A stretch of 64,000 nucleotides of DNA, taken from contig JANQPX010000002.1 of NCBI GenBank assembly GCA_028285265.1, forward strand, positions 62,001 through 126,000, written 5' to 3'. The stretch's first letter is position 1, and every line of letters begins with the position of its first letter. This document shows, piece by piece, positions 1 to 64,000 of the stretch. A program made the translations under genes and the position numbers. Below the pieces are notes generated by a model. That model was not told the DNA's origin. It did not search any database and saw nothing but the letters and a program-made list of their open reading frames with translations. This DNA is from Geminicoccaceae bacterium. GTDB lineage: Bacteria; Pseudomonadota; Alphaproteobacteria; Geminicoccales; Geminicoccaceae.

Positions 1-201
1 CACTTGTCCCGCGATGATCGTGAGGCGTCTATTATCCAAATTGATGACTGCCCGCCCTGTCTTCTTGAAATAGATCCTGTAGAGGTCGGGCGGATAATCG
101 GGTGGCATGCCGGCGTCGACCTGCACCCAGAGACTGGGCGGATCCGTCAGGCGTTGGACGTCGGGATCCAGGCGGGGTTCCATTGGGTTATCGGATGTCA
201 T
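1..201 (-). CDS. Partial ORF running off the left edge
   Basis: An open frame of 67 codons reads leftward off the window edge, starting at an ATG at 201. It is rich in Pro and Asp at its start and has no stop before position 1, so only the N-terminus is visible. It lies directly downstream of the MFS transporter on the same strand, 66 bases past that gene's stop, and may be its operon partner. An in-frame ATG at 258 would lengthen it by 19 residues. Neither start has a strong ribosome binding site. I do not recognise the family. Confidence 0.45.
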   Translation of the reverse strand, partial: MTSDNPMEPRLDPDVQRLTDPPSLWVQVDAGMPPDYPPDLYRIYFKKTGRAVINLDNRRLTIIAGQV

Positions 202-267
202 CGTCGATTCCGCATGGCGTCGTCTGCATGCTACAGCCTGGCCTTCTCCCTTGTTCATCCCGAGCGT

Positions 268-1494
268 TCAGGCTCTGCTGCCGACGGGACGATCCTGGCT
301 CACCAGCCAGATCAGCGCGGCACCAGCGAGCAGCAGGAACGGGATCATGGCATAATTGACCGCGCTCCAGCCGTCGACGGGCGTGCCGCCGGAACAGTTC
401 ATCAGACCGCCCGAGGCCAGGCTCGCCACGGTTACACAGCCAAAGACGATCATGTCGTTCAGACCCTGGGCGCGGCCGCGCTCATGCGGTGCGTGGGCTG
501 TCGCGAGGAGACTGGTGGCGCCGATAAAGCCGAAGTTCCAGCCGAGCCCTAGGAAGATCAGCGCAGCATAGAAATTGCTTAGCGTCACGCCGGCAAGGGC
601 GGTGATGCCGGCGACGCCCAGGATGATCAGGCCTGCGGCAATGACCCGAGGTGCGCCAAACCGCACGATCAGATGGCCGGTGAAGAAGGATGGGATGAAC
701 ATCGCCAGGACATGAGCGGAGACGATGTCATTGGCGTCTTCATTGGTGAAGCCGCAGCCGATGACCGCAAGCGGCGTCGACGTCATCACTAGGTTCATCA
801 ACGCATAGCTGACCATGCCGCAGACGATCGCGACCAGGATGGTCGGATTGCGCAGCAGCTCCAGCCGGGAGGCTCCCTCCGGCACGGTTTGCCCGGCGTC
901 GCTGCTGTCGTCGCCGTCGGGAAGGTCAAGGAGGAGGAAGAGGAACATGCCGGCGAGATTCAAGACGACGATGGTCAGATAGGTGCCGAAGAAGGGAACG
1001 ACGGTCGCGTCGTAGACCAGCTTGTTCAGCTGCGGACCGAAGACAGCGGCCAGAAGCCCGCCCGCCATGACATAGGAAATGGCCTTGGGCCGGAATGCAT
1101 CCGATGCGGTGTCGGCAGCGGCAAATCGATAGAACCCCTGCGCCGACATGTAGATGCCCGTGAAGTAAGAGCCCAGGAGAAGGATGGGGAAGGATGCGAG
1201 ATACAGACCGATGGCGGCGATCGCCGCACCGACAGCGCCGGCAACGGCGCCGATGAAAAAGCCGAAACGGCGCCCCCGTCGCTGCATCAGCGGCGAGATC
1301 CAAGGCGCGGTGGTCATCGAGCCGAACACCACCAGGGAAATCGGCAGCGTGGCGAAGCAGGGATTGTCCGCCAGCATGGCACCGGCGAGGCCACCCACCA
1401 CGAAGATCATCGGCATCTGTGCACCGAGAATGGCCTGTGCCGCGACCAGCACCGTGACATTTCGCTTGGCGATAGCATCACCCGAAGGGGTCAA
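268..1494 (-). CDS. MFS transporter
   Basis: This is a 408-residue inner-membrane protein of the major facilitator superfamily, the usual length for a 12-helix secondary transporter. Hydrophobic helices alternate with short loops from residue 12 on, and the loop between helices 2 and 3 carries the basic RRGRR patch typical of the MFS A-motif region. A long hydrophilic loop near residues 195-210 separates the two six-helix halves. No ATG lies upstream in frame, so the start is the TTG at 1494, which is less certain than the body. The substrate cannot be told; drug or sugar efflux is common for such stand-alone genes. Confidence 0.85.
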   Translation of the reverse strand: MTPSGDAIAKRNVTVLVAAQAILGAQMPMIFVVGGLAGAMLADNPCFATLPISLVVFGSMTTAPWISPLMQRRGRRFGFFIGAVAGAVGAAIAAIGLYLASFPILLLGSYFTGIYMSAQGFYRFAAADTASDAFRPKAISYVMAGGLLAAVFGPQLNKLVYDATVVPFFGTYLTIVVLNLAGMFLFLLLDLPDGDDSSDAGQTVPEGASRLELLRNPTILVAIVCGMVSYALMNLVMTSTPLAVIGCGFTNEDANDIVSAHVLAMFIPSFFTGHLIVRFGAPRVIAAGLIILGVAGITALAGVTLSNFYAALIFLGLGWNFGFIGATSLLATAHAPHERGRAQGLNDMIVFGCVTVASLASGGLMNCSGGTPVDGWSAVNYAMIPFLLLAGAALIWLVSQDRPVGSRA

Positions 1495-1560
1495 TGGCCT
1501 CGATCCTTACCTAGGCGGCACCGCATCTTGGATTTCTCGCTTCATGACAGGGTTACGGTT

Positions 1561-2475
1561 CTAAGCGGCAGCTTGTTTTTTGGCGGTCGCCATGAAAACG
1601 CCGAGGCCGGCAATGACCATACCCACCCATGCAAGCGGCGGCATGATCTCGTCAAGCACAATCCAGGCGACTGCGGCGGCCATAGGCGGCACGAGGAAGA
1701 ATAGGGCGGATACTTTGGAGACCTCGCCCGCCCGGATCATGGCGAGCAGCAGACCGACGGCGATCAATGAGCTCGCGATGATTAGATATACCAGGGCGCC
1801 AATCAGCTGCCAGGTCCAGACGATCTCCATCGTTTCGAACGCGACCATGAAGGGGATGATGCCCGCCAGGCCAACGGAGAAACCCACCAGGTTCGACATC
1901 ACCGGATGCTGCGCGACGCCGAAGCGCTTTTCCCAGAGCGAGCCGCCGGTGATCCCGAAGAGCGCCAGGGACGCGAAGACGAAACCGATCACCGACGGCA
2001 CCGCGATTTCCGATCTCGCGACGATGACGACGACGGCACCGGTCAGGCCGAGAACCAGGCCCGCCCAGCACTGCCAGCCGATGGTTTCGCCGTTCCATCT
2101 GGGGGCGATCAGCGCCACGATGATCGGCTGCAGCGAGAGAATCAACGCAAGTGTGCCGACGGAAAGCCCCGATGTGAACGCCATGTAGCACATCCCGAAA
2201 TACATCGCCTGCAGCAAGAAGCCGACGATCGCCAGATGCAGCCATTCGTCGCGCGACTTCGGCAAGGGGGGATGCAGGATCACGAACAGCACCGCCATGA
2301 TCGCGACGACACAGGCAAACCTCAGGGCGAGGAAGGTCATCGGCTCGATATAGTCGAGGCCGAATTTGGCCGCGACATAGCCGGTGGACCACATCGCCAG
2401 GAAGATTCCGGGCGCGAGCACCAGCCAGAGAGGTCGCTCCGTGGCGATCGGGAGATTGTCGGTATTTGTTGCCAT
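1561..2475 (-). CDS. EamA/DMT-family transporter
   Basis: A 304-residue integral membrane protein with about ten hydrophobic segments arranged as two EamA repeats, the layout of drug/metabolite exporters such as RhaT- and YdcZ-like carriers. An early GYVAAKFGLDY stretch and the GMVIAGLGVFMA C-terminal helix fit the family. The frame stays open to 2553, but I prefer the ATG at 2475 because the extra 26 residues are hydrophilic and would crowd the divergent LysR gene. The divergent regulator at 2583 probably controls it. Substrate unknown; metabolite or amino acid export is the usual role. Confidence 0.85.
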   Translation of the reverse strand: MATNTDNLPIATERPLWLVLAPGIFLAMWSTGYVAAKFGLDYIEPMTFLALRFACVVAIMAVLFVILHPPLPKSRDEWLHLAIVGFLLQAMYFGMCYMAFTSGLSVGTLALILSLQPIIVALIAPRWNGETIGWQCWAGLVLGLTGAVVVIVARSEIAVPSVIGFVFASLALFGITGGSLWEKRFGVAQHPVMSNLVGFSVGLAGIIPFMVAFETMEIVWTWQLIGALVYLIIASSLIAVGLLLAMIRAGEVSKVSALFFLVPPMAAAVAWIVLDEIMPPLAWVGMVIAGLGVFMATAKKQAAA

Positions 2476-2565
2476 GCGATGATCAGGATTTCGGACCAGT
2501 ATGCCGGGGCCATCGGTTAGACCCTCGACAGAGCATAGATCATTTGTTGTCATCGGAAAAATGAA

Positions 2566-2578
2566 TTGATACGATCAA
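2566..2578. promoter_or_regulatory. LysR-type box between EamA gene and LysR gene
   Basis: The sequence TTGATACGATCAA is a dyad with five-base arms and fits the T-N11-A pattern bound by LysR-type regulators. It ends five bases before the regulator's ATG, in the 107-base divergent region, so autoregulation together with control of the exporter is likely. This is a motif call only. Confidence 0.45.
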
Positions 2579-2582
2579 AGTC

Positions 2583-3437
2583 ATGAACAAATCCGAACGA
2601 CCTCTGGCCGATGGACACCTGCTTAGAACGTTCGTCGAAATCGCCGACTGCGGTAATCTGACCTTGGCGGCGTCGCGGCTGAACCGCAGCCAGTCCGCGA
2701 TCAGCGTACAGCTTCGCAAGCTGGAAGCCGCGTTGAAGACGTCGCTCTTCTTGAGGGAAGGCAAGGGCATGGCGCTCTCCGCCAACGGCGAGAAATTGCT
2801 GCCCGCAGCAAGAGAGGTCCTGGCCGAGCTCGCCAACGTGCAGTCCCTGTTCGCAAAGCCGCTGAATGGCAGAATCAAGGTAGGCATCCCCGATGATTTT
2901 GATGAGGGGGTGCTTGAAAGAGCGCTGGGTGACTTTACCCAGACCAATCCAGGCGTCGATGTTCTCGCGAGGTCGGGCTGCACGGCGGTCTTTCCGGAGG
3001 CGATCCGAAAGGGAGAGCTTGATATCGCGGTCTATTCCTCCCCGGACGGTGGTCTCGGCAAGGTTTTCTTGGAGCAAAGGCCGGTTTGGGTGGCGAGTGA
3101 TGCCATGCCTACACCGCACGTCGATCCTGTCCCGCTTGCCCTCATCAGTCATGGTTGCTGGATGGGCGAGTTGCCGAAAACGGCGCTGGAGCAGTGTGGG
3201 CGCCCTTACAACATCGCTTTCGAGTGTAGCGGGCTCATGAGCCTGAAAGCAGCAATACGCGCAGGAATTGCCGTTGGAATCATCTACGAAAGCAATGTTG
3301 GACCGGGCATGAGAATATTGTCAGGCAGGGATGGCTTTCCGCCACTGCCGAGCGCCAAACGATCCATCATTGTGCATCCTGATGCACCGCAAGACTTGGC
3401 GAAAGCGATGGCAGAAGCGATCCAAAGAGCCGTCTGA
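2583..3437 (+). CDS. LysR-family transcriptional regulator
   Basis: This 284-residue protein has the winged helix-turn-helix of LysR regulators at residues 11-70: the helix with LTLAASRLNRSQSAISVQL is the DNA-recognition part. The remaining 210 residues form the periplasmic-binding-like effector domain. It is divergent from the EamA exporter and 107 bases from that gene's preferred start, with a T-N11-A dyad just upstream of its own ATG, so it most likely regulates that transporter in response to a small molecule. Length is slightly below the usual 290-310. Confidence 0.9.
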   Translation: MNKSERPLADGHLLRTFVEIADCGNLTLAASRLNRSQSAISVQLRKLEAALKTSLFLREGKGMALSANGEKLLPAAREVLAELANVQSLFAKPLNGRIKVGIPDDFDEGVLERALGDFTQTNPGVDVLARSGCTAVFPEAIRKGELDIAVYSSPDGGLGKVFLEQRPVWVASDAMPTPHVDPVPLALISHGCWMGELPKTALEQCGRPYNIAFECSGLMSLKAAIRAGIAVGIIYESNVGPGMRILSGRDGFPPLPSAKRSIIVHPDAPQDLAKAMAEAIQRAV

Positions 3438-3812
3438 ACAAGCGCGGTCGCAATCTGGTTGTCGAATTCCTGGTGCCGCGCTGTCGGTTGCCGTCGATCG
3501 TCGACGGTTCCCGGGCCGATTTTGCTGATTTCCTTGGTGTTCTCACGGCGAATGACAGCGAAGGTTGCCTATGTTGCGACCCACCCACGAAGATCCCCAA
3601 ACCTCTGCTCGGGGATCACCCAGTCCACCGAAAGAAAGAGGACAAATGCGCTCCCATCGGGCACAAAGGGAGGCGCATTCGCTGGTAAGTTCCTTGACCT
3701 TTTCCAGACTTTGCTGAGACCATTATCTGAACCGAGCCTTGCCAAGGCTGGCTGAGAATGCGTCCGATGCCCAGAGGCTTGATCTGCTGAATAGCCCGAA
3801 CCAAGGATCTTG
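3438..3812. other. Intergenic region, no gene seen
   Basis: No convincing coding frame. A short dyad, CCGTCGA at 3491-3497 and TCGACGG at 3501-3507 with a three-base loop, lies 54 bases past the LysR stop and may be a weak terminator. The remainder should hold the promoter of the GntR gene, but no clear -35/-10 pair stands out. A ribosome binding site AAGGA at 3803-3807 precedes the ATG at 3813. Confidence 0.4.
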
Positions 3813-4655
3813 ATGACCGCAAGCCCACAAGAGAAGGAAAACCTGCGACGAGGTCGCGGAAGGCCTGCATATGATGAGTCCGACAAGTCCGCGGCGGACA
3901 ATTTTCACAGGATTGGTGCGACATTTGTCCTGGACAGGGAGAAGTCCACGCCGCTTTGGCTCCAGCTTCGTCTTCAAATTGAGGTAGCGATCAAGAACGG
4001 TGATTTGGCGCCCTATTCGCGCATGCCGTCGGAACAAGCTCTTTGTGACATATTTGGGGTATCGCGACCGGTCATTCGTGCTGCTCTAAGCGCGCTCGCC
4101 TCGGACGGGCTTGCGATCAAGATGCCGCGCATCGGCATGTTCGTGGGAGCTCCCAAACCCGAGACCGACTTCGTCACGTCGAACCTCAGTGTGTTCGGTG
4201 ATATGGCCGCTCGTGGCTACAACGTGACGACGAAGACGTTCGAGTTCCGGAGAACGCGGCCCGATCTGAAGGAGCAGCAGGCCCTGCATTTGCCGGAGAC
4301 GGGTAGCGTCGTTCGCATCGGGCGCGTGTATTTCATTGAAGGTCAGCCGACGACCTGCACCCATATCGCATTGCCTGGTCATAAGGTTCCTGGGCTGGAA
4401 GATCTGGATATGGAAAACAAGTCCATCTTTGCGACGCTTCGGGAGCGCTATGGTGTCTGGCCGAAGCGTGCTGAGCGCTGGTTTACGGCCGCGATGCCAA
4501 GTGAAGAGGCCGTCGAGCTGATGGGTGTCTCTCCGACAGACCCGATGATCTGGATCGAATCGATCGCCTATGAGGCCGATGGTTCGCCGATTGAGTTCTA
4601 TCGCGCGTTCTACAACTCGCAAGCATCACGCATCCACATCTCCGTCGGCTCCTGA
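3813..4655 (+). CDS. GntR-family regulator with UTRA domain
   Basis: This 280-residue regulator has a basic, proline-containing leader, then a GntR winged helix around residues 45-110 with the hallmarks PLWLQLRLQIE, YSRMPSEQAL and FGVSRPVIRAALSAL. A UTRA ligand-binding domain (HutC/FadR subclass) follows to the C-terminus. The ATG at 3813 is chosen over the TTG at 3810 because AAGGA sits five bases upstream. It lies upstream of, and points toward, the sugar ABC cluster starting at 5129, so it is the obvious candidate regulator of that cluster, with a sugar or sugar phosphate as effector. That link is inferred from position. Confidence 0.88.
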   Translation: MTASPQEKENLRRGRGRPAYDESDKSAADNFHRIGATFVLDREKSTPLWLQLRLQIEVAIKNGDLAPYSRMPSEQALCDIFGVSRPVIRAALSALASDGLAIKMPRIGMFVGAPKPETDFVTSNLSVFGDMAARGYNVTTKTFEFRRTRPDLKEQQALHLPETGSVVRIGRVYFIEGQPTTCTHIALPGHKVPGLEDLDMENKSIFATLRERYGVWPKRAERWFTAAMPSEEAVELMGVSPTDPMIWIESIAYEADGSPIEFYRAFYNSQASRIHISVGS

Positions 4656-5128
4656 CGGGATCTGTTAAGGCCGAGAAAGAGACGTTTCTGCGTGGCAAGG
4701 TAATTCTGCTCATATCCAGATTGACAAGCTAAAATCGTGAGCATAGCGTGGTGGTGTAAGCAGCGATAAGGCCCTCGCCTGGAAACGAAAGATCATCAAC
4801 CCAATGATCCTTCCAATAGGTGACAAGAAGGTCATCGAGCACTGAAACAGGACTGCTTTGGGGGGCTTGGATGAAAGCTGGAAAGCGGGAGCGGTCGGGG
4901 GCATCCGGTCTGGCACCAAGGGCGAGGCTTTGCCCTGCCATGATTGTGGTAGCCAGGTCGGTAATTCCTTCTCCTTCGTTGAAACAGATCGAGTGTTTGA
5001 AGGCGAGCATAGCTCGGTGAGGCTATCAAGTTTGGGGTAGCAGGCAGGATCGGACACTAGGAGGTCGAAAAAAAAGTAGGCTGAAGACAAGGCAAACCCA
5101 GAATCCAATCAGCAGGAGGACAACGATC
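4656..5128. other. Intergenic region upstream of the sugar ABC cluster
   Basis: About 470 bases between the GntR regulator and the binding-protein gene. The minus strand keeps a 93-codon frame open (4729-5010) that I cannot match to any family; it may be a decayed gene. The last 100 bases should contain the promoter and operator of the ABC operon. AGGAGG-like sequence at 5115-5119 is the ribosome binding site of the next gene. Confidence 0.35.
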
Positions 5129-6118
5129 ATGACGTCGACAACAGGAACAATTTCGTGCCGGGCCCGGATTCAGGCGAGCGTTCTTGCCCTTGCTATGACG
5201 GCCTTGCCGCTCGCCGTAGAGGCGGAAGAGCTCTCTCTCGAGGGCAAAACAATTGGCGTCACTGTGATCGGAACCGACCACCACTGGGATTTGATGGCCT
5301 ATCAGGGGCAGCTTGACGAAATTGAACGTCTTGGTGGCGAGGCGATCGCACTGGACGCGGGACGCAACGATCAAACGCAGATCTCGCAGATCCAAACCCT
5401 GATCGCGCAAAAGCCTGATGCGATCATCGAGCAGCTCGGCAACATCGATGTGCTCGATCCGTGGCTGAAGAAAATCGTCGACGCCGAAATTCCGCTGTTC
5501 ACCGTGGATACTGCGACGCCCCATGCGATCAACAACACCACGTCGAACAATTATAACATTGGTGCCGAGCTCGCCCTGCAGATGGTTCAGGATATGGGCG
5601 GTGAGGGCAAGATCCTGGTCTTCAACGGCTTTTACAGCGTGCCGGTCTGCAAGATTCGCTATGATCAGCTGAAATATGTGCTTGAGAACTTCCCGGAGAT
5701 GGAGGTGATCGAGCCCGAGCTGCGCGACGTCATCCCGAATACGGTGCAGAGCGCCCATTCCGACGTCACCGACATGCTGACCAAGCATGGTGAGGACAGC
5801 GGCCTTAAAGCCGTCTGGGCCTGCTGGGACGTGCCGATGGTCGGTGCAACCCAGGCGATCGAAGCGGCCGGACGTACGGATGTGAAGACCTATGGGGTTG
5901 ATGGCAGTCCTGAATATGTCGAGATGGTCGCCGATCCGGCCTCGCCGGCGGCCGCGGTTGCTGCGCAGCAACCCTATGAGATCGGCAAGCAGGCCGTGCA
6001 GAACGTTGCCCGCTACTTAGGCGGTCAAGAGGTGCCCCCGTTCTCCTTCGTACCAGCCGTGCTGATCAACAAGGAGAATGCCGCGACCGCCGGCGCGGAC
6101 TTCTTGCCGAAGGAATAG
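5129..6118 (+). CDS. Sugar ABC transporter substrate-binding protein (ribose type)
   Basis: A 329-residue periplasmic binding protein of the RbsB/Peripla_BP_4 class. The N-terminus is a Sec signal peptide with a basic start, a hydrophobic core of Ala and Leu, and likely cleavage after AVEA near residue 33. The mature part opens with the strand GKTIGVTVIGTDHHW and carries the two-lobe pattern of these receptors, including a ligand-loop Asp in the hinge region (YGVDGSPEY). It is the first gene of an ABC operon and is followed by a strong hairpin that likely raises its expression relative to the ATPase and permeases. Ligand not predictable beyond a sugar or polyol. Confidence 0.9.
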   Translation: MTSTTGTISCRARIQASVLALAMTALPLAVEAEELSLEGKTIGVTVIGTDHHWDLMAYQGQLDEIERLGGEAIALDAGRNDQTQISQIQTLIAQKPDAIIEQLGNIDVLDPWLKKIVDAEIPLFTVDTATPHAINNTTSNNYNIGAELALQMVQDMGGEGKILVFNGFYSVPVCKIRYDQLKYVLENFPEMEVIEPELRDVIPNTVQSAHSDVTDMLTKHGEDSGLKAVWACWDVPMVGATQAIEAAGRTDVKTYGVDGSPEYVEMVADPASPAAAVAAQQPYEIGKQAVQNVARYLGGQEVPPFSFVPAVLINKENAATAGADFLPKE

Positions 6119-6130
6119 CCTCCCTTGATT

Positions 6131-6162
6131 GGCCGTGCCGCCGCCGGCTTGGCGGCACGGCC
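6131..6162 (+). promoter_or_regulatory. Strong intercistronic hairpin after the binding-protein gene
   Basis: A perfect 12-base-pair stem (GGCCGTGCCGCC pairing with GGCGGCACGGCC) closes an eight-base loop, 12 bases past the stop. Such hairpins between a binding-protein gene and its ATPase gene commonly act as partial terminators or 3' stabilisers, giving excess binding protein. There is no T run, so full termination is unlikely. Confidence 0.7.
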
Positions 6163-6207
6163 GCTTTCTCCGGATCGATAAAAACTGCTCTGGAGCTTCT
6201 GCACGCG

Positions 6208-7746
6208 ATGACCAGAGACACGACGAATTCTGCCGAGACGGCTGCGATCGAGATGCGTGGCATCGACAAGACGTTTGGTCCCGTTCGCGCTCTCGTTAAC
6301 GCCGACCTGGTGGTCGAGCCGGGCACGATCCACGGCCTCGTTGGACAAAACGGTGCCGGCAAATCGACGATCATCAAGGTGCTGGCGGGGATCTACAAAC
6401 ATGACGCCGGTCGTATCAAGGTCAGCGGTCAGGACGTTCCCGTTCCAACGCCAGCCGGAATCGAGGCCCTCGGCGTTCACTTCATTCACCAGGATCGCCT
6501 GCTATCGCCCACGTCGACGCTGGCCGAGGCGATCTTTTTGCGGCATGAGCCTAAGCTCGGTCCCTTTATCAACCACACCGCCATGAACCGCGACGCCCGC
6601 GCTTTGCTGAAGCGGTATTTCGATCTTGATCTGACACCGACGACGCTTATACGGAATCTGACGACGGCGCAGCAGAAAGTGGTGCAAATCACCCGAGCTC
6701 TTGCGCAAAGTGCCAAAGTGCTCGTGCTCGACGAACCGACCGCTGCTCTTGTGCAGCGTGAGGTCGATAGCCTGTTCCAGGTCCTGAAACGCCTCCGCGA
6801 CGAAGGCATCGCGATCATCTTCATTTCCCACTACATGCAGGAGATCAAGGAGATCTGTGATCGGGTCACGGTGATGCGCAATGGCGAGGTCGTCGGCACG
6901 GTCGAGACCGCTCATATCGACGTCGACGACATCATTGCCATGATGATCGATCGGGATGTTGACGAGATGTACCCGCCGCGTTCGATCGAGATCGGTAAGC
7001 CGGTATTGGAAGTTTCGAAGCTTACCTTGAAAGATGCGTTTAAAAATGTCTCGCTCACCATTCGTGCTGGTGAGATTGTCGGGCTCACCGGCCTGGTTGG
7101 ATCGGGTGCCAAGGAGTTGCTCCACTGTCTTTTTGGTCTGAAGCGGCCGGATGCGGGCGAGATCAGGATCGACGGGGAACGACGATCGTTTCGCGCACCG
7201 AACGACGCCGTCCATGCCGAGATGGCCATGATCCCAGAGGACCGGCGCGCCCATGGCGTCGCGATCAACCTTTCGGTTGCGGAAAATGTGTCGCTGGCTA
7301 GCCTGAGACGCTATTGCAACAAAGGGTTTGTCTCTGCGGCTGCCGAGCGGAAAGCCGTTGACGGCCTCATCCAGGATTTGTCAATCAGGACACCCGACCG
7401 CCGTACGCAGGTCCGCAATCTCTCCGGTGGCAATCAACAGAAAGTCGCCGTCGCCAAGTGGCTGAGTTGCCAATCCAAGGTCTATCTGTTGGACGAGCCG
7501 ACAGTGGCGGTCGATGTCGGCGCGAAGGTTGAGATTTACACGCTCCTGAACCGTCTTGCTGCAGAAGGTGCTGCGATCCTCTTCAACTCCTCTGACCTGG
7601 AGGAATTGGTAGGCATGTGTGATCGGGTCCTCGTGGTCTATCGTGGTCAGATGACGAGCGCCTTCGACAAGGACGACTTGGACAGCGACCGCCTGCTTGC
7701 GGCGGCGTCGGGTGCGGCGACGACAGACGTTCAGGAGGTCGCGTGA
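6208..7746 (+). CDS. Sugar ABC transporter ATP-binding protein (RbsA/MglA type)
   Basis: A 512-residue double nucleotide-binding protein, the usual size for RbsA-type ATPases. The first domain has a canonical Walker A (GQNGAGKST, near residue 48) and Walker B (VLVLDEPTAAL, near 172) but a degenerate signature motif, TTAQQ. The second domain has a degenerate Walker A (GLVGSGAKEL) but an intact signature LSGGNQQKVAVAKWL and Walker B YLLDEPTVAVDVG. This split of functions is normal in the family. It energises uptake by the two permeases that follow; its stop overlaps the start of the first permease. Confidence 0.93.
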   Translation: MTRDTTNSAETAAIEMRGIDKTFGPVRALVNADLVVEPGTIHGLVGQNGAGKSTIIKVLAGIYKHDAGRIKVSGQDVPVPTPAGIEALGVHFIHQDRLLSPTSTLAEAIFLRHEPKLGPFINHTAMNRDARALLKRYFDLDLTPTTLIRNLTTAQQKVVQITRALAQSAKVLVLDEPTAALVQREVDSLFQVLKRLRDEGIAIIFISHYMQEIKEICDRVTVMRNGEVVGTVETAHIDVDDIIAMMIDRDVDEMYPPRSIEIGKPVLEVSKLTLKDAFKNVSLTIRAGEIVGLTGLVGSGAKELLHCLFGLKRPDAGEIRIDGERRSFRAPNDAVHAEMAMIPEDRRAHGVAINLSVAENVSLASLRRYCNKGFVSAAAERKAVDGLIQDLSIRTPDRRTQVRNLSGGNQQKVAVAKWLSCQSKVYLLDEPTVAVDVGAKVEIYTLLNRLAAEGAAILFNSSDLEELVGMCDRVLVVYRGQMTSAFDKDDLDSDRLLAAASGAATTDVQEVA

Positions 7747-8753
7747 GCGCGGGTGAGACAGCGGCCGCCGATTCGGCGGCGCGGGGCTTTGATCAAAAGG
7801 TGCTTGCGGCGTTATTCGTCCGCCTCGGCGCGTTCGGGGCCTTTGCGCTGATCCTTCTTTATTTCGCGCTCACCGCCCGCGGCTTCACCTCCGCCTTCAA
7901 CATTCTGAATGTCGTCGAACAATCGGCGATCCTCGGCATTCTCGCCTATGGTATGACTGTGGTGTTCATCGGGACTGGCACTGATGTGCAGACGGGCGGG
8001 ATCGACCTCTCGATCGCTGCCAATGCCGGTCTCTGCGCGGCGGTCTACGCGACCCTGGCGAAGACGGGCTACCCGGATACGGTCGCGGTCATTGCAACCC
8101 TGGCGACCGGCCTTGCGGTCAGTGCGTTGAACGCAGTTGCTGTGGTCTGGCTCGGCATTCTGCCACTGCTCGCAACTCTCGCCGTCATGAACATCGCCGC
8201 GGGCGTGGAGCTGATCCTCACCGAAAACACTGTCGTCAGCGCGTCCTCGCCGCTCTTGAGCCTCTTGGTTAGCGGCAGTTTTCTCGGTGTGTCGGCGCTC
8301 GCCTGGTGCCTGATCATTGTCTCGCTCGTCATGGCCGCCGTCATTCATTTCAGTCGACTAGGCCTCAGGCTCTATGCCGTCGGCAGTCATCCCGAGGCCG
8401 CTCGCGCGGCAGGTATCGACGTCGGGACCTATCAGGCGATTTCCTTTCTGTTTTCGGGCCTGGCGGCAGGCGTCGCCAGCATCTTGATCGTCTCCCGCTT
8501 GTCGGCGTCGACACCGGGAACCGGGCTCCTACTCCTACCGATTCTGGCTGCCGCCCTGCTTGGGACGGTGTTTTCCAGGCGGCTCGTACCGACGATCGGC
8601 GGCACGCTGATGGCAGCACTCTTCATCGGTTTCCTTGCCAACGGTTTTCAGCTCTCCGGTGTCTCCAGCTACTGGGTCAATGGCGTGCAGGGAGCCCTGA
8701 TCCTCTTGGTCGTCGCCGCGACTTCCTTTGCTCGACCATCGGACGGAGGCTGA
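7743..8753 (+). CDS. Sugar ABC transporter permease 1 (RbsC type)
   Basis: A 336-residue inner-membrane permease of the BPD_transp_2 family with eight to ten hydrophobic helices. The conserved DVQTGGIDLSIAAN stretch and the cytoplasmic coupling region (YAVGSHPEAARAAGIDV) that contacts the ATPase are present. The start is a GTG whose bases overlap the ATPase stop codon as GTGA, showing translational coupling. Together with the next gene it forms a heterodimeric channel. Confidence 0.92.
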   Translation: MSAGETAAADSAARGFDQKVLAALFVRLGAFGAFALILLYFALTARGFTSAFNILNVVEQSAILGILAYGMTVVFIGTGTDVQTGGIDLSIAANAGLCAAVYATLAKTGYPDTVAVIATLATGLAVSALNAVAVVWLGILPLLATLAVMNIAAGVELILTENTVVSASSPLLSLLVSGSFLGVSALAWCLIIVSLVMAAVIHFSRLGLRLYAVGSHPEAARAAGIDVGTYQAISFLFSGLAAGVASILIVSRLSASTPGTGLLLLPILAAALLGTVFSRRLVPTIGGTLMAALFIGFLANGFQLSGVSSYWVNGVQGALILLVVAATSFARPSDGG

Positions 8754-8761
8754 GAACCGAC

Positions 8762-9733
8762 ATGGCTTCCCTTCCGCTTCGCGCCAAAATCCCGCCGCTC
8801 ACGAACTACACGGTGCTGATCGCCTTCGTCGCACTGATCGTCTTTTTTTCGATCTCGGCGGAGGGGTTCCTGTCCCTCCAAAACTTCATCAATCTCACCG
8901 TCAACAAGGTCGTCCTGCTGGCGATCATTGCACTTGGTATGACCATCGTCATCGCATCCGGCGGCATCGATCTCTCGGTCGGCGTGTCGGTGGATATGTC
9001 GTCGATGGTCTTCATTATGTTGCTGGCCGCCGGCTTTTCCGGCGTGCTTGGCATTGCTGGTGGCCTGAGTGCAGCCCTATGCGTCGGCCTGTTAAATGCT
9101 GCCTTGATCAACCGTCTGAATATCAACCCCTTTCTCGCCACGCTCGGCATTCTGTTTATCGGCCAGAGCACCCAGCAGCTCGCGAGCCGCGGCGGGCAGC
9201 CAATTTATCTGACCCGCGCCGAATTCGCGCCGACCTTCGAAGCTATCTCTAGGACCGACCTTCTGGGCATCCCGACCCCAGTCGTCGTTCTTATGGCCTG
9301 CGCCTTCGCCGTTTATCTCGCCCTACATCATGGCGCGTTCGGCCGCTATGTGAGAGCGCTTGGCGCTCAGCCCGGCGTCGCCTGGTATTCCGGCGTGCGC
9401 GTGCCCGTGCAGCTTTCCATCGTCTACGTGGCCTCGGCCTTTCTTTCGGGTATCGCCGGCATCCTTCTTTCGGCCACGGTCAAATCCTACGTGCCGCTCT
9501 CTGGCAACGCTTATCTGCTCGACGCAATCGGTGCGACCTTCATCGGCACAGCGCTCAGCACCGACCGTCGCCCGAGTGTGCTCGGCACTTTGCTTGGTGT
9601 GTTTTTGCTGGCGGTGACGCGAAACGGTCTGCTGCTGATCGGCTGGAACTTCTTCTGGCAGCAGGTCGGGATCGGCGTCCTCGTCTTCCTCGTGCTCGCT
9701 CTATCCTTCGGGCTGAACCGCCGCCGTGAATAA
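8762..9733 (+). CDS. Sugar ABC transporter permease 2 (RbsC type)
   Basis: A 323-residue inner-membrane permease, paralogous to the preceding gene. It carries ASGGIDLSVGVSVDMSS and the coupling region YVRALGAQPGVAWYSGVRV of the BPD_transp_2 family. The reading frame is open back to 8306, but that stretch overlaps the first permease and encodes an arginine-rich shadow, so the ATG at 8762, eight bases after the previous stop, is the start. The gene ends where the ribosome binding site of the molybdoenzyme gene begins, so the two are co-transcribed. Confidence 0.92.
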   Translation: MASLPLRAKIPPLTNYTVLIAFVALIVFFSISAEGFLSLQNFINLTVNKVVLLAIIALGMTIVIASGGIDLSVGVSVDMSSMVFIMLLAAGFSGVLGIAGGLSAALCVGLLNAALINRLNINPFLATLGILFIGQSTQQLASRGGQPIYLTRAEFAPTFEAISRTDLLGIPTPVVVLMACAFAVYLALHHGAFGRYVRALGAQPGVAWYSGVRVPVQLSIVYVASAFLSGIAGILLSATVKSYVPLSGNAYLLDAIGATFIGTALSTDRRPSVLGTLLGVFLLAVTRNGLLLIGWNFFWQQVGIGVLVFLVLALSFGLNRRRE

Positions 9734-9746
9734 GGAGAGATCTGCT

Positions 9747-12074
9747 ATGGCTGACGTCGATCATCTGCCGCTGACCAGCAGCCATTGGGGCACCTATGCA
9801 GTCGAGACCAAAAACGGCAAAGTCGAAGCCCTCCACGATTTTGCTGAAGACAGCGATCCTTCGCCTATCGGTCATGGTATAGTCGACGTACTCGAAGGCC
9901 CGACCCGGATCGACGCACCAATGGTGCGCAGGAGTTGGCTTGAGGGTGGTCCAGGCACGGCGACCGATCGGCGCGGCCACGAACCCTTTGTGCGTGTCTC
10001 CTGGGACCAGGCAGAAAAACTGGTCGCCGACGAGCTGAACCGCATCAGGAGGGACCACGGCAATCAGGCGATCTACGCTGGCTCCTATGGCTGGGCGAGC
10101 GCCGGCCGTTTTCATCACGCGCAAAGCCAGATCCACCGCTTCTTAAATTGCATCGGCGGCTATACCCGCTCCAAGGACACCTATTCTTTCGCCGCTGCCG
10201 AAGTCCTGCTTCCCCATGTCCTTGGCGGCTGTCGGGAGTTCTTCTATCCTGGCAACAGCTGGCAGTCAGTGATCGACAACACCAAGCTCTTGGTTGCGTT
10301 TGGCGGCATCCCCATCAAGAACGGCCAGATCTCCCAGGGCGGTGTCGGGCGGCATCGGCAGCGAGGGGCGGTGTGTGAGGCTGCGGCTGCGGGCGTGCAG
10401 TTCGTCAACATCTCGCCCATGCGAAGCGACATGATGGACGGAGCCGGTGCTGAATGGTTGGCGCCGCGCCCGTCGACAGACACCGCCATTCTTCTCGGTC
10501 TTGCCCACACGCTCTTGAGCGAAGGACTGCATGACCAGGCCTTTCTCGATAGGTGCACCAAAGGGTTCGAAACCTTCGTCGCCTATCTCGACGGCAGTCA
10601 GGATGGGATCGTCAAGTCAGCGGATTGGGCTGCCGAGATCAGCGAGCTGCCGGCGGGAACCATTCGCGATCTCGCGAGGCGCATGGCCCATACGCGCACC
10701 ATGCTGTCCGTCAGTTGGTCCCTGACCCGGCAGGATCACGGCGAGCAGCCCTTCTGGGCAGCGGTGACGCTGGCGGCGATGCTCGGGCAGATGGGTCTTC
10801 CTGGCGGCGGCATCAGCTTCGGCTTCAGTGCCGTGAACTCGGTCGGCAATGAGTTCACGGTCATTCGCGGCGCAGCCCTTCCCCAGGGCGAGCGGGGTGT
10901 CGAGGACTTCATTCCGGTGGCCCGGATCGCCGATCTCCTTCTCAATCCGGGACAGCCCTTCGACTATAACGGCCATCGCGGCACCTATCCCGATATCAAG
11001 CTGGTCTGGTGGGCGGGCGGCAACCCGTTTCACCATCACCAGGACCTGAACCGCCTGCGCCACGCCTGGACGAAGCCGGACACGGTGATCGCCAGTGAAT
11101 GGTGTTGGAACGCGCTCGCCAAGCATGCGGACATCGTTCTGCCCTGCACGACACCGCTGGAGCGTGAGGACATAGCGCTGACGCCCAGGGATGGTTTCAT
11201 CGTCCATATGCAGCAGGCCGTCACGCCCAGGGGACAGGCTCGTGATGACTACGCCATCCTAAGCGGCATTGCCCAGCGGATGGGAGTCGAGGAACGTTTC
11301 ACCGAAGGACGCACGGCTGGCGAGTGGGTCGAGCATCTCTACAACTGGTCAAGGCAAAACGCGGCACAGGACGGCATGACCCTTCCGTCCTTCTCGGAAC
11401 TCAAAGCAAGGCGCTGGTTCGAAATGGAAAGACCGGCAACGCCCTCGACGACCTTTGTCGATTTTCGCGCTGACCCCGTGGCACATCCTCTAAAGACGCC
11501 GAGCGGCAGGATCGAGATTGGCTCGAAAACCATCGAAGGTTTCGGTTATGCGGACTGCCCGGGACATCCGTTCTGGATGGAACCGGCCGAATGGCTCGGC
11601 AAGGCAAATCGCTATCCGTTGCATCTCATTTCCAATCAGCCCAACGACAAGCTGCACTCCCAGCTCGATCACGGAGCGGTCTGCCGGGCCGGCAAGGTGA
11701 ACGGTCGAGCGCCGGTCATTCTCCACCCGGACGATGCCAGGGCGCGTGGCATCGACGCCGGTGACGTCGTTCGCGTCTTCAATGCACGCGGCGCCTGTTA
11801 CGCCGGCGCCGTCCTCGACGACGGTATCAGGCCGGGCGTGATCTGCATCAGCACCGGCGCCTGGTTCGATCCAGAATCGTCAGACGGGTTGACTGCCTGC
11901 AAGCACGGCAATCCCAACATCCTCACACTGGACAAAGGGACGTCCAGTCTGGCGCAGGGACCAACGGCCCATTCTTGTCTCGTCGATCTGGAGCGCGCCA
12001 ACAATCCGCCTGATGTCACCGCCTTCGATCCCCCTGAGATCGATGACGCCGATAGGTCCGGAGGTCAGCGCTGA
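9747..12074 (+). CDS. Molybdopterin oxidoreductase, DMSO reductase/BisC family
   Basis: A 775-residue molybdoenzyme. It opens with LTSSHWGTY, like biotin-sulfoxide and TMAO/DMSO reductases, has no N-terminal cysteine cluster for a 4Fe-4S centre, and contains SYGWASAGRFHHAQ and then DTYSFAAAE, whose Ser147 is at the position of the Mo ligand of DMSO reductases. The C-terminal cofactor-binding region (YPLHLISNQPNDKLHSQLDHG onward) is intact. There is no twin-arginine leader, so it is probably cytoplasmic like BisC. The start follows AAGGAGA by eight bases and the gene overlaps the permease message, which ties this enzyme to the sugar uptake operon. Its substrate is not predictable; S- or N-oxide reduction is known for the family. 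Confidence 0.85.
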   Translation: MADVDHLPLTSSHWGTYAVETKNGKVEALHDFAEDSDPSPIGHGIVDVLEGPTRIDAPMVRRSWLEGGPGTATDRRGHEPFVRVSWDQAEKLVADELNRIRRDHGNQAIYAGSYGWASAGRFHHAQSQIHRFLNCIGGYTRSKDTYSFAAAEVLLPHVLGGCREFFYPGNSWQSVIDNTKLLVAFGGIPIKNGQISQGGVGRHRQRGAVCEAAAAGVQFVNISPMRSDMMDGAGAEWLAPRPSTDTAILLGLAHTLLSEGLHDQAFLDRCTKGFETFVAYLDGSQDGIVKSADWAAEISELPAGTIRDLARRMAHTRTMLSVSWSLTRQDHGEQPFWAAVTLAAMLGQMGLPGGGISFGFSAVNSVGNEFTVIRGAALPQGERGVEDFIPVARIADLLLNPGQPFDYNGHRGTYPDIKLVWWAGGNPFHHHQDLNRLRHAWTKPDTVIASEWCWNALAKHADIVLPCTTPLEREDIALTPRDGFIVHMQQAVTPRGQARDDYAILSGIAQRMGVEERFTEGRTAGEWVEHLYNWSRQNAAQDGMTLPSFSELKARRWFEMERPATPSTTFVDFRADPVAHPLKTPSGRIEIGSKTIEGFGYADCPGHPFWMEPAEWLGKANRYPLHLISNQPNDKLHSQLDHGAVCRAGKVNGRAPVILHPDDARARGIDAGDVVRVFNARGACYAGAVLDDGIRPGVICISTGAWFDPESSDGLTACKHGNPNILTLDKGTSSLAQGPTAHSCLVDLERANNPPDVTAFDPPEIDDADRSGGQR

Positions 12075-12113
12075 GCCCACTGTAGCATCGTACTCAACTG
12101 GAGTATCCCACCC

Positions 12114-12770
12114 GTGCGTTCCAAAAAAGAAACCTCGCTTCGCCAAGCCATCATCGATGGCTGCCTTCGCATGAATGCAGAAGGCATGAACCAGGGAACC
12201 TCGGGCAATATCAGCGCTCGCTATCAAGACCGCATGCTGATTACGCCGAGCGCAACGCCTTACGCGGAGATGAAACCGGGCATGCTCGCATCCATGTCGC
12301 TTGATTCGGTGGACGATTCCTGGGAAGGACCGCTGAAGCCGTCAACCGAATGGCATTTCCACCGCGACATTTTGATGAACCGTCCCGAAGCTGGCGCTGT
12401 CGTGCACCTGCACGCACCATTTTGCACCGTGCTTGCGATTGCCCATAAGGCCATTCCAGCCTGTCACTACATGGTGGCGTGTTTCGGTGGCAACGACGTC
12501 CGCTGCGGCGGCTATGCACGCTATGGCACGCCAGAACTCTCCAGGATCGCCGTCGAAGCCCTCAAAGACCGAACGGCCTGCCTTCTCGCCAATCACGGCA
12601 TGATCGCCATCGGCGATACGCTGGATAAAGCTTTGTGGACTGCGGTCGAGCTCGAGACGCTCGCCAAGCAATATTACCATTCATTGCTGATTGGCGGGCC
12701 GGTCATGCTTTCCGATGCCAAGATCGACGAGACCTTGCGGGCCTTTTCCGGCTATGGGCTGCAAGATTGA
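12114..12770 (+). CDS. Class II aldolase/adducin family protein
   Basis: A 218-residue class II aldolase, the size of L-fuculose-phosphate aldolase and L-ribulose-phosphate 4-epimerase. Visible features are the phosphate/substrate loop GTSGNISAR (residues 27-35), the acidic STEWHFHRDI segment, the zinc-binding pair in VVHLHAPF, and the third zinc ligand in LANHGMIAIG. The start is a GTG with GGAG 13 bases upstream; an ATG lies at 12171 but would remove the first helix. Following the ABC genes and the molybdoenzyme on the same strand, it probably cleaves or epimerises a phosphorylated sugar from the imported substrate. No kinase gene is present here. Confidence 0.88.
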   Translation: MRSKKETSLRQAIIDGCLRMNAEGMNQGTSGNISARYQDRMLITPSATPYAEMKPGMLASMSLDSVDDSWEGPLKPSTEWHFHRDILMNRPEAGAVVHLHAPFCTVLAIAHKAIPACHYMVACFGGNDVRCGGYARYGTPELSRIAVEALKDRTACLLANHGMIAIGDTLDKALWTAVELETLAKQYYHSLLIGGPVMLSDAKIDETLRAFSGYGLQD

Positions 12771-12872
12771 AGCAGGACTGCGAATGATCCGATGGAGAGA
12801 GAAGAGATGACCTCGTGCTCCGATCCAGGATAAGCGTCGCCTATGGAGGCAATGCAGGCCTCTCGGGAAACG

Positions 12873-12901
12873 CAGCTCTAGACCGCGAATGTCTAGAGCT
12901 G
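12873..12901 (+). terminator. Terminator-like hairpin after the aldolase gene
   Basis: A perfect 11-base-pair stem (CAGCTCTAGAC with GTCTAGAGCTG) around a seven-base loop, 103 bases past the aldolase stop. No T run follows, so it may be a factor-dependent terminator or message stabiliser. It would mark the end of the ABC-molybdoenzyme-aldolase unit. Confidence 0.55.
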
Positions 12902-13058
12902 TCGTCACGATATCACCGATCGATCGTGCAAGGCATCCGGTCCTTGAACCTGGAGGTGGTCGGTTGCAGCAGGAGCATCGTTGGATGAGTCAAGAACAAG
13001 ATCATGGTGTCCACCGACGACCTGAAGTGAATGAAGAGACCCATGAAAGGAGGAAAGC

Positions 13059-13451
13059 ATGAGGATCTTAAAGACAGCGGCAACGGCATGTTTCCTCATC
13101 TGCGCCTTTAGTGACGTCACCCTTGCCACGGACAGAAAGTTCTCTGGCACCTGGCAGAGCATCAACGGCCGAACGACCTACACAGTGATGGTCGTTCACG
13201 ACGAGAAGACCATCACCTATTGCTATGTCCAGTCCTGCCGCCAGCGCGATTGCTGGACGTGGGACATCGAGGGCACGACTGACGGCGTGTTCACATACGA
13301 GAATTATGCGGGGTTCTGGGAGTTCGAGCGCCTCGAGAAAGACGTGATCGAGGGCACCTACACTAACCCCGCTGGCGATACATCTTTCGTCTTCTACAAT
13401 CCGCACAAGAAGTATGGATATTCATCAACGACGGCTGCCGCGACCAACTGA
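13059..13451 (+). CDS. Small secreted protein of unknown function
   Basis: A 130-residue protein with a Sec signal peptide (MRILKTAATACFLICAF, likely cut after TLA near residue 23). The mature part is rich in aromatic residues and beta-forming stretches and holds three cysteines close together (CYVQSCRQRDC). The pattern FSGTWQSINGRTTY then WTWDIEGTTDGVFTYENY suggests a small beta-barrel or lipocalin-like sheet, but I do not recognise a family. A strong AAGGAGG site precedes the ATG. It sits 34 bases before the GMC small-subunit gene and may share its transcript, which would place it in the periplasm with that dehydrogenase. Confidence 0.7.
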   Translation: MRILKTAATACFLICAFSDVTLATDRKFSGTWQSINGRTTYTVMVVHDEKTITYCYVQSCRQRDCWTWDIEGTTDGVFTYENYAGFWEFERLEKDVIEGTYTNPAGDTSFVFYNPHKKYGYSSTTAAATN

Positions 13452-13484
13452 GCTCCAACAGCAACTGGTATAGTCGAGGCGCGT

Positions 13485-13907
13485 ATGAGCGACGTTTTGA
13501 TTGGCTTGGTCGACGCCATGATCCCAGGCGACGACTGCTTTCCAAAGGCCTCCGAGGTTGGCGTCCACGGCGTGTTAACACACCGCCTGCGCGAGCTTCG
13601 GGGCCCGGATGCCTATGGTGATCTTTTGAAGACAATCGGCGAGGATCATGGGATCGCCGCTATCCGCAGGATCGAGCAAGGCCGACCGGATCTCTTCGCG
13701 ACTCTGCGCATGATTGTTTATCTCGCTTATTACGAGCAGCCGGCGGTGATTCTCGCTGTGCGCAGTCTTGGTCATGTCTACAATGATGCGCCACAGCCAA
13801 ATGGCTACGATCTGGATCCCTTCGATCCGGCCATCGATCTTCCTGACGTGAAGGGGCATTATGTCCCGACCAGCGCATTCGATGACGATCCGGAAGCGCC
13901 GTCATGA
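13485..13907 (+). CDS. Gluconate 2-dehydrogenase subunit 3-like protein
   Basis: A 140-residue protein resembling the small (gamma) subunit of membrane-bound GMC dehydrogenases: an early LVDAMIPGDDCFPKASEVGVH stretch, then a helical body and YNDAPQPNGYDLDPF near the C-terminus. Known relatives often start with a twin-arginine leader that carries the large subunit across the membrane; none is visible here. Its stop overlaps the start of the large-subunit gene as ATGA, so the two are translated together and very likely bind each other. Confidence 0.75.
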   Translation: MSDVLIGLVDAMIPGDDCFPKASEVGVHGVLTHRLRELRGPDAYGDLLKTIGEDHGIAAIRRIEQGRPDLFATLRMIVYLAYYEQPAVILAVRSLGHVYNDAPQPNGYDLDPFDPAIDLPDVKGHYVPTSAFDDDPEAPS

Positions 13908-15544
13908 CGTTGCGGACGATTCATGACGAGGTCGACGCATTGGTTATCGGGGCTGGCTGCGCCGGCGCAATCGTCAGCCAGGTCTTGGCCGAGGCGGGCG
14001 TCCGGGTCACCTGCTTGGAACAAGGGCACTGGTGGCAAACGTCCGATTATCCCCACGACCGAGCGGACTGGGAGTGGCGCCGGCTTACCGATTGGAACAC
14101 TGCGGTCAATGTCCGAAAGCAGGCGCAGGACTACCCAATCGACACAGGCGACGAGATGACCCTGATGTGGTCTGGCGTCGGCGGCTCGACCACGATCTAC
14201 ACCGCGACCTGGCCGCGCTTTCGGCCGTCCGATTTCCGGAAAGGCCGGGAGCACGACCTCGCTCCCGACTGGCCGATCGCTTACGAGGATCTGGCGCCGC
14301 ACTATGAAGCGACCGACCGGCTGGTTCGTGTGAGCGGCGTCCAAGGGGATCCCGCGATGCCGCCGCGCGGTCCCTTTCAGACGCGACCACTGCCCCAAAC
14401 AGCACTTGGCCGAGTCGCTGCGAAGGGTTTCCGCAAGCTAGGCTGGCATCACTGGCCAACGCCCTGTGCCATCCTGGCCGAGGACTTTGACGGCCGTCCC
14501 GCTTGTAACAATTGCGGGAATTGTCAAAGCGGCTGTCCTCGCGGCTCGCTGAACAGCGTCGACATGACCATCTGGCCGAAGGCGCTGGCTGCTGGTGCTG
14601 AGCTTCGAACGCATGCTCGTGTCGAGATGATCGAAACCGATCGGCAGGGACGCGCGACCGGCGCCGTCTATGTCGACAGGAATACCGGCGTCAGACATTT
14701 TCAGCCGGCGGATCGCGTGATCCTCGCTTGCAACGGCGTCGGTACGCCAAGGCTGCTGTTGCTCTCGGCCGGAGGCAGGCATCGAGACGGCCTCGCCAAT
14801 GCGAGCGATCAAGTCGGCCGCAACTTGATGCATCACGTGCTTTCCATCGTGGAAATGTGGACCGAGGAGCGTTTGGACAGCCACAAGGGGATCATTTCAT
14901 CGGCTCTGATCTGTGAAGAGTTTGCTGAAACGGACGAAGCGAGAGGCTTCGTCAATGGCTTCACTATCCAGATCGCGAGACTGAATGGGGCTGGCTATCA
15001 GGCATTGGGCTCCCATTCCGGCCATGTCTGCCCTTGGGGCGAAGGCCATCATGAGCACTTTCGAACACACTTCAGTCATGGGCTCTGTGCCACGATCACC
15101 GGAGACGATCTGCCCCAGGCCGATAACCGGGTGACACTATCGGATAGCATTGTCGATTCCAGCGGGCTGCCAGCAGCGAACATCGACTACAAGCTTCACG
15201 ACAACGACAAAAAGCTGATCCGCTTCGGAATCGACCGCGCGGTTGACCTTGCATGCAGCATTGACGCCTTCGATCACCGGATCAACGACTTCGGTCTGAG
15301 TAGCACTAGCTATTGCCCGCCCGCCTGGCATCTTCTCGGTACCTGTCGCATGGGTGATGATCGGGAAACATCAGTCACCGACAAATGGCACAGGGCATGG
15401 GATTGTCCCAATCTCTATATCGTTGACGGTTCGTCAATGGTCACCGGTGCTGCGGTCAATCCGACCAGTACCATCTCCGCTCTTGCCTATCGTGCCGCCC
15501 AAGCGATGGTGACGGCATCAACGTTGAATGGCGCCGGTGCGTAG
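13904..15544 (+). CDS. GMC-family oxidoreductase (gluconate-type dehydrogenase large subunit)
   Basis: A 546-residue FAD enzyme of the glucose-methanol-choline family, subclass of gluconate, sorbitol and 2-ketogluconate dehydrogenase large subunits. Seen are the FAD-binding GAGCAGAI near residue 17, the ELEQG-like strand end LEQGHWW, a cysteine-rich CNNCGNCQSGCPRGS near residue 203, HLLGTCRMGDD near 477 and DGSSMVTGAAVNPT near 507. It should oxidise a sugar, polyol or sugar acid and pass electrons on. The usual third subunit, a multihaem cytochrome c, is not next to it: the following DNA is an IS remnant. Confidence 0.88.
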   Translation: MTLRTIHDEVDALVIGAGCAGAIVSQVLAEAGVRVTCLEQGHWWQTSDYPHDRADWEWRRLTDWNTAVNVRKQAQDYPIDTGDEMTLMWSGVGGSTTIYTATWPRFRPSDFRKGREHDLAPDWPIAYEDLAPHYEATDRLVRVSGVQGDPAMPPRGPFQTRPLPQTALGRVAAKGFRKLGWHHWPTPCAILAEDFDGRPACNNCGNCQSGCPRGSLNSVDMTIWPKALAAGAELRTHARVEMIETDRQGRATGAVYVDRNTGVRHFQPADRVILACNGVGTPRLLLLSAGGRHRDGLANASDQVGRNLMHHVLSIVEMWTEERLDSHKGIISSALICEEFAETDEARGFVNGFTIQIARLNGAGYQALGSHSGHVCPWGEGHHEHFRTHFSHGLCATITGDDLPQADNRVTLSDSIVDSSGLPAANIDYKLHDNDKKLIRFGIDRAVDLACSIDAFDHRINDFGLSSTSYCPPAWHLLGTCRMGDDRETSVTDKWHRAWDCPNLYIVDGSSMVTGAAVNPTSTISALAYRAAQAMVTASTLNGAGA

Positions 15545-15605
15545 CAAGACGAGGTAAACTCATTCTGCAGTGCAAGTCGGAGCATTGTTGGTGGCCGTTT
15601 CGAAC

Positions 15606-15636
15606 TGACGTTGCTCCCTGAGCCCGGACCAGGGCG
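15606..15636 (+). repeat. IS left inverted repeat
   Basis: Thirty-one bases starting TGACGTTGCTCCC that are the exact reverse complement of 16365-16395. It lies immediately before the transposase start at 15643. Confidence 0.9.
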
Positions 15637-15642
15637 GTAGAT

Positions 15643-16356
15643 ATGAAACCGACCTGGAGGGACGATATAAGCAAGGGAATGAGGCGTCGTTTTTCGCCTG
15701 AATATAAGGAACAGTCGGTAGCACGGCTTTCTGAGCCTGGAGCTACGCTTGGTGGTGCTGCTGCTGAGCTTGGCATCACGCCGACACAGCTGAAGACGTG
15801 GCGACTTGAGCTGGAGGCAGCAGGTTCGGCCACGGCGATCGCGACGCAGAAGGTTGCGGCTGCCGAGCTGGCAGACATCTCCTCTATCCCGATGGACGAA
15901 GGCTGGCTCTACCTCGCCGCTGCCAAGGATCTCGCCACGATGGAATCGTCGGCTGGTCAATGTCCGAGCGGCTGAAGAGCACTCTTTGCGAGGATGCGCT
16001 GACTATGGCGATCCGAAATCGGCGACCGCCAAGAGGATTGATCCACCACTCTGATTGCGGCGTGCAATACGCTTGTAGCGACGATCGCAAGCTGCTCAGG
16101 CTCCACGGCATCAATACGTCCATGAGCTGTAGGGGTAATTGTAGTTGTCTGGACAACGCGCCGATGGAAAGCTTCTTCAGCTCACTCAAAACCGAACTCG
16201 TGCACCGAACAAGGTTCGCCACGAGACGTGAAAGCCAAAGCTGCGCTCTTCGAGTACATCGAGATCTTCTACAATCGCCAACGACGCCACTAGAGCATCG
16301 GCTACCGGACACCAGAACAAGCAAGGACGGACATCACTGTGGCAAAGGCCGCATAG
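15643..16356 (+). pseudogene. IS3-family transposase remnant (orfA/orfB fused by deletion)
   Basis: The first part (15643 to about 15860) encodes a basic helix-turn-helix, RRRFSPEYKEQSVARL followed by ITPTQLKTWRLELE, typical of OrfA. It runs directly into ADISSIPMDEGWLYLAAAKDL, which matches the first catalytic-Asp region of OrfB, so the leucine-zipper end of OrfA and the first third of OrfB are missing. A frameshift near 15945 moves the frame to MSERLKSTLCEDALTMAIR, then LIHHSDCGVQYA and DNAPMESFFSSLKTE, the second Asp and the Glu of the DDE triad. A second shift follows near 16230, and the C-terminal end has an in-frame TAG at 16291 before IGYRTPEQART. It cannot make an active transposase. 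Confidence 0.85.
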
Positions 16357-16364
16357 ATCAACAA

Positions 16365-16395
16365 CGCCCTGGTCCGGGCTCAGGGAGCAACGTCA
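16365..16395 (-). repeat. IS right inverted repeat
   Basis: Thirty-one bases ending GGGAGCAACGTCA, exact reverse complement of 15606-15636. It closes the IS3 remnant. Confidence 0.9.
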
Positions 16396-16739
16396 AGATT
16401 GGGATAGTCAATCCAGCGCTTAGGTGGCGAGAGATTGTCTGTTTTTTTCCAATCGAAGTTCATATGACTTGAATAGACAGATTGTGCAGAGGCAGGTGTC
16501 TTTTCTGATAGGAATCTTCATACGTGCCGGGTGAGTCGTCGTGATCCCTTTTGATAGAGACTTTTCCCACACATGACTGAAAAAGTTCGCCTGCTCACGA
16601 GAGAAATAGCATTGCCATCACCATCAAGTGTGAAGTGCTTCACACTTGATGTGGCGGTTCAGTACCAATATCGGCGCAATGCGAGCACGAAACACAGAAT
16701 GAGCAACAAACAGAAATATTCGAAACGACGAACAATCTT
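16396..16739. other. Intergenic region between IS remnant and protease gene
   Basis: No supported gene. It contains the long palindrome at 16622-16651 and is more AT-rich than the genes to the left. It should include the protease promoter. Confidence 0.4.
16622..16651. promoter_or_regulatory. 30-base palindrome upstream of the protease gene
   Basis: Bases 16622-16635 (CATCAAGTGTGAAG) pair perfectly with 16638-16651 (CTTCACACTTGATG) around a two-base centre. It lies about 90 bases before the protease start. A two-base loop is too tight for an RNA terminator, so an operator for a dimeric regulator is more likely; a recombination site is possible. Confidence 0.5.
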
Positions 16740-17702
16740 TTGCCTTCGATAGAAAACTTGAAGGCGGTCGCTGAAAGGCTGGCGGATAGTGGTAACAAAA
16801 ACGTATCGTTGGGCGGCGAGATCGCATTGATGGCAAGCGGGCTGGAAGCCCTTCTGCTTCAACCACCTATGCCGAAGACAGATGACTTTTCTCACTCCAC
16901 CGGGGACGAGATCTCGCTGGATGATCAAGTGGAAACACCAGCCGGTGTTCTTGAGCGTCTTATCGACGAAAGTGATCTTCTGCCGGTATGGTTTTTAGAA
17001 CAAGGCGCTCACGCACAACGGGCTGTTGCCCGTGTGGTTCTGACTAAGCCCCATACGGTCCACGGGCACACGTTTCCGCCGGGAACAGGGTGGGCAACCG
17101 GCTTCATGATTTCGTCTAGTCTCTTTCTAACCAATAATCATGTTATTCCAGACAAGGGTTTCTTGAATAAAATCCGTCTTCAATTTAACTTCCAACTAAG
17201 GCCAGATGGCGCCGAGCAAATCACCGAATCGTTTTTCCCTCATCATGGAGAAGTTTTTCATACCAATGAGGCACTCGACTATACGATAATCCGGCTCCGT
17301 ACAAACAAAACAGACACTAACCCAACGGATGTGGTATTCGCAGGCGATCGTTGGGGAATTATCCCTCTTAATGAGACACCGACTTTCCGCAAAGAGCAGC
17401 ATCTCAATATTATTCAACATCCTTCTGGGCGCAGGAAAGAAGTGGCTCTACAGAACAATCAGTTGGCACGCCTTTTCCAGAATGTCATCAGATATCAAGC
17501 GGATACGGAACCTGGATCGTCAGGTTCACCAGTGTTTGATAACCTCTGGCAGTTGGTCGCCTTACATCATGCAGGAGGCGAACAAGATGCAAATGGCAAA
17601 TGGCTTAACAATCAAGGCATTCGGATTGACGCGATCATCGAGGATATGCGCAACCATTTTGGGGCCAATAGCGCAGTCTTGGATGAACTTGGAATCGCAT
17701 GA
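16740..17702 (+). CDS. Trypsin-like (S1-family) serine protease
   Basis: A 320-residue protease without a signal peptide. Residues 1-45 form a predicted helical region, followed by LIDESDLLPVWFLEQG, a conserved lead-in seen in trypsins of bacterial conflict systems. The catalytic triad is visible: His in TNNHVIPD (about residue 132), Asp in ALDYTIIRL (about 181) and Ser in GSSGSPVFD (about 262). The start is uncertain: the frame opens with TTG at 16740 and has no good ribosome binding site. It is followed by a bidirectional hairpin and, on the other strand, by a small membrane protein gene. Such cytosolic trypsins are usually effector or effector-processing components; that role is inferred. 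Confidence 0.82.
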   Translation: MPSIENLKAVAERLADSGNKNVSLGGEIALMASGLEALLLQPPMPKTDDFSHSTGDEISLDDQVETPAGVLERLIDESDLLPVWFLEQGAHAQRAVARVVLTKPHTVHGHTFPPGTGWATGFMISSSLFLTNNHVIPDKGFLNKIRLQFNFQLRPDGAEQITESFFPHHGEVFHTNEALDYTIIRLRTNKTDTNPTDVVFAGDRWGIIPLNETPTFRKEQHLNIIQHPSGRRKEVALQNNQLARLFQNVIRYQADTEPGSSGSPVFDNLWQLVALHHAGGEQDANGKWLNNQGIRIDAIIEDMRNHFGANSAVLDELGIA

Positions 17703-17833
17703 GGATCAGGTCTTCAGCGCGATCATAGTCCGCATGCTTTGCCGGAGAGTTAACCAGGGCCAAACGAACAACGCGTCATTAACAAGTTGGTTCCAGGATT
17801 CGGCTTGAGTTAACTGAACCTCGCTTCACTCTT

Positions 17834-17873
17834 ATGGAGCTGATCCCAGTAACGTCATCGGGATCAGCTCCAT
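17834..17873. terminator. Bidirectional terminator hairpin
   Basis: A perfect 14-base-pair stem, ATGGAGCTGATCCC with GGGATCAGCTCCAT, around a 12-base loop. It lies between the convergent 3' ends of the protease gene and the small membrane-protein gene and would serve both strands. Confidence 0.65.
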
Positions 17874-17944
17874 CATTCCATGGTTTTGCAATGGCACCGC
17901 TGATTTGACATTCCACATTTCAACCATGAGGAAGAAATTGAAAG

Positions 17945-18340
17945 TCAGGAACCACATCTACAAAAAGCACGTCCGCCAAAATGAACCACAATAGTAATCA
18001 GAGCCCTTGCAACAAGGCCAGCAACTCCCAATGCTAATGTCACTGCTTGAACAACGGCACTGGAGCCAAGTGCCATATGCGGGTTCGAGCAATAGTTAAG
18101 ATCGACGCAAATAACATCGTAGAGCTTATCCCTGTAGCGTTCAAAAAGTTCTCTTCCGCGTTGTGAACGGGCCTCAGCGCCTCTGCTTTCCAGGCCGCCT
18201 TGTTCCTGCGGATTGGATGCCTCATCCAACATTAGATAAAGCTCATCGATATCTTTCTTGGCTAGATCTTCAATTGATTCTGTATCTGACAAGGCAGTGT
18301 CCTCTCTTTTGAAGGGCTGCGAATGGAGCAACTGTCGCAT
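17945..18340 (-). CDS. Small membrane protein, possible protease partner
   Basis: A 131-residue protein: the first 85 residues are charged and helical (SIEDLAKKDIDELYLML, then RGRELFERYRDKLYDVICVD), followed by a single hydrophobic stretch of about 25 residues (VVQAVTLALGVAGLVARALI) and a short Cys-ending tail, GGRAFCRCGS. This layout, charged helices with one C-terminal membrane segment and a cysteine tail, resembles small proteins I associate with trypsin/effector gene neighbourhoods, but I cannot name a family. It is convergent with the protease gene. The exact start is uncertain; the ATG used gives the longest frame. Confidence 0.6.
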   Translation of the reverse strand: MRQLLHSQPFKREDTALSDTESIEDLAKKDIDELYLMLDEASNPQEQGGLESRGAEARSQRGRELFERYRDKLYDVICVDLNYCSNPHMALGSSAVVQAVTLALGVAGLVARALITIVVHFGGRAFCRCGS

Positions 18341-18531
18341 TGCTTTTAAGACGATTGCAGGCCCAATTTCGATCGCCTGATCGATTACTCTTACTTCGAT
18401 TAGGAGAGAACAACGAATTGATCACGAGAACAAGGTCGCTTTAATCGGCTCGAGAATATTTTTTGAGCGAAAAGCGCTAAGACAGATGAAAGCCGACCAC
18501 GCAAGAGCTTCTGAGACAAGTGCTGAAGTAA

Positions 18532-19545
18532 ATGAAAAGGAAAACGCTGATGACCAATGGCACCGAGATACCGACGATCACTGACAAGACCGAAATCAGT
18601 GACAATCACAGCCTCGAGATCGAAATTGCAGCCTTGGCTGCGGTCCGCGACATCTGCCGGGATATCACCGCAAGGATCGTCAAGGTGGCCGAGCCGAAAA
18701 GGCAGATCATTCTTGCGGGTGACGAGGCTCTCCTCGCTGCCGCTGGCTATCGCCACCTCATTATCCAACTCGATCTGCTGATCGATGAAGGTGAGAAAGC
18801 CCGCGCTGCCGAAGTGACCGCTCCATCCACGCCGGCAACCGTCGCGCCCGAAAGTCTCGCGGCGATAACCGGAGGTCTCACATCGCTTGTCAGCATTTTG
18901 GAATTCTTCCGTGTCGAAACGTCCATCAAGGGGCGCGACGTCGCCATCAATGACAGCGCGCTTAACGCCAGCCTTGTCGGCGCTTTGGTCGAGGACGGAT
19001 TCGACGTCATCAGGCCTGAGAGGATTCCAATCATGGCAGATGAAGGCAAGCGTGAGCTGATCCGGAGACTTCATCGGCTAAAGGCGATACGTGCAGATCT
19101 CAATGCGAAGCATCCGGAGCATCCGCTTGCTATCAGGATCGACGAGCATCTGAAGGCCATAGAGCAAAAGGATGCTGATCAGCCTTCGCTCTTGAGCCGG
19201 GCGATCGGCGGCGCGCATATGGCGACGCTGCTCAAGCAGGAAAAACCGCCGCTCGTGTTATCCTCCAAGGTGGAGACGGCGGGGGGCAGTTTCACTATCA
19301 AGAAGCATCTCTGGAACACGCTTTTCTTTGGCAACCAGCTGTCCTATGGCGCCGGAGCTGCCGTGTCTTTTTCATTGATCGATGGAGCAAGCGAACGGAT
19401 CCTCCTTTCCGACGTTGTCTACAAGGTCAACGGGCCAGGCAGTTTCAAGGGGTACTGGTGGCGACTGGATCTAAGCAATCTAGGCTTTAGCCCTTTGCGA
19501 AAGGCTAGGGCCGGTGAGGATACCGATCAGGGTACGACGAGCTGA
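18532..19545 (+). CDS. Protein of unknown function next to the amidase
   Basis: A 337-residue protein with no signal peptide. Residues 15-95 look helical (an EIEIAALAAVRDICRDI helix and a second, IIQLDLLIDEGEKARAAEV). A mildly hydrophobic stretch near 115-130 (LAAITGGLTSLVSILEFF) precedes VETSIKGRDVAINDSAL, which recalls a domain in uncharacterised bacterial proteins. The C-terminal third is beta-rich. A second ATG at 18550 has AAAAGG nine bases upstream and may be the true start. It is 33 bases before the amidase gene and clearly co-transcribed with it, so the two proteins probably work together. Confidence 0.75.
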   Translation: MKRKTLMTNGTEIPTITDKTEISDNHSLEIEIAALAAVRDICRDITARIVKVAEPKRQIILAGDEALLAAAGYRHLIIQLDLLIDEGEKARAAEVTAPSTPATVAPESLAAITGGLTSLVSILEFFRVETSIKGRDVAINDSALNASLVGALVEDGFDVIRPERIPIMADEGKRELIRRLHRLKAIRADLNAKHPEHPLAIRIDEHLKAIEQKDADQPSLLSRAIGGAHMATLLKQEKPPLVLSSKVETAGGSFTIKKHLWNTLFFGNQLSYGAGAAVSFSLIDGASERILLSDVVYKVNGPGSFKGYWWRLDLSNLGFSPLRKARAGEDTDQGTTS

Positions 19546-19578
19546 AGTCCGAAGACTGTCAGGAGAAGGACGATTGAG

Positions 19579-20940
19579 ATGAAGACGATCGAGCCCGATA
19601 TTGAATCCACTCTCGGCGACGAGCGTGATGAAGAAGATAGGCTTGAAGAGGGGCTAGACACGCCATCTGTATCCCTGCCGGCACTCGACACTGACGCCTG
19701 GCCGGGGATTTTTGAGCAGTTCCAGCCAAGCCTTCTTAGGATCGCGGCAGTAAACCGACTGATGCAGGCAGACGGCCGGTCCGACGAGGCGATCCCCGAT
19801 TGCCGCATCGTGATTGCGGATCAGGAGGTGACCACTGATAGGACCGGCACGGCGACGCTCGATCTTTCGCGCCTGCCGGACGGCAACCTCATGGTTACCG
19901 CGGCGACCGTCGATACGATCGACGCTGAGCCCGGCCCCGGCGTACCGGCGGAGACGTCGCGCGAGCGCGCCTGGGCACCTTACGAGGCACTTCTCGAAAA
20001 GAGCGGCGGCACCGTAAGGCCAGGGCAGGGCGGGCAGCCGATCAAAGTCGAGGGTGACCGCGTGGTCCTGTCGCTGACACCGCTTTGGATGAGGGCGCGC
20101 GGTCAGTCGGCGCGCCGGGGCGGGCCGATCGATCTGATCATGATGCATCACACCGGCAGCAACAATCGACGGGCTGACCTCAACACGCTCGTCTTCAGTG
20201 GAACGGTCTCCGCCCACTATCTGATCACGCCGGATGGAACGGTGGTGAAGCTGGTCGACGAGGGGCAGAAAGCCTGGCATGCCGGCCATACCGATTGGCA
20301 AGGTGACGAGCAGCTGAACGGACGTTCGATCGGCATCGAGATCACCCATGCGACTGGCCGTGACTACGAGGCGGCTCAGATTGATGCTGCACTCTCGCTG
20401 GTCGAAAAGCTGTTCGCTGCTTTTCCCAGCATCCTTGCGGAACGGCTGATCGCACATAGCGATGCCGCTGTTAACCGGCCACAGAACCGACCGCCGAAGC
20501 GTCACGGTCGAAAGTCGACCGATCCCGGATCCGCCTTTCCCTGGGAGCTTTTCGAGGCGCGAGGCTGGGGGCTAATGCCTGTGCCGGGATCGTTACCGGA
20601 AGCAGCTTATGGTGGCTTCTTTGAAGGCTTTCCTGAGGGAAGCCTGCGCTCCGGCGACAGCGATCGGAGGCAGCGCTATGACGGTGTGCATCGACCCTCG
20701 ATCAGCGGGGCAGTCGCGGAGCTGCAGACCGATCTCAAGGAGATCGGCTACCATGTCGGCAGCGTGGATGGTGCGTTCGGTGCCATCACCCACTGGGCGC
20801 TGCAGATGTTTCAGCAGCACCTCTTCAGCGGCAGCCGACGTCTCCATCCGGAAAACAGCGGCGATGGCCGCTGCGATCAGGCGACGGCCTTGATGATCAA
20901 GCGGGTTCTCGGAAAAGCCAGACCGCCGTTGATTGGATAA
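19579..20940 (+). CDS. N-acetylmuramoyl-L-alanine amidase with peptidoglycan-binding domain, no signal peptide
   Basis: A 453-residue protein. An acidic N-terminus and an Ig-like stretch (residues 75-110, CRIVIADQEVTTDRTGTATL) lead to an Amidase_2 domain at about 190-335: zinc ligands in LIMMHHTGSN and LIAHSDAA, and the closing motif STDPGSAFPWELF. A PG_binding_1 domain follows at about 375-440 (AVAELQTDLKEIGYHVGSVDGAFG). Reaction: cleaves the amide between N-acetylmuramate and L-Ala in peptidoglycan. There is no signal peptide or lipobox, so it must either act after lysis, be exported by a dedicated machine, or be an unusual effector. It shares a transcript with the unknown protein before it. 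Confidence 0.88.
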   Translation: MKTIEPDIESTLGDERDEEDRLEEGLDTPSVSLPALDTDAWPGIFEQFQPSLLRIAAVNRLMQADGRSDEAIPDCRIVIADQEVTTDRTGTATLDLSRLPDGNLMVTAATVDTIDAEPGPGVPAETSRERAWAPYEALLEKSGGTVRPGQGGQPIKVEGDRVVLSLTPLWMRARGQSARRGGPIDLIMMHHTGSNNRRADLNTLVFSGTVSAHYLITPDGTVVKLVDEGQKAWHAGHTDWQGDEQLNGRSIGIEITHATGRDYEAAQIDAALSLVEKLFAAFPSILAERLIAHSDAAVNRPQNRPPKRHGRKSTDPGSAFPWELFEARGWGLMPVPGSLPEAAYGGFFEGFPEGSLRSGDSDRRQRYDGVHRPSISGAVAELQTDLKEIGYHVGSVDGAFGAITHWALQMFQQHLFSGSRRLHPENSGDGRCDQATALMIKRVLGKARPPLIG

Positions 20941-21163
20941 ACGTCACCGCTGGTTGATCATTCAGACTATGGCGGCGAAGACGCGTTTTGGAGGGTGGAC
21001 CGCAGATGTCTTGATCTCGTTACTATTGAGCATGTTACGGTCTCTCTTATCAGGCTATTGGCAGCGGTAATCCAGTCCAATGGACTTGATGCTGTGCGAT
21101 CAATCCAAGACGCCGGATTGACGCTGTCATCAGCAGGTCCACTGCCCGGCGGGTCATCACAAC

Positions 21164-21403
21164 TTACCACGCCGCAAGGCTCAAACGAAAAGTCGCCATT
21201 GAAACTGAAGTCGCCTGGAACGTAAGTTCCGCGCCCGTCGATGAGGACAGGTTGATAACCTCGACGCCAGCGCTCAGGTGGTATCCAATTCCTGCTTCAC
21301 CAAGTCGAATGTCCTTCGAATGATTGATCGAGACGTGCGGCGCAATTTCCATTGACGACTCGCCGATCTCGACATCGACTTTATCTGCCCAATCCGCAGT
21401 CAT
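21164..21403 (-). CDS. Possible small protein, unknown
   Basis: A 79-codon frame with a reasonable ribosome binding site (AAGGA four bases before the ATG at 21403). The product alternates polar and hydrophobic residues, suggesting beta strands (VDVEIGESSMEIAP, then VEVINLSSSTGAEL). I do not recognise it. It is on the opposite strand to the amidase operon and could be a fragment; I would not rely on it. Confidence 0.35.
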   Translation of the reverse strand: MTADWADKVDVEIGESSMEIAPHVSINHSKDIRLGEAGIGYHLSAGVEVINLSSSTGAELTFQATSVSMATFRLSLAAW

Positions 21404-21698
21404 GAGTCCTTGTGGAACATCGATTGATGTTCCATCATCGATTACTTGAGCTAGAAGCGGGAGTTATCAAAGTAAAAGGAGAAAAGGAAATGGCAATATG
21501 ACAATAGAGTAAATGTGGAAGTGAACTTTAGATTTTTGATTTTCGCATTTAGATACGCTCACGTAAGATTAGCTTATTTACAATAATAACTATCTTTGAA
21601 AAATCTGCAAAATGTTTCGTTGAATGAACGTTTACCTTTAGATATTGCCGCCAACCGCCACGAACATGTACGACCAACCTTCTATTAAGACGCATGCG
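21404..21698. other. AT-rich intergenic region
   Basis: No gene. From about 21470 to 21640 the sequence is strikingly AT-rich compared with both sides, without a repeat or tRNA that I can see. It marks the boundary between the protease/amidase island and the second ABC operon. Confidence 0.4.
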
Positions 21699-22550
21699 CT
21701 ATTTGATGCCAGCACGCATGAAGCTTTGGACGAACTGGCGCTGGAATAGGAGGAAAGCGATCAGGAGTGGGCCGCTGGTTAGCAATGTAGCGGCTGTGAT
21801 CACCGACCAGTTGATACCCTGGTCGACTGAAGAGAAGACTTGAAGGCCAACTGTTACAGGACGTGTCTCGACCGAGTTGGTGACGATCAGCGGCCACAAG
21901 AAATTGTTCCAATGATGGCTGATCGAGACCAAGCCATAAGCGACATAGACCGGACGGGCGAGCGGGACGTAAACCTTCCAGAGGATCTGCAGAATGCCGG
22001 CACCCTCGACACGCGCGGCGTCCTCGAGCTCTTGCGGGATCGATTTGAATGTTTGGCGCAGGAGAAAGATGCCGAAGGCCGATCCCATATAGGGCAACCC
22101 TATCGCGGTAATGGTGTCGATCAGCCCGAGCTGTCCCATGGTCCGATAGTTCTCGACGATAAGCACGTCGGGCATGATCATCAGCTGCAGCAGTACCATG
22201 ATGAAAAGGATATCCCGACCGATAAAGTCGAAGCGTGCGAAGGCATAGGCAGCAAGAGTGCAAAGCAGGAGCTGGCCTGCAAGGATCATCGTGACCAGGA
22301 TGAAGCTGTTCAGCAGGTAGCGCGCGAAGGGTGCTGCAGCCCAGGCTTCGGCAAAATTTTCGAGGGTGAGCGGTGCCGTGAGGTCGAACCGCACCGCATA
22401 GGCTGCTGGATGAAAGGCGGTCCAGATGGCGTAAAGAAGAGGGGCGACCCATATCAGGGCCAGAAGCCAAGCTCCGGCCGTCGTCAGGCCATGCCAGAAC
22501 CATGCCTCTTCGGCACCGGCCATAACGCTCTCGTTGTCGCGCGCACTCAT
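21699..22550 (-). CDS. Carbohydrate ABC transporter permease (MalG/UgpE type)
   Basis: A 283-residue inner-membrane permease of the BPD_transp_1 family with six helices. The cytoplasmic EAA loop that docks on the ATPase is present: SIPQELEDAARVEGAGILQILWKVYVPLARP region near residues 180-210, with the central EAA..G pattern read as ELEDAARVEGAG. The frame is open to 22607, but the ATG at 22550 falls 13 bases after the upstream permease stop and is preferred. Last gene of the four-gene ABC operon. Confidence 0.9.
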   Translation of the reverse strand: MSARDNESVMAGAEEAWFWHGLTTAGAWLLALIWVAPLLYAIWTAFHPAAYAVRFDLTAPLTLENFAEAWAAAPFARYLLNSFILVTMILAGQLLLCTLAAYAFARFDFIGRDILFIMVLLQLMIMPDVLIVENYRTMGQLGLIDTITAIGLPYMGSAFGIFLLRQTFKSIPQELEDAARVEGAGILQILWKVYVPLARPVYVAYGLVSISHHWNNFLWPLIVTNSVETRPVTVGLQVFSSVDQGINWSVITAATLLTSGPLLIAFLLFQRQFVQSFMRAGIK

Positions 22551-22563
22551 CGGTTCCGGTCCA

Positions 22564-23460
22564 TCATCGGTAGTGTACCCGTCGGTCCATATAGACAAAT
22601 TGGCCAATGGCGATGGTGGCGAGGATCACGAGTAACACGACGGTCAGAGCCGAGGCGTAGCCTGTGTCCCAGAATTTGAAGGCGACTTCATAGATGTAAT
22701 AGAGTAGTAGCGAGCTCGCATTGTCGGGGCCGCCTTGGGTCATGGCGACGATGTGGTCGACCAGGCGAAAAGCGCCTATGACTGCATTGATCAAGACGAA
22801 CATCGTGGTCGGCATCAAGAGCGGAAAGACGACTCGTCGAAAGTAGGTCCAAAGACCGGCACCCTCCAGGATCGCTGCCTCCTTCAGCGATGGTGGAATT
22901 GCTTGGAGGGCAGCCAGGTAAAAGATCATGAAAAAGCCGGCTTCTTTCCAGATCGTCACCGCCATCAGGGCCCAGAGCACTTTACTCGGATCGCCGATAA
23001 AATTGATGTCGGGCATGCCGAAGAGGCTGCCGATCTGGTTCAGGAGCCCGTAGCCGGGCGTGTAGAAAAAGAGCCAAATGTTGGCGGCCGCGACCATCGG
23101 CAACACGGTCGGTGTGAAGTAAGCCATGCGGGTAAGGGCTCGCCCGCGAAGCCGCTCGTTGACCAGCATCGCCATTAAAAGTGCCAGAGCGATTGAGAGC
23201 GGAATGGTACCGATGGCATAGAGCGCGTTGTTCCACAGCACCTTCCAGAAGATCGGATCGTCGATCATCTGCCGATACTGATCGAGGCCGATGAATTGAG
23301 CTGGCCGCCTGCCACGTGGCGTGGAGAAGAAGCTGTCGATGAACGTACGGATGGCGGGATAGTGGGTGAACGCCGCGAGCATAACGACGGCCGGCAGCAC
23401 CAGCAGCCAGCCGTAAACATGGGTGAGGTGACGTTGCAAGACGGCGTTCTGGGAGGACAT
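22564..23460 (-). CDS. Carbohydrate ABC transporter permease (MalF/UgpA type)
   Basis: A 298-residue inner-membrane permease of the BPD_transp_1 family. The EAA docking loop reads PPSLKEAAILEGAGLWTYF near residues 190-210. GGGAGG ten bases before the ATG at 23460 is a strong ribosome binding site. It pairs with the following permease to form the channel of the UgpC/MalK-type importer. Confidence 0.92.
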   Translation of the reverse strand: MSSQNAVLQRHLTHVYGWLLVLPAVVMLAAFTHYPAIRTFIDSFFSTPRGRRPAQFIGLDQYRQMIDDPIFWKVLWNNALYAIGTIPLSIALALLMAMLVNERLRGRALTRMAYFTPTVLPMVAAANIWLFFYTPGYGLLNQIGSLFGMPDINFIGDPSKVLWALMAVTIWKEAGFFMIFYLAALQAIPPSLKEAAILEGAGLWTYFRRVVFPLLMPTTMFVLINAVIGAFRLVDHIVAMTQGGPDNASSLLLYYIYEVAFKFWDTGYASALTVVLLVILATIAIGQFVYMDRRVHYR

Positions 23461-23488
23461 GCGAGCATGTCCTCCCTAGCTTTATTGC

Positions 23489-24790
23489 TTAACGATAGGC
23501 GGACAAGACGCGATCCGCCTCGGCCTGCGCTTCGGCCAAAGCGTCAGCGGGCTCTTTCGCCAGTGTGAGCGCCGCCTGCAAGGCGTCATTGAAGATCTTC
23601 GTGACACGTTGGTTTTCGTGGGTTGAGAGTTCGGCTGTGGCGAACTCGAGCTGATCCCGAGCGACCGTCGCGACCGGGAAATCAGCAACATAGGCCTTGA
23701 GGCGTTCGGTCTCCCAAGCCGCTGGACTTGTGGCGACATAGCCGGTGGCGATGCTCCAGTCTGCTGCCTGCTCTGGTGATGTCATCCACTTAACGAAGTC
23801 GAGGGCCGCCGCTTGTTCCTCCTCAGTCAGGTGATTGAAGATGAAGAGATTGCCGCCGCCAGTCGGCGCGCCTCGACGTTTGTTCGCCGGTAGCATGGCG
23901 ACACCGAAGGGAAACGGCGCATTGTCCCGGACGTTGGTGAGATTCCCGGTGGTGGTCCACATCATCGCGGTCCGCCCCTCGAAGAAGTCCTTCGGTGTGG
24001 TACCCCACTCGATGATCTCGCCTGGCATGGCGCCGTGGACCTTGGAGAGGTCAACCATGTATTGGAGCGCTTCGACGACGCCGTCCTGATCGAAAGAGAC
24101 CTCATTGCCGTCTTGGTTCATTAAGAACGCGTCGTTTTGCGTGGTCAGTCCCTGAAACAGCCAGTAGGGGAAACCGGAGCTCGGGATCTGGATGCCATAC
24201 TGCGTAACCTGATCACCGTCCTTCTTGGTGAGCTTCTTGGCGAACTCGACCTGCTCCTCCCAGGTCGCAGGCGGCGTGTCGGGATCGAGTCCCGCTTCAG
24301 CGAACGCGTCCTTGTTCCAGTAGAGCACAGGCGTTGAGCGCTGGAACGGAATACCCCAAACCTTACCCTCGACCCGACCGTTTTCCATGAAGGCAGGATA
24401 GAAGCTGTCCAGCCAGGCTTGCTCTTCCTCCGTGCTGATCAAGTCGTCATAGGTAAGGATTGCATCCTCGTCATAGAGGGTGAAGGTATCGACCGCGAGG
24501 ATCACAGCGATGTCCGGAGGATTGCCGCCCTTCACGGCGGTGATGGTCTTGGTCACTGTGTCGAGGTAGCTGCCGGTATAGACAGGGGTGACCGTGACAC
24601 CCGGTGTCATCTCGCTATAGGTCTCCGCATAGCCGTCGACCACTTTGGTCACCGGTCCGCCGACAGCGACCGGATAGAAGAAGGTAAGCTCCACATCCGC
24701 CTTTGCGGCAGAGCCCAGGCCGATCATGGCGAGCGCAGCCGCGCCGATCACCGACTTGTTCCTTAGTCCTCGTGTAACGGATTCCAACAT
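23489..24790 (-). CDS. ABC transporter extracellular solute-binding protein (family 1, UgpB-like)
   Basis: A 433-residue periplasmic binding protein. The signal peptide spans residues 1-32 (basic start, hydrophobic GAAALAMIGLGSAAKA, cut before DVELTFFYP). The mature protein has the SBP_bac_1 pattern with GGPVTKVVDGY, PDIAVILAVDT, WGIPFQRSTPVLYWNKD and a long C-terminal helical lobe. The YPVAVGGP strand recalls UgpB-type receptors, so a sugar, polyol or glycerol-phosphate-like ligand is possible. AGGAG precedes the ATG. Second gene of the operon, 28 bases before the first permease. Confidence 0.92.
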   Translation of the reverse strand: MLESVTRGLRNKSVIGAAALAMIGLGSAAKADVELTFFYPVAVGGPVTKVVDGYAETYSEMTPGVTVTPVYTGSYLDTVTKTITAVKGGNPPDIAVILAVDTFTLYDEDAILTYDDLISTEEEQAWLDSFYPAFMENGRVEGKVWGIPFQRSTPVLYWNKDAFAEAGLDPDTPPATWEEQVEFAKKLTKKDGDQVTQYGIQIPSSGFPYWLFQGLTTQNDAFLMNQDGNEVSFDQDGVVEALQYMVDLSKVHGAMPGEIIEWGTTPKDFFEGRTAMMWTTTGNLTNVRDNAPFPFGVAMLPANKRRGAPTGGGNLFIFNHLTEEEQAAALDFVKWMTSPEQAADWSIATGYVATSPAAWETERLKAYVADFPVATVARDQLEFATAELSTHENQRVTKIFNDALQAALTLAKEPADALAEAQAEADRVLSAYR

Positions 24791-24806
24791 ATAGCTTTCT
24801 CCTTGC

Positions 24807-25844
24807 TCAACCGGTCATTCGCTCGTTAATTGCCGACGCCGGTGTCGTCAGCCTTTGCCCACTCTTACGCTCGAAGCGATGCTCGGCATCCTTGTCCCAA
24901 TCGAGACGAACGGAATCCCCTTTGTCGAACAACACCTCACCGGGATGCCGGACGAGCAATGCTTGGGTCCCGACATGGCAACTTAGGATGGTGTCGGCAC
25001 CCAGATACTCGATGGCATCGACAACAGCCGCGATCCCACCCTCATCGACAAGTTTGATCGCCTCCGGTCGAATGCCGAGTGTGTCGCCGTCATCACGTGA
25101 CGGCAGCGCTGCTGAATCGATGACGTTCATAGGTGGCGTGCCAATGAAGCCGGCGGTGAACATCGTTGCTGGTTGGTTATAGAGAGCGGCGGGACGTGCA
25201 TCCTGCTCGATTCGGCCATGGTTCAAGAGGATCACCTGATCGGCCATGCTCATGGCCTCTGCCTGATCATGGGTGACATAGAGCATGGTCATGCCGAGGC
25301 GTTGCTGCAGGTCGCGGATCTCGCGGCGCATCTCGTTTCTAAGTTTAGCGTCGAGATTGGAGAGTGGCTCGTCCATCAGGCAGACCTTGCTCTCCGCAAC
25401 GATCGCCCGACCAAGGGCAACCCGCTGCTGCTGGCCGCCGGAAAGCTGGCTTGGCTTTCGCTCCATCAGATCACCCAGTCCGAGAAGATCGGCGGCGCGC
25501 TGCAGTCGCTCCTGTCGCTCTTTCGCTGGGACCCGCCGGACCCGCAGCCCAAACGCGATGTTTTCGGTGACGCTTAGATGGGGAAATAGCGCGTAGTTTT
25601 GAAAGACCATCGAGAGTGCGCGCTTCGATGGCGGGCGGTGGGTCACATCCTGATCACCGATGATGATACGTCCTTCGCTCACCCGATCGAGCCCGGCGAT
25701 GAGACGAAGCGTTGTCGACTTTCCGCAGCCAGACGGTCCAAGGAGAACGGCAAACGCACCGTCAGCGATGGTGAACGAGATCTGATCGACAGCGACAGTC
25801 TTCCCCCAGCGCTTGGTCAGATCCTCGACGCGGATTTCCGGCAA
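24807..25844 (-). CDS. ABC transporter ATP-binding protein (UgpC/MalK type)
   Basis: A 345-residue ATPase of the carbohydrate-uptake class 1 family. Motifs in order: Walker [10 protein letters not shown] (residues 37-45), signature [15 protein letters not shown] (about 134), Walker [13 protein letters not shown] (about 154), switch His in VTHDQAEA (about 190), then a C-terminal TOBE/OB regulatory domain ([12 protein letters not shown]). It is the first gene of the operon, which is less common than having the binding protein first. It lies 16 bases before the binding-protein gene. Confidence 0.93.
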
Positions 25845-26002
25845 CGGCCCCCCAATGTATTGTCTTCGATCCCTTTGAAGTCCAAGCTAAACCATTAAGG
25901 GCGACCAGGACAACCGCGCCGACCTTACCAAGGCTCACTTCCACTACCATTCGGCCAAATTCGGCCCGCGTCAGACCTCCTGCCACCGAGCTTTTCATCA
26001 TT

Positions 26003-26460
26003 CACGTCAATCTGGGATCAGCTCAAGGCGACGAAGCGCTCGCCGGGTATCCTGATCTCGAAATCGAGCATGTTGTCGTCGACACCATGACCGTGCATGT
26101 GATCGAGCGTCCCGAGCACTTCGACGTTGTGGTCTGCGAGAACACCTTCGGCGATATTCTGTTGGATCTCGGGGCGCCACGATGGGCCGCATAGGCGTCG
26201 CACCTTTCGGAGGCGGCGACGAGCAAGGCATGTTTCAAGGCTCCCACGGCTCCGCCTCGAATATCGCCGGGGACGGTTTGGCCAACCCGATAGCCTATAT
26301 CCTATCCGGCGCGAGCATGCTGGACTGGCTCGGGCAAGGCAACCAAGATGAACGCTTGACGGCAGCGGTGCTGGCGGAAGGCCGAGATGTTGCGCCTGAC
26401 GTCGGCGGCAATAGATCGACCAATTCTTGCGCAGAAGCCATTTGCAGGAAGCTGGGTTGA
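26003..26460 (+). pseudogene. Decayed isopropylmalate/tartrate dehydrogenase-family fragment
   Basis: Two consecutive frames together encode the C-terminal part of an LeuB/tartrate dehydrogenase-type enzyme. The first reads [19 protein letters not shown] and [18 protein letters not shown], the second GMFQGSHGSASNIAGDGLAN and ANPIAYILSGASMLDWLG. A frameshift at about 26180-26190 separates them, and the N-terminal half, including the first substrate-binding residues, is absent. It lies between the divergent ABC operon and the aldo/keto reductase gene and is not expected to be functional. Confidence 0.75.
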
Positions 26461-26489
26461 CGTGGTGATGGCAAAGGGAATAGTGGCGC

Positions 26490-27542
26490 ATGTTTGATCT
26501 GACCTGCAGACAGCACGTCGCCGCCACGGGGTTGCGCCTGCCGGTGATGGGCCAAGGCTGCGGCACGCTCGGCGATCCGGACGAGGTCATATCGGAAATG
26601 CAGGCGCAGCAAACTCTGCAAGCTGCCTGGGATGGTGGGATCCGCTATTTCGACACGGCGCCCTGGTACGGTAATACCAAGAGTGAGCATCGCCTTGGCT
26701 ATTTCCTTCGCCAGCAGCCGAGGGATGAGTTCGTCGTCACCACCAAAGTCGGTCGCGTTTACAGTCGGCCGATGGACCCAGAAAACTTCGACCGATCGCC
26801 CTGGATGAAACGATGGCAAGGCGGGCTGCCCTTCGATCTGCGCTTTGACTACACCAGGGACGGCATTCTTCGATCCTACGAGGACAGCCTCATGCGCCTC
26901 GGATTAAATACGATTGATGCGCTCGCCATCCACGATCTCGACCTCAAGCATCAGAAAAATGAGACCAATGTCCTGAAGGCCCTCGACGACTTGTCGAACC
27001 ACGGCGGGTATCGAGCCCTCGACGAACTTAAGGCCAGCGGCGCGATCCGAGCGATCGGCGTCGGCATCAATCATACCGGCATGATTAAGCTATTTTTGGA
27101 ACGCTTTGATATCGACTATTTCCTAGTCGCCATGCCCTATACACTGCTCGATCAGCCGGCCCTTGATGAAGACTTCATACTTTGTGAAGAGCGAAAGGCG
27201 AGTGTTGTGATCGGGGCGGTTTTCGCCTCTGGTGTTCTCGCGACCGGCACCAGTCAGGATGCCTCCTATGCCTATGACAAGGCCTCCCTGGAGATCCTGG
27301 GGCGGGTGCGCGATATCGAGCAGGTTGGCGCCGACTTCGACGTTCCACTTGGTGCCGCGGCTATCCAGTTTCCTTTGGCGCACCCGACCGTCATCTCGGT
27401 CATTCCCGGTGCCAATTCGCCAGGGCAGGTGAACGAAAACTTAAAGGCGCTGGCTCACCCCATTCCGGATGGGTTCTGGTCGGGGCTGAAGGAGAACGGT
27501 CTTATCAGAGCGGACGCGCCGATAGGGGCCTATCGCCGTTGA
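26490..27542 (+). CDS. Aldo/keto reductase (aldose or L-fucose dehydrogenase-like)
   Basis: A 350-residue enzyme with the AKR barrel. Catalytic tetrad candidates: Asp in RYFDTAPWYG, Tyr in the same stretch, Lys in VVTTKVGR and His in LAIHDLDL. The IHDLD form and the length fit D-threo-aldose 1-dehydrogenase, L-fucose dehydrogenase and pyridoxal 4-dehydrogenase, which oxidise an aldose to a lactone with NAD(P). It diverges from the second ABC operon, so it may act on that importer's sugar. The substrate is an inference from neighbourhood and family. Confidence 0.86.
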   Translation: MFDLTCRQHVAATGLRLPVMGQGCGTLGDPDEVISEMQAQQTLQAAWDGGIRYFDTAPWYGNTKSEHRLGYFLRQQPRDEFVVTTKVGRVYSRPMDPENFDRSPWMKRWQGGLPFDLRFDYTRDGILRSYEDSLMRLGLNTIDALAIHDLDLKHQKNETNVLKALDDLSNHGGYRALDELKASGAIRAIGVGINHTGMIKLFLERFDIDYFLVAMPYTLLDQPALDEDFILCEERKASVVIGAVFASGVLATGTSQDASYAYDKASLEILGRVRDIEQVGADFDVPLGAAAIQFPLAHPTVISVIPGANSPGQVNENLKALAHPIPDGFWSGLKENGLIRADAPIGAYRR

Positions 27543-27612
27543 GGTCAAATCCTGGCGGGCCGCTTAGCGTGCCAAGCCTACTTCGCAACACCACGCCGAA
27601 GGACAGTTTGTT

Positions 27613-28134
27613 ATGACAATCGCCAAAGGTCAGAAGATTCCTAGCGTTGACATCTTTGTGCTTGAAGGCGGTGCTCCAAAAGCGGTGTCGATCGACGCGC
27701 TGTTCAGCGGCAGGCGTGTCGCTATGTTCGGCGTGCCCGGCGCCTTCACGCGCACCTGTTCCGCCAGTCATCTGCCGGGTTTTGCTAACAATGCCGACGC
27801 CTTGAAGGCTGCGGGCATTGACGAGGTGCTTTGCCTTTCCACCAACGACGTGTTCGTGCTTGATGCCTGGGCACGCGCCTCTGATGCTGACGGCAAGGTC
27901 AGCATGGTTGGCGATGGTCTGTTGAGTTTTGCTCGTGCAGCCGATCTTGACGTTATGTTGCGTGACAACGGCTTTGGCAAGCGTTGCAGGCGTTTCTCTA
28001 TGATCGTCGACGATGGCGTGGTGACCCACTTCCATACGGAGAAGCCTGGCGAGTTCGGCGAGACCAGTGCTGAGACCCTGCTTGACGATCTCTCCGGCGA
28101 GCGATCCCAACTTTGTCGAGTTGGAGAGCGGTAA
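27613..28134 (+). CDS. Peroxiredoxin (Prx5/redoxin type)
   Basis: A 173-residue thiol peroxidase. The active-site motif VPGAFTRTCSASHLPGF carries the peroxidatic Cys at residue 49. A second cysteine in FGKRCRRFSMIVDDG replaces the Ser or Gln seen at that point in many relatives and could be a resolving residue, which is inferred. The usual length for cytosolic Prx5 enzymes is about 160, so this is complete. It follows the aldo/keto reductase by 70 bases on the same strand and may be co-transcribed. Confidence 0.9.
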   Translation: MTIAKGQKIPSVDIFVLEGGAPKAVSIDALFSGRRVAMFGVPGAFTRTCSASHLPGFANNADALKAAGIDEVLCLSTNDVFVLDAWARASDADGKVSMVGDGLLSFARAADLDVMLRDNGFGKRCRRFSMIVDDGVVTHFHTEKPGEFGETSAETLLDDLSGERSQLCRVGER

Positions 28135-28782
28135 ATGTGAGAGGATGGCTCATTCTAAAGCGACAACTTTTCGAGATGACCGCCGGCGTCGTCTCGCCTC
28201 CGACAATGAACGGCCTCGGCCGGCCCGATCGATTGGTGTGCGCAGGATCGCGGCAGTCTCAATGCGATTGTCAGGAAGGTCCGACACGTCGCCTAGTTTG
28301 CCGACGTGTTCGCGATAGTAGAAGGTCGTGTTCGGATAGATGAGTATTGGTTAAATGTTGCTGAGCTTTGCGTGAGTCTCGATCTTGCGCGCTTCCGGAT
28401 CTGTCACACAGTCATGACCTTGCTGCCGGGTACGTCGTCGCCGATCGCTTGGACATCTGGTCAGTCTCGTGCTCGATCGGTGGTGTGCCTCTTTGAACAG
28501 GTGTTCTTGTCGCGGGCATTGGCCTAGCCGAACGTCGAAGATAAGCAGCCTCAGCGCGGATGACCAGTATGCTCGGTCGCACCATGTAACAACCTAGGGT
28601 TGTTTTTTATACCCAAAAGTTTATCCATACGTCCAACAATTGGCGCTGTTACCAACTAACAACATATCAACAAATGAAAAGATTCTACTTTAGATTTTAG
28701 CTTGACAGTTCCGGTGCTAATGAGGCCATTACACCACTCAAGGTTGTTTTTTAGAAAAAATGAATCTCTTTGGAGGATCAAA
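28135..28782. other. Intergenic region, probably decayed coding DNA
   Basis: About 650 bases without an intact gene. The minus strand shows a short protein-like stretch around 28180-28400 (PNTTFYYREHVGKLGDVSDL) interrupted by a stop, which suggests a lost gene that I cannot name. The right half is AT-rich and contains a terminator at 28588-28608 and the promoter region of the lipoprotein gene. Confidence 0.4.
28588..28608 (+). terminator. Rho-independent terminator
   Basis: Stem AACAACC with GGTTGTT around the three-base loop TAG, followed by a run of six T bases on the + strand. It would end transcription coming from the peroxiredoxin side before the lipoprotein operon. Confidence 0.65.
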
Positions 28783-30096
28783 GTGAGGATCGTTAAGGCG
28801 CACAAGACGGCTTTTATAAGTCTGTTTGCTGTATTTGCTTTCGTCGGCTGCGAGACGGTCGGCACAGTAACGGATCAGGTTAAGAAGGCGGTTGTGGCCG
28901 AGAATCAAACACCATCCTGCGATCCTGCCTTTAGCCTCGCTGGTTTTTTTGATAGCCGGCCGGAGATTCTAATAGAAAAACCTGCCAAACACCCTGCAGC
29001 TGGTGATTTGCGACGTATTGCTGTCATCCCGCCAAGCGGTGATGGTAGCGACGAGTTTACGCGCCGGTTCGAAAGCGCTCTCGTGTCTGTCAAGAATGGC
29101 GATCAGCCCTATTTTCAGGTGGTGACGCGTACCGACCTCGATAAGGTCATGGCAGCACAAGGCTTTGATAACTCCGGCGCGGTGGCTGCGGGATCAGCCG
29201 CCAAGTTGGGTCGGGTGCTCGGTGTAGACGGCATCTACATCCCGCAAATTGTCGAATACAATATTGCTGATGCGACCTTTACGAAAAAAAACGCGGCCAC
29301 ATCGCGTTGTCAGAAAAGGACTGCATCATTTCGTTCCATTCCAAAGCTGGTCGATGTCAGTACCGGACAAGTCGTCTATGCCGAGGAGCATGGCGGAATT
29401 CAGGAAAAGGTTTATTGCCAGAATAGTGGCCGCAGCTCTGGTGGAGTCTTTGATTTGGCGAGCTTGGGAGGTCAGCGTGGATTGCCGGAAGGCTCGACCA
29501 TGATGGGCCAGATCCTTGAGCAAGCCATGACGGAGTTTGTAGCCGACGTGGCTCCTAGAAGTTGCCTGAAGAAAATGAATGTGATGGACGAAACCGAAGG
29601 GCTGAGCAACGAGGTTTCGCTAGAGCAATTCGAAGCCGCCGTCGCCTTTATGAAGACCGGCCGGCATGATCGTGCTTGCCCCGCCTGGCAGTCGCTGGAG
29701 GCCTCCGGCGAGCGGGCCATCTCACTCTACAATAACCTCGCTATCTGCGCCGAAATAAATGATGAGCTGATTGTCGCCCGCGAATACTGTGCCAAAGCCG
29801 ACGCGATGTTGACGTGGCCAAATGAGGATATCAATCAGTGCATCTCAACCGTTGAAAAACGACTTGTGGAAACGGCTGCCAATCGCTCAACTGGTTGCAG
29901 CGTGTTGGCAAGTCGCGATTCAGTGCGTGAGCTGCAGCAGCTATTGGTCGACTTTGGCTATCTTGATAGCAATGCTGCCGACGGAATCATTGGCCCAACT
30001 ACGTTAGGCGCAGTTCTCAATTTCCAGACTGAGAAAGGGCTGCCGACCGAAGGACGGATCGATAGTTGCTTGCTCGATGACCTCAGGAGTTTGTAG
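28783..30096 (+). CDS. Lipoprotein with CsgG-like domain and peptidoglycan-binding repeat
   Basis: A 437-residue product from a GTG start preceded by GGAGG seven bases upstream; the frame extends further but without a ribosome binding site. A hydrophobic leader ends in a near-lipobox, AFVGC, so the mature protein is probably a lipoprotein with its Cys near residue 23. Residues 75-270 resemble the CsgG/curli-assembly fold (RRIAVIPPSGDGSDEFTRRFE, LGRVLGVDGIYIPQIVEY, KLVDVSTGQVVY). The last 60 residues form a PG_binding_1-like repeat, ELQQLLVDFGYLDS then DGIIGPTTLGAVLNFQ. It heads a three-gene set whose members share this repeat. Confidence 0.75.
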   Translation: MRIVKAHKTAFISLFAVFAFVGCETVGTVTDQVKKAVVAENQTPSCDPAFSLAGFFDSRPEILIEKPAKHPAAGDLRRIAVIPPSGDGSDEFTRRFESALVSVKNGDQPYFQVVTRTDLDKVMAAQGFDNSGAVAAGSAAKLGRVLGVDGIYIPQIVEYNIADATFTKKNAATSRCQKRTASFRSIPKLVDVSTGQVVYAEEHGGIQEKVYCQNSGRSSGGVFDLASLGGQRGLPEGSTMMGQILEQAMTEFVADVAPRSCLKKMNVMDETEGLSNEVSLEQFEAAVAFMKTGRHDRACPAWQSLEASGERAISLYNNLAICAEINDELIVAREYCAKADAMLTWPNEDINQCISTVEKRLVETAANRSTGCSVLASRDSVRELQQLLVDFGYLDSNAADGIIGPTTLGAVLNFQTEKGLPTEGRIDSCLLDDLRSL

Positions 30097-30100
30097 CGTC

Positions 30101-31312
30101 ATGACAGGCGACAAGTTGTCGATAAGATGCGCTATCCGCAAGCTCGCACTCGCCCTTGCTGCTATGAGCCTGACACTTGGCGGCAAATCAGTCGCTATCG
30201 CTGCTGAGTGCTTCGATGATCAGCGGATCGGTCTCTTTACAGAACGGCATTACAGTGAGCTCAATGCTAAGACTCGCAGCAAAGCTGGTGACACCAAAAT
30301 CGATCATATGGCAACAACTGCCCTTCGCATCACGCGTGCCAACGTAGTGTCGATCAAGGCTAACAGCAGACAAAATGCCATTACTATGGCACGTGGGGAC
30401 GGCCTGTCAGTTCTTGCTTATCTCGAAGTGGAGGCCAGCAGTTCCGAGATCAAGTTGCAATTCGGGCAGACCAGTTTGGTCATGGTTGAGACAGCCGCTC
30501 GCCTACAGTTCTTAAACAGTGTCGACGGATCCATACTCGGCGAGAGCAGCGACTTCGGCAAGAGCACAGGTCTGGATATCGAGCACGCCTTGCCTGAGAT
30601 GCTTCAGCCGACGCTGGTGATGATGTCTGAAAAGGCTGCGAGGGACGCCTGTAAGAATGGTCTGTCAAGTGGTCCTACTGTGGCGAAAGCGCCGGGATCT
30701 ACTGACCTCGAATCAGCAAACGAGGATCGCGCTTTGATAAGCGAGATCCAGCACGTTTTGATTGACCTCGGCTATTACACTGGTGACGTGGACGGCATTG
30801 CTGGTGGTCTAACGCATCGGGCGATTGAACATGCCGAAAGCGAGATGCGACAGCCGGTAACCGGTCAACCGAGCAAGATGTTGCTGGTCAAATTGAATAA
30901 GAGACTTGTGACCGATACGCAGGTTCTTCTAAAGAGTCTTGGTAGGATCAAAGGCGAGCCGTCCGGCATCTTAAACCGTGAAACCAAGATGGCGATCAAG
31001 GCCTTTGAACGAGAGCAGGGTCTGTATTCCGATGGCAAACCTGACGGTGATCTGGTCACGATCCTTGAAGCTGAAGTGAGTGGGGAAATTGCCTTATCCT
31101 CGGCAGAGTCGGAACTCGACCCAAGGCTTCGCTTTAGAATAGAAGAGCTTCTCGTCGACCTCGGTTATCTCAATGGTGTGCCATCCGGCGAAGATTCGTT
31201 CGATCTAACAGAAGCCATCCGCCAAGCAGAATTGAAGCACGGGCTGCCTGTCGACGGCGTACCGGATCTCTCTTTGTATCGCAAATTGCAAAGCATAAGA
31301 CATGGATCTTAG
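30101..31312 (+). CDS. Exported protein with three peptidoglycan-binding-like repeats
   Basis: A 403-residue product. After a signal peptide (ALALAAMSLTLGGKSVAIAA, cut before ECFDD) comes a beta-rich domain, residues 27-170, that I cannot name. Three copies of a PG_binding-like unit follow: IQHVLIDLGYYTGDVDGIAG, VLLKSLGRIKGEPSGILN, and ELLVDLGYLNGVPSGEDS, each with the D-G or P-S-G turn and a helix pair. The start at 30101 has CAGGAG 11 bases upstream and lies four bases after the lipoprotein stop, so the genes are coupled. Probably periplasmic and associated with the cell wall. Confidence 0.75.
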   Translation: MTGDKLSIRCAIRKLALALAAMSLTLGGKSVAIAAECFDDQRIGLFTERHYSELNAKTRSKAGDTKIDHMATTALRITRANVVSIKANSRQNAITMARGDGLSVLAYLEVEASSSEIKLQFGQTSLVMVETAARLQFLNSVDGSILGESSDFGKSTGLDIEHALPEMLQPTLVMMSEKAARDACKNGLSSGPTVAKAPGSTDLESANEDRALISEIQHVLIDLGYYTGDVDGIAGGLTHRAIEHAESEMRQPVTGQPSKMLLVKLNKRLVTDTQVLLKSLGRIKGEPSGILNRETKMAIKAFEREQGLYSDGKPDGDLVTILEAEVSGEIALSSAESELDPRLRFRIEELLVDLGYLNGVPSGEDSFDLTEAIRQAELKHGLPVDGVPDLSLYRKLQSIRHGS

Positions 31313-31503
31313 CTTGCGGCCGCGACGCTGGTGGCTGCGAGCTTGTCACTGGGTGCGCAGCGAACCGTGGACGAATAGGTTGTCATTTGGATCCGAAGCC
31401 AGATTTGATGCCGACATCTTTTGCCCCAGTTTCCCTCGGTTTTGAGGCTTCTGTGTATGTTTTCGGAGCGCTCAACAAGCATTCAATTTACTTGGGAAAT
31501 GTC

Positions 31504-31986
31504 ATGCCAAATTGGTTGTCTAAGAAAATTCTCTATATTGTCGGCAGCATCGCCCTGGGAATACTTGGCCTCGTCGGAACGGTCGAAATCAATCTGAACG
31601 TTGGTGGCGCAATTGAACATCCCAAACATGTAGCAGATCCGCCTTTTCAGCGTTCGGGCAGGACGTCGCATGACGTGATGCAGGCATTGGTGGCTCTGAA
31701 CCGCCTCAACGCCATCTCTGAGGATCCTAGAGTGGCTTCTGTAACGAACGCTATCGAAGCGGCTGAGCGGGAGTTTGGGTTGCCTATTGATGGCATCGCC
31801 GATCGGAGTCTTTTGGGGCACCTCATGACCAAGTTGCATAGTGAGCGGACTGATCTAGTTTCTCATGAATCTTCAACGAACGATACCAACTCACTGTGGC
31901 CATCGATTGGCGCAGCTTTCGGAGCTTTCTTGTCCGAATTGCTTTCGAGCCACGATGACGCCAATCGCGATGACAAAAAATCCTAG
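31504..31986 (+). CDS. Membrane-anchored protein with a single PG-binding-like repeat
   Basis: A 160-residue product from the ATG at 31504 (GGGA six bases upstream); the frame is open to a TTG at 31387 but those residues look non-coding. A single hydrophobic helix (ILYIVGSIALGILGLVG) anchors it. The region with VMQALVALNRLNAISEDP then AEREFGLPIDGIADRSLLGHL is the same helix-turn-helix unit as in the preceding gene (its third repeat ends in HGLPVDGVPDLSLYRKL). It is third in the set and likely shares its role at the envelope. Confidence 0.6.
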   Translation: MPNWLSKKILYIVGSIALGILGLVGTVEINLNVGGAIEHPKHVADPPFQRSGRTSHDVMQALVALNRLNAISEDPRVASVTNAIEAAEREFGLPIDGIADRSLLGHLMTKLHSERTDLVSHESSTNDTNSLWPSIGAAFGAFLSELLSSHDDANRDDKKS

Positions 31987-32293
31987 CGTGCCAGGAAACT
32001 AGTCAGCCATCATGGGGCATAGACGTATTTCGTAGGCCGCCAATACCGTTGAATTCTATTGGCCTGCCTTGTCGTTCCACCCCAGCATCCGAGAGATCTC
32101 TCGCGTCTTGGCCGTAAGAGAGGCGCCTACGCGATCATTCAGCTGCTCGACGGCCAATATCCAGGCGGCATTGTCGAGACACCCAAGATGATTGTCGAGT
32201 CGATCAATTTTCTGCCCTTTCTGTGGGATGCGGATAGGCTCTATCCGAAACCGCCAAAGGGTTACTATCACTCAACGAGCCCTTTGGCGTCTG
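31987..32293. other. Intergenic region left of the dehydrogenase remnant
   Basis: No intact gene. A plus-strand frame (32059 onward) is open into the dehydrogenase remnant and has a protein-like look (IIQLLDGQYPGGIVETPKMI), but I cannot identify it. It may be part of an older, fused or decayed gene. Confidence 0.3.
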
Positions 32294-32544
32294 CCGAAGG
32301 CACGCTAGCCGCAACCGGTCTTGAGGACCCCGAAGAAGAGCCGGCCAACGCGCATCCTGGATACCAACAACAACCTAATCTTCAAGCTTCCCATGTGGTA
32401 ATGACCTTGCACGCAGCGAAGTATTCGGCGGATTCGATCCGAGCTGCGAGAGGCTGCCGCTTCGGAAGTCGCCCATGTACCCACTAGTCAAACATCGCAG
32501 TTTCCCATCAATACCGTCCGGCTGGCCAACATCTGAAATCCGAT
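32294..32544 (+). pseudogene. 2-hydroxyacid dehydrogenase C-terminal remnant, copy A
   Basis: About 250 bases encode EGTLAATGLEDPEEEPAN, then HVVMTLHAAKYSADSIRAA before the frame is lost. This is the end of the NAD-binding domain of D-3-phosphoglycerate-dehydrogenase-type enzymes. It is a diverged direct repeat of 39190-39445 and is truncated at its 5' end. Not functional. Confidence 0.75.
32294..32544 (+). repeat. Direct repeat, copy A (partner at 39190-39445)
   Basis: Aligned by eye, long blocks are identical, for example CAACATCTGAAATCCGAT at the right end and AATGACC...CACGCAGCGA in the middle, with indels near the centre. The pair brackets a 6.6-kb segment holding CaiB, an unknown gene and the large cyclase gene. 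Confidence 0.8.
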
Positions 32545-32745
32545 CGCTTCGTTATCCGACACTTGCAAAGACTTTGATTGCTTGATGTCAGCATATTTTA
32601 GTTGGAACAACCTGTGTTGATTAGCCATTATTGCCGCGGCACTGTCGCTTGCGCTCGTAATTTGTATAGATCGACGAAATGGCGTTTTTTGATAGGTTTG
32701 CTTGCATAAGTCAGAGCTTAGCAAGAATGTTGGAGCAACTGGAAT

Positions 32746-33948
32746 ATGAATGGCCCTCTTAAAGGCATTAGAATAGTGGATTTGACAAGCATCATCGCAG
32801 GCCCCCTTGCAACAATGATGCTGGCTGATCAGGGAGCTGAAGTCATCAAGGTCGAGAATCCGAATGGCGGAGATTTCACCCGACAGATGGCCTTTCGACG
32901 TTCTGGCTTTTCGGCGACATTTCTCAATAACAATCGCAACAAGCGATCAATCGTGCTGGATCTAAAGAAACCGGACGGTCTGGCTGCGCTTATGCGCATC
33001 CTTAAGGGGGCTGACGCATTTGTGCAGAACTTTCGGCCTGGCGTAGCTGATCGCATGGGACTCGGAGAAGCTGCCGTTCGCGAAGTCGCGCCTGATTTAG
33101 TTTATGTCTCGATCTGCGGATTCGGCAGCGAAGGACCTTTTGCGCAAAAGCCGGTTTTCGATCCGTTGGTTCAGGCCGTGTCGGGGCTAACGACGGTTCA
33201 GGCAGGATCCGATCAGGCTCGTCCTCGTCTCGTCCGTACCTTCCTGCCAGACAAGCTAACTGCGGTCAAAGCTGCTCAAGCTACAACGGCGGCTCTTTTT
33301 TCGCGAGAGCGCTCCGGGAAAGGGCAGCATGTTCGAATATCGATGCTTGATACTGTTCTCGCCTTTCTATGGAGCTCTGACATGGGTGGGCATACATTCG
33401 TCGGACAAGAGGCGGAGAGAGAGGAGGGACAATCCTTCGTCGATCTCATCTATCAAACAGCGTCCGGCTATATCAGCGTATCGGTCATGCGGGACGTTGA
33501 CTGGGCAGGTCTCGCGAGAGCTGTAGGTCGTCCGGACTGGATCACGGACGAACGTTTCAAGACGGCGGCGTTGCGCGAGACTAATCGTGACGCTCGGTTG
33601 GGCCTTATTCAAGAGGCTTTGCTTACTAGAACGGCTTCGGATTGGCTCAAACGTTTAGAGCGGGAAAATGTTCCTTGTGCACCAGTTTTGACGCGTAAAG
33701 AGATCGTAGGGCACGCGCAGGTCGCGGCCAACGCGTCGATCGTTGACGTCGATCATCCGATCGCCGGACAACTCCGCCAGGCGCGGCAAGCAGCACAATT
33801 CTCAAGTACACCTGAAACGCCGTTCGCCCCAGCCCCTTCGCTTGGAGAACACACGCGAGGCGTCTTGGCGTCGGCTGGATTTTCAGACGAGGAGATTGAT
33901 GATCTACAGGCGATGAAGATCACAACTCCTCGTTCTGAAATGTCGTGA
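32746..33948 (+). CDS. CaiB/BaiF-family CoA-transferase
   Basis: A 400-residue class III CoA-transferase. It begins with GPLKGIRIVDLTSIIAGPLATMMLADQGAEVIKVE, the characteristic N-terminal strand-helix (motif broken here as GIRIVDLTS and AEVIKVENP). Further hallmarks are NRNKRSIVLDLKKPDG, FRPGVADRMGLG and the catalytic-Asp region LPDKLTAVKAAQA (Asp near residue 170). It moves CoA between carboxylic acids. It lies just right of the dehydrogenase remnant and left of unrelated minus-strand genes, so its partner is unclear; with prpB/prpD nearby a role in acyl-CoA or dicarboxylate metabolism is plausible but unproven. Confidence 0.9.
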   Translation: MNGPLKGIRIVDLTSIIAGPLATMMLADQGAEVIKVENPNGGDFTRQMAFRRSGFSATFLNNNRNKRSIVLDLKKPDGLAALMRILKGADAFVQNFRPGVADRMGLGEAAVREVAPDLVYVSICGFGSEGPFAQKPVFDPLVQAVSGLTTVQAGSDQARPRLVRTFLPDKLTAVKAAQATTAALFSRERSGKGQHVRISMLDTVLAFLWSSDMGGHTFVGQEAEREEGQSFVDLIYQTASGYISVSVMRDVDWAGLARAVGRPDWITDERFKTAALRETNRDARLGLIQEALLTRTASDWLKRLERENVPCAPVLTRKEIVGHAQVAANASIVDVDHPIAGQLRQARQAAQFSSTPETPFAPAPSLGEHTRGVLASAGFSDEEIDDLQAMKITTPRSEMS

Positions 33949-33955
33949 GCGGCTC

Positions 33956-34930
33956 CTAAGAGACCGTTTGCGAGGACTTCGCAGCACTGGAATTTTGGTC
34001 TTCGGGCTCTTGCTTTATTGGATCGATGATCCTGCGAACAGCTGCGCCAACAACCATAGAATCAACAGGTTCGGTGTTTGTGGTAGGCTCAAGGCCAACA
34101 CCGGATATGAGCAAGATGCCCTCTCCCAAATCGGGTAATGCAGGGAATGTCGGTGGTCTACGTCGTTCTATCAAGGCAATACCGAAACGCCTGGCATCGA
34201 GCACATAAGATCCACTCCCGCTTCCAGAACGGAGTTCGATAATAAGGCCATCCGGCTCTACGCGGCGATTGAGTATTGTCCTACAAAAATCTTGCCGACC
34301 TTCTCGTCTGATGACAACACGTCGTCCGGGCGTATACCGATCAGCTAGAGCTTCAGCATCTCTTTCCGTCCTTGTTTCGATCTTTAACGTCATTGGCGAC
34401 TGATCGATCGGTATAGCCTGATCAGTCGTTAAACCATCATGCCGGCGCACACCCTCCAAATACTCTCTTCGGTGAGGTGATTCCATTTCCCCATCGAGAG
34501 TTGGCCCCTCCGGTGGTGTAAGCACGATGACTGTAAGTTGTGCTTCACTCTCGCAAATCGCTATTCGAAAACTGGTTATACCACCGGGGCACATCCAATA
34601 GCTGCTTACGTGTTTTGGGTTCTCGAGTCCCTTTAGTCGCTGAATGATCTGGTACAGCGCTTCCGTTCGAATTTCCTCCACGGGTTCGAAGGGCCACCAA
34701 CCTTCTTCGTCCTGATTGTACCAATGTTTATCGATATGACGGTGCCGCTTCGGGTCGTCATCGCCTCGTTTCTTATTCTCATCGACAATCAGTCTATGTC
34801 GTATTTCTGTCCAAAGTTGCCCTTGATTAATGAGATCTTCTACATTTTCTCGCATTTTCTTTGAATTACAAACGCTATCAAATTCAGAAAATCCCGTCGG
34901 CTTTGCAATCCAAAGTCCCGCCATCCCCAT
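33956..34930 (-). CDS. Hypothetical protein, unknown
   Basis: A 324-residue soluble protein with no signal peptide or membrane segment. The N-terminal third is charged with several Trp residues (HIDKHWYNQDEEGWWPFEP); the middle is beta-rich (ITSFRIAICESEAQLTVIVL); the last 100 residues repeat short beta units (GRRVVIRREGRQDF, GLIIELRSGSGSGSYVLD). A good ribosome binding site, GAGGAG, precedes the ATG at 34930. It is followed at once by the convergent CaiB gene, and codon use is more AT-rich than in neighbouring enzymes, suggesting acquisition. No family recognised. Confidence 0.7.
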   Translation of the reverse strand: MGMAGLWIAKPTGFSEFDSVCNSKKMRENVEDLINQGQLWTEIRHRLIVDENKKRGDDDPKRHRHIDKHWYNQDEEGWWPFEPVEEIRTEALYQIIQRLKGLENPKHVSSYWMCPGGITSFRIAICESEAQLTVIVLTPPEGPTLDGEMESPHRREYLEGVRRHDGLTTDQAIPIDQSPMTLKIETRTERDAEALADRYTPGRRVVIRREGRQDFCRTILNRRVEPDGLIIELRSGSGSGSYVLDARRFGIALIERRRPPTFPALPDLGEGILLISGVGLEPTTNTEPVDSMVVGAAVRRIIDPIKQEPEDQNSSAAKSSQTVS

Positions 34931-35120
34931 TTGTTTATCTCCTCATAAACTAAGAAATCTACGACTCTATTCACAATCCGTTCTGCACTGAAGATGAATG
35001 ATGTCAAGTGATATGCGAACGATGTGTTCAACTCCGACGCTTCAGCTGTGAAATATATTTCGGGAACAGGTTAACATCGTTAAGCGATCTTATGCCAACT
35101 GTACTCGCGTTACCGATCAA

Positions 35121-38100
35121 TTATGCCCGATCTTGATCCCAAACAACATCATACAATTCAATCGAATGAGTCAGTCCTTTCAAGTAGACATTGCCGACAT
35201 TGCTACAGGTGACGCCCTCCTCAATCGCATTTAAAGATGTCGTCTCTGAAACTAAGACTTTGCCAGGCTCGCATAGATCACAGATCCTGGATGCAATATG
35301 CAAAGCGAGACCAAAGGGCCCTTCGCTTCCAGCAATAACTTCACCTGAATGAACGCCAATGCGAATCCGCATTGGTGTGGCTTTCGAATCAGCATTATAG
35401 GCCTCGAACGCTCGCTGAACATCACAAGCACAACGGACTGCCGAACTTGCCGAGTCGAACGACATCAGGAAACCATCACCCGAATGTCGGATTTCATTGC
35501 CGCCATTTGCCCGCATGCAGGCCCGAACCATTAGATCGTGGATACGCATGATCCCGATAGCACGATGATCACCTAGACCCTCAAGCATCGGCGTCGACTT
35601 CTCGAGATCTGTGATCATGATGGTCATCGGTATTGATCGTTGTCCAACGACAGGAAGAGTGCCGAGTTTCTTGGCGAGCTGCCTTGATTCAGCAGCCAAC
35701 GTACGCGGACTTAACACAAGGGCTTCGGCTATTCTCTCGAACGGCTCGCCGCGTACAAGACAATCAAGAATGCTACGTTGGCGTAGAGCAGGCAGCGCTT
35801 CTACGTCATCGCAGGGATCGTAATTCTCGATCCGAACGTTAGCCGAATGCGCGAGCTGTTGGGCTTTCAGAAGCCAAGACTTCATGCCTAGAGCGCGAAA
35901 AAGGCGTGTTGCTTCCCGCAAACTGTGAACGGCTTTTTGCTCTTGCGCCTCACTTCTCGAGATCAAGATTCGCGCTAAGTCGTGATGGGCGCGCGCTAAT
36001 TCCGTTTTAGCATCTGTTTTCTGTAACTCTGCAATTACGCGACGCAACAGCCTTGTTGCCTTGTCGGTGTCGCCAGCAAGAAAGTATGCAGAGGCTAGAA
36101 CCCTAGGAACATAGAACACCCACCCATGTGTAAATGAGATTTTGTTTTTCCTCGCCCATTCCAGATTCTTGACGAGTTTTTTGTCAAAACCGCTAAACTG
36201 AAGAATAAAACAGATTTCAATAATTGCGCATGTTTCTGTAATTGTATATGCATTGGGTGATTTAAGGGACAAATCTTCTATATGCTTGACAATCTTTTTT
36301 TTACTAAAAGCTTTGTTCGACCTAAGTGAATTTTCGTCGGGATTGCAGATAACTTTGATGTATCGACGAAATAGCCTGCACGAGGCCTTCAGCCAAGAGC
36401 CCGGACTTTCGAAGATGCGTTCCGGTTGCTCCAAAGCTTCGATTGCGTCGTTGGCCCCGTCGCGATCTCCGAGCCAGCTGCGGGCACATGCGAGAGCGCG
36501 AAGCGCGATATAGGCTCCAAATGAATAACGCGAGCGCTGAAACGCCTTGAGGCCATCGCTGGCATACTGTTGGCAATCGTCGAAGGTGCCCGTCACGACT
36601 GCGAGTTTGGCTAATCCCGCAAGGGCCATGCATGCCTCGCCGGGATAGCGTGTCTGCCGAGTATGCTTCAGCCCGCGCAAAGCATTTTCTTTAGCAGCCT
36701 TAAGATCTCCCATCGCATAAAGGGATAGCGTCAGGCGTTGTCTTGGTATGTTTTCGAGCCATGGATCACCTGCGCGCTGCGCATGATCAATTGCTTTACG
36801 GTAGTGTGTAATGGCTTGCTCAACTCGTCCTAGCTGATGTTCTGCAAGCCCTAAAAATGTGCAAGCATCGTTGCTTAGACGGTCATCTCCAATACGCTCG
36901 CCCAAGACGAGTGCCTGCCGTGCTGCGGCGGCAGCAAGCTTGTTACTGCGCCCGTGTGAATACGCGTCCGATAGGCGCACCAGTATATAACCGCGTAGCG
37001 CCAAATCATCTTCACCAACGAGGCCCAACGCTGTCTTGAATGGCGTGAGATCAGGCACAGTCCCAATGGGAACTGATCGGATCAGTTGACGGGCCCTATG
37101 AACCTGACTTTCAGCAACGCCGCGGTGTTCCCCAATCTTCTCGAAGCCTTGGATAGCAAGGTCATACTGCGCGACGCAAGGCCCTTGATCCCAGGAGTAG
37201 CGAAAGCATGTCCCAGCTCTGAGATGAAGCTGAGAGCGTTCACATAGATCCGCTGTTGCCGAAGCAGCGGCTGCGTACGCATAGGCGGCATCGTTCCAAG
37301 CAAACACTGCTTCCGCGCGCTCAGCTGCGAGTCTGGCATATTTACTGGTCTTTTCGGGATCAGCAGATCGACCGGCGGCAATGAGATGCTTTGCGACGAG
37401 CCAAGGCTCTGCCTCGCTTCTAGCAGGATCAATCTCCTCAAGCTTCAATGCAATTTTGGCGTGAAGTCGACGGCGCTCCGACGGTTTTCGTCGACGATAA
37501 AGGCAGTGTTGGATTAGTGGATGCTCGAATTGATAGGTCGAGTCTCCACACTCCACAACATGATCTAGCGATTCGAGAATATCGACAATGCTGGCCTCCG
37601 CTAATTCGCTCACGGCGGCGAGATCTCGAACTTCGAATTCATCGCCGATATGCGCGGCAAATGTGAGTAGTTTGTCTGACTCTTGATCGAGTTCGCCGAG
37701 CTGCTCATCGATTGCTGCTGTAAGATCGGGGGGTAATTCGATGTCGTTTGATGATAGATTGCTAATCGCGAAGCCGCTATGCGACTCGATCTTTGCGCGT
37801 TGTTGCAGCTGCCGGACCGACGCTTTAACGAAGAGCGGATTGCCTTTGGTTGCCTGATAGATGGTATTGGTAAATTGAAAGGATGGGCGGAGGATTCCCA
37901 AGTCTTTGATGTAAGCAGCAACTGTATCCAGGTCTAGGCCACTTAGCTTCAAGCCGTCATGAGCCTCTTCACGCTCTAGTCGGGACAATACGCGTCCAAG
38001 TGGTCGTTCTGACGGCGTTGGACGTGTTGCAATTAATGTCATAACCCGAACGGGTTGGTATAAGCTCTGATCTAAGAGGCTAACGAGCAATTGAGTGGAA

Positions 38101-38633
38101 ATTTCGAGGCTCGGCATATCCAACCAGTGAAAGTCGTCAACCACTAGAAGAATTGGCGTATCTTTCTGCACTTGCATAAAAAAATCGACGAATTGCCCAT
38201 AATATCGACTCCGTTGTCCTTCCGTCTCATAGAGATGATGGTTTTCTAAACTCTCAGAGCTCTCGTGTCTCAGGAGCATTGAAGTAGAAAAAGCGACTGG
38301 CAGCTGTGCCGCGATGGAGTCCGATAAATCTATCCATGGTTGATACGGAGGTGCTTGACCTTGATGACCGCGGCCGAATCCAGGGACGACACCCATACGT
38401 TTCGCTTGCGCGACAAATTCGCGTATTAGGCGAGATTTGCCGATGCCTGCATCGCCAGTGATCACCGCCAAGCCCGGTTGACCAGCTAGGCTTTTTTCCA
38501 GAATGCGCCAAAGCCATGCAAACTCGTAGCTTCTTCCTAAGAAGCGAGAACTTGGCGTCTCAAGGTTGGCCCCGTGAGGCTTGTAGCTGCTAAAATCCGG
38601 ATCAGATACTAACATCTGCGAGGCGCCGATCAT
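35121..38633 (-). CDS. Large ATPase-TPR regulator with HTH and C-terminal nucleotide cyclase domain
   Basis: A 1170-residue cytoplasmic protein. Residues 30-300 are an AAA16-type ATPase: GRSYEF, Walker A GDAGIGKS (60-67), Walker B LLVVDD (162-167). A long helical TPR-like region follows to about residue 930. Residues 945-990 look like a LuxR-type helix-turn-helix (RQRSILDCLVRGEPFERIAE and LSPRTLAAESRQLAKKLG). Residues 1000-1165 form a class III cyclase domain with both metal Asp residues, in MITDLEKSTP (Asp1009) and HSGDGFLMSF (Asp1053), and IRIGVHSGEVIAG. In better-known relatives the cyclase precedes the ATPase, so the order is reversed and an HTH is added. It likely senses a signal and makes a cyclic nucleotide or regulates transcription, or both. 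Confidence 0.82.
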   Translation of the reverse strand: MIGASQMLVSDPDFSSYKPHGANLETPSSRFLGRSYEFAWLWRILEKSLAGQPGLAVITGDAGIGKSRLIREFVAQAKRMGVVPGFGRGHQGQAPPYQPWIDLSDSIAAQLPVAFSTSMLLRHESSESLENHHLYETEGQRSRYYGQFVDFFMQVQKDTPILLVVDDFHWLDMPSLEISTQLLVSLLDQSLYQPVRVMTLIATRPTPSERPLGRVLSRLEREEAHDGLKLSGLDLDTVAAYIKDLGILRPSFQFTNTIYQATKGNPLFVKASVRQLQQRAKIESHSGFAISNLSSNDIELPPDLTAAIDEQLGELDQESDKLLTFAAHIGDEFEVRDLAAVSELAEASIVDILESLDHVVECGDSTYQFEHPLIQHCLYRRRKPSERRRLHAKIALKLEEIDPARSEAEPWLVAKHLIAAGRSADPEKTSKYARLAAERAEAVFAWNDAAYAYAAAASATADLCERSQLHLRAGTCFRYSWDQGPCVAQYDLAIQGFEKIGEHRGVAESQVHRARQLIRSVPIGTVPDLTPFKTALGLVGEDDLALRGYILVRLSDAYSHGRSNKLAAAAARQALVLGERIGDDRLSNDACTFLGLAEHQLGRVEQAITHYRKAIDHAQRAGDPWLENIPRQRLTLSLYAMGDLKAAKENALRGLKHTRQTRYPGEACMALAGLAKLAVVTGTFDDCQQYASDGLKAFQRSRYSFGAYIALRALACARSWLGDRDGANDAIEALEQPERIFESPGSWLKASCRLFRRYIKVICNPDENSLRSNKAFSKKKIVKHIEDLSLKSPNAYTITETCAIIEICFILQFSGFDKKLVKNLEWARKNKISFTHGWVFYVPRVLASAYFLAGDTDKATRLLRRVIAELQKTDAKTELARAHHDLARILISRSEAQEQKAVHSLREATRLFRALGMKSWLLKAQQLAHSANVRIENYDPCDDVEALPALRQRSILDCLVRGEPFERIAEALVLSPRTLAAESRQLAKKLGTLPVVGQRSIPMTIMITDLEKSTPMLEGLGDHRAIGIMRIHDLMVRACMRANGGNEIRHSGDGFLMSFDSASSAVRCACDVQRAFEAYNADSKATPMRIRIGVHSGEVIAGSEGPFGLALHIASRICDLCEPGKVLVSETTSLNAIEEGVTCSNVGNVYLKGLTHSIELYDVVWDQDRA

Positions 38634-38924
38634 TACATAATAAAGCTACTTAAATCACAAATATCGAGTATAGCCTTCCACTTGATTTAGGTCATCTAAA
38701 AGTACGCTTAGTCGATTGATCAACAGTACAGTCAGTGTCCATCTGGGGCGACGTCGTCAACACTTGCAGCATGAGTCTAAGGGTTTTCCTCGATATCCGC
38801 TCTAGTGCACCGAAGACGTTGCTGACCACGCTAGCACCCAGGCTGGCACTCACCAGGAGGCTGTTTGACCATAACCGCTTGCCACATCGGGGTTTCTGGT
38901 CGTGGTAGTCAGGCCAGCCGATCT
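38634..38924. other. Intergenic region upstream of the large regulator
   Basis: AT-rich near 38634-38720, where the promoter of the minus-strand regulator should lie. The right part may be the decayed N-terminal half of the dehydrogenase remnant that becomes recognisable at about 38940. Confidence 0.3.
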
Positions 38925-39445
38925 ATCGTCATGCGCTCTAAGCCGTCGGCGTTGAAATCATCGCTTATGTTTTTTTGCCCGAGCAAGCCGCTGCCTCATT
39001 AGGAGTCGAATTTATGGGCAAAGCCGTACTTCTGAAGTGCTCCGATTTCATGCTGATGCAAGCACCGATGACCTTTGAGACTAGGCTTTATTGAGTGATG
39101 TGGAACTCGCTGCGACGATGCCGGGGGGATCGCGGTGAACACAGGCCGTGGATCGACCGTCGACGATAAGGCACTTTATTGCACACGCACCGAAGGCACG
39201 CTTGCGGCAACCGGTCTCGACGGCCCCAAAGAAGAGCCTGCCAACCGCGCAGCCTGGATGCCTGACGACAACCCAATTTTCAAGCTTCCCAATGTGGTAA
39301 TGACCTCGCACGCAGCGAGGTATTCGGCAGAGTCGATCCGAGCTGTGCGAGAGACTTCCGCTAAAGAAGTCGCCCTTGTTCCCACCGGCCAAACACCACG
39401 GTTTCCCATCAATGCCGATAGGCTGACCAACATCTGAAATCCGAT
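38925..39445 (+). pseudogene. 2-hydroxyacid dehydrogenase remnant, copy B (longer copy)
   Basis: Three pieces of a D-3-phosphoglycerate-dehydrogenase-type gene are visible in order: AVGVEIIAYVFLPEQAAASL then LLKCSDFMLMQAPMTFETRL (about 38948-39090, ending in a TGA/TAG-rich break), IAVNTGRGSTVDDKALY (39129-39180), and GTLAATGLDGPKEEPAN through LPNVVMTSHAARYSAESIRA (39192-39437). At least one frameshift and one stop separate them. The second half is repeated at 32294-32544. Confidence 0.75.
39190..39445 (+). repeat. Direct repeat, copy B (partner at 32294-32544)
   Basis: Same orientation and same gene region as copy A. The two share their right boundary CAACATCTGAAATCCGAT and several blocks of more than ten identical bases. 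Copy B keeps more of the original gene to its left. Confidence 0.8.
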
Positions 39446-39523
39446 AGCGCCGAGGCAAAAGTTGCGAGCATCTGACAACAGTCATTTGATCACATCCGGC
39501 AAGCTTGCAGCAGCATTGCTCGT

Positions 39524-40435
39524 CTACTCTGTCGGTGTGTCACCAACCTCAAAATTGAACAGGGCTTGGTCAAATCTACTGTATTCCTCGTAGCGCAGAA
39601 GATCGTATAGGTCCCGACGGTGTTGCATCCTATCGAGAATGCCATTTTGGTCGCCATCACGGAGGATGGCGTCAAGGCCGCGATCGACTTCGCCCATGGC
39701 GAGACGGAGCGTGGTCACAGGATAAATGACCAAGTTGAAGCCGAGGTTCTCAAGCTCTGATTTATGGAGCAAGCGGCTCTTGCCGAATTCGGTCATATTC
39801 GCAAGAAGTGGGACGTCGATCGAAGCTCGAATCGTCTCGAACTCTTTCTCGTTTTGCATCGCTTCTGGGAAGATCATGTTAGCCCCGGCGTCGACATAGG
39901 CCTTCATGCGGTCGATCGCTTTGTCCAGGCCTTCGACCGCACGAGCGTCCGAGCGAGCGATGACGCAAAAGTTGTCATCGATCTTCGCGTCGGCGGCCGC
40001 ACGTACACGCTGGGTCATGACAACGGTGTCGACGACTTCCTTGCCATCGAGATGACCGCAGCGTTTGGGCATGAGCTGATCTTCGATATGGCAGCCCACA
40101 AGGCCAGCCTCTTCCATTAAACGAACCGAGCGCGCGGCGCTCATCGGTTCGCCGAAACCGGTGTCGATGTCAATGATCGTAGGAAGATCAGTGACGCGTG
40201 CGATTTGGCGGCCGCGCATGACAAACTCATCAAGCGTGGCGATGCCGATATCGGGCAGGCAAAGATCGGCGGACATGACACCGCCCGATACATAGACACC
40301 GTCGAAACCCTTCCGCTCGATCAATTGCGCACAGAGTGGATTAAATGCGCCAGGGAAACGATGGAGTTTGCCGTCGGCCAGCATTGCCCTGAAATCGGCA
40401 CGCTTTTGATCAGGCGTCTTCTTGGTAAACAACAT
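39524..40435 (-). CDS. prpB: 2-methylisocitrate lyase
   Basis: A 303-residue enzyme of the isocitrate lyase/PEP mutase family. The active-site loop reads MPKRCGHLDGKEVV near residue 125, the KRCGH form of methylisocitrate lyases, and VYVSGGVMSADLCLPDIG near 50 is the substrate-binding strand; DIDTGFGEP carries the metal-binding Asp. It splits 2-methylisocitrate into pyruvate and succinate, the last step of the methylcitrate cycle for propionyl-CoA. Its ATG overlaps the prpD stop codon by one base (TGATG), so the two are translated together. Confidence 0.88.
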   Translation of the reverse strand: MLFTKKTPDQKRADFRAMLADGKLHRFPGAFNPLCAQLIERKGFDGVYVSGGVMSADLCLPDIGIATLDEFVMRGRQIARVTDLPTIIDIDTGFGEPMSAARSVRLMEEAGLVGCHIEDQLMPKRCGHLDGKEVVDTVVMTQRVRAAADAKIDDNFCVIARSDARAVEGLDKAIDRMKAYVDAGANMIFPEAMQNEKEFETIRASIDVPLLANMTEFGKSRLLHKSELENLGFNLVIYPVTTLRLAMGEVDRGLDAILRDGDQNGILDRMQHRRDLYDLLRYEEYSRFDQALFNFEVGDTPTE

Positions 40436-41967
40436 CAGAAAATGCCCCCTGCAAGATTCTCGACCAGGTAGCCATCGGGCACCGTAGGATTGAGTGCACG
40501 AACGTCGTCGGCGCTGAGGTCCGGCAGGCGCTGCACGAGTTCAAGAAAGCGCGCACTCTCTGCCGGGTCTAGGATATCGTCAGTGAGGACTTTGAACTTG
40601 TTGACGTATTCATTTCGCCCAAACGGTCTGGCGCCGAGTGGATGGGCGTTGGCGACAGCGATCTCGTCTTCGACGACGTGGCCGTCCTCCATCGTAATGA
40701 CCACGCGCGCGCCGAACGCCTTCTCCATCGGATCGTGCGAGTGATAGCGCCGGGTCCACTCCGGGTCCTCGACCGTCGAGATTTTTCTCCAGAGCCTAAC
40801 GGTATCTGGGCGTTTCGCGCGTTCGGGCGCGTAGCTATCGACATGATGCCAACGCCCGTCCTGCAGCGCGACGGCGACGATATACATGATCGAGTGGTCG
40901 AGTGTTTCTCGTGACGCATCCGGACTGAACTTCTGCGGATCGCCGGAACCCGTGCCGATCACGTTGTGGGTGTGATGCGAAGTTTGCAGCACAACCGATT
41001 TGATCTTGTCAAAGTCGTCGATTGTCCTGCCCATCTTGAACGCTAGATCGATCAGCGCTTGTGACTGATATTCGGCGGAATGCTCTTTTGTGTACGTTTC
41101 CATGATCGCGCGCTTGGATTCGCCCGGCCCTGGCAGCGGCACGACATAGGTTGGCTCATAGGGGGATTGACCCTGATCGCGCGCCGTCCGTCCGTTGAGG
41201 ATAAAAGCGAGAACCGAGTCTTCACCTTCATAGATCGGGCTTGGCGCACCTTCCCCCCGCATACATCGGTCGACGGCTTCGATCGCGGTCTTGCCGGCGT
41301 AAGCGGGCGCGAAGGCTTTCCATGATGAGATCTCGCCCTTTCGCGATTGCCGGGTGGTGATCGTGCAGTGCAATCCTTGCTGAATGGCCTGATAGGTCAC
41401 TTCTTTGCTTAGGCCTAACAGGGTCGCCAAGCCGGCGGCGGCTGATGGGCCGATATGCGCGATGTGATCGATCTTGTGCTCATGCAGGCAGATGCCCTTC
41501 ACCAAATTGACCTGGACCTCATAGGCCGTGGCAATGCCACGAAGAAGTGCGGCACCGTCCTTGCCGCATTGTTGGGCGACGGCGAGCAGCGGCGGAATGT
41601 TGTCTCCTGGATGCGAATAATCGGCAGCGAGGAAGGTGTCATGAAAATCCAGTTCGCGTACGGCCGTGCCATTTGCCCAGGCCGCCCATTCTGCACAGAC
41701 CGTGACATCAGCAGAGGGACCGAACAATGTGGCGCCGACATGGCGTGGATGCGCCAATGCCATAGCCCGCGCTGATCTGATCGGCCCACGATTGAGCGAT
41801 GCGATCGCCACGGATGCATTATCGATGATGCGATTGATCACCATGTCCGTGACATCGTTATCGATCGGTACGGGATCAGCCGCGACCTCGGCCATCTTCC
41901 AGGCAAGCTGCTGTTCCTTTGGAAGCTCATCTTTGGATGGCGACGCGTGTACTTTGTGGTTCAGCAT
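40435..41967 (-). CDS. prpD: 2-methylcitrate dehydratase (MmgE/PrpD family)
   Basis: A 510-residue MmgE/PrpD-family protein, close to the family length. The hallmark [20 protein letters not shown] at about residue 98, [16 protein letters not shown] near 170 and [16 protein letters not shown] near 385 fit PrpD. It dehydrates 2-methylcitrate to 2-methylaconitate or directly provides the next intermediate. The coupling to prpB supports a methylcitrate-cycle role; prpC (methylcitrate synthase) and a PrpR-type regulator are not in this window. Confidence 0.88.
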
Positions 41968-42336
41968 AGCCTAACTCTCACCTGCTTCGATCGACGTTCA
42001 GTCTTTGCCTATCGAAAATCGCCACAGGTGAACAGTGGCATAAGGTCTTCCTGGTCCCTCGTTACGGCCTTGCGCCAGGTCATCGTGGTAAAGGTCAGGC
42101 GATAGGCGTGCATCAGACCTGGCCGGACCTCGTTTCGTCTTTTGGGTTCAAACCTGGCCCCGATTATCTTGGTTCAGCCCAACCGTCGCCTGCCACCTGA
42201 CTGTTAGAGGCGGTTGGTTTACCAGGGGTGCACGTTGTTGATGCTCGTCAAAAGCAAACGGCGCTAGCCCGACGGAGACCGCCGGACCTTGCCTTTGGGA
42301 CCGCGCTTTGGCGCGGCCCCTTCATGCTTACATCTA
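41968..42336. other. Intergenic region between prpD and the YHS gene
   Basis: No intact gene seen. The left part should hold the prpDB promoter. A hairpin at 42297-42319 near the right end belongs to the YHS gene. Confidence 0.35.
42297..42319 (-). terminator. Terminator-like hairpin after the YHS gene
   Basis: CCGCGC at 42301-42306 pairs with GCGCGG at 42311-42316 around TTTG, extended by GGG/CCC outside a one-base bulge. It lies 17 bases past the stop of the YHS gene. No T run on the minus strand. Confidence 0.5.
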
Positions 42337-42870
42337 TCAGAGAGCACCCTGAGTCAGACCGGCGGGCGGGCTGGACTCCAGGCTGGCGTCGCCGATGGAG
42401 CGAATGATCGGCCAGTTGTTTTCAGCGCCTCGGATGAAGCCCGGGACGTCGGTCAGCCAGCGCTCCTGAACGTTTTTGTTGAGATTGAGGTAGAGCTTAT
42501 CGTCAACGACCTTCCAGGCGTGAGGATCGCCATCGAATTTGCGGCCCATCGCCGTGCCGAATGCGCAATAACCGCCATATTGCGGTGCATACTTGGCTGG
42601 GTCTGCAGTGAAGGCGTCGCGATGCTCCGCGCTAGCAAAGCGATAGGTGGCACCGTCGTAGGTCGCCTGAAACTCATCGGAGCCCTCAGTCGGTTGGCCC
42701 TTGGTGAAGTAGGCGACAACGTCGTAGCCGTGCACCGCATAGCCGCTGTTGATGTTGACCTCTGTCTCCGCCGTCGCCGAGCCAGCGAGCGTAGCAAGAG
42801 CCAGGCCGACGCCGATTACCGCAGTGCGAATCGTGCGAAAGAACGTGCTGTGAACTGCAAGGCTGGTCAT
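42337..42870 (-). CDS. Exported YHS-domain protein
   Basis: A 177-residue protein with a signal peptide (TAVIGVGLALATLAGSATA, cut before ETEVN). The mature part holds a YHS domain with GYAVHGYDVVAYFTKGQP and YGGYCAFGTAMG, a pattern in periplasmic proteins thought to bind metals or haem through the conserved Tyr, His and Cys. It is divergent from the LysR gene at 43042, which probably regulates it. Confidence 0.85.
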   Translation of the reverse strand: MTSLAVHSTFFRTIRTAVIGVGLALATLAGSATAETEVNINSGYAVHGYDVVAYFTKGQPTEGSDEFQATYDGATYRFASAEHRDAFTADPAKYAPQYGGYCAFGTAMGRKFDGDPHAWKVVDDKLYLNLNKNVQERWLTDVPGFIRGAENNWPIIRSIGDASLESSPPAGLTQGAL

Positions 42871-42954
42871 CTCTTTGAACTCCTCCGTTGGGAACCTTAT
42901 CTCTCGATGTCACCAAGATGGGCTTCCTGGAGAGCGAAGGAAAATACTGAGTTT

Positions 42955-42969
42955 CTATCGATCAAATAG
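42955..42969. promoter_or_regulatory. LysR-type box between YHS gene and LysR gene
   Basis: CTATCGATCAAATAG is a dyad (CTAT-N7-ATAG) of the LysR class, in the middle of the 171-base divergent region. It is the best candidate operator for the flanking regulator. Confidence 0.5.
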
Positions 42970-43041
42970 GCAGTGTCTATTGATGTTCGCACTGGCAAGG
43001 GGATATTCTTCAAAACTCCGTGATAATCAAAGGTTTTTGCT

Positions 43042-43926
43042 ATGGAAATGCACCAGGTGCGCTACTTTTTGGCGGTCTCGGAGACCTTGAACTTCACCCG
43101 GGCGGCAGAGCAGTGTCATGTGGCGCAGCCTTCTTTGACCAGCGCCATCAAAAAGCTGGAGGCGAGACTAGGGGGCGAGCTCTTTCATCGCGAGCGCAAC
43201 CGCACTCATTTGACCGAGTTGGGACGCCTGGTGCTGCCTCATATGGAACGGATCAGCGAGGCCGCAGCTGCGGCTGAGGCGGATGCAGCCGGATTTAGGA
43301 CTCTAGAAAACCCCACTTTGCATTTGGGTGTGATGTCGACAATCGCCGCCCGGCAAATGATCGACTTCGTCGCGGCTTTAAACAAAACCCTGCCCAATCT
43401 CAACCTGACCATTCGTGAGGCTGCGGGCAAAAGTCTGGTCAAGGATCTGCTGGAGGGAGACATCGACATCGCTCTTCTGGCCCTGCCTGGATTCCCCGAT
43501 GCATTCCACACGACCAGCCTTTACAGCGAGCGTTATACCGTAGCCTTCGCCAGTGGCCACCGCTTTGAAATGTTGAATGAAGTCCCTGTGACCGAGCTTA
43601 ACGGCGAGGATTATCTGGTCCGGCTGCATTGCGAGTTTACGGACCATTTCGAGGCTTTGGGAATCAAGGAGGGATTTGAGGCGAATGTACGCTACTCGAC
43701 GGAGCGGGAGGACTGGATCCAGGCCATGGTGCTGGCTGGGGTCGGCTGCAGTATTATGCCGGAGTTCGGCCCGCAGATGCCTGGAATCATGACCCGGCCG
43801 GTCACGGCGCCGGCGGTTTCGCGGACCGTGTCACTGGTCACAGTTGCCGGTCGCCGCTATACCCCGGCCATCGATGCCTTTGTTCGGGTGGCCAGGCGTC
43901 ACGACTGGCCTGGGCAGCGACTATAG
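43042..43926 (+). CDS. LysR-family transcriptional regulator
   Basis: A 294-residue regulator with the LysR winged helix at residues 1-60 (MEMHQVRYFLAVSETLNFTRAAEQCHV region, recognition helix QPSLTSAIKKLE). The effector domain starts near residue 90. The HQVRYFLAV start and the NFTRAAE helix resemble OxyR/CysB-like subgroups responding to oxidants or aromatic acids, but the ligand is unknown. Divergent from the exported YHS protein, with a CTAT-N7-ATAG dyad between. Confidence 0.9.
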   Translation: MEMHQVRYFLAVSETLNFTRAAEQCHVAQPSLTSAIKKLEARLGGELFHRERNRTHLTELGRLVLPHMERISEAAAAAEADAAGFRTLENPTLHLGVMSTIAARQMIDFVAALNKTLPNLNLTIREAAGKSLVKDLLEGDIDIALLALPGFPDAFHTTSLYSERYTVAFASGHRFEMLNEVPVTELNGEDYLVRLHCEFTDHFEALGIKEGFEANVRYSTEREDWIQAMVLAGVGCSIMPEFGPQMPGIMTRPVTAPAVSRTVSLVTVAGRRYTPAIDAFVRVARRHDWPGQRL

Positions 43927-44405
43927 ATCTTGTCATGACGTTGGCCGTTCTTCAGCGTCTCTCTCTCTGAGATTGGTAAAAGCCATCCCATTGGTTCGAA
44001 TAGCTGTGACGGAACGGGGCCAAATGACGACCACTGCGGCCGGCATAGAACGATGGCGTTCGCGCGCTCCATTGCCGGTAGCACCTCAGCCTCGATGTAC
44101 TGTAGCTCCGGGTGAGATCGTCAAGGCACGTTCGTTTGTCCCGGATTTGTCGACATCTCGCACGGGGCGCATGCTACGGTTGGAGGCGATAGCTATCTCG
44201 GTCATATGAGCCCGGTCGTCGTCGAACACCAGTCGGCCGGACTCTTTGGAATTGCCCACAAGAACGGGGGAAGACGGGAGTTCGATCTTGAGGCTGTGAA
44301 CAGTCAATTGTCCTGAACCAACAACGTGACAGACACCAAGCGAAGCTGCCTCAAAACCTATGCTGGGGTCATGACTGGTATCAGAACCCTTGCCTCCGAG
44401 ACTTG
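43927..44405. other. Intergenic region, no supported gene
   Basis: About 480 bases. A minus-strand frame of 73 codons at 44086-44307 looks somewhat protein-like (LKIELPSSPVLVGNSKES) but has no family match and no ribosome binding site; it may be a relic. No repeat or terminator found. Confidence 0.3.
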
Positions 44406-44762
44406 TTAGATGCGCGGCTTGGGGGCTGGTTGGCGGTCTGAGTCACCTGAGTTTGGCTCACCTTTGGGTTCGATTAAGAGGACTTTGACCTCTTTCTCAG
44501 CACGAGGGCGATGAACAATGCCTTTCGGGACGACAAACAGCTCACCAGCTTTTACTGTCCGGGACGGAGCTCCCTCAATATCCATCTCCATCTCACCCTC
44601 CAGAACGTAAAAGAAATCATCTGTCGTATCGTGTTTGTGGAATGGATATTCGCCTATGAATTTAACGACCATGACGTCGTTGTCGTTATAGTCCGCAATC
44701 ACATGGGGATCCCAGTGGCTAGAGAATTGGCCCAACTTTTCTCCGAGGTTAACTGTCTTCAT
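44406..44762 (-). CDS. Cupin-domain protein
   Basis: A 118-residue single-domain cupin. The metal-binding motif 1 is PFHKHDTTDDFFYVLEGE (two His and a Glu) and motif 2 lies near FVVPKGIVHRPRAE. The ATG at 44762 is preferred over 44819 because AGGAG lies eight bases upstream. Likely a small metal-dependent enzyme or sugar-binding protein; the substrate is unknown and no neighbour helps. Confidence 0.85.
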   Translation of the reverse strand: MKTVNLGEKLGQFSSHWDPHVIADYNDNDVMVVKFIGEYPFHKHDTTDDFFYVLEGEMEMDIEGAPSRTVKAGELFVVPKGIVHRPRAEKEVKVLLIEPKGEPNSGDSDRQPAPKPRI

Positions 44763-45091
44763 CCGCGTGCTCCTGTTTCTGATTGCCTTTATTGTTGCCG
44801 GAAGCGGCCATCTTTCCAACAGCAGCGAACGCTTGCTTGTCCTCGATTATAATCGATCTGCCAGTCTTGTGGGTTCAGGGAGAGCACATGAGTTGCCGGA
44901 GAGCCTCGGGCTACGAAGTTGAACGCTAGCCAATGTCACGTTCCAAAAGTCGGTCTTTTGCAGGTTCTCAGCTCGACAGCGGACCTCTGCCGGAAGGCGC
45001 TCATGCGTGCAGTTTCTCCAAGGCAGATACGAGCGACGAAACGACTTTTGATAAGGAGCCTTTTGGCACAGCCAGCTGGCGTATGAGCGAG
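44763..45091. other. Intergenic region, no gene seen
   Basis: About 330 bases between the cupin gene and the following minus-strand gene. Holds the cupin promoter by position; nothing else stands out. Confidence 0.35.
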
Positions 45092-45508
45092 CTAGCTACT
45101 GTTACTGACATTCAAAACCAATACGTTGCCGTCCTCATCGGTCTCGGCATCTGTCGCTTCCCAGTACTCACCATTCCATCGCTTTACGACTGGTTTTTCT
45201 GGGTCGCTCGCGTCTCTCCAAAATGCCCCAATAGGCGTGCTTGAAGTTGCCTTCGGTTCCTTAAGCCTGCGCACCTCGGCGATGAGATGGGGAAATGCGG
45301 TTCGAGCAAGTGCGGCGATCTCAGCATCGACGGAATTTTTAAAGGGCACATCATCGTTGATCAGCGAATAACGTTTTCTGCGATCATCTCTCGCCGTCAG
45401 CTTCCCCGCGACCGGCATCAACGAAAACCCCCAAGGCCCAGGCGTCGCTGCCCTATCGAGGTCTTCCCATTCGTCAAGTTGGTCGTCATTGATCGAACAA
45501 TCAATCAT
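45092..45508 (-). CDS. Hypothetical protein with ATPGPW motif
   Basis: A 138-residue soluble protein. The segment LDRAATPGPWGF followed by DAEIAALARTAFPHLIAEVRRL is a pattern seen in many small phage- and plasmid-borne proteins of unknown function. A C-terminal stretch, KRWNGEYWEATDAETDEDG, is acidic. No catalytic motif is evident. Its neighbours are unrelated, and the family's distribution suggests transfer by a mobile element. Confidence 0.65.
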   Translation of the reverse strand: MIDCSINDDQLDEWEDLDRAATPGPWGFSLMPVAGKLTARDDRRKRYSLINDDVPFKNSVDAEIAALARTAFPHLIAEVRRLKEPKATSSTPIGAFWRDASDPEKPVVKRWNGEYWEATDAETDEDGNVLVLNVSNSS

Positions 45509-46085
45509 TTACACTACGCTCCGAGACCTTTCGAGATATTCGCTCTTAAGTAGCATTAAATTCGATATTTATTCAACCATTTAGTGTCGTGTTGCCGATC
45601 TCAATTAGCGAGGGATGAGGAATGTCTTGAAGGAGCTGGGCATTGGCGCGCCACTTTGCAGACGTCGACGAGCGAGCCGTATCTAGCGGGCAGAAATGGC
45701 ATACCTCGTCGGTTCCTGTCGCTATTACTGACTGTCCCAAGCTGACGATGGGGCGGACGCGAAGCCAGTTGGAGTGACGAAGCTTAATCTTGGCCGCATT
45801 TCGTGCCGAGTGTCAGTGAACAGCGTCGATGAGTTCCTGGAGGCTAACCGCCGCTGCCAATCCCTGCACGGTCAAAAAGCCAACCGTTCGCATGAGACGA
45901 GCGAGTCCAGCGAACTTATAGGCCTCCATTCTGCAGCGCCTAAATCCAGTTCCGTCAAGTTGCGAAGTCCTGCCTGAAATTTGCTTTTCTCGCTTTCCCC
46001 GCCAAAGGGCTACCGAACGTCGACACGGACGGGAAGGGGACTGTTCGGAGATTTCGGGTGGCTTTTGTGATGGATAGATGCCGCA
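45509..46085. other. Intergenic region, no intact gene
   Basis: About 580 bases. A 67-codon plus-strand frame at 45774-45977 shows no family features. I see no terminator, repeat or RNA gene. Confidence 0.35.
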
Positions 46086-46721
46086 CTATGCGAGCTTTCT
46101 TGCGACGATGAACCGGCTGGGCGGAGGCGTGGTGCTTGTTTCGATGATCTTGAAGCCTGCAGTTGCGATGTGACCCTCAAGCTCGGTGATCTCCATGAAC
46201 TTTACGAACGGAGCTTTCTTGAGCAACTGCATCAACGGTAAGATCATGAGCATGAGCCGGAATTTGAACGGCGTGCCCTTGCCGGGGCGACAGACCGTCT
46301 TGGATACGAACAAGCCACCTGGTTTTAACAATTGGTTTATCCGCTTCATTGCTTCTTCAGTGTCTTCGATGAGGTGGATCAGATTCAATGCCAAAACAGC
46401 GTCATAGGGACCTTTGTCGAGCGTAGAGTCGAAGAGGTCCGACGTGACAAAGCGGACGTTCTGCACGCTTTGACTCGATGCCTTCTGCTGGGCAATTCGG
46501 ATCATGTTGTTTGAGATGTCACTCGCTGTAATGTGGGCGACGCCGGGCGCAAGTAGCAAGGCTGTCGAGCCAGTCCCACAGCCGACTTCGAGAACGCGAT
46601 CGGTGTCCGAGAGGTAGGACTTGATTCGCCCCAACGTGTATTCGTAGGCCTCTTTGTCTTTGATCGGTGATTTGGCGTAGCTGTCCGCAGCTCCGTCCCA
46701 AAACTTCGCAGCCTGTTGCAT
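46086..46721 (-). CDS. Class I SAM-dependent methyltransferase
   Basis: A 211-residue methyltransferase. Motif I is VLEVGCGTGSTALLLAP (about residue 40), followed by ITASDISNNMI and YDAVLALNLIHLIED (motif post-II). The ATG at 46721 has AAGGAG six bases upstream and is preferred to the upstream 46799. It is divergent from the LysR gene at 46806, which probably controls it. The helical C-terminal stretch PFKFRLMLMILPLMQLL may touch the membrane. Substrate unknown. Confidence 0.87.
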   Translation of the reverse strand: MQQAAKFWDGAADSYAKSPIKDKEAYEYTLGRIKSYLSDTDRVLEVGCGTGSTALLLAPGVAHITASDISNNMIRIAQQKASSQSVQNVRFVTSDLFDSTLDKGPYDAVLALNLIHLIEDTEEAMKRINQLLKPGGLFVSKTVCRPGKGTPFKFRLMLMILPLMQLLKKAPFVKFMEITELEGHIATAGFKIIETSTTPPPSRFIVARKLA

Positions 46722-46805
46722 GTGGCATCTCCTTTGATCCAGACATATTCTTGGATAGCGCGGAGATAAATTGCCGGAATTCGTAGGGGTGCTATACAAA
46801 AATGC

Positions 46806-47717
46806 ATGGACTGGAAGCTTGTATCATTTGACTGGAATCAGGCCCGTGCCTTCTTGGCGACGGTCGAAGAAGGATCATTGTCCGCTGCTGCCCGCGCCTT
46901 AGGGCTAACGCAACCAACATTGGGACGACAGGTCGCGTCGCTTGAGGCAGCGCTTGGAGTCGTCCTATTCGAGCGCGTCGGACAATCGATGCTGCTGACG
47001 CCATCTGGCGCTGAATTGCTCGATCATGTGCGGGCGATGCGTGATGCCGCAGGTCGCATCTCACTTACGGCATCGGGGCAGTCGCAGACCATTGCCGGGA
47101 GGGTGCGTATCACGGCTTCGGACATTTTTTCCGCCCATATGCTTCCACCGGCTCTAAAGCGACTGCGCGAACTTGCCCCACAACTTGAAATCGAAGTCGT
47201 AGCCGCTAACGACATCCTTGACCTGCAGCGGCGCGAAGCCGATGTCGCGATCCGACATTCACGGCCTGAGCAGCCCGATCTGATCGCGCGGCTGCTGTAC
47301 GAAGCGAAGGGGTATTTTTATGCCTCATCGTCTTATCTCGACAAACGCGGCCGACCATCCTCCTTCCAGGAGCTTGTCAGCCATGACTTCATCAGCTTTG
47401 GCGATGTCGATCGCATGTTGGGCTATATGCATGCGCGCGGGCTGCCTGTGACGAGAGAGAATTTTCTGTTGGAATCAGAAAACGGCATCGTTGCGTGGGA
47501 ATTCGCTTGCCAGGGTCTCGGCATCGTACCGATGGTGGAAAATGTCGGCGCGAAAACTCGAGGTGTGGAACGGGTGCTGCCCGACATGGACCCTTTTGTC
47601 TTTCCCATCTGGCTCACCACCCATCGCGAGCTTCATTGTAGCCGTCGAATCCGGCTGGTTTTCGATACGCTGGCAGAGGAACTGTCGTCAAAGCATTGGA
47701 CCAACGCGACAGATTGA
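46806..47717 (+). CDS. LysR-family transcriptional regulator
   Basis: A 303-residue regulator with the DNA-binding helix set FDWNQARAFLATVEEGSLSAAA and GLTQPTLGRQVASLEA at residues 8-55; the N-terminal W-x-x-x-RAFLA form is common in the subgroup that controls divergent genes. The effector domain begins near residue 95. Divergent from the methyltransferase gene, 84 bases away. Confidence 0.9.
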   Translation: MDWKLVSFDWNQARAFLATVEEGSLSAAARALGLTQPTLGRQVASLEAALGVVLFERVGQSMLLTPSGAELLDHVRAMRDAAGRISLTASGQSQTIAGRVRITASDIFSAHMLPPALKRLRELAPQLEIEVVAANDILDLQRREADVAIRHSRPEQPDLIARLLYEAKGYFYASSSYLDKRGRPSSFQELVSHDFISFGDVDRMLGYMHARGLPVTRENFLLESENGIVAWEFACQGLGIVPMVENVGAKTRGVERVLPDMDPFVFPIWLTTHRELHCSRRIRLVFDTLAEELSSKHWTNATD

Positions 47718-48272
47718 ATTTGATCCTTCGATGCTTTTGTTGCCAAATCTGGCAGATTTTGATGAAAAAGTCGGCGAAGCCATTGGTAGCCCGCGCGGCT
47801 GAGAAACTGGTTCTAACAAGGACGTTGCCTTAGAATTGATTTTCTTGAAATGCGCCATTCCGGAATGCCATTCTAACGAATTTTCGCGCCAAGTATTCGT
47901 TCGGAACTTTTTCATGAATATCGGCACTTCGCAGCCACGAGGCGTCCGGCTGGAATGGGCTCTCATTGACCAATGTGGCAGCATGGATCGCGACGCTGGC
48001 GACATCTTTATCGACGCTTGCCGGGTTCGTCGCAGCGGCCCATTCTCGCTGCTCATGGGCTGCTGACGACGACGGGACCTTTCAAACTATTCTGCTGGTA
48101 TAGTCGAGCACGATTTTCGAGCTCGAAAACCCCACTGCCGCTCAAGCCGCAGGTTAATGCGCGTGGCTTTTCCATCCGCCAATGCTGATGGGCCTTTTCA
48201 ATGTGTTAGCTGGAAATTAATCCCCGCCTGGCATCCTCTTCGCAAGAAATTCAATAACGCATGTAGGGCACC
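47718..48272. other. Intergenic region, no intact gene
   Basis: About 555 bases; several short open frames but none with family features or a ribosome binding site. The promoter of the TMEM43-like gene should be at the right end. Confidence 0.35.
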
Positions 48273-49412
48273 ATGGCGCCACGAGAGATTGGATTCCGCC
48301 AAAACCGCCCATCCGCTCCTATCCCCAAGACAATGCCGGGTAAGTCGCGGACGGCAACCACAATTCTATCGGTTCTTTTTGGCGCCGCCTTGTTGGCAGG
48401 CGGTTGGATCCTCGGATCCTGGGGCCAAGGGAAAGCGTCAATCCACATCAAATTGATCAAGTTCGCAAGCGACAATGCCATTACGACGTCCGCAAGCACG
48501 ATTGATCCAGCCAATGACGACCGCCTCGTGTTTCTCACTGGACAGCTTTCGACGGCAAACGGGGTGTTTGACGAAGAGATCGGCTTTCAACAAACAGCTA
48601 TTCGACTTTCACGACGGGTTGAAATGTTTCAGTGGGAACAGACAACTCGACGCGTCAACAGTCGACATCGCTATGAATACAGGAAAGTTTGGTCCGACGA
48701 GATTATCGATTCGCGCGATTTTCGCCGAAAAAGCGGTCACGAAAACCCAGCAACGTTGCCATTCAATTCAGCGAGTTTCGAGGCAAACGATATCAAACTC
48801 GGCGCCTATGATATATCTGCGACCCTGATTGAGGATTCGATCAAAGAAGAACGAGTCGCCTTCACCGAAGCCATGTTCGCTGAGTTGCCTGATGAAACAC
48901 GCAGCCAGTATCGCGTTAAAAGCCCATATTTGACAACGGCGCGCGGTGACCATCCAGAAATCGGCGATATCCGCGTCAGTTATCGAATCGTCGCTGCAGC
49001 TGAGATTTCAGTCTTCGCGCAGCAAAACGAAAGCGCACTCACGTCGTTCCCGACCCAACACGGTCCATTGGTTTGGGTCGAACAGGGCGTCCATGACATG
49101 CAAGAACTTCTCGATGGCGCCGAAACAATGAACAGCCAATTGGGTCAAATTCTAGCTGGCATCTCGGTGATCATCATGATCATAGGCGCCGCTTTCCTTA
49201 TGCGACCGATCGGCCTTTTCGAACGAACGACCGCCTACATCCGCAAGGCCTTCGGGTTTGGCATTGTCGCAATCATCGGGTTGGCATTACTTTCCGTCGC
49301 TGCCCTGTTTTTCTGGATGCTCGCAATGATTCCCGGCGCTTTGATCGTGTTCTTCGCTGTCTTGATGCTGATCATCCTCTCTACGGGATTTTCAGTTTGG
49401 CGGGCGTTGTAG
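48273..49412 (+). CDS. TMEM43-family membrane protein
   Basis: A 379-residue protein matching the TMEM43 (LUMA) layout: one N-terminal membrane helix (LSVLFGAALLAGGWILGSW, residues 33-51), a large soluble domain with EMFQWEQ and KVWSDEIIDSRDFR, and three to four C-terminal helices (residues 290-378, including VSIIIMIIGAAFLM-like and AIIGLALLSVAALFFWML segments). The EMFQWEE-type motif is the family signature. Function is unknown in bacteria; the animal protein sits in the ER/inner nuclear membrane. The start at 48273 has a weak ribosome binding site; an ATG at 48333 is an alternative. Confidence 0.85.
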   Translation: MAPREIGFRQNRPSAPIPKTMPGKSRTATTILSVLFGAALLAGGWILGSWGQGKASIHIKLIKFASDNAITTSASTIDPANDDRLVFLTGQLSTANGVFDEEIGFQQTAIRLSRRVEMFQWEQTTRRVNSRHRYEYRKVWSDEIIDSRDFRRKSGHENPATLPFNSASFEANDIKLGAYDISATLIEDSIKEERVAFTEAMFAELPDETRSQYRVKSPYLTTARGDHPEIGDIRVSYRIVAAAEISVFAQQNESALTSFPTQHGPLVWVEQGVHDMQELLDGAETMNSQLGQILAGISVIIMIIGAAFLMRPIGLFERTTAYIRKAFGFGIVAIIGLALLSVAALFFWMLAMIPGALIVFFAVLMLIILSTGFSVWRAL

Positions 49413-49750
49413 TGCATCCAAGAAACAGCCAGCGGACCAATAGAACACAAAGGTGATCTCCGACCGATTGAGGTCAGAACCCGAGCCGCGCAGGCCGGGG
49501 GATCAAACATGGCGTCTCAGGCTCGGATTTTGAGTGTGCAGCTGCGATGGTCCCTGTCTGCGATCCCGAGACCCGGTCGCCCCAAAAAGACTGAGCCGAT
49601 GATTGGTGTCGACGTTCTTAGTCATGTGTTGAAGCTTGGAAGGTCACTGGAAGAACGGGTCGGATGGGGCGCTGAGATGAAGAGCTGACGTCTGAGGCGG
49701 GCCGATCCTCCTCAGCGCTGCCGAGATTTCATAGGCCAATTAGAGCATCG
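49413..49750. other. Intergenic region, no gene seen
   Basis: Between the convergent ends of the TMEM43-like gene and the TAXI/Calx-beta gene. No supported coding frame or clear terminator. Confidence 0.35.
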
Positions 49751-51280
49751 TTAGCTGTCATCATCGCTAATCGTTGCCGAATGCTTTGATTGTTCAAACA
49801 CAGCAATTTCAGGGTTAGTTGCCATGATGACGTAGAATTGCTCATCCTGTTCTTTGACGTTGTCATCGATGAGCTCGATCTTAATCTCAGCTTTCCTCAC
49901 TCCGGGATCAATTAATAGAACACCATTTTGGTCTCGAAAATCGCGCTCAGCTTTTGCCGTACCATCAAGCGTTTGAAATGCGATGGGCAATTGCTCATCA
50001 GAGGATCTCGAGAGCATTATGTTAAACGCAATCTCTGATGCACCCTCTGTCGATGTCGCTTGATTAACTTCGATTTTGACAGGATCTTGGGCAGCAATAG
50101 CAGTACTATCATGGGTTACAAAGCTATCCACAGCAGCGGGCTCAACGGCCTCGAGCTCGCTGACATGTTCAACTTGGTTACTGCGAACATGGATGATCTT
50201 ATCACCCACCCTGAGCTGGACAGTGTCTTCAATTGGCAGCTGTCGGTCACGGTCTAGCCATTCTTGCGCTGGCTTGAATCGCTGCCAGCCTGGAATTTCC
50301 GCGGCGAGGTCGACATCCTTCCATTTTGGATGACGCACAGAAGAGTCGCTGAATTGATCAAAGTTGCTGAAGAGCGACTCAACAAATGTGCTTACTTTAG
50401 CGTAGCGCTCATGATCAGGCGACCAATCATAAACCGCAAGCACTTCAGGCACAGAGATGGTCGCAATAGATTCTCCCTCTTCGACGAGCGTTGGATAGTC
50501 CTCATGCGTGAGGGTCGACGGCAGATAGGTTTCTTCGAGATTTTTGTTTATTGGCACCGGGAGCAGATGCAGCCCGTCACTAGCCCCGAGGTCGTTAAGC
50601 GAACTTGCAGGCTTTCCTGTTACCACAAATGCTGCTGCGATCTCGTTGTCTTTGACTTTCTCTATCGCAACATCGCGCTCGTAATGCACGGGCTCGGGCT
50701 TAATGCCCAGGCTTTGGAAAACGTTCTCGGCCGTGATAAAGGAGCCCCGGCCTTCGACATCGTAGCTAACAAGCTTTCCGTCCAAATCCTGAATAGATTT
50801 GATGTGTCGCGCGGCGATCAAATGAAGCTCACTATTATAAAGCTTGGTGATGTAGCGCATCTTCCTTCTGATGTTCGGATGAATGCTATTGCGCTCGACA
50901 TACGCAAGCACGTCTGATTGCAGGATGCTGACATCGATGCCACGAAGGTACATGACGTCGGCAATGCCTTGCAGGGATCCATGGCCAATGACGGGAAGCA
51001 CGCGCAGTTCTCCTGTCTTGTTGAGAACATTCGCCATGTCGGATGCAATAACCGTGCAGGTGCAACCAAGACCCTTGGTGAGTATTCGCACCGTGCCTTG
51101 ATTTACGGTCTGTTTCCAAGCAGCCTGGCTCTTCGGCTCAAGGGCAAGGTTTTTCGCCTCGAGCCCTGGAACAGCGAAACTCATGACGATCAAGATGGTA
51201 GCTAGAGATCTGGCCAACTCACCTGCTTTTCGTGCCATTTTGCCCAAAGTTAAACTCCATTCTTTTTGATTATCTGGCAT
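49751..51280 (-). CDS. TAXI-family solute-binding protein fused to a Calx-beta domain
   Basis: A 509-residue exported protein. After a basic leader and hydrophobic segment (SLATILIVMSFAVPGLEA, residues 25-42) comes a TAXI/NMT1-type binding domain: TVRILTKGLGCTCTVIAS, VLPVIGHGSLQGIADV and RGIDVSILQSDVLAY, continuing to about residue 345. A linker leads to a Calx-beta domain at about 396-509 (STEGASEIAFNIMLSR, IAFQTLDGTAKAERDF, IELIDDNVKEQDEQFYV), a calcium-binding beta sandwich. TAXI proteins normally lack this. No TRAP permease genes adjoin it. The first ATG is used; one at 51235 would also keep the leader. Confidence 0.82.
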   Translation of the reverse strand: MPDNQKEWSLTLGKMARKAGELARSLATILIVMSFAVPGLEAKNLALEPKSQAAWKQTVNQGTVRILTKGLGCTCTVIASDMANVLNKTGELRVLPVIGHGSLQGIADVMYLRGIDVSILQSDVLAYVERNSIHPNIRRKMRYITKLYNSELHLIAARHIKSIQDLDGKLVSYDVEGRGSFITAENVFQSLGIKPEPVHYERDVAIEKVKDNEIAAAFVVTGKPASSLNDLGASDGLHLLPVPINKNLEETYLPSTLTHEDYPTLVEEGESIATISVPEVLAVYDWSPDHERYAKVSTFVESLFSNFDQFSDSSVRHPKWKDVDLAAEIPGWQRFKPAQEWLDRDRQLPIEDTVQLRVGDKIIHVRSNQVEHVSELEAVEPAAVDSFVTHDSTAIAAQDPVKIEVNQATSTEGASEIAFNIMLSRSSDEQLPIAFQTLDGTAKAERDFRDQNGVLLIDPGVRKAEIKIELIDDNVKEQDEQFYVIMATNPEIAVFEQSKHSATISDDDS

Positions 51281-51584
51281 ATGGAACTATCGCATTGGTC
51301 CTAAAATCGTCTAGGGAGCAACAGGTGCCCTACACCGACATCGTCAATGCGACGCAACTTTTGTTCAGTAGCTGACCAATTGAAAACAATGCTAGATCTA
51401 TTTTATTCAAGTTTTGGGCAGGATTGATTCTCATGTGCCAAAGGCTGCAAGCAAGGAGCGGACGCGAAGCCTGCTGATGCGCGTCAACGGCTACTTTCAG
51501 GCCCTAAGCCCGCGCTCGGCGAGCTGGTGCTTGGGCTCACAGACGACCGAAGCCGTCACCGGCGACGGTCCGGGCTTGGAGACC
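51281..51584. other. Intergenic region, no gene seen
   Basis: About 300 bases, somewhat AT-rich near 51290-51410, where the promoter of the minus-strand TAXI gene should lie. No gene recognised. Confidence 0.35.
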
Positions 51585-52424
51585 TTAAGAAGGATTCTCG
51601 CGATCTGTTAATGCGGCACTTACCATTCTTGGCGATCTGTCGATAAGGCTCATCATTTGTCGAATGGACAACGAGGTATCGCGGAGAAAGCCTTGGTTTG
51701 GTGGAACCTGCTCAGCAACTAAGTGACGGGTGGAAACCCCTAACGCTTGCATTGCCTCGCGGTGAAAATCGAAAACGCTCATCCTGTGCCCGGCGACGTG
51801 TACCGTCCCTGTGAAACGCAATATTTCGATCTCGAGTATGATGGCCGCTGCTTCATTGACCTCCAAGGGACTCTTGAACATGTCACTAAATAAGCTGACG
51901 TCTTGCCCCCGGATGAGACGGGATCGAGTGGTCTCGAGACGAGAATCAAGCCTTCCCATTGAGAAACCAAAAAGGTAGCTCGGTCGCACAACAATGTGAT
52001 TGGAGCAGGTGCCGCGTACCGCATCCTCCATAAAGGCGAGGCCTTTGCCATAATCGCTATCTGGAGAAACTGGATCTTTTTCGCTGTAGAGACCTCGACG
52101 GCCGTCGAACACAGCATCACTTGAGATGTAGATTATGCGACGATCGCGACAGATCTGAAGAAACGACTTCGCGCGTTCACGCGCTGAATGACCTACCAGC
52201 ATCGGTTCAAAATGTGCAGCTATGACGATGAGCTGGGGATTGACCTTATCAAGCAAGACGTCAGGGTCGTCTCTCAGGAGATCGAATTTAATCGATGCTT
52301 TGCGAATCGGCCTCGATTTGTGTGTTTCGAAGACGTTCAGATACTCGGATGCAGCTTGAAAAATGGCGTTTCCGAAGAATCCGCTGCCACCAACAATGAG
52401 TACGGTCTTCATGTCGTTTTGCAT
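51585..52424 (-). CDS. RmlD-like NAD(P)-dependent sugar-nucleotide reductase
   Basis: A 279-residue short-chain dehydrogenase of the extended/atypical (RmlD) class. The nucleotide-binding glycine motif is VLIVGGSGFFGNAIF (residues 8-22); IIYISSDAVFDGRRG holds the catalytic Ser/Thr region. The YxxxK centre is altered: the expected segment reads DYGKGLAFMED, with Lys two residues after Tyr, not four. It may act on another substrate or be impaired. It is divergent from the methyltransferase at 52634. Confidence 0.8.
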   Translation of the reverse strand: MQNDMKTVLIVGGSGFFGNAIFQAASEYLNVFETHKSRPIRKASIKFDLLRDDPDVLLDKVNPQLIVIAAHFEPMLVGHSARERAKSFLQICRDRRIIYISSDAVFDGRRGLYSEKDPVSPDSDYGKGLAFMEDAVRGTCSNHIVVRPSYLFGFSMGRLDSRLETTRSRLIRGQDVSLFSDMFKSPLEVNEAAAIILEIEILRFTGTVHVAGHRMSVFDFHREAMQALGVSTRHLVAEQVPPNQGFLRDTSLSIRQMMSLIDRSPRMVSAALTDRENPS

Positions 52425-52633
52425 ATTTCAGATATTCGAAACTGACGCTCGACCGCAATGAAGAAATCTGCTGTGCCTGAATTTGGCAGGAGACCGCAGG
52501 TAGGCGTCTGATGGCCTTAAACTCGATAGCGGCCGTTCACTCGCAGGCGCTAACGCGGGCTGTTGAACGCTTGCAGACCTTGCCAGCTGTGTGTCTTTTA
52601 GCCCCTTCTTGTCCAAGAGAGGGAGTAGGGGAC

Positions 52634-53386
52634 ATGGCCATCGGGGGTGAGTTTACCCACCGTCTTCTGAAAGATGCAGGTCTGGGTGGCGACATTCGCG
52701 TATTGGATCTTGGATGCGGTACCGGTGATGTCAGCTTGCTTGCTGCCGCTTTGATCGGCTTAGGTGGCTCTGTCGTTGGTGTCGATAAAAGTGCCCAAGC
52801 GCTCAATGTTGCCCGTGATCGCGCACGCAAAGCTGATGTGCAGAATGTCGACTTCGTCGAGTGCGATTTGCGGCATCTTTCCGATGATTTTGGTATCTTT
52901 GATGTCATCGTCGGCCGCCGCGTTTTGATGTATCAGGCCGACATTGTTGAGGCGATCCGCCGGTTTCTGCCTTGGCTGCGCCCTGATGGGCTTGCAGTCT
53001 TTCATGAACATGACACGACCATGGTGCCGTTCAGCAGTGAGGCCATGCCGCTTCACCACCTCGTTCAGGGTTGGATGCGGGAAACGATCGCGCGTGAGGG
53101 GGCAGACATCCACATGGGCTTCAACCTGCACCACGTGCTCACGAAGGCTGGGCTCTTGGTTGAACATGTGAGGGCGGAGGCCATTATCCAAACACCAACG
53201 CAGAAATACCCTCTTGCACCGATTGTTCGCGCCATGCTCCCAAGGATCGTAGAACAGGGCGTGGCGAGCGAGGACGACATTGACATCGACACACTTGATC
53301 GACGTCTGGACGCGGAACAGGAAAGCACCAACGCGACCTATGTTGGCGATATGATGTTTGGTGCTTGGGCTAGAAAGCCAAGCTAG
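52634..53386 (+). CDS. Class I SAM-dependent methyltransferase
   Basis: A 250-residue methyltransferase. Motif I is VLDLGCGTGDVSLLAAAL, followed by VGVDKSAQALNVAR and FDVIVGRRVLMYQAD, the ubiquinone-biosynthesis-like fold. The frame is open back to 52511, but the ATG at 52634 has GGAGTAGGGGAC just upstream and starts where family similarity begins. Next to the RmlD-like gene on the other strand and before the amine oxidase; substrate unknown. Confidence 0.85.
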   Translation: MAIGGEFTHRLLKDAGLGGDIRVLDLGCGTGDVSLLAAALIGLGGSVVGVDKSAQALNVARDRARKADVQNVDFVECDLRHLSDDFGIFDVIVGRRVLMYQADIVEAIRRFLPWLRPDGLAVFHEHDTTMVPFSSEAMPLHHLVQGWMRETIAREGADIHMGFNLHHVLTKAGLLVEHVRAEAIIQTPTQKYPLAPIVRAMLPRIVEQGVASEDDIDIDTLDRRLDAEQESTNATYVGDMMFGAWARKPS

Positions 53387-53552
53387 CACCGGGTGCAAAA
53401 AAAGCCATTTGGACGGCATCAAGGCCGAGGAGCCAGGAGCAGCTGACCTTCAACGGCGAGAGGCCAGCGCAACATGATGAACCCTTGCGGACGTTCGGAT
53501 GGCTCATGAACTGGCTCGGCTGCTTGCACACCCCTAAATTCAGCTTCGAATA

Positions 53553-54770
53553 TTAGACAGGGTAAACGGCGTTTAGCGTCTGTAGTCCGCGTCCGATTAC
53601 CTCTTCATCGGAAAGGTCTGCCAAGGCCAAGGCCGGTCGTCCGCCGTTGAATGCCATGATCAAGGGGACACCGAAATATTTGTAGAGATTGAGCCATTGA
53701 TTGAATTGTCCCGGCGGTAGCCCGTTTTCCGGCGTGGCGATCCAAGTTGTATCCCGATCCCAAAAGGCCTCCTCGAACAAGAGGTATACCTTGTCGAGGG
53801 TGCCCATGCCGAGGCGAATGATGGCGTCGAGCTTGTTTTGGGGAAGTGGCGGTGAGAAGCGGACGCTTCCCTGCTTAAGGACGCCAAGCGGCAGTGTTAC
53901 GACGACGGCGTCGTAGTGCGCCGGATCAGCGTCTGCGAAGGACAGCGCCACACCAACATCGGTTTGGGTGATGCCCTTAACAGGCCTGCCAAGCTGAACC
54001 TCGTAGGCTCCCTTCAAAGCCGATAAGATGCCAGCATAACCACCGGGAAACTTGACGTCATCACCGCCATAGTCGTGTTGAAGTTGATAGGCGTCGGTAT
54101 TGATTTGCTCGAAGTCGGCACCGGCAGTGTGCTGTACGGACACGACATTCTCGAGCCATTCGGGTGTGTCGTACTCGGCAATCATCCGACCACTCTTGCC
54201 ACGAACAATGTAGCTTTCATCAGTCACGATGTAGTCGTTCTTTACGGCATCAGCGAGTTGGATCAGCGGGTTGCCGTCCACACCGTGGATCCAACTTGCG
54301 CCCAAGTCCAGCGGCCAATCGAGACTGTTATCTGTCCAGATACGGCCACCCAGACGACTTCGCGCCTCAAAGACGGTCACGTCCATCCCTTCGCCACCAA
54401 GCTGCTGAGCTGCAGCCAGACCGCTTATCCCGGCACCGACCACGGCCACACGCTCAACCTTTTGATCAAGCACGAAGCTCGCGGTTCGCATGCCCGACTC
54501 ATAGGCAGCATGGACGGTGCTGTTATACTTAGGAAATACTGCCTCGCCGGCAAAGAATATCCTGTCATTCAACGGCGCCTCGATATCTTGACGATCACGC
54601 TGCATGGCACCTTTCGCAACGTAGGAATATGAGCCAAAAGCAAAAGGATCTTGGCTCCAATTGGTTCGGATATAGCCGGTTAACCGATGCCCCTTTGCAG
54701 CAACGGTCCATGGTAAGAAACCGGATAATAAGTTGCCGCCCAACAAGCCAAGTGCGGCTCGACGTTGCAT
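53553..54770 (-). CDS. Circularly permuted flavin monoamine oxidase with twin-arginine-like leader
   Basis: A 405-residue protein with normal amine-oxidase sequence in the wrong order. Residues 1-25 are a leader starting MQRRAALGLLGG. Residues 30-98 are what normally ends an amine oxidase: WSQDPFAFGSYSYV, DRIFFAGEAVF and STVHAAYESGMRTA. Only then comes the FAD Rossmann start VAVVGAGISGLAAAQQL (108-124), FEARSRLGGRIWTD, LDLGASWIHGVDGNPL, and the body, ending at EEVIGRGLQTLNAVYPV, the point just before the missing C-terminal block in ordinary enzymes. The frame has no stop or shift. In the fold, the C-terminal block packs on the Rossmann domain, so the permutation could still make an active oxidase. 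Probably exported by Tat with FAD bound (inferred). Confidence 0.85.
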   Translation of the reverse strand: MQRRAALGLLGGNLLSGFLPWTVAAKGHRLTGYIRTNWSQDPFAFGSYSYVAKGAMQRDRQDIEAPLNDRIFFAGEAVFPKYNSTVHAAYESGMRTASFVLDQKVERVAVVGAGISGLAAAQQLGGEGMDVTVFEARSRLGGRIWTDNSLDWPLDLGASWIHGVDGNPLIQLADAVKNDYIVTDESYIVRGKSGRMIAEYDTPEWLENVVSVQHTAGADFEQINTDAYQLQHDYGGDDVKFPGGYAGILSALKGAYEVQLGRPVKGITQTDVGVALSFADADPAHYDAVVVTLPLGVLKQGSVRFSPPLPQNKLDAIIRLGMGTLDKVYLLFEEAFWDRDTTWIATPENGLPPGQFNQWLNLYKYFGVPLIMAFNGGRPALALADLSDEEVIGRGLQTLNAVYPV

Positions 54771-55121
54771 ATCACCTCACCTCAGATATCGAGAGTTCGC
54801 TCTTGATCCCAGCGCCTACAAAGATGGATCAGGGACCGAAAGATCGCCAGCTGCAGTTCTGGCCGAGCTGAATGCTTCCAATACTGCCATCCCAGGCACT
54901 CCACTCCTACGACCAATAACTGAAGTCGGCACATTGGCGGATCAACGTTTCCATAGGTTAGTCGCTCGTTAGCGGACCCTTGCCGGTGGGCGCTAGCAAG
55001 CAGTTACGACACACTCCAGCCTCTAGAAATCAGCATCAGGTTAGGCATTGCCTATCGCCGCCAACGCATCAACAATAATCTTCAACGGCAGGGATCGAAC
55101 ACAGAATAGAAGGGGGATGCG
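54771..55121. other. Intergenic region between amine oxidase and zwf
   Basis: About 350 bases. A plus-strand frame to 54972 (FALDPSAYKDGSGTERSPAA) looks protein-like but is unidentified. It should hold promoters for both divergent genes. AGGGGG at 55112-55117 precedes the zwf start. Confidence 0.35.
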
Positions 55122-56585
55122 TTGGCCAAAAACTCCTCACACGTTGGTCCAGGAGATCCTCAGGTCGTCGTCCTCATCGGTGCTACAGGAGATCTCTCGC
55201 GGCGCAAGCTGCTACCGGGCCTGTTCCATCTTGCCGCCACGGGTTTTGTTCCAGGCATGCGGATTGTCGGCGTCTCATTGGATGACATCAATCTGGAAAA
55301 ATTCCGGAGCTTCGTCCGGGGTGCGCTAGACCAGTTCTTCTCCCGCAAATTAAGCGAGGATGACTGGGCTGCCTTTGCTCAGACCCTCGACTATGTACCG
55401 CTCGCCAAAGGTGCAAGGGCACTCAAAGCCGCGGTCAAAAAGGCGGAGAAATCGCTCGGCGCCAAGAGCCGCCGCCTGCACTATCTTAGTGTGCCGCCTG
55501 CAGCGGCTCTCTCGGCAGTGCAGCTGCTGGCGGAAGCAAATCTCGTCAAGCGGTGCCGGGTTATCATGGAAAAGCCCTTCGGCACCGACCTCGAGAGCTC
55601 CGTAGCTCTCAATAGCCGTCTGCATGAGGTCTTTGCTGAGGAGCAGATCTTCCGCATTGATCATTTCCTGGGCAAAGAGGCGGCGCAGAACATCCTAGCC
55701 TTCCGCTTTGCCAACGGTCTGTTCGAGCCGATCTGGAATCGTAACTTTATCGACCACGTTCAAATCGATGTGCCCGAGACGCTAGGCCTCGATGGCCGCG
55801 CCGGCTTTTACGAGTCGACTGGGGCTTTCCGGGACATGGTGGTGACCCATCTCTTCCAAATCCTTGCCTTCACAGCAATGGAGTCACCAACCTCTCTAGA
55901 ACCAACACCAATCGGCGAGGAGAAAAACAAAGTCTTTCGGAGCATGCTGCCAATTCAGCCGGAGGACGTCGTGCGGGGTCAGTATGCTGGCTATCGTTCA
56001 GAGCCAGGTGTCGACCCCGAATCGGATACCGAGACATTTGTCGCTCTTCGATGTGAGATCGACAACTGGCGTTGGGCTGGTGTGCCGTTCTACCTACGCA
56101 CAGGCAAGCGGTTAGCCGAGGGACAGAGGATCATCTCGATCGCGTTCAATGAGCCACCTAAGAGCATGTTCCCTGCCGGGTCGGGGGTGGGTGCACAAGG
56201 TCCTGATCACCTCACGTTTGACTTGGCGGATGCCTCGCGGATGTCGTTGTCTTTCTATGGCAAGCGTCCCGGCCCCGGCATGCGCCTGGACAAGCTCAGC
56301 ATGCAGTTCGCCATGGGGGAGACAAGTTGGATTGGCGACGTGCTAGAGGCCTATGAGCGCCTAATCCTTGATGCAATGCGCGGTGACCACACCTTGTTCA
56401 ACACAGCAGAAGGTATTGAGCGGCTCTGGGAAGTGTCGACGCCGCTGCTCGAGGCGCCACCGCCAGTCCGGTTCTATCAGCCGGACTCATGGGGCCCGAA
56501 GTCAATCCACCAGCTCGTCGCGCCTCGTGCATGGCGACTGCCTTTTGAACGTGCGTGGCGGAATTCTAGCAACAGCAGCGGTTAA
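55122..56585 (+). CDS. zwf: Glucose-6-phosphate dehydrogenase
   Basis: A 487-residue enzyme, usual length. The coenzyme loop is GATGDLSRRKLLPGLF (about residue 19) and the substrate motif RIDHFLGKE is at 178-186, with FRTGKRL-like FYLRTGKRLAEG near 325. It oxidises glucose 6-phosphate to 6-phosphogluconolactone, making NADPH. The start is a TTG four bases after AGGGGG. The usual partners pgl and edd are not adjacent, so this is a stand-alone, possibly second copy. Confidence 0.93.
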   Translation: MAKNSSHVGPGDPQVVVLIGATGDLSRRKLLPGLFHLAATGFVPGMRIVGVSLDDINLEKFRSFVRGALDQFFSRKLSEDDWAAFAQTLDYVPLAKGARALKAAVKKAEKSLGAKSRRLHYLSVPPAAALSAVQLLAEANLVKRCRVIMEKPFGTDLESSVALNSRLHEVFAEEQIFRIDHFLGKEAAQNILAFRFANGLFEPIWNRNFIDHVQIDVPETLGLDGRAGFYESTGAFRDMVVTHLFQILAFTAMESPTSLEPTPIGEEKNKVFRSMLPIQPEDVVRGQYAGYRSEPGVDPESDTETFVALRCEIDNWRWAGVPFYLRTGKRLAEGQRIISIAFNEPPKSMFPAGSGVGAQGPDHLTFDLADASRMSLSFYGKRPGPGMRLDKLSMQFAMGETSWIGDVLEAYERLILDAMRGDHTLFNTAEGIERLWEVSTPLLEAPPPVRFYQPDSWGPKSIHQLVAPRAWRLPFERAWRNSSNSSG

Positions 56586-56683
56586 CAGCCGGATGCGAGT
56601 GTATCAGCATGACGTCACGTCATGTTGCACGGGTACCTTCCGTACAAAGCGGGCTTAAGCCTAAAAATTGGAGCTAGGCGAGG

Positions 56684-57118
56684 ATGGCGAAAGCTCAACT
56701 CAAGACCACAACGACGGATGCTGATCCGGTCGCGTTCATCAATGCATTGGCTCATGAAGGGCGCAGGCTTGATGCGCTCCGTTTGCTCGATCTGTTCAAT
56801 GAAATCACTGGGATGCGGCCGCGGATGTGGGGTGCATCGATCATCGGCTACGGTCGATATTGCTATAAGTACGAAAGCGGGCACGAGGGTGAGTTTCTGA
56901 TGACAGGCTTTAGCCCGCGAAAAGCTCATCAAGTCGTCTACATCATGCCGGGCTATCTTGATATGGCAGCAGACCTTAAGCAGTTGGGCAAGCACCGCAT
57001 TGGCAAGTCGTGCCTATACATCAACAAGCTCGCCGACATCGACCTCGCGGTGCTCGAAAGGATAGTTAAACTGGGCCTGGAGGATATCGAAGCGCGATAC
57101 GAAACCCATGACGAGTGA
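56684..57118 (+). CDS. DUF1801-domain protein
   Basis: A 144-residue cytosolic protein of the DUF1801 family: RPRMWGASIIGYGRYCYKYES and FSPRKAHQVVYIMPGY are its characteristic stretches, followed by KHRIGKSCLYINKLADID. GGAG and GAGG precede the ATG. Function unknown in this family. Confidence 0.88.
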   Translation: MAKAQLKTTTTDADPVAFINALAHEGRRLDALRLLDLFNEITGMRPRMWGASIIGYGRYCYKYESGHEGEFLMTGFSPRKAHQVVYIMPGYLDMAADLKQLGKHRIGKSCLYINKLADIDLAVLERIVKLGLEDIEARYETHDE

Positions 57119-57314
57119 TCTCGGCTGGCAGCTGATCCGCAGGAGGTTCAGGAGTAGCTGTCGGCACATAGCGAGACGCAAGCCTGGAATGACGCCATGT
57201 GCCAGATTTAACTGCTGAAGAGAATTGCTCTAAGAGCAGTGTGGCTTAGATACTTGCGATCTAGAACCAGTCGCGAACAGATGACTGGGAAGTGTTGGCT
57301 AGGAGTCCATAAGC

Positions 57315-57929
57315 ATGTCAATTGAAAACTGGACTGCCTATGCGATCGCTTATGTTGTGATCTCGATCATCCCCGGCCCAAGCGTATTCATGGTGATCGG
57401 GCAGGCCCTCTCGCGTGGCAATCGTGCGGCAATGGTTTGTATAGCAGGTGATCTAGTGGGTGGGATCATCGTAATGACCGCCTCCTATCTCGGATTGGGG
57501 CTGATCTTAGCATCTTCCAGTCTCGCATTTATGGCCATGAAATGGGTGGGCGTTGCTTACATGGCCTATCTTGGAGTCGCGCAGATAATCGCAGCGCACA
57601 ACCTCAAGGAAATCAAAGCTATCAGCACGACATCGTTTCGAGGAAGTTTCGGTGCAGGATTTTTGACGGGGATACTTAATCCAAAAGCCATTATGTTCTA
57701 CATGGCATTTTTGGCCCAGTTCATCGAACCAAACGCTGCTCAACTTCCTCAGTTTCTAATTCTTATGACAACATCAAGCGTGATCGTAGCGCTCGTATTG
57801 GGTACTTACGCATGCTTGAGCGCGAAGGTCAGTGCAGGACTACAAAGCATCCAGGCTCGAAAAAGGCTGGGTTACGCCGGTGGTTCCTGCATTCTCGGTG
57901 GCAGCGCAATCATGGCCGCGACCCGGTAG
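57315..57929 (+). CDS. LysE-family translocator
   Basis: A 204-residue inner-membrane exporter with about six hydrophobic helices and the family opening IPGPSVFMVIGQALSRGNRAAMVCIAGD, split here as IIPGPSVFMVIG and ALSRGNRAA. LNPKAIMFYMAFLAQF is the second signature. It exports an amino acid or derivative; the substrate is not predictable. Confidence 0.9.
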   Translation: MSIENWTAYAIAYVVISIIPGPSVFMVIGQALSRGNRAAMVCIAGDLVGGIIVMTASYLGLGLILASSSLAFMAMKWVGVAYMAYLGVAQIIAAHNLKEIKAISTTSFRGSFGAGFLTGILNPKAIMFYMAFLAQFIEPNAAQLPQFLILMTTSSVIVALVLGTYACLSAKVSAGLQSIQARKRLGYAGGSCILGGSAIMAATR

Positions 57930-58028
57930 TGTTGGCTAATCGCTCATTTTGCCCACTGCTGTGCCGCACCGTCTTGCTATTGAGGGATGGTTCTAAGCGC
58001 CATCGCACTCATTCGCTATGACAATGTA

Positions 58029-58074
58029 GGATCAATTCCGGAATCCAGCTGTCCTGGCGTAATGTCTGCTATGC
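58029..58074. repeat. Intergenic repeat, copy 1
   Basis: Forty-six bases match 63385-63430 at 40 positions by eye, both reading TCCGGAAT-C-AGCT and TCCTGGCGT-ATGTCTGCTA. A second similar block follows each copy (about 58114-58144 and 63466-63500). Both lie between convergent genes. Confidence 0.6.
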
Positions 58075-58208
58075 TCCGCTCACTTGTTCGTCAGACAGGA
58101 TCTTGTAAAGGATGGCAGGCTTCGGGCGCATTTCCGACGGGAGCATCTTGGCAGCGAAGAGTCAGGTTCGATCATTAGAACCCGCACCGCAGTCGGTTTT
58201 GGTCATCA

Positions 58209-58904
58209 TCACGGGTTAGCGGCGAGATAGATGACCTCGCTCAGTATTGCATTAAGGGCGCTTGGCTGCTCCAGCGGCACGTAGTGACCGCAGGACGGGA
58301 TGATGTGAAGACGCCCATGCGTCGCAGACGCTGCAGCCGCCGCGTTGACGGCTACACCCGGTGCCACGTCTTCCTCGCCAGTCACAACGGCTACTGGTTT
58401 CGGCCAGTTAGCAAGGAATTGATCACGGCTTGGACGACTGTGAAAAACTTGAACGCCACGAGCAAGATCTTTGGGGAGCCGCTGGAGCGCATTCTTTCGG
58501 GCCGCGTCAACGACGGCCTGATTGGCCTGCCTGGAAAACAGCGGTTCCCAATAGGTCTGCCAAGCTACATCGATCCCCCGACGTTCCAATAGCTCAAGCG
58601 CGGAGGCACAAAATGATGGATTAGGTCGATGCGCTGCCTTGGTGCCAATGAGAACTAGGGCGATGATGCGTTCAGGTGCTGCGATGGCCACTTCGACCGC
58701 GCAGGAGCCGCCAACTGAGCACCCGACAACGATAAGCCGATCACTCGTTGTGAGCTGAAGTGCCCTGGCTGCCCATTCCTCGACAGAATCACCAAACGTG
58801 TAGAGCGTTGGCGCGATCGCAGAATTCGGCAACAGGTCCATCTGATCTGCCCACATGGTGTTATCGAGCGGGAGGGCGTGGAGGAACAGAAGCTCCACAT
58901 TCAT
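58209..58904 (-). CDS. Alpha/beta-fold hydrolase
   Basis: A 231-residue hydrolase. The nucleophile elbow reads VVGCSVGGSCAVEVA (Ser in GCSVGGS, near residue 75), preceded by FLHALPLDNTMWADQ, and the C-terminal His lies in IPSCGHYVPLEQP. The ATG at 58904 overlaps the Nudix gene's stop as ATGA; the longer frame to 58991 is a shadow of the Nudix gene. The pair is translated together, so both may act on one metabolite. Confidence 0.87.
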   Translation of the reverse strand: MNVELLFLHALPLDNTMWADQMDLLPNSAIAPTLYTFGDSVEEWAARALQLTTSDRLIVVGCSVGGSCAVEVAIAAPERIIALVLIGTKAAHRPNPSFCASALELLERRGIDVAWQTYWEPLFSRQANQAVVDAARKNALQRLPKDLARGVQVFHSRPSRDQFLANWPKPVAVVTGEEDVAPGVAVNAAAAASATHGRLHIIPSCGHYVPLEQPSALNAILSEVIYLAANP

Positions 58905-59383
58905 CCCTCTAGGCGATCGGAAATGAAGTCGAGGGCGCGAATGAAGTCCACATGCCAATTGTAATCTGGCCGATTGCCCAGCGCATACCAATAAAACTTG
59001 AACATGTGGCCACCGTCATCGCTCGTCCAATGTTCCCAGGAATCAGGGCACGGTTCAGCGCTGCATTGAAAGAAATGCCAATCTTGCGCGATGTCGTCAT
59101 ACCGCAGCGATCCGAGGAATCGCTCGATCGAAACGACCAGGCCACTCTCTTGCAGCATCTCTCTCGCTGCAGCATCTCGTAGGCTTTCGCCTGGCTCAAC
59201 AGTGCCTTTGACAATTTGGTTGCCTGCCATTGGATGGCGAAATGCAAGGACTTCGGTATTAGCCCCAACGCCACGCAACAGCACCGGGCAAACTTTGTGA
59301 GCCACCACGATCAAACTTCCAGTTCGCCTAAACCGACCCAGCCTTTGCCGGTTCGAAGTGATTGGCAAGAGGCTTCGGGCCAA
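58901..59383 (-). CDS. Nudix hydrolase
   Basis: A 160-residue Nudix protein. The Nudix box reads GTVEPGESLRDAAAREMLQESGL, in pieces GTVEPGE and REMLQESGL, where the usual REuxEExGu has Gln for the first of the paired Glu; this could weaken metal binding. The N-terminal 20 residues are basic. It likely removes a nucleoside diphosphate-linked group. Its stop overlaps the hydrolase start. Confidence 0.83.
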   Translation of the reverse strand: MARSLLPITSNRQRLGRFRRTGSLIVVAHKVCPVLLRGVGANTEVLAFRHPMAGNQIVKGTVEPGESLRDAAAREMLQESGLVVSIERFLGSLRYDDIAQDWHFFQCSAEPCPDSWEHWTSDDGGHMFKFYWYALGNRPDYNWHVDFIRALDFISDRLEG

Positions 59384-59582
59384 AAGGGTGAAGTAGCATC
59401 ATATCGAGCCTGGCCCGCTTTGCTGGGCAAAGCAATCTTAAGGCGAGAAGTCGCCTGGTATGTCTGCAGTCGAGTGCATTCTCGCCAGAAGGGCCTTGGT
59501 CGCAATGTTCTCTAATTCCAGCTGCTGGGAAACCGCTGACCAAGCTCTGCAATTGACAATGAGAGGGGTATTTTCATACACT

Positions 59583-59592
59583 GTTATATAAC
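59583..59592. promoter_or_regulatory. Palindrome upstream of MarR gene
   Basis: GTTATATAAC is a perfect 10-base palindrome in a run of TA-rich sequence that continues to 59604, 16-31 bases before the MarR start. It is a candidate operator for autoregulation. Confidence 0.5.
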
Positions 59593-59607
59593 AAGATATA
59601 TATTGGT

Positions 59608-60108
59608 GTGACGATGGTCGAAGACATTGTGCGGGCGATGAGGCATCTGATGCTGGGAACCCGGTTGAAACGCATCGGAGAACGGCTGCAATCCGATACG
59701 CAGACTCTGATCCATGGGGCAGGAATCAGCATACCGACTGCACAGTTTCCCTTGCTGGTCGCCTTGCATCGATACGGACCCCTCAATATCGGCGATCTTG
59801 CCGGATCCCTTGGCATCAGCCAGCCGGGCGTGACCCGCATGGTACGACTGCTGGAAGCGTCCGGTTTGATACGGACGGCGCCTCTGCCTGAGGACCAGCG
59901 TATCAAGACCGTGGCCCTGACGTCCGAGGGGGAAGAAATGGTGACGCGTTCGATGGAGGTGCTTTGGCCGAATGTGGAGGCAGCCGTTGTCGATGCGTGC
60001 GCTGGATTCTCGGAATCGCTGCTCGAACAGTTGGGCAAGCTCGAAGATGCATTGGATGAGGCATCATTGGCAAAGAGAGCACGGCACACAGGGAAAGACC
60101 GGACGTGA
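59608..60108 (+). CDS. MarR-family transcriptional regulator
   Basis: A 166-residue winged-helix regulator. The recognition region reads LGISQPGVTRMVRLLEASGL, preceded by LNIGDLAGSL, followed by the wing RTAPLPEDQRIKTVALT. The GTG at 59608 or the ATG at 59614 may be the start. It probably controls itself and the co-transcribed GNAT gene, whose start overlaps its stop by one base. Ligands of the family are often phenolic compounds. Confidence 0.9.
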   Translation: MTMVEDIVRAMRHLMLGTRLKRIGERLQSDTQTLIHGAGISIPTAQFPLLVALHRYGPLNIGDLAGSLGISQPGVTRMVRLLEASGLIRTAPLPEDQRIKTVALTSEGEEMVTRSMEVLWPNVEAAVVDACAGFSESLLEQLGKLEDALDEASLAKRARHTGKDRT

Positions 60109-60791
60109 TGCTGCAGCAATTGGATCGGCCGGTCTGGGCAACGCTCTCGACCAACCATAAGGCTCTGAGCCAAGGCGGAGGCTTGGCGTTGAGATATGCG
60201 CCCGACGTCAATCTTTTCGCTTCGGCATCGGATGACAGTCACGAAGCGTTGTCGGCGTTGGTCCGGTTGGTCCCGCCTGGCGAGCAAATTGTCGTGCTGC
60301 AAGTGCCGGAAATAAAGATTCCCAAGGGCCTCGGAATAGTTAAGGCTGCAAGAGGCGTGCAAATGGTCGGGAGATCGAAGGTCGTGGTGCCGGACGAGGG
60401 CGAAGATATCGTCCCTCTGACTGACGAAGACGCACCAGAAATGCTTGCTCTGGCGACCCTCACCGAGCCCGGCCCTTTTCTGCGACATACTCATGTCACG
60501 GGCGGCTTCTATGGTATTCGAACCGACGGCCAGCTGGTCGCAATGGCGGGTGAGCGTTTGTGCTTCGACGGGTTCGCCGAAGTCAGTGCTGTGTGCACGC
60601 ATCCGGATTTCAGAGGACGTGGGTTTGCAAGGCGATTGTCGGCCAAGGTTGCTGCGTGCATCCTGGCACGAGGCGAGACACCATTTCTCCACGCCTGGAA
60701 GACGAATACTGCCGCCATCGCACTCTATCAGAGCCTGGGATTCCAATATCGCTGCGACGTAAATGTCGCTGTGCTGGAAAGGGCCGATTGA
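60108..60791 (+). CDS. GNAT-family N-acetyltransferase
   Basis: A 227-residue acetyltransferase. The acetyl-CoA binding motif is HPDFRGRGFARRLSAKVAA (near residue 165), with LHAWKTNTAAIALYQSLGF as motif B, so the catalytic half is C-terminal. The N-terminal 100 residues are a separate less-conserved domain (FR47-type proteins share this). The ATG at 60108 overlaps the MarR stop (TGATG). Likely acetylates a small molecule or antibiotic-like amine; not predictable. Confidence 0.87.
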   Translation: MLQQLDRPVWATLSTNHKALSQGGGLALRYAPDVNLFASASDDSHEALSALVRLVPPGEQIVVLQVPEIKIPKGLGIVKAARGVQMVGRSKVVVPDEGEDIVPLTDEDAPEMLALATLTEPGPFLRHTHVTGGFYGIRTDGQLVAMAGERLCFDGFAEVSAVCTHPDFRGRGFARRLSAKVAACILARGETPFLHAWKTNTAAIALYQSLGFQYRCDVNVAVLERAD

Positions 60792-60997
60792 CGTTTGTAC
60801 TGGGGCACGACCTGCATTTAGCCCACTCTTCGCAATGACTGCCTTGCGCTCGTTAGCCGCTGTTTCGGGCAATCCGTGACTGAAATGACCGCTTAACGGC
60901 ATATTTTTGCTACGACGCTGGGGGCAACTTCGTGCGATTTCTTGCCCCTAGCCAGAAAGGGGGTAGGGCAGCAGGGAGCAACCATCAGCGTTTCTCG

Positions 60998-61996
60998 CTA
61001 CACGCATATTCTGCGCATTACACCTGGGCTGAATTGGCTTATCCATCGCAACGACTGACCATGAGGTCCGGACCAAGCTATTGGCTGCCCATTCGCGGTC
61101 AGCAGGAACATATCATCTTTGGTAGGGCCCGCTTTCTGGGCGAATTGCGGGAAGACATGTGGCGCCTCGTTGCTGAGCCAAATGACGCCAGCATCGACTA
61201 ACATCCTCGCAAAGTCGTCCCGGTCCTTCTGATTCGAAACGTAGCTGAGAACCGCGGTATGAAAGATGACGACCTTTGCATCAGAAGGCGCTTGCGCGAT
61301 CAGCTCTGGTAGATCGTGATTCAGGTCGCCCGCTTCGACTCGTGGCAGAATTTGTTGAGCAACCGAGATGGCTGCGCGGAGCCCGGCTAATCGGCCCTCA
61401 TGCTCGGGCCAGACAAGATGTTCAAGCCAGGCGACATCTTCATCATTTGAAACATCCAGAGGGTTCAGATCGATACCCGCTCGCCATACGACCTGTGGAT
61501 GACGCGATGGCAGCGGTGTGCCTGCTGACGCCTCACAGGAGAAGGTGGGCGCCGTCGCACCGGCCCAATCTGGGGGTATGAGCCGCTGGCGGCCCCAGTC
61601 GTATCCGTAGGCATCGGGTAGGAGGCAGAGGCCGGCCGACGCCCCCACTTCGATAAGCGCGAGAGGGCCTTCTATCTGGACCAGAGCCGGCAATAATGTG
61701 GCACAGCGGCTAGGCTCGTTTGTTTGCGTCGTGCGTGTCAGCATGACTTCGGCGATTGCGTCAGCATGCTCACGAAGAGCCGCATTCAATTCCTGGGTCG
61801 ACGGAGGTATGCCGGCCACAAGACGAATGGCTGCGAACAGAAGGTTCGGCTGCTGACGATCGAGCGGAAGACGTTCGAGAAATCTGATGATGTCTGGAGA
61901 CTGAGCGACTTGCATCGCAAATGCCTCATAGACTGGAGATCGTCCTTTCGCCTCCACACGAGCGAACCGTTGATAGCGTTCGGCGACACTGCCCAT
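60998..61996 (-). CDS. DUF2332-family protein
   Basis: A 332-residue protein of family DUF2332: SVAERYQRFARVEAKGRSPVYE at the N-terminus, VEVGASAGLCLLPDAYGYDW read as IEVGASAGLCLLPDAYGY near 140, and VVIFHTAVLSYVSNQ near 245. The GASAGL loop hints at a Rossmann-type methyltransferase fold, but the function is unknown. Convergent with the GNAT gene, 206 bases away. Confidence 0.88.
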   Translation of the reverse strand: MGSVAERYQRFARVEAKGRSPVYEAFAMQVAQSPDIIRFLERLPLDRQQPNLLFAAIRLVAGIPPSTQELNAALREHADAIAEVMLTRTTQTNEPSRCATLLPALVQIEGPLALIEVGASAGLCLLPDAYGYDWGRQRLIPPDWAGATAPTFSCEASAGTPLPSRHPQVVWRAGIDLNPLDVSNDEDVAWLEHLVWPEHEGRLAGLRAAISVAQQILPRVEAGDLNHDLPELIAQAPSDAKVVIFHTAVLSYVSNQKDRDDFARMLVDAGVIWLSNEAPHVFPQFAQKAGPTKDDMFLLTANGQPIAWSGPHGQSLRWISQFSPGVMRRICV

Positions 61997-62402
61997 TATT
62001 CCGCTCTTATCCGCAATAGAGCCCTACTTTGAAGTCACTAAGCGAGAGCTACAAGATCCGTTGTCTGACTCATACCGACAGCAACGACCGCTTGAGCGAA
62101 GGTCTGCAGCAGGCCAAGGACGGTAGCGAGCGCTCGGACTCCCAGCGTGCCCAATGTGCTCGAAACTGGCCGAAGTGGCAGAGACTTCGCTTGGGAAGGT
62201 TGGTAACCACCCCCCTTCTGTTGGAAGGATTTCTCCGAGCCCGTGTCGAAGCTGCCTCTCCAAAGCAGGGCTGTAAGGCCAGCCCCAGCTGACAATTGCC
62301 TTCGCGCCGTAGCCACATGTAAAGAGATATCCGTCCAGTGCCTTTCGTCCCTTCGCCTGACTCACTAAAAGTGACCCAGCATAAGTACAATGGAGGGTTA
62401 CA
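61997..62402. other. Intergenic region, no intact gene
   Basis: About 400 bases. Minus-strand frames are open here but overlap the next gene's start and lack family features. A GGAGGG site at 62392-62397 precedes the next start. Confidence 0.35.
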
Positions 62403-63308
62403 GTGACGGACTCCGTGGGGTTTGTTGGCCTGGGACGCATGGGCCGAGGTATGGCCTGCAATCTGGCAAAGTCGATTGATCCCCTGCATGTCTTCGACGC
62501 TAATTCCGAAGCCGTCGCGTCACTTGCGGACGTTGGCGCGCGCAGCTGCAGAAATGCGGCAGCGATCGCCGAAAGCTGTAATCTCATCTTCTTGTGCCTT
62601 CCCTCTTCTGCTGAAGTCAGGACGGTTGTATTTGGCCCAGACGGCATCCGGGATGCGGCCCACAATTCAATGACCATTATCGATACGACTACGCTTGACC
62701 GGACTGAAGCACTATCGATCGCCGAGGAAGCGGCAAAGTACGGAATGAGTTATTGGGACTGTCCCATATCCGGCATGCCGTTTCGCGCAGACGATGGAAC
62801 GTTGACGGTCATGTTCGGCGGCACCGATGAGGCGTTCGAGAGTGCAAGAGAATATCTCGAATGCTTCGGCGAATTCGTGATCCATAGTGGCCCACTGGGC
62901 AGCGGCCAGGCCATGAAGGCTATCAACAACATCATCTATGACGTCAATATAGCCGCTCTTGCCGAAGTCCTTCCGATGTCTACCGCCCTTGGCTTGGATC
63001 CTGCGGCTGTTGCCCGTTTGGTGACAACGGCCAGTTCGCGCAGCTTTGCATCGGAGTATTTCGTACCGCGCATGCTGGAAGGGCGCTTCGACACCGACTT
63101 CTCGATGCTGGGAGCCTACAAGGACATCGTCAACGTGCAGCGAATGGCGATCGAGACGCGGGCTTCACTCCCTGTCGTTAATGCCATGATCTCAAGCTAT
63201 CAGGCAGCGATTGCCGCCGGCTTCGGCGACGAACCCAAGAGCGCAATGTTGAAAGTCTACGAAGATGCACTTGGCGTTCAGTTCCGTGATAGGAATGCTA
63301 AGAATTAG
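62403..63308 (+). CDS. NAD(P)-dependent 3-hydroxyisobutyrate dehydrogenase-family enzyme
   Basis: A 301-residue beta-hydroxyacid dehydrogenase. The coenzyme motif is GFVGLGRMGRGMA (residues 6-18), the substrate loop DCPISGMPFRADDG (near 119, usual form D-x-P-V-S-G-G) and the catalytic Lys in GSGQAMKAINNII (near 178). It oxidises a 3-hydroxy acid, with tartronate semialdehyde and hydroxyisobutyrate types both possible. The start is GTG with GGAGGG six bases upstream. Confidence 0.9.
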   Translation: MTDSVGFVGLGRMGRGMACNLAKSIDPLHVFDANSEAVASLADVGARSCRNAAAIAESCNLIFLCLPSSAEVRTVVFGPDGIRDAAHNSMTIIDTTTLDRTEALSIAEEAAKYGMSYWDCPISGMPFRADDGTLTVMFGGTDEAFESAREYLECFGEFVIHSGPLGSGQAMKAINNIIYDVNIAALAEVLPMSTALGLDPAAVARLVTTASSRSFASEYFVPRMLEGRFDTDFSMLGAYKDIVNVQRMAIETRASLPVVNAMISSYQAAIAAGFGDEPKSAMLKVYEDALGVQFRDRNAKN

Positions 63309-63384
63309 AAACCGGTGACCCGACCGATCTGACGACTCTCGGCGATCGATGACATCGGGTTTAGGGGTGCAAGGGGCTGGTCTT

Positions 63385-63430
63385 GGGTCAAATCCGGAAT
63401 CTAGCTATCCTGGCGTGATGTCTGCTAAGC
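63385..63430. repeat. Intergenic repeat, copy 2
   Basis: Partner of 58029-58074, in the same orientation, again between convergent genes. Six mismatches in 46 bases. It may be a dispersed non-coding repeat or a shared 3' end of lost genes. Confidence 0.6.
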
Positions 63431-63604
63431 GCCACCAAGCTGCCGCTCCGGCAGAAAGTCACGCGGGTTGGCTGCTTCTGGGCGCATTTCTGCCGTAAGC
63501 TCTTCGGCCGAGAGGTGCTGCCAATAGTAGCCGTTGGCTCAAGCTTATCTATGTACGCCATCGGCACATGATTGGTGTTTTGCACGTCCAGATTGAGAGC
63601 TTGG

Positions 63605-63994
63605 CTAGAGCTCCAGTACGGACTTTACCGATCCAGCGCTGCTGAACGACCAGTCTATCGGATTGTTTTCCATCAAAAAGATGATCGAGTTGTCTGGATT
63701 GAAATCGATCCCCCGTAGTCGATGACGAATATCTTTGAAGAGGGCCTCTTTCTGCTCGTCAGAACGACCAGCAAGCAGCGCAATCTCGATAATAATGGTC
63801 GAAGCTGGATCTCTCTTACCCAAGAAACTGGGGTGCAGAATCATATCCTCAGTTGAATATCGAGAGATGAGGCAGAAGTAATCGTCAGGATGAGAGCGAC
63901 AGGTTTTGACCAAACTGTCGTGCAACAGATCGTTGATGGCATGACATGTCTCGATGGGGAGAGATCGAGGCACATGAAGTTTGTTGAAAGGCAA
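63605..63994 (-). CDS. Tautomerase-family protein
   Basis: A 129-residue small enzyme starting MPFNKLHVP, whose Pro2 would become the catalytic N-terminal proline after Met removal. The pattern KTCRSHPDDYFCLISRY then LLAGRSDEQKEALFKDI fits the longer tautomerases near malonate semialdehyde decarboxylase. Its start is six bases from the window edge, so upstream context is not visible. Confidence 0.82.
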   Translation of the reverse strand: MPFNKLHVPRSLPIETCHAINDLLHDSLVKTCRSHPDDYFCLISRYSTEDMILHPSFLGKRDPASTIIIEIALLAGRSDEQKEALFKDIRHRLRGIDFNPDNSIIFLMENNPIDWSFSSAGSVKSVLEL

Positions 63995-64000
63995 AGAGGG

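Follow-up and report, generated by a model that had tools for sequence, protein, structure and literature searches.

Flavin amine oxidases (MAO, LSD1, and polyamine oxidases) have been studied heavily. Their usual chain order starts with a Rossmann part, which is followed by a substrate part and a closing block. Natural circular permutation is known from Rossmann-fold methyltransferases, in which it is reported to leave cofactor binding in place (PMC1282579), and an engineered permuted flavoprotein has also been described (PMC4408115). The methyltransferases are thus also permuted naturally, but they differ in fold and cofactor from the protein described here. Judged by titles and the beginnings of abstracts, no publication retrieved from the open-access literature deals with a permuted amine oxidase; the string "permut" was absent from the main text of a polyamine oxidase phylogeny (PMC7576179) and occurred 0 times in PMC6341606.

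We analyzed a 64-kb stretch of DNA (here termed the window) that contains a gene for what is very probably a natural circularly permuted flavin amine oxidase, predicted to adopt the usual fold and likely to oxidize polyamine-type amines outside the cytoplasm.

The closing block precedes the FAD domain

According to the original prediction, the block that normally closes an amine oxidase stands in front of the GAGISG motif in an intact frame that carries a twin-arginine-like leader and has no second copy of the block downstream. Each of these points was borne out (Table 1). The frame lies on the minus strand and encodes 405 aa. The protein starts with MQRRAALGLLGGNLLSGFLPW, in which MQRR is followed by a hydrophobic stretch, as expected near the start of a Tat substrate. 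The block motifs are located at residues 38-51 (WSQDPFAFGSYSYV), 69-79 (DRIFFAGEAVF), and 84-93 (STVHAAYESG), and the chain ends with ...VIGRGLQTLNAVYPV, the stop falling where the closing block would begin. A tblastn search with the block over the entire 64-kb window found this single copy, the next best match having an E value of 5.4. The GC content of the gene is 0.55, compared with 0.56 for the window.

Table 1. Positions of the gene and its parts in the window
Feature	Coordinates	Strand	Basis
Complete gene for the 405-aa permuted flavin amine oxidase	53553..54770	-	Intact ORF; Pfam PF01593, 1e-62
Twin-arginine-like leader, residues 1-27 (MQRRAALGLLGGNLLSGFLPWTVAAKG)	54690..54770	-	Sequence; pLDDT <50 for residues 1-18
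Residues 28-101, the relocated closing block, C-terminal in conventional enzymes (NW..DP, GSYSY, FFAGE, STVHAAYESG)	54468..54689	-	Sequence, profile order, LSD1 alignment, conservation
Junction of old C-terminal helix and first Rossmann strand, residues 102-105	54456..54467	-	Spacing in permuted relatives
FAD Rossmann part, residues 106-190, with GASWIHG motif	54201..54455	-	Sequence, Pfam
GAGISG, FAD Rossmann motif, residues 112-117	54420-54437	-	Sequence
Residues 191-405, central and substrate part, up to the final helix that precedes the block in conventional enzymes	53556..54200	-	Pfam, LSD1 alignment
K327, aligned to the lysine of LSD1 GFGNLNK	53790..53792	-	Alignment to LSD1, conservation

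The match to Pfam Amino_oxidase (PF01593) reached 213.3 bits, compared with a gathering score of 19.8, and was divided into three separate stretches; a conventional relative, P0235, was instead covered in one stretch, from residue 1 to 443 of 443. Matches to 105 NCBIfam families were obtained at E values up to 1, and all of the best 25 of these 105 remained below their own cut-offs. Read along the top LSD1 chain, the matching segments of the protein were residues 90-177, 233-403, and then 36-103. The three-stretch LSD1 match in swapped order and the three Pfam stretches therefore indicate that the block order is not due to chance.

The best solved relatives are LSD1 and LSD2 (KDM1A/KDM1B), in whose amine oxidase domain the block order is swapped relative to the window protein, followed by spermine oxidase, N1-acetylpolyamine oxidase, and maize polyamine oxidase, whose block order differs as well. 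After the pieces had been swapped back, the central part and the block merged into a single LSD1 stretch of 104.9 bits, as against 66.3 and 27.3 bits for the two apart, whereas the gain in the whole LSD1 score was small (158.8 versus 152.8 bits before rotation). A single stretch that includes the block was likewise obtained with LSD2, spermine oxidase, N1-acetylpolyamine oxidase, maize polyamine oxidase, and MAO. Where the rotated query has 55 residues, about 210 are found in LSD1, at the position of its 'tower' insert; the window protein thus has no tower-like insert. Furthermore, the window protein possesses an export-type leader, unlike the amine oxidase domain of LSD1 and LSD2. Profile score, Rossmann motif, closing block, and flavin-side lysine are those of a flavin amine oxidase, but the block comes first; every part is present once, with one new junction and one new break. 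The window protein is a permuted variant of PF01593 and not an ordinary member.

Relatives with permuted and conventional order

We retrieved the best 120 of 2700 matches to the window protein, the best 120 of 5652 matches to P0122, a distant member from Ilumatobacteraceae, and the best 120 of 7326 matches to P0235, itself included. Profile positions revealed exactly one block in each of the resulting 361 proteins (queries included), of which 241 were permuted and 120 conventional. The permuted proteins comprise the window protein with its best 120 of 2700 matches and P0122 with 119 of its best 120, whereas the conventional ones are the best 120 of 7326 including P0235 and were drawn on purpose, so that 241/361 is not a frequency. 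When the first 121 proteins were scanned with regular expressions, the order agreed with that from the profiles wherever the motifs were found. Of 79 loci from named genomes (among the best 80 of 86 matches), 64 were permuted and 13 conventional; of the remaining two, one was collinear by tblastn only (L035) and the other was cut by a contig end (L078). Homologues with the same order, which the original prediction had proposed to look for, number more than 200 among the relatives examined.

Judged by record titles, the permuted loci among these best 80 of 86 matches belong to Pseudomonadota, Cyanobacteriota (Okeania and Hydrocoleum), Verrucomicrobiota (Opitutaceae and one other), Myxococcota, and Actinomycetota, although those outside Pseudomonadota are, with the exception of the Hydrocoleum locus L016, metagenome bins by title and possibly mis-binned. 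Cultured strains with the permuted order include Shimia abyssi DSM 100673 and Erythrobacter sanguineus DSM 11032. Source records that name the relatives use designations such as 'flavin monoamine oxidase family protein' or 'FAD-dependent oxidoreductase' and do not mention the swap. Two permuted copies, both with the frame broken in the second half, were observed in one metagenome-assembled genome of Henriciella sp. DT_47 (L055 and L065).

P0235 and its 119 relatives are the nearest conventional proteins found and, where a source is named, stem mostly from Chloroflexota. They share twin-arginine-like leaders (104 of 120) and similar residues around the break, but the order is conventional in all 120 listed. 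Identities of conventional relatives over the best segments amount to 31-43%. Among plasmids, there were 37 matching records, 6 of which covered at least 80% of the query, and the 3 of these 6 that were translated were all conventional. An amine oxidase on Synechocystis plasmid pSYSM, which is presumably the characterized SynPAO, likewise has the conventional order and is placed among the nearby conventional rows of a 53-row tree. Two Haloarcula plasmid loci (L114 and L115) encode conventional relatives with a twin-arginine-like start, and the oxidase gene of L114 is flanked by an integrase-like gene and a transposase.

Breakpoint, junction, and leader

In the 120 conventional relatives, the core and block profile matches are separated by 9-12 residues, as in ALRAMYG-AAIPDPVGWTLTRW of P0235, whose breakpoint loop reads ALRAMYGAAIPDPVGWTLTRW. 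In the permuted P0232, the block opens with TVPEPVAWAVTRW and the chain ends with ALRAMYG. This end is typical: 237 of 241 permuted chains stop 0-7 residues beyond the core profile, at ALRAMYG or its equivalent, and in the examples inspected the block starts with PxP...TRW or an eroded form (RLTGYIRTNW in the window protein). Judged from these sequences, the chain of the relatives is opened at one loop, ...ALRAMYG/xxPxP...TRW. The link between the old C-terminal helix and the first Rossmann strand, measured between profile matches, comprises 3-10 residues in all 241 permuted proteins and 4-6 in 222 of them. Hence a single loop was opened, and the short link that connects the former termini implies their proximity in space.

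An RR pair followed by a hydrophobic stretch was found in 96 of the 121 nearest permuted proteins (absent from 25) and in 78 of the 120 more distant ones (absent from 42). A lipobox accompanied this leader in 50 of these 78 distant permuted proteins and in 45 of the 104 conventional ones. Within the set P0122-P0242 without P0235, twin arginine, hydrophobic stretch, and lipobox thus occurred together in 50 of 120 proteins, as compared to 0 of the 121 nearest; to judge by these motifs, the 50 proteins look as if they were Tat-exported lipoproteins.

Conservation, structure model, and co-variation

Conservation was assessed across 302 rows of permuted and 150 of conventional order, protein/locus overlaps included (287 and 149 without duplicates). 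In the 302 permuted rows, G112, G114, G117, E135, G142, R143, K327, W38, G46, F73-E76, T85, H87, and G93 were conserved at 96-100% (rounded). The share of K327 was 1.0 in the permuted and 0.99 in the conventional rows (rounded), and the FAD and catalytic positions agree between both sets. The LSD1 lysine to which K327 aligns has a role near the flavin; for the window protein, cofactor and lysine are assigned from conservation.

An AlphaFold2 model based on 90 permuted sequences had a pLDDT of 90.6 and a pTM of 0.88, and ten-residue pLDDT means across residues 31-100 were 84-97. The moved block is modeled with strands at residues 28-35, 48-50, and 71-73 and helices at 57-64 and 86-101. Residues 101-405 of the model aligned to LSD1 274-737 with VIA-align, residues 28-100 lying outside the ranges shown, as expected from a sequential aligner. 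The best TM-score over the query listed by Foldseek, which is also sequential, was 0.68.

Co-variation analysis of the permuted set revealed six pairs between block and core at 4.36 to 1.74, compared with 1.38 for the best of three block-shuffled controls, although the shuffles also remove relatedness. The strongest of these couplings were low in the conventional set (V100-V290, 0.56; Y90-A119, 0.38; M94-A119, 0.41). Between the top 100 pairs of the two sets, 4 were shared exactly (200 rolled controls: mean 0.45, maximum 2) and 18 within two residues (mean 10.8, maximum 20), with a rank correlation of 0.09. Shared co-variation between the sets is thus only suggestive. Taken together, the order in relatives, the rotated query, the breakpoints relative to conventional proteins, and the confident model support the circular permutation originally put forward.

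Predicted function

The flavin-binding closing block lies between the twin-arginine-like leader and the Rossmann domain, and the chain ends at the loop that leads into the block in conventional enzymes. From model confidence, residue conservation, and co-variation, the block is predicted to dock on the Rossmann part in the manner of LSD1 and polyamine oxidase, with FAD held by pieces that are adjacent in sequence. K327 and the flavin would catalyze the customary reaction, oxidizing the amine and releasing H2O2, and the folded, FAD-loaded protein may be exported by Tat. The window protein is likely an exported FAD amine oxidase of the polyamine-oxidase type that forms an aldehyde, an amine, and H2O2, where we infer the substrate and the export.

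A permuted, folded protein of another activity, either a related flavin enzyme (e.g. a dehydrogenase) or a binding protein built on this scaffold, is unlikely but has to be weighed: no permuted member with a known substrate was found, no conserved gene neighbors point to a pathway, and position 50 in the GSYSY motif, which lies near the flavin in LSD1, varies between Y, F, and H in the permuted rows. Against this stand K327, the FAD motifs, and the WIHG histidine H162 (98% of permuted rows), all of which are kept, and the identity of the nearest solved relatives. The GASWIHG motif provides a histidine like the one described as highly conserved in polyamine oxidases (His64 of mouse PAOX; PMC9355956). 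By motif and position, H162 is the putative equivalent of that residue. Amine oxidation remains the preferred assignment.

We consider it fairly probable that these proteins form a hitherto unrecognized subfamily that is present in at least five bacterial phyla and goes back to a single permutation. Both halves of its FAD site would constitute one continuous N-terminal domain behind a Tat leader. If true, this would be a natural permutation of the LSD1/MAO/polyamine oxidase fold, in which these halves are otherwise split between the chain ends. The influence of chain order on folding, FAD loading, and export could readily be tested on the permuted clade, for which the conventional relatives would serve as controls.

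Origin of the permutation

The number of permutation events was addressed in unrooted trees. The 53-row tree contained two changes of order, with two distant conventional rows placed among the permuted ones, and a single change occurred in only 2% of its bootstrap trees; two changes were also drawn in a quick tree of 100 rows. These trees speak for a permutation that arose more than once or for a permuted form ancestral to the nearby conventional clade, for which we see a small probability. On the same 53 rows, however, one permuted clade was not rejected (p-AU 0.25), and on the 100 rows the tree that keeps the permuted rows in one clade was better by 60 log units (p-AU 0.955). In a careful tree of 49 rows in common register, the 26 permuted rows formed one side of a branch (support 99/96; 100% of 200 bootstrap trees), although this tree lacks four distant conventional rows, one of them flagged as long, that were picked after the 53-row tree had been seen. 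The break in the same loop across the permuted proteins also argues against multiple origins. A single permutation event is most likely, if not proven, and because LSD1, MAO, and the polyamine oxidases have the conventional order, the permuted order would be the derived one, which speaks against the ancestral alternative.

A single event in bacteria, followed by spread through horizontal transfer, may have passed through a duplication intermediate that is now lost. None of the 361 proteins had two blocks by profile, and the long frame of L072 gave one block match and no second block on reading its tail. Tandem duplication and trimming would yield the permuted order with a front leader; alternatively, the 3' end may have been copied behind the leader, the old end then being lost. 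Twin-arginine-type leaders precede both orders, and any origin scheme must therefore keep or regain the front leader, which needs an extra step in the tandem-duplication scheme.

Distribution and genomic context

The permuted gene is rare. Collinear, near full-length matches were detected in 2 of 190 genomes in a sample of the class (G000, the genome of the window, and G148) and in 3 of 398 Pseudomonadota genomes in a sample of the phylum, its own included (G000, G340, and G517). The family of G340 had such matches in 11 of 198 genomes, one of them cut at residue 351. Among the 31 genomes of the order to which the window belongs, only its own harbors the permuted gene; it also contains a distant conventional relative, on contig C57.

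An artefact of assembly or annotation, or a broken gene, for which this solitary occurrence and the estimated contamination of 6.95% in the window's genome might speak, has next to no probability, given that the frame is intact, the catalytic residues are conserved, and the same order recurs in the 64 permuted loci from independent assemblies, cultured strains among them. Misassembly, which the original prediction had named as a possible refutation, and a pseudogene are ruled out by this shared order and the conserved residues.

Mechanically picked open reading frames flanking the oxidase gene at 66 permuted loci and in the window (up to 6 kb, less at some loci) were clustered and, apart from the oxidase, no cluster was present at more than 7 of the 67 loci. 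Several neighbor clusters were confined to Marivita-type loci, and one, representing a shared neighboring gene, to the four cyanobacterial loci. The scattered distribution likely results from horizontal transfer. The genome of the window, in which the permuted gene is on contig C68, measures 8.5 Mb, compared with 2.0-5.9 Mb for the 30 others of the order; it is possible that the gene was acquired by transfer or lies on a foreign contig.

Elsewhere in the window, a 509-aa open reading frame on the minus strand (49751-51280) encodes an NMT1_3-type (TAXI-like) solute-binding protein that carries a Calx-beta domain at its C terminus, a pairing within one open reading frame that is, to our knowledge, unusual.
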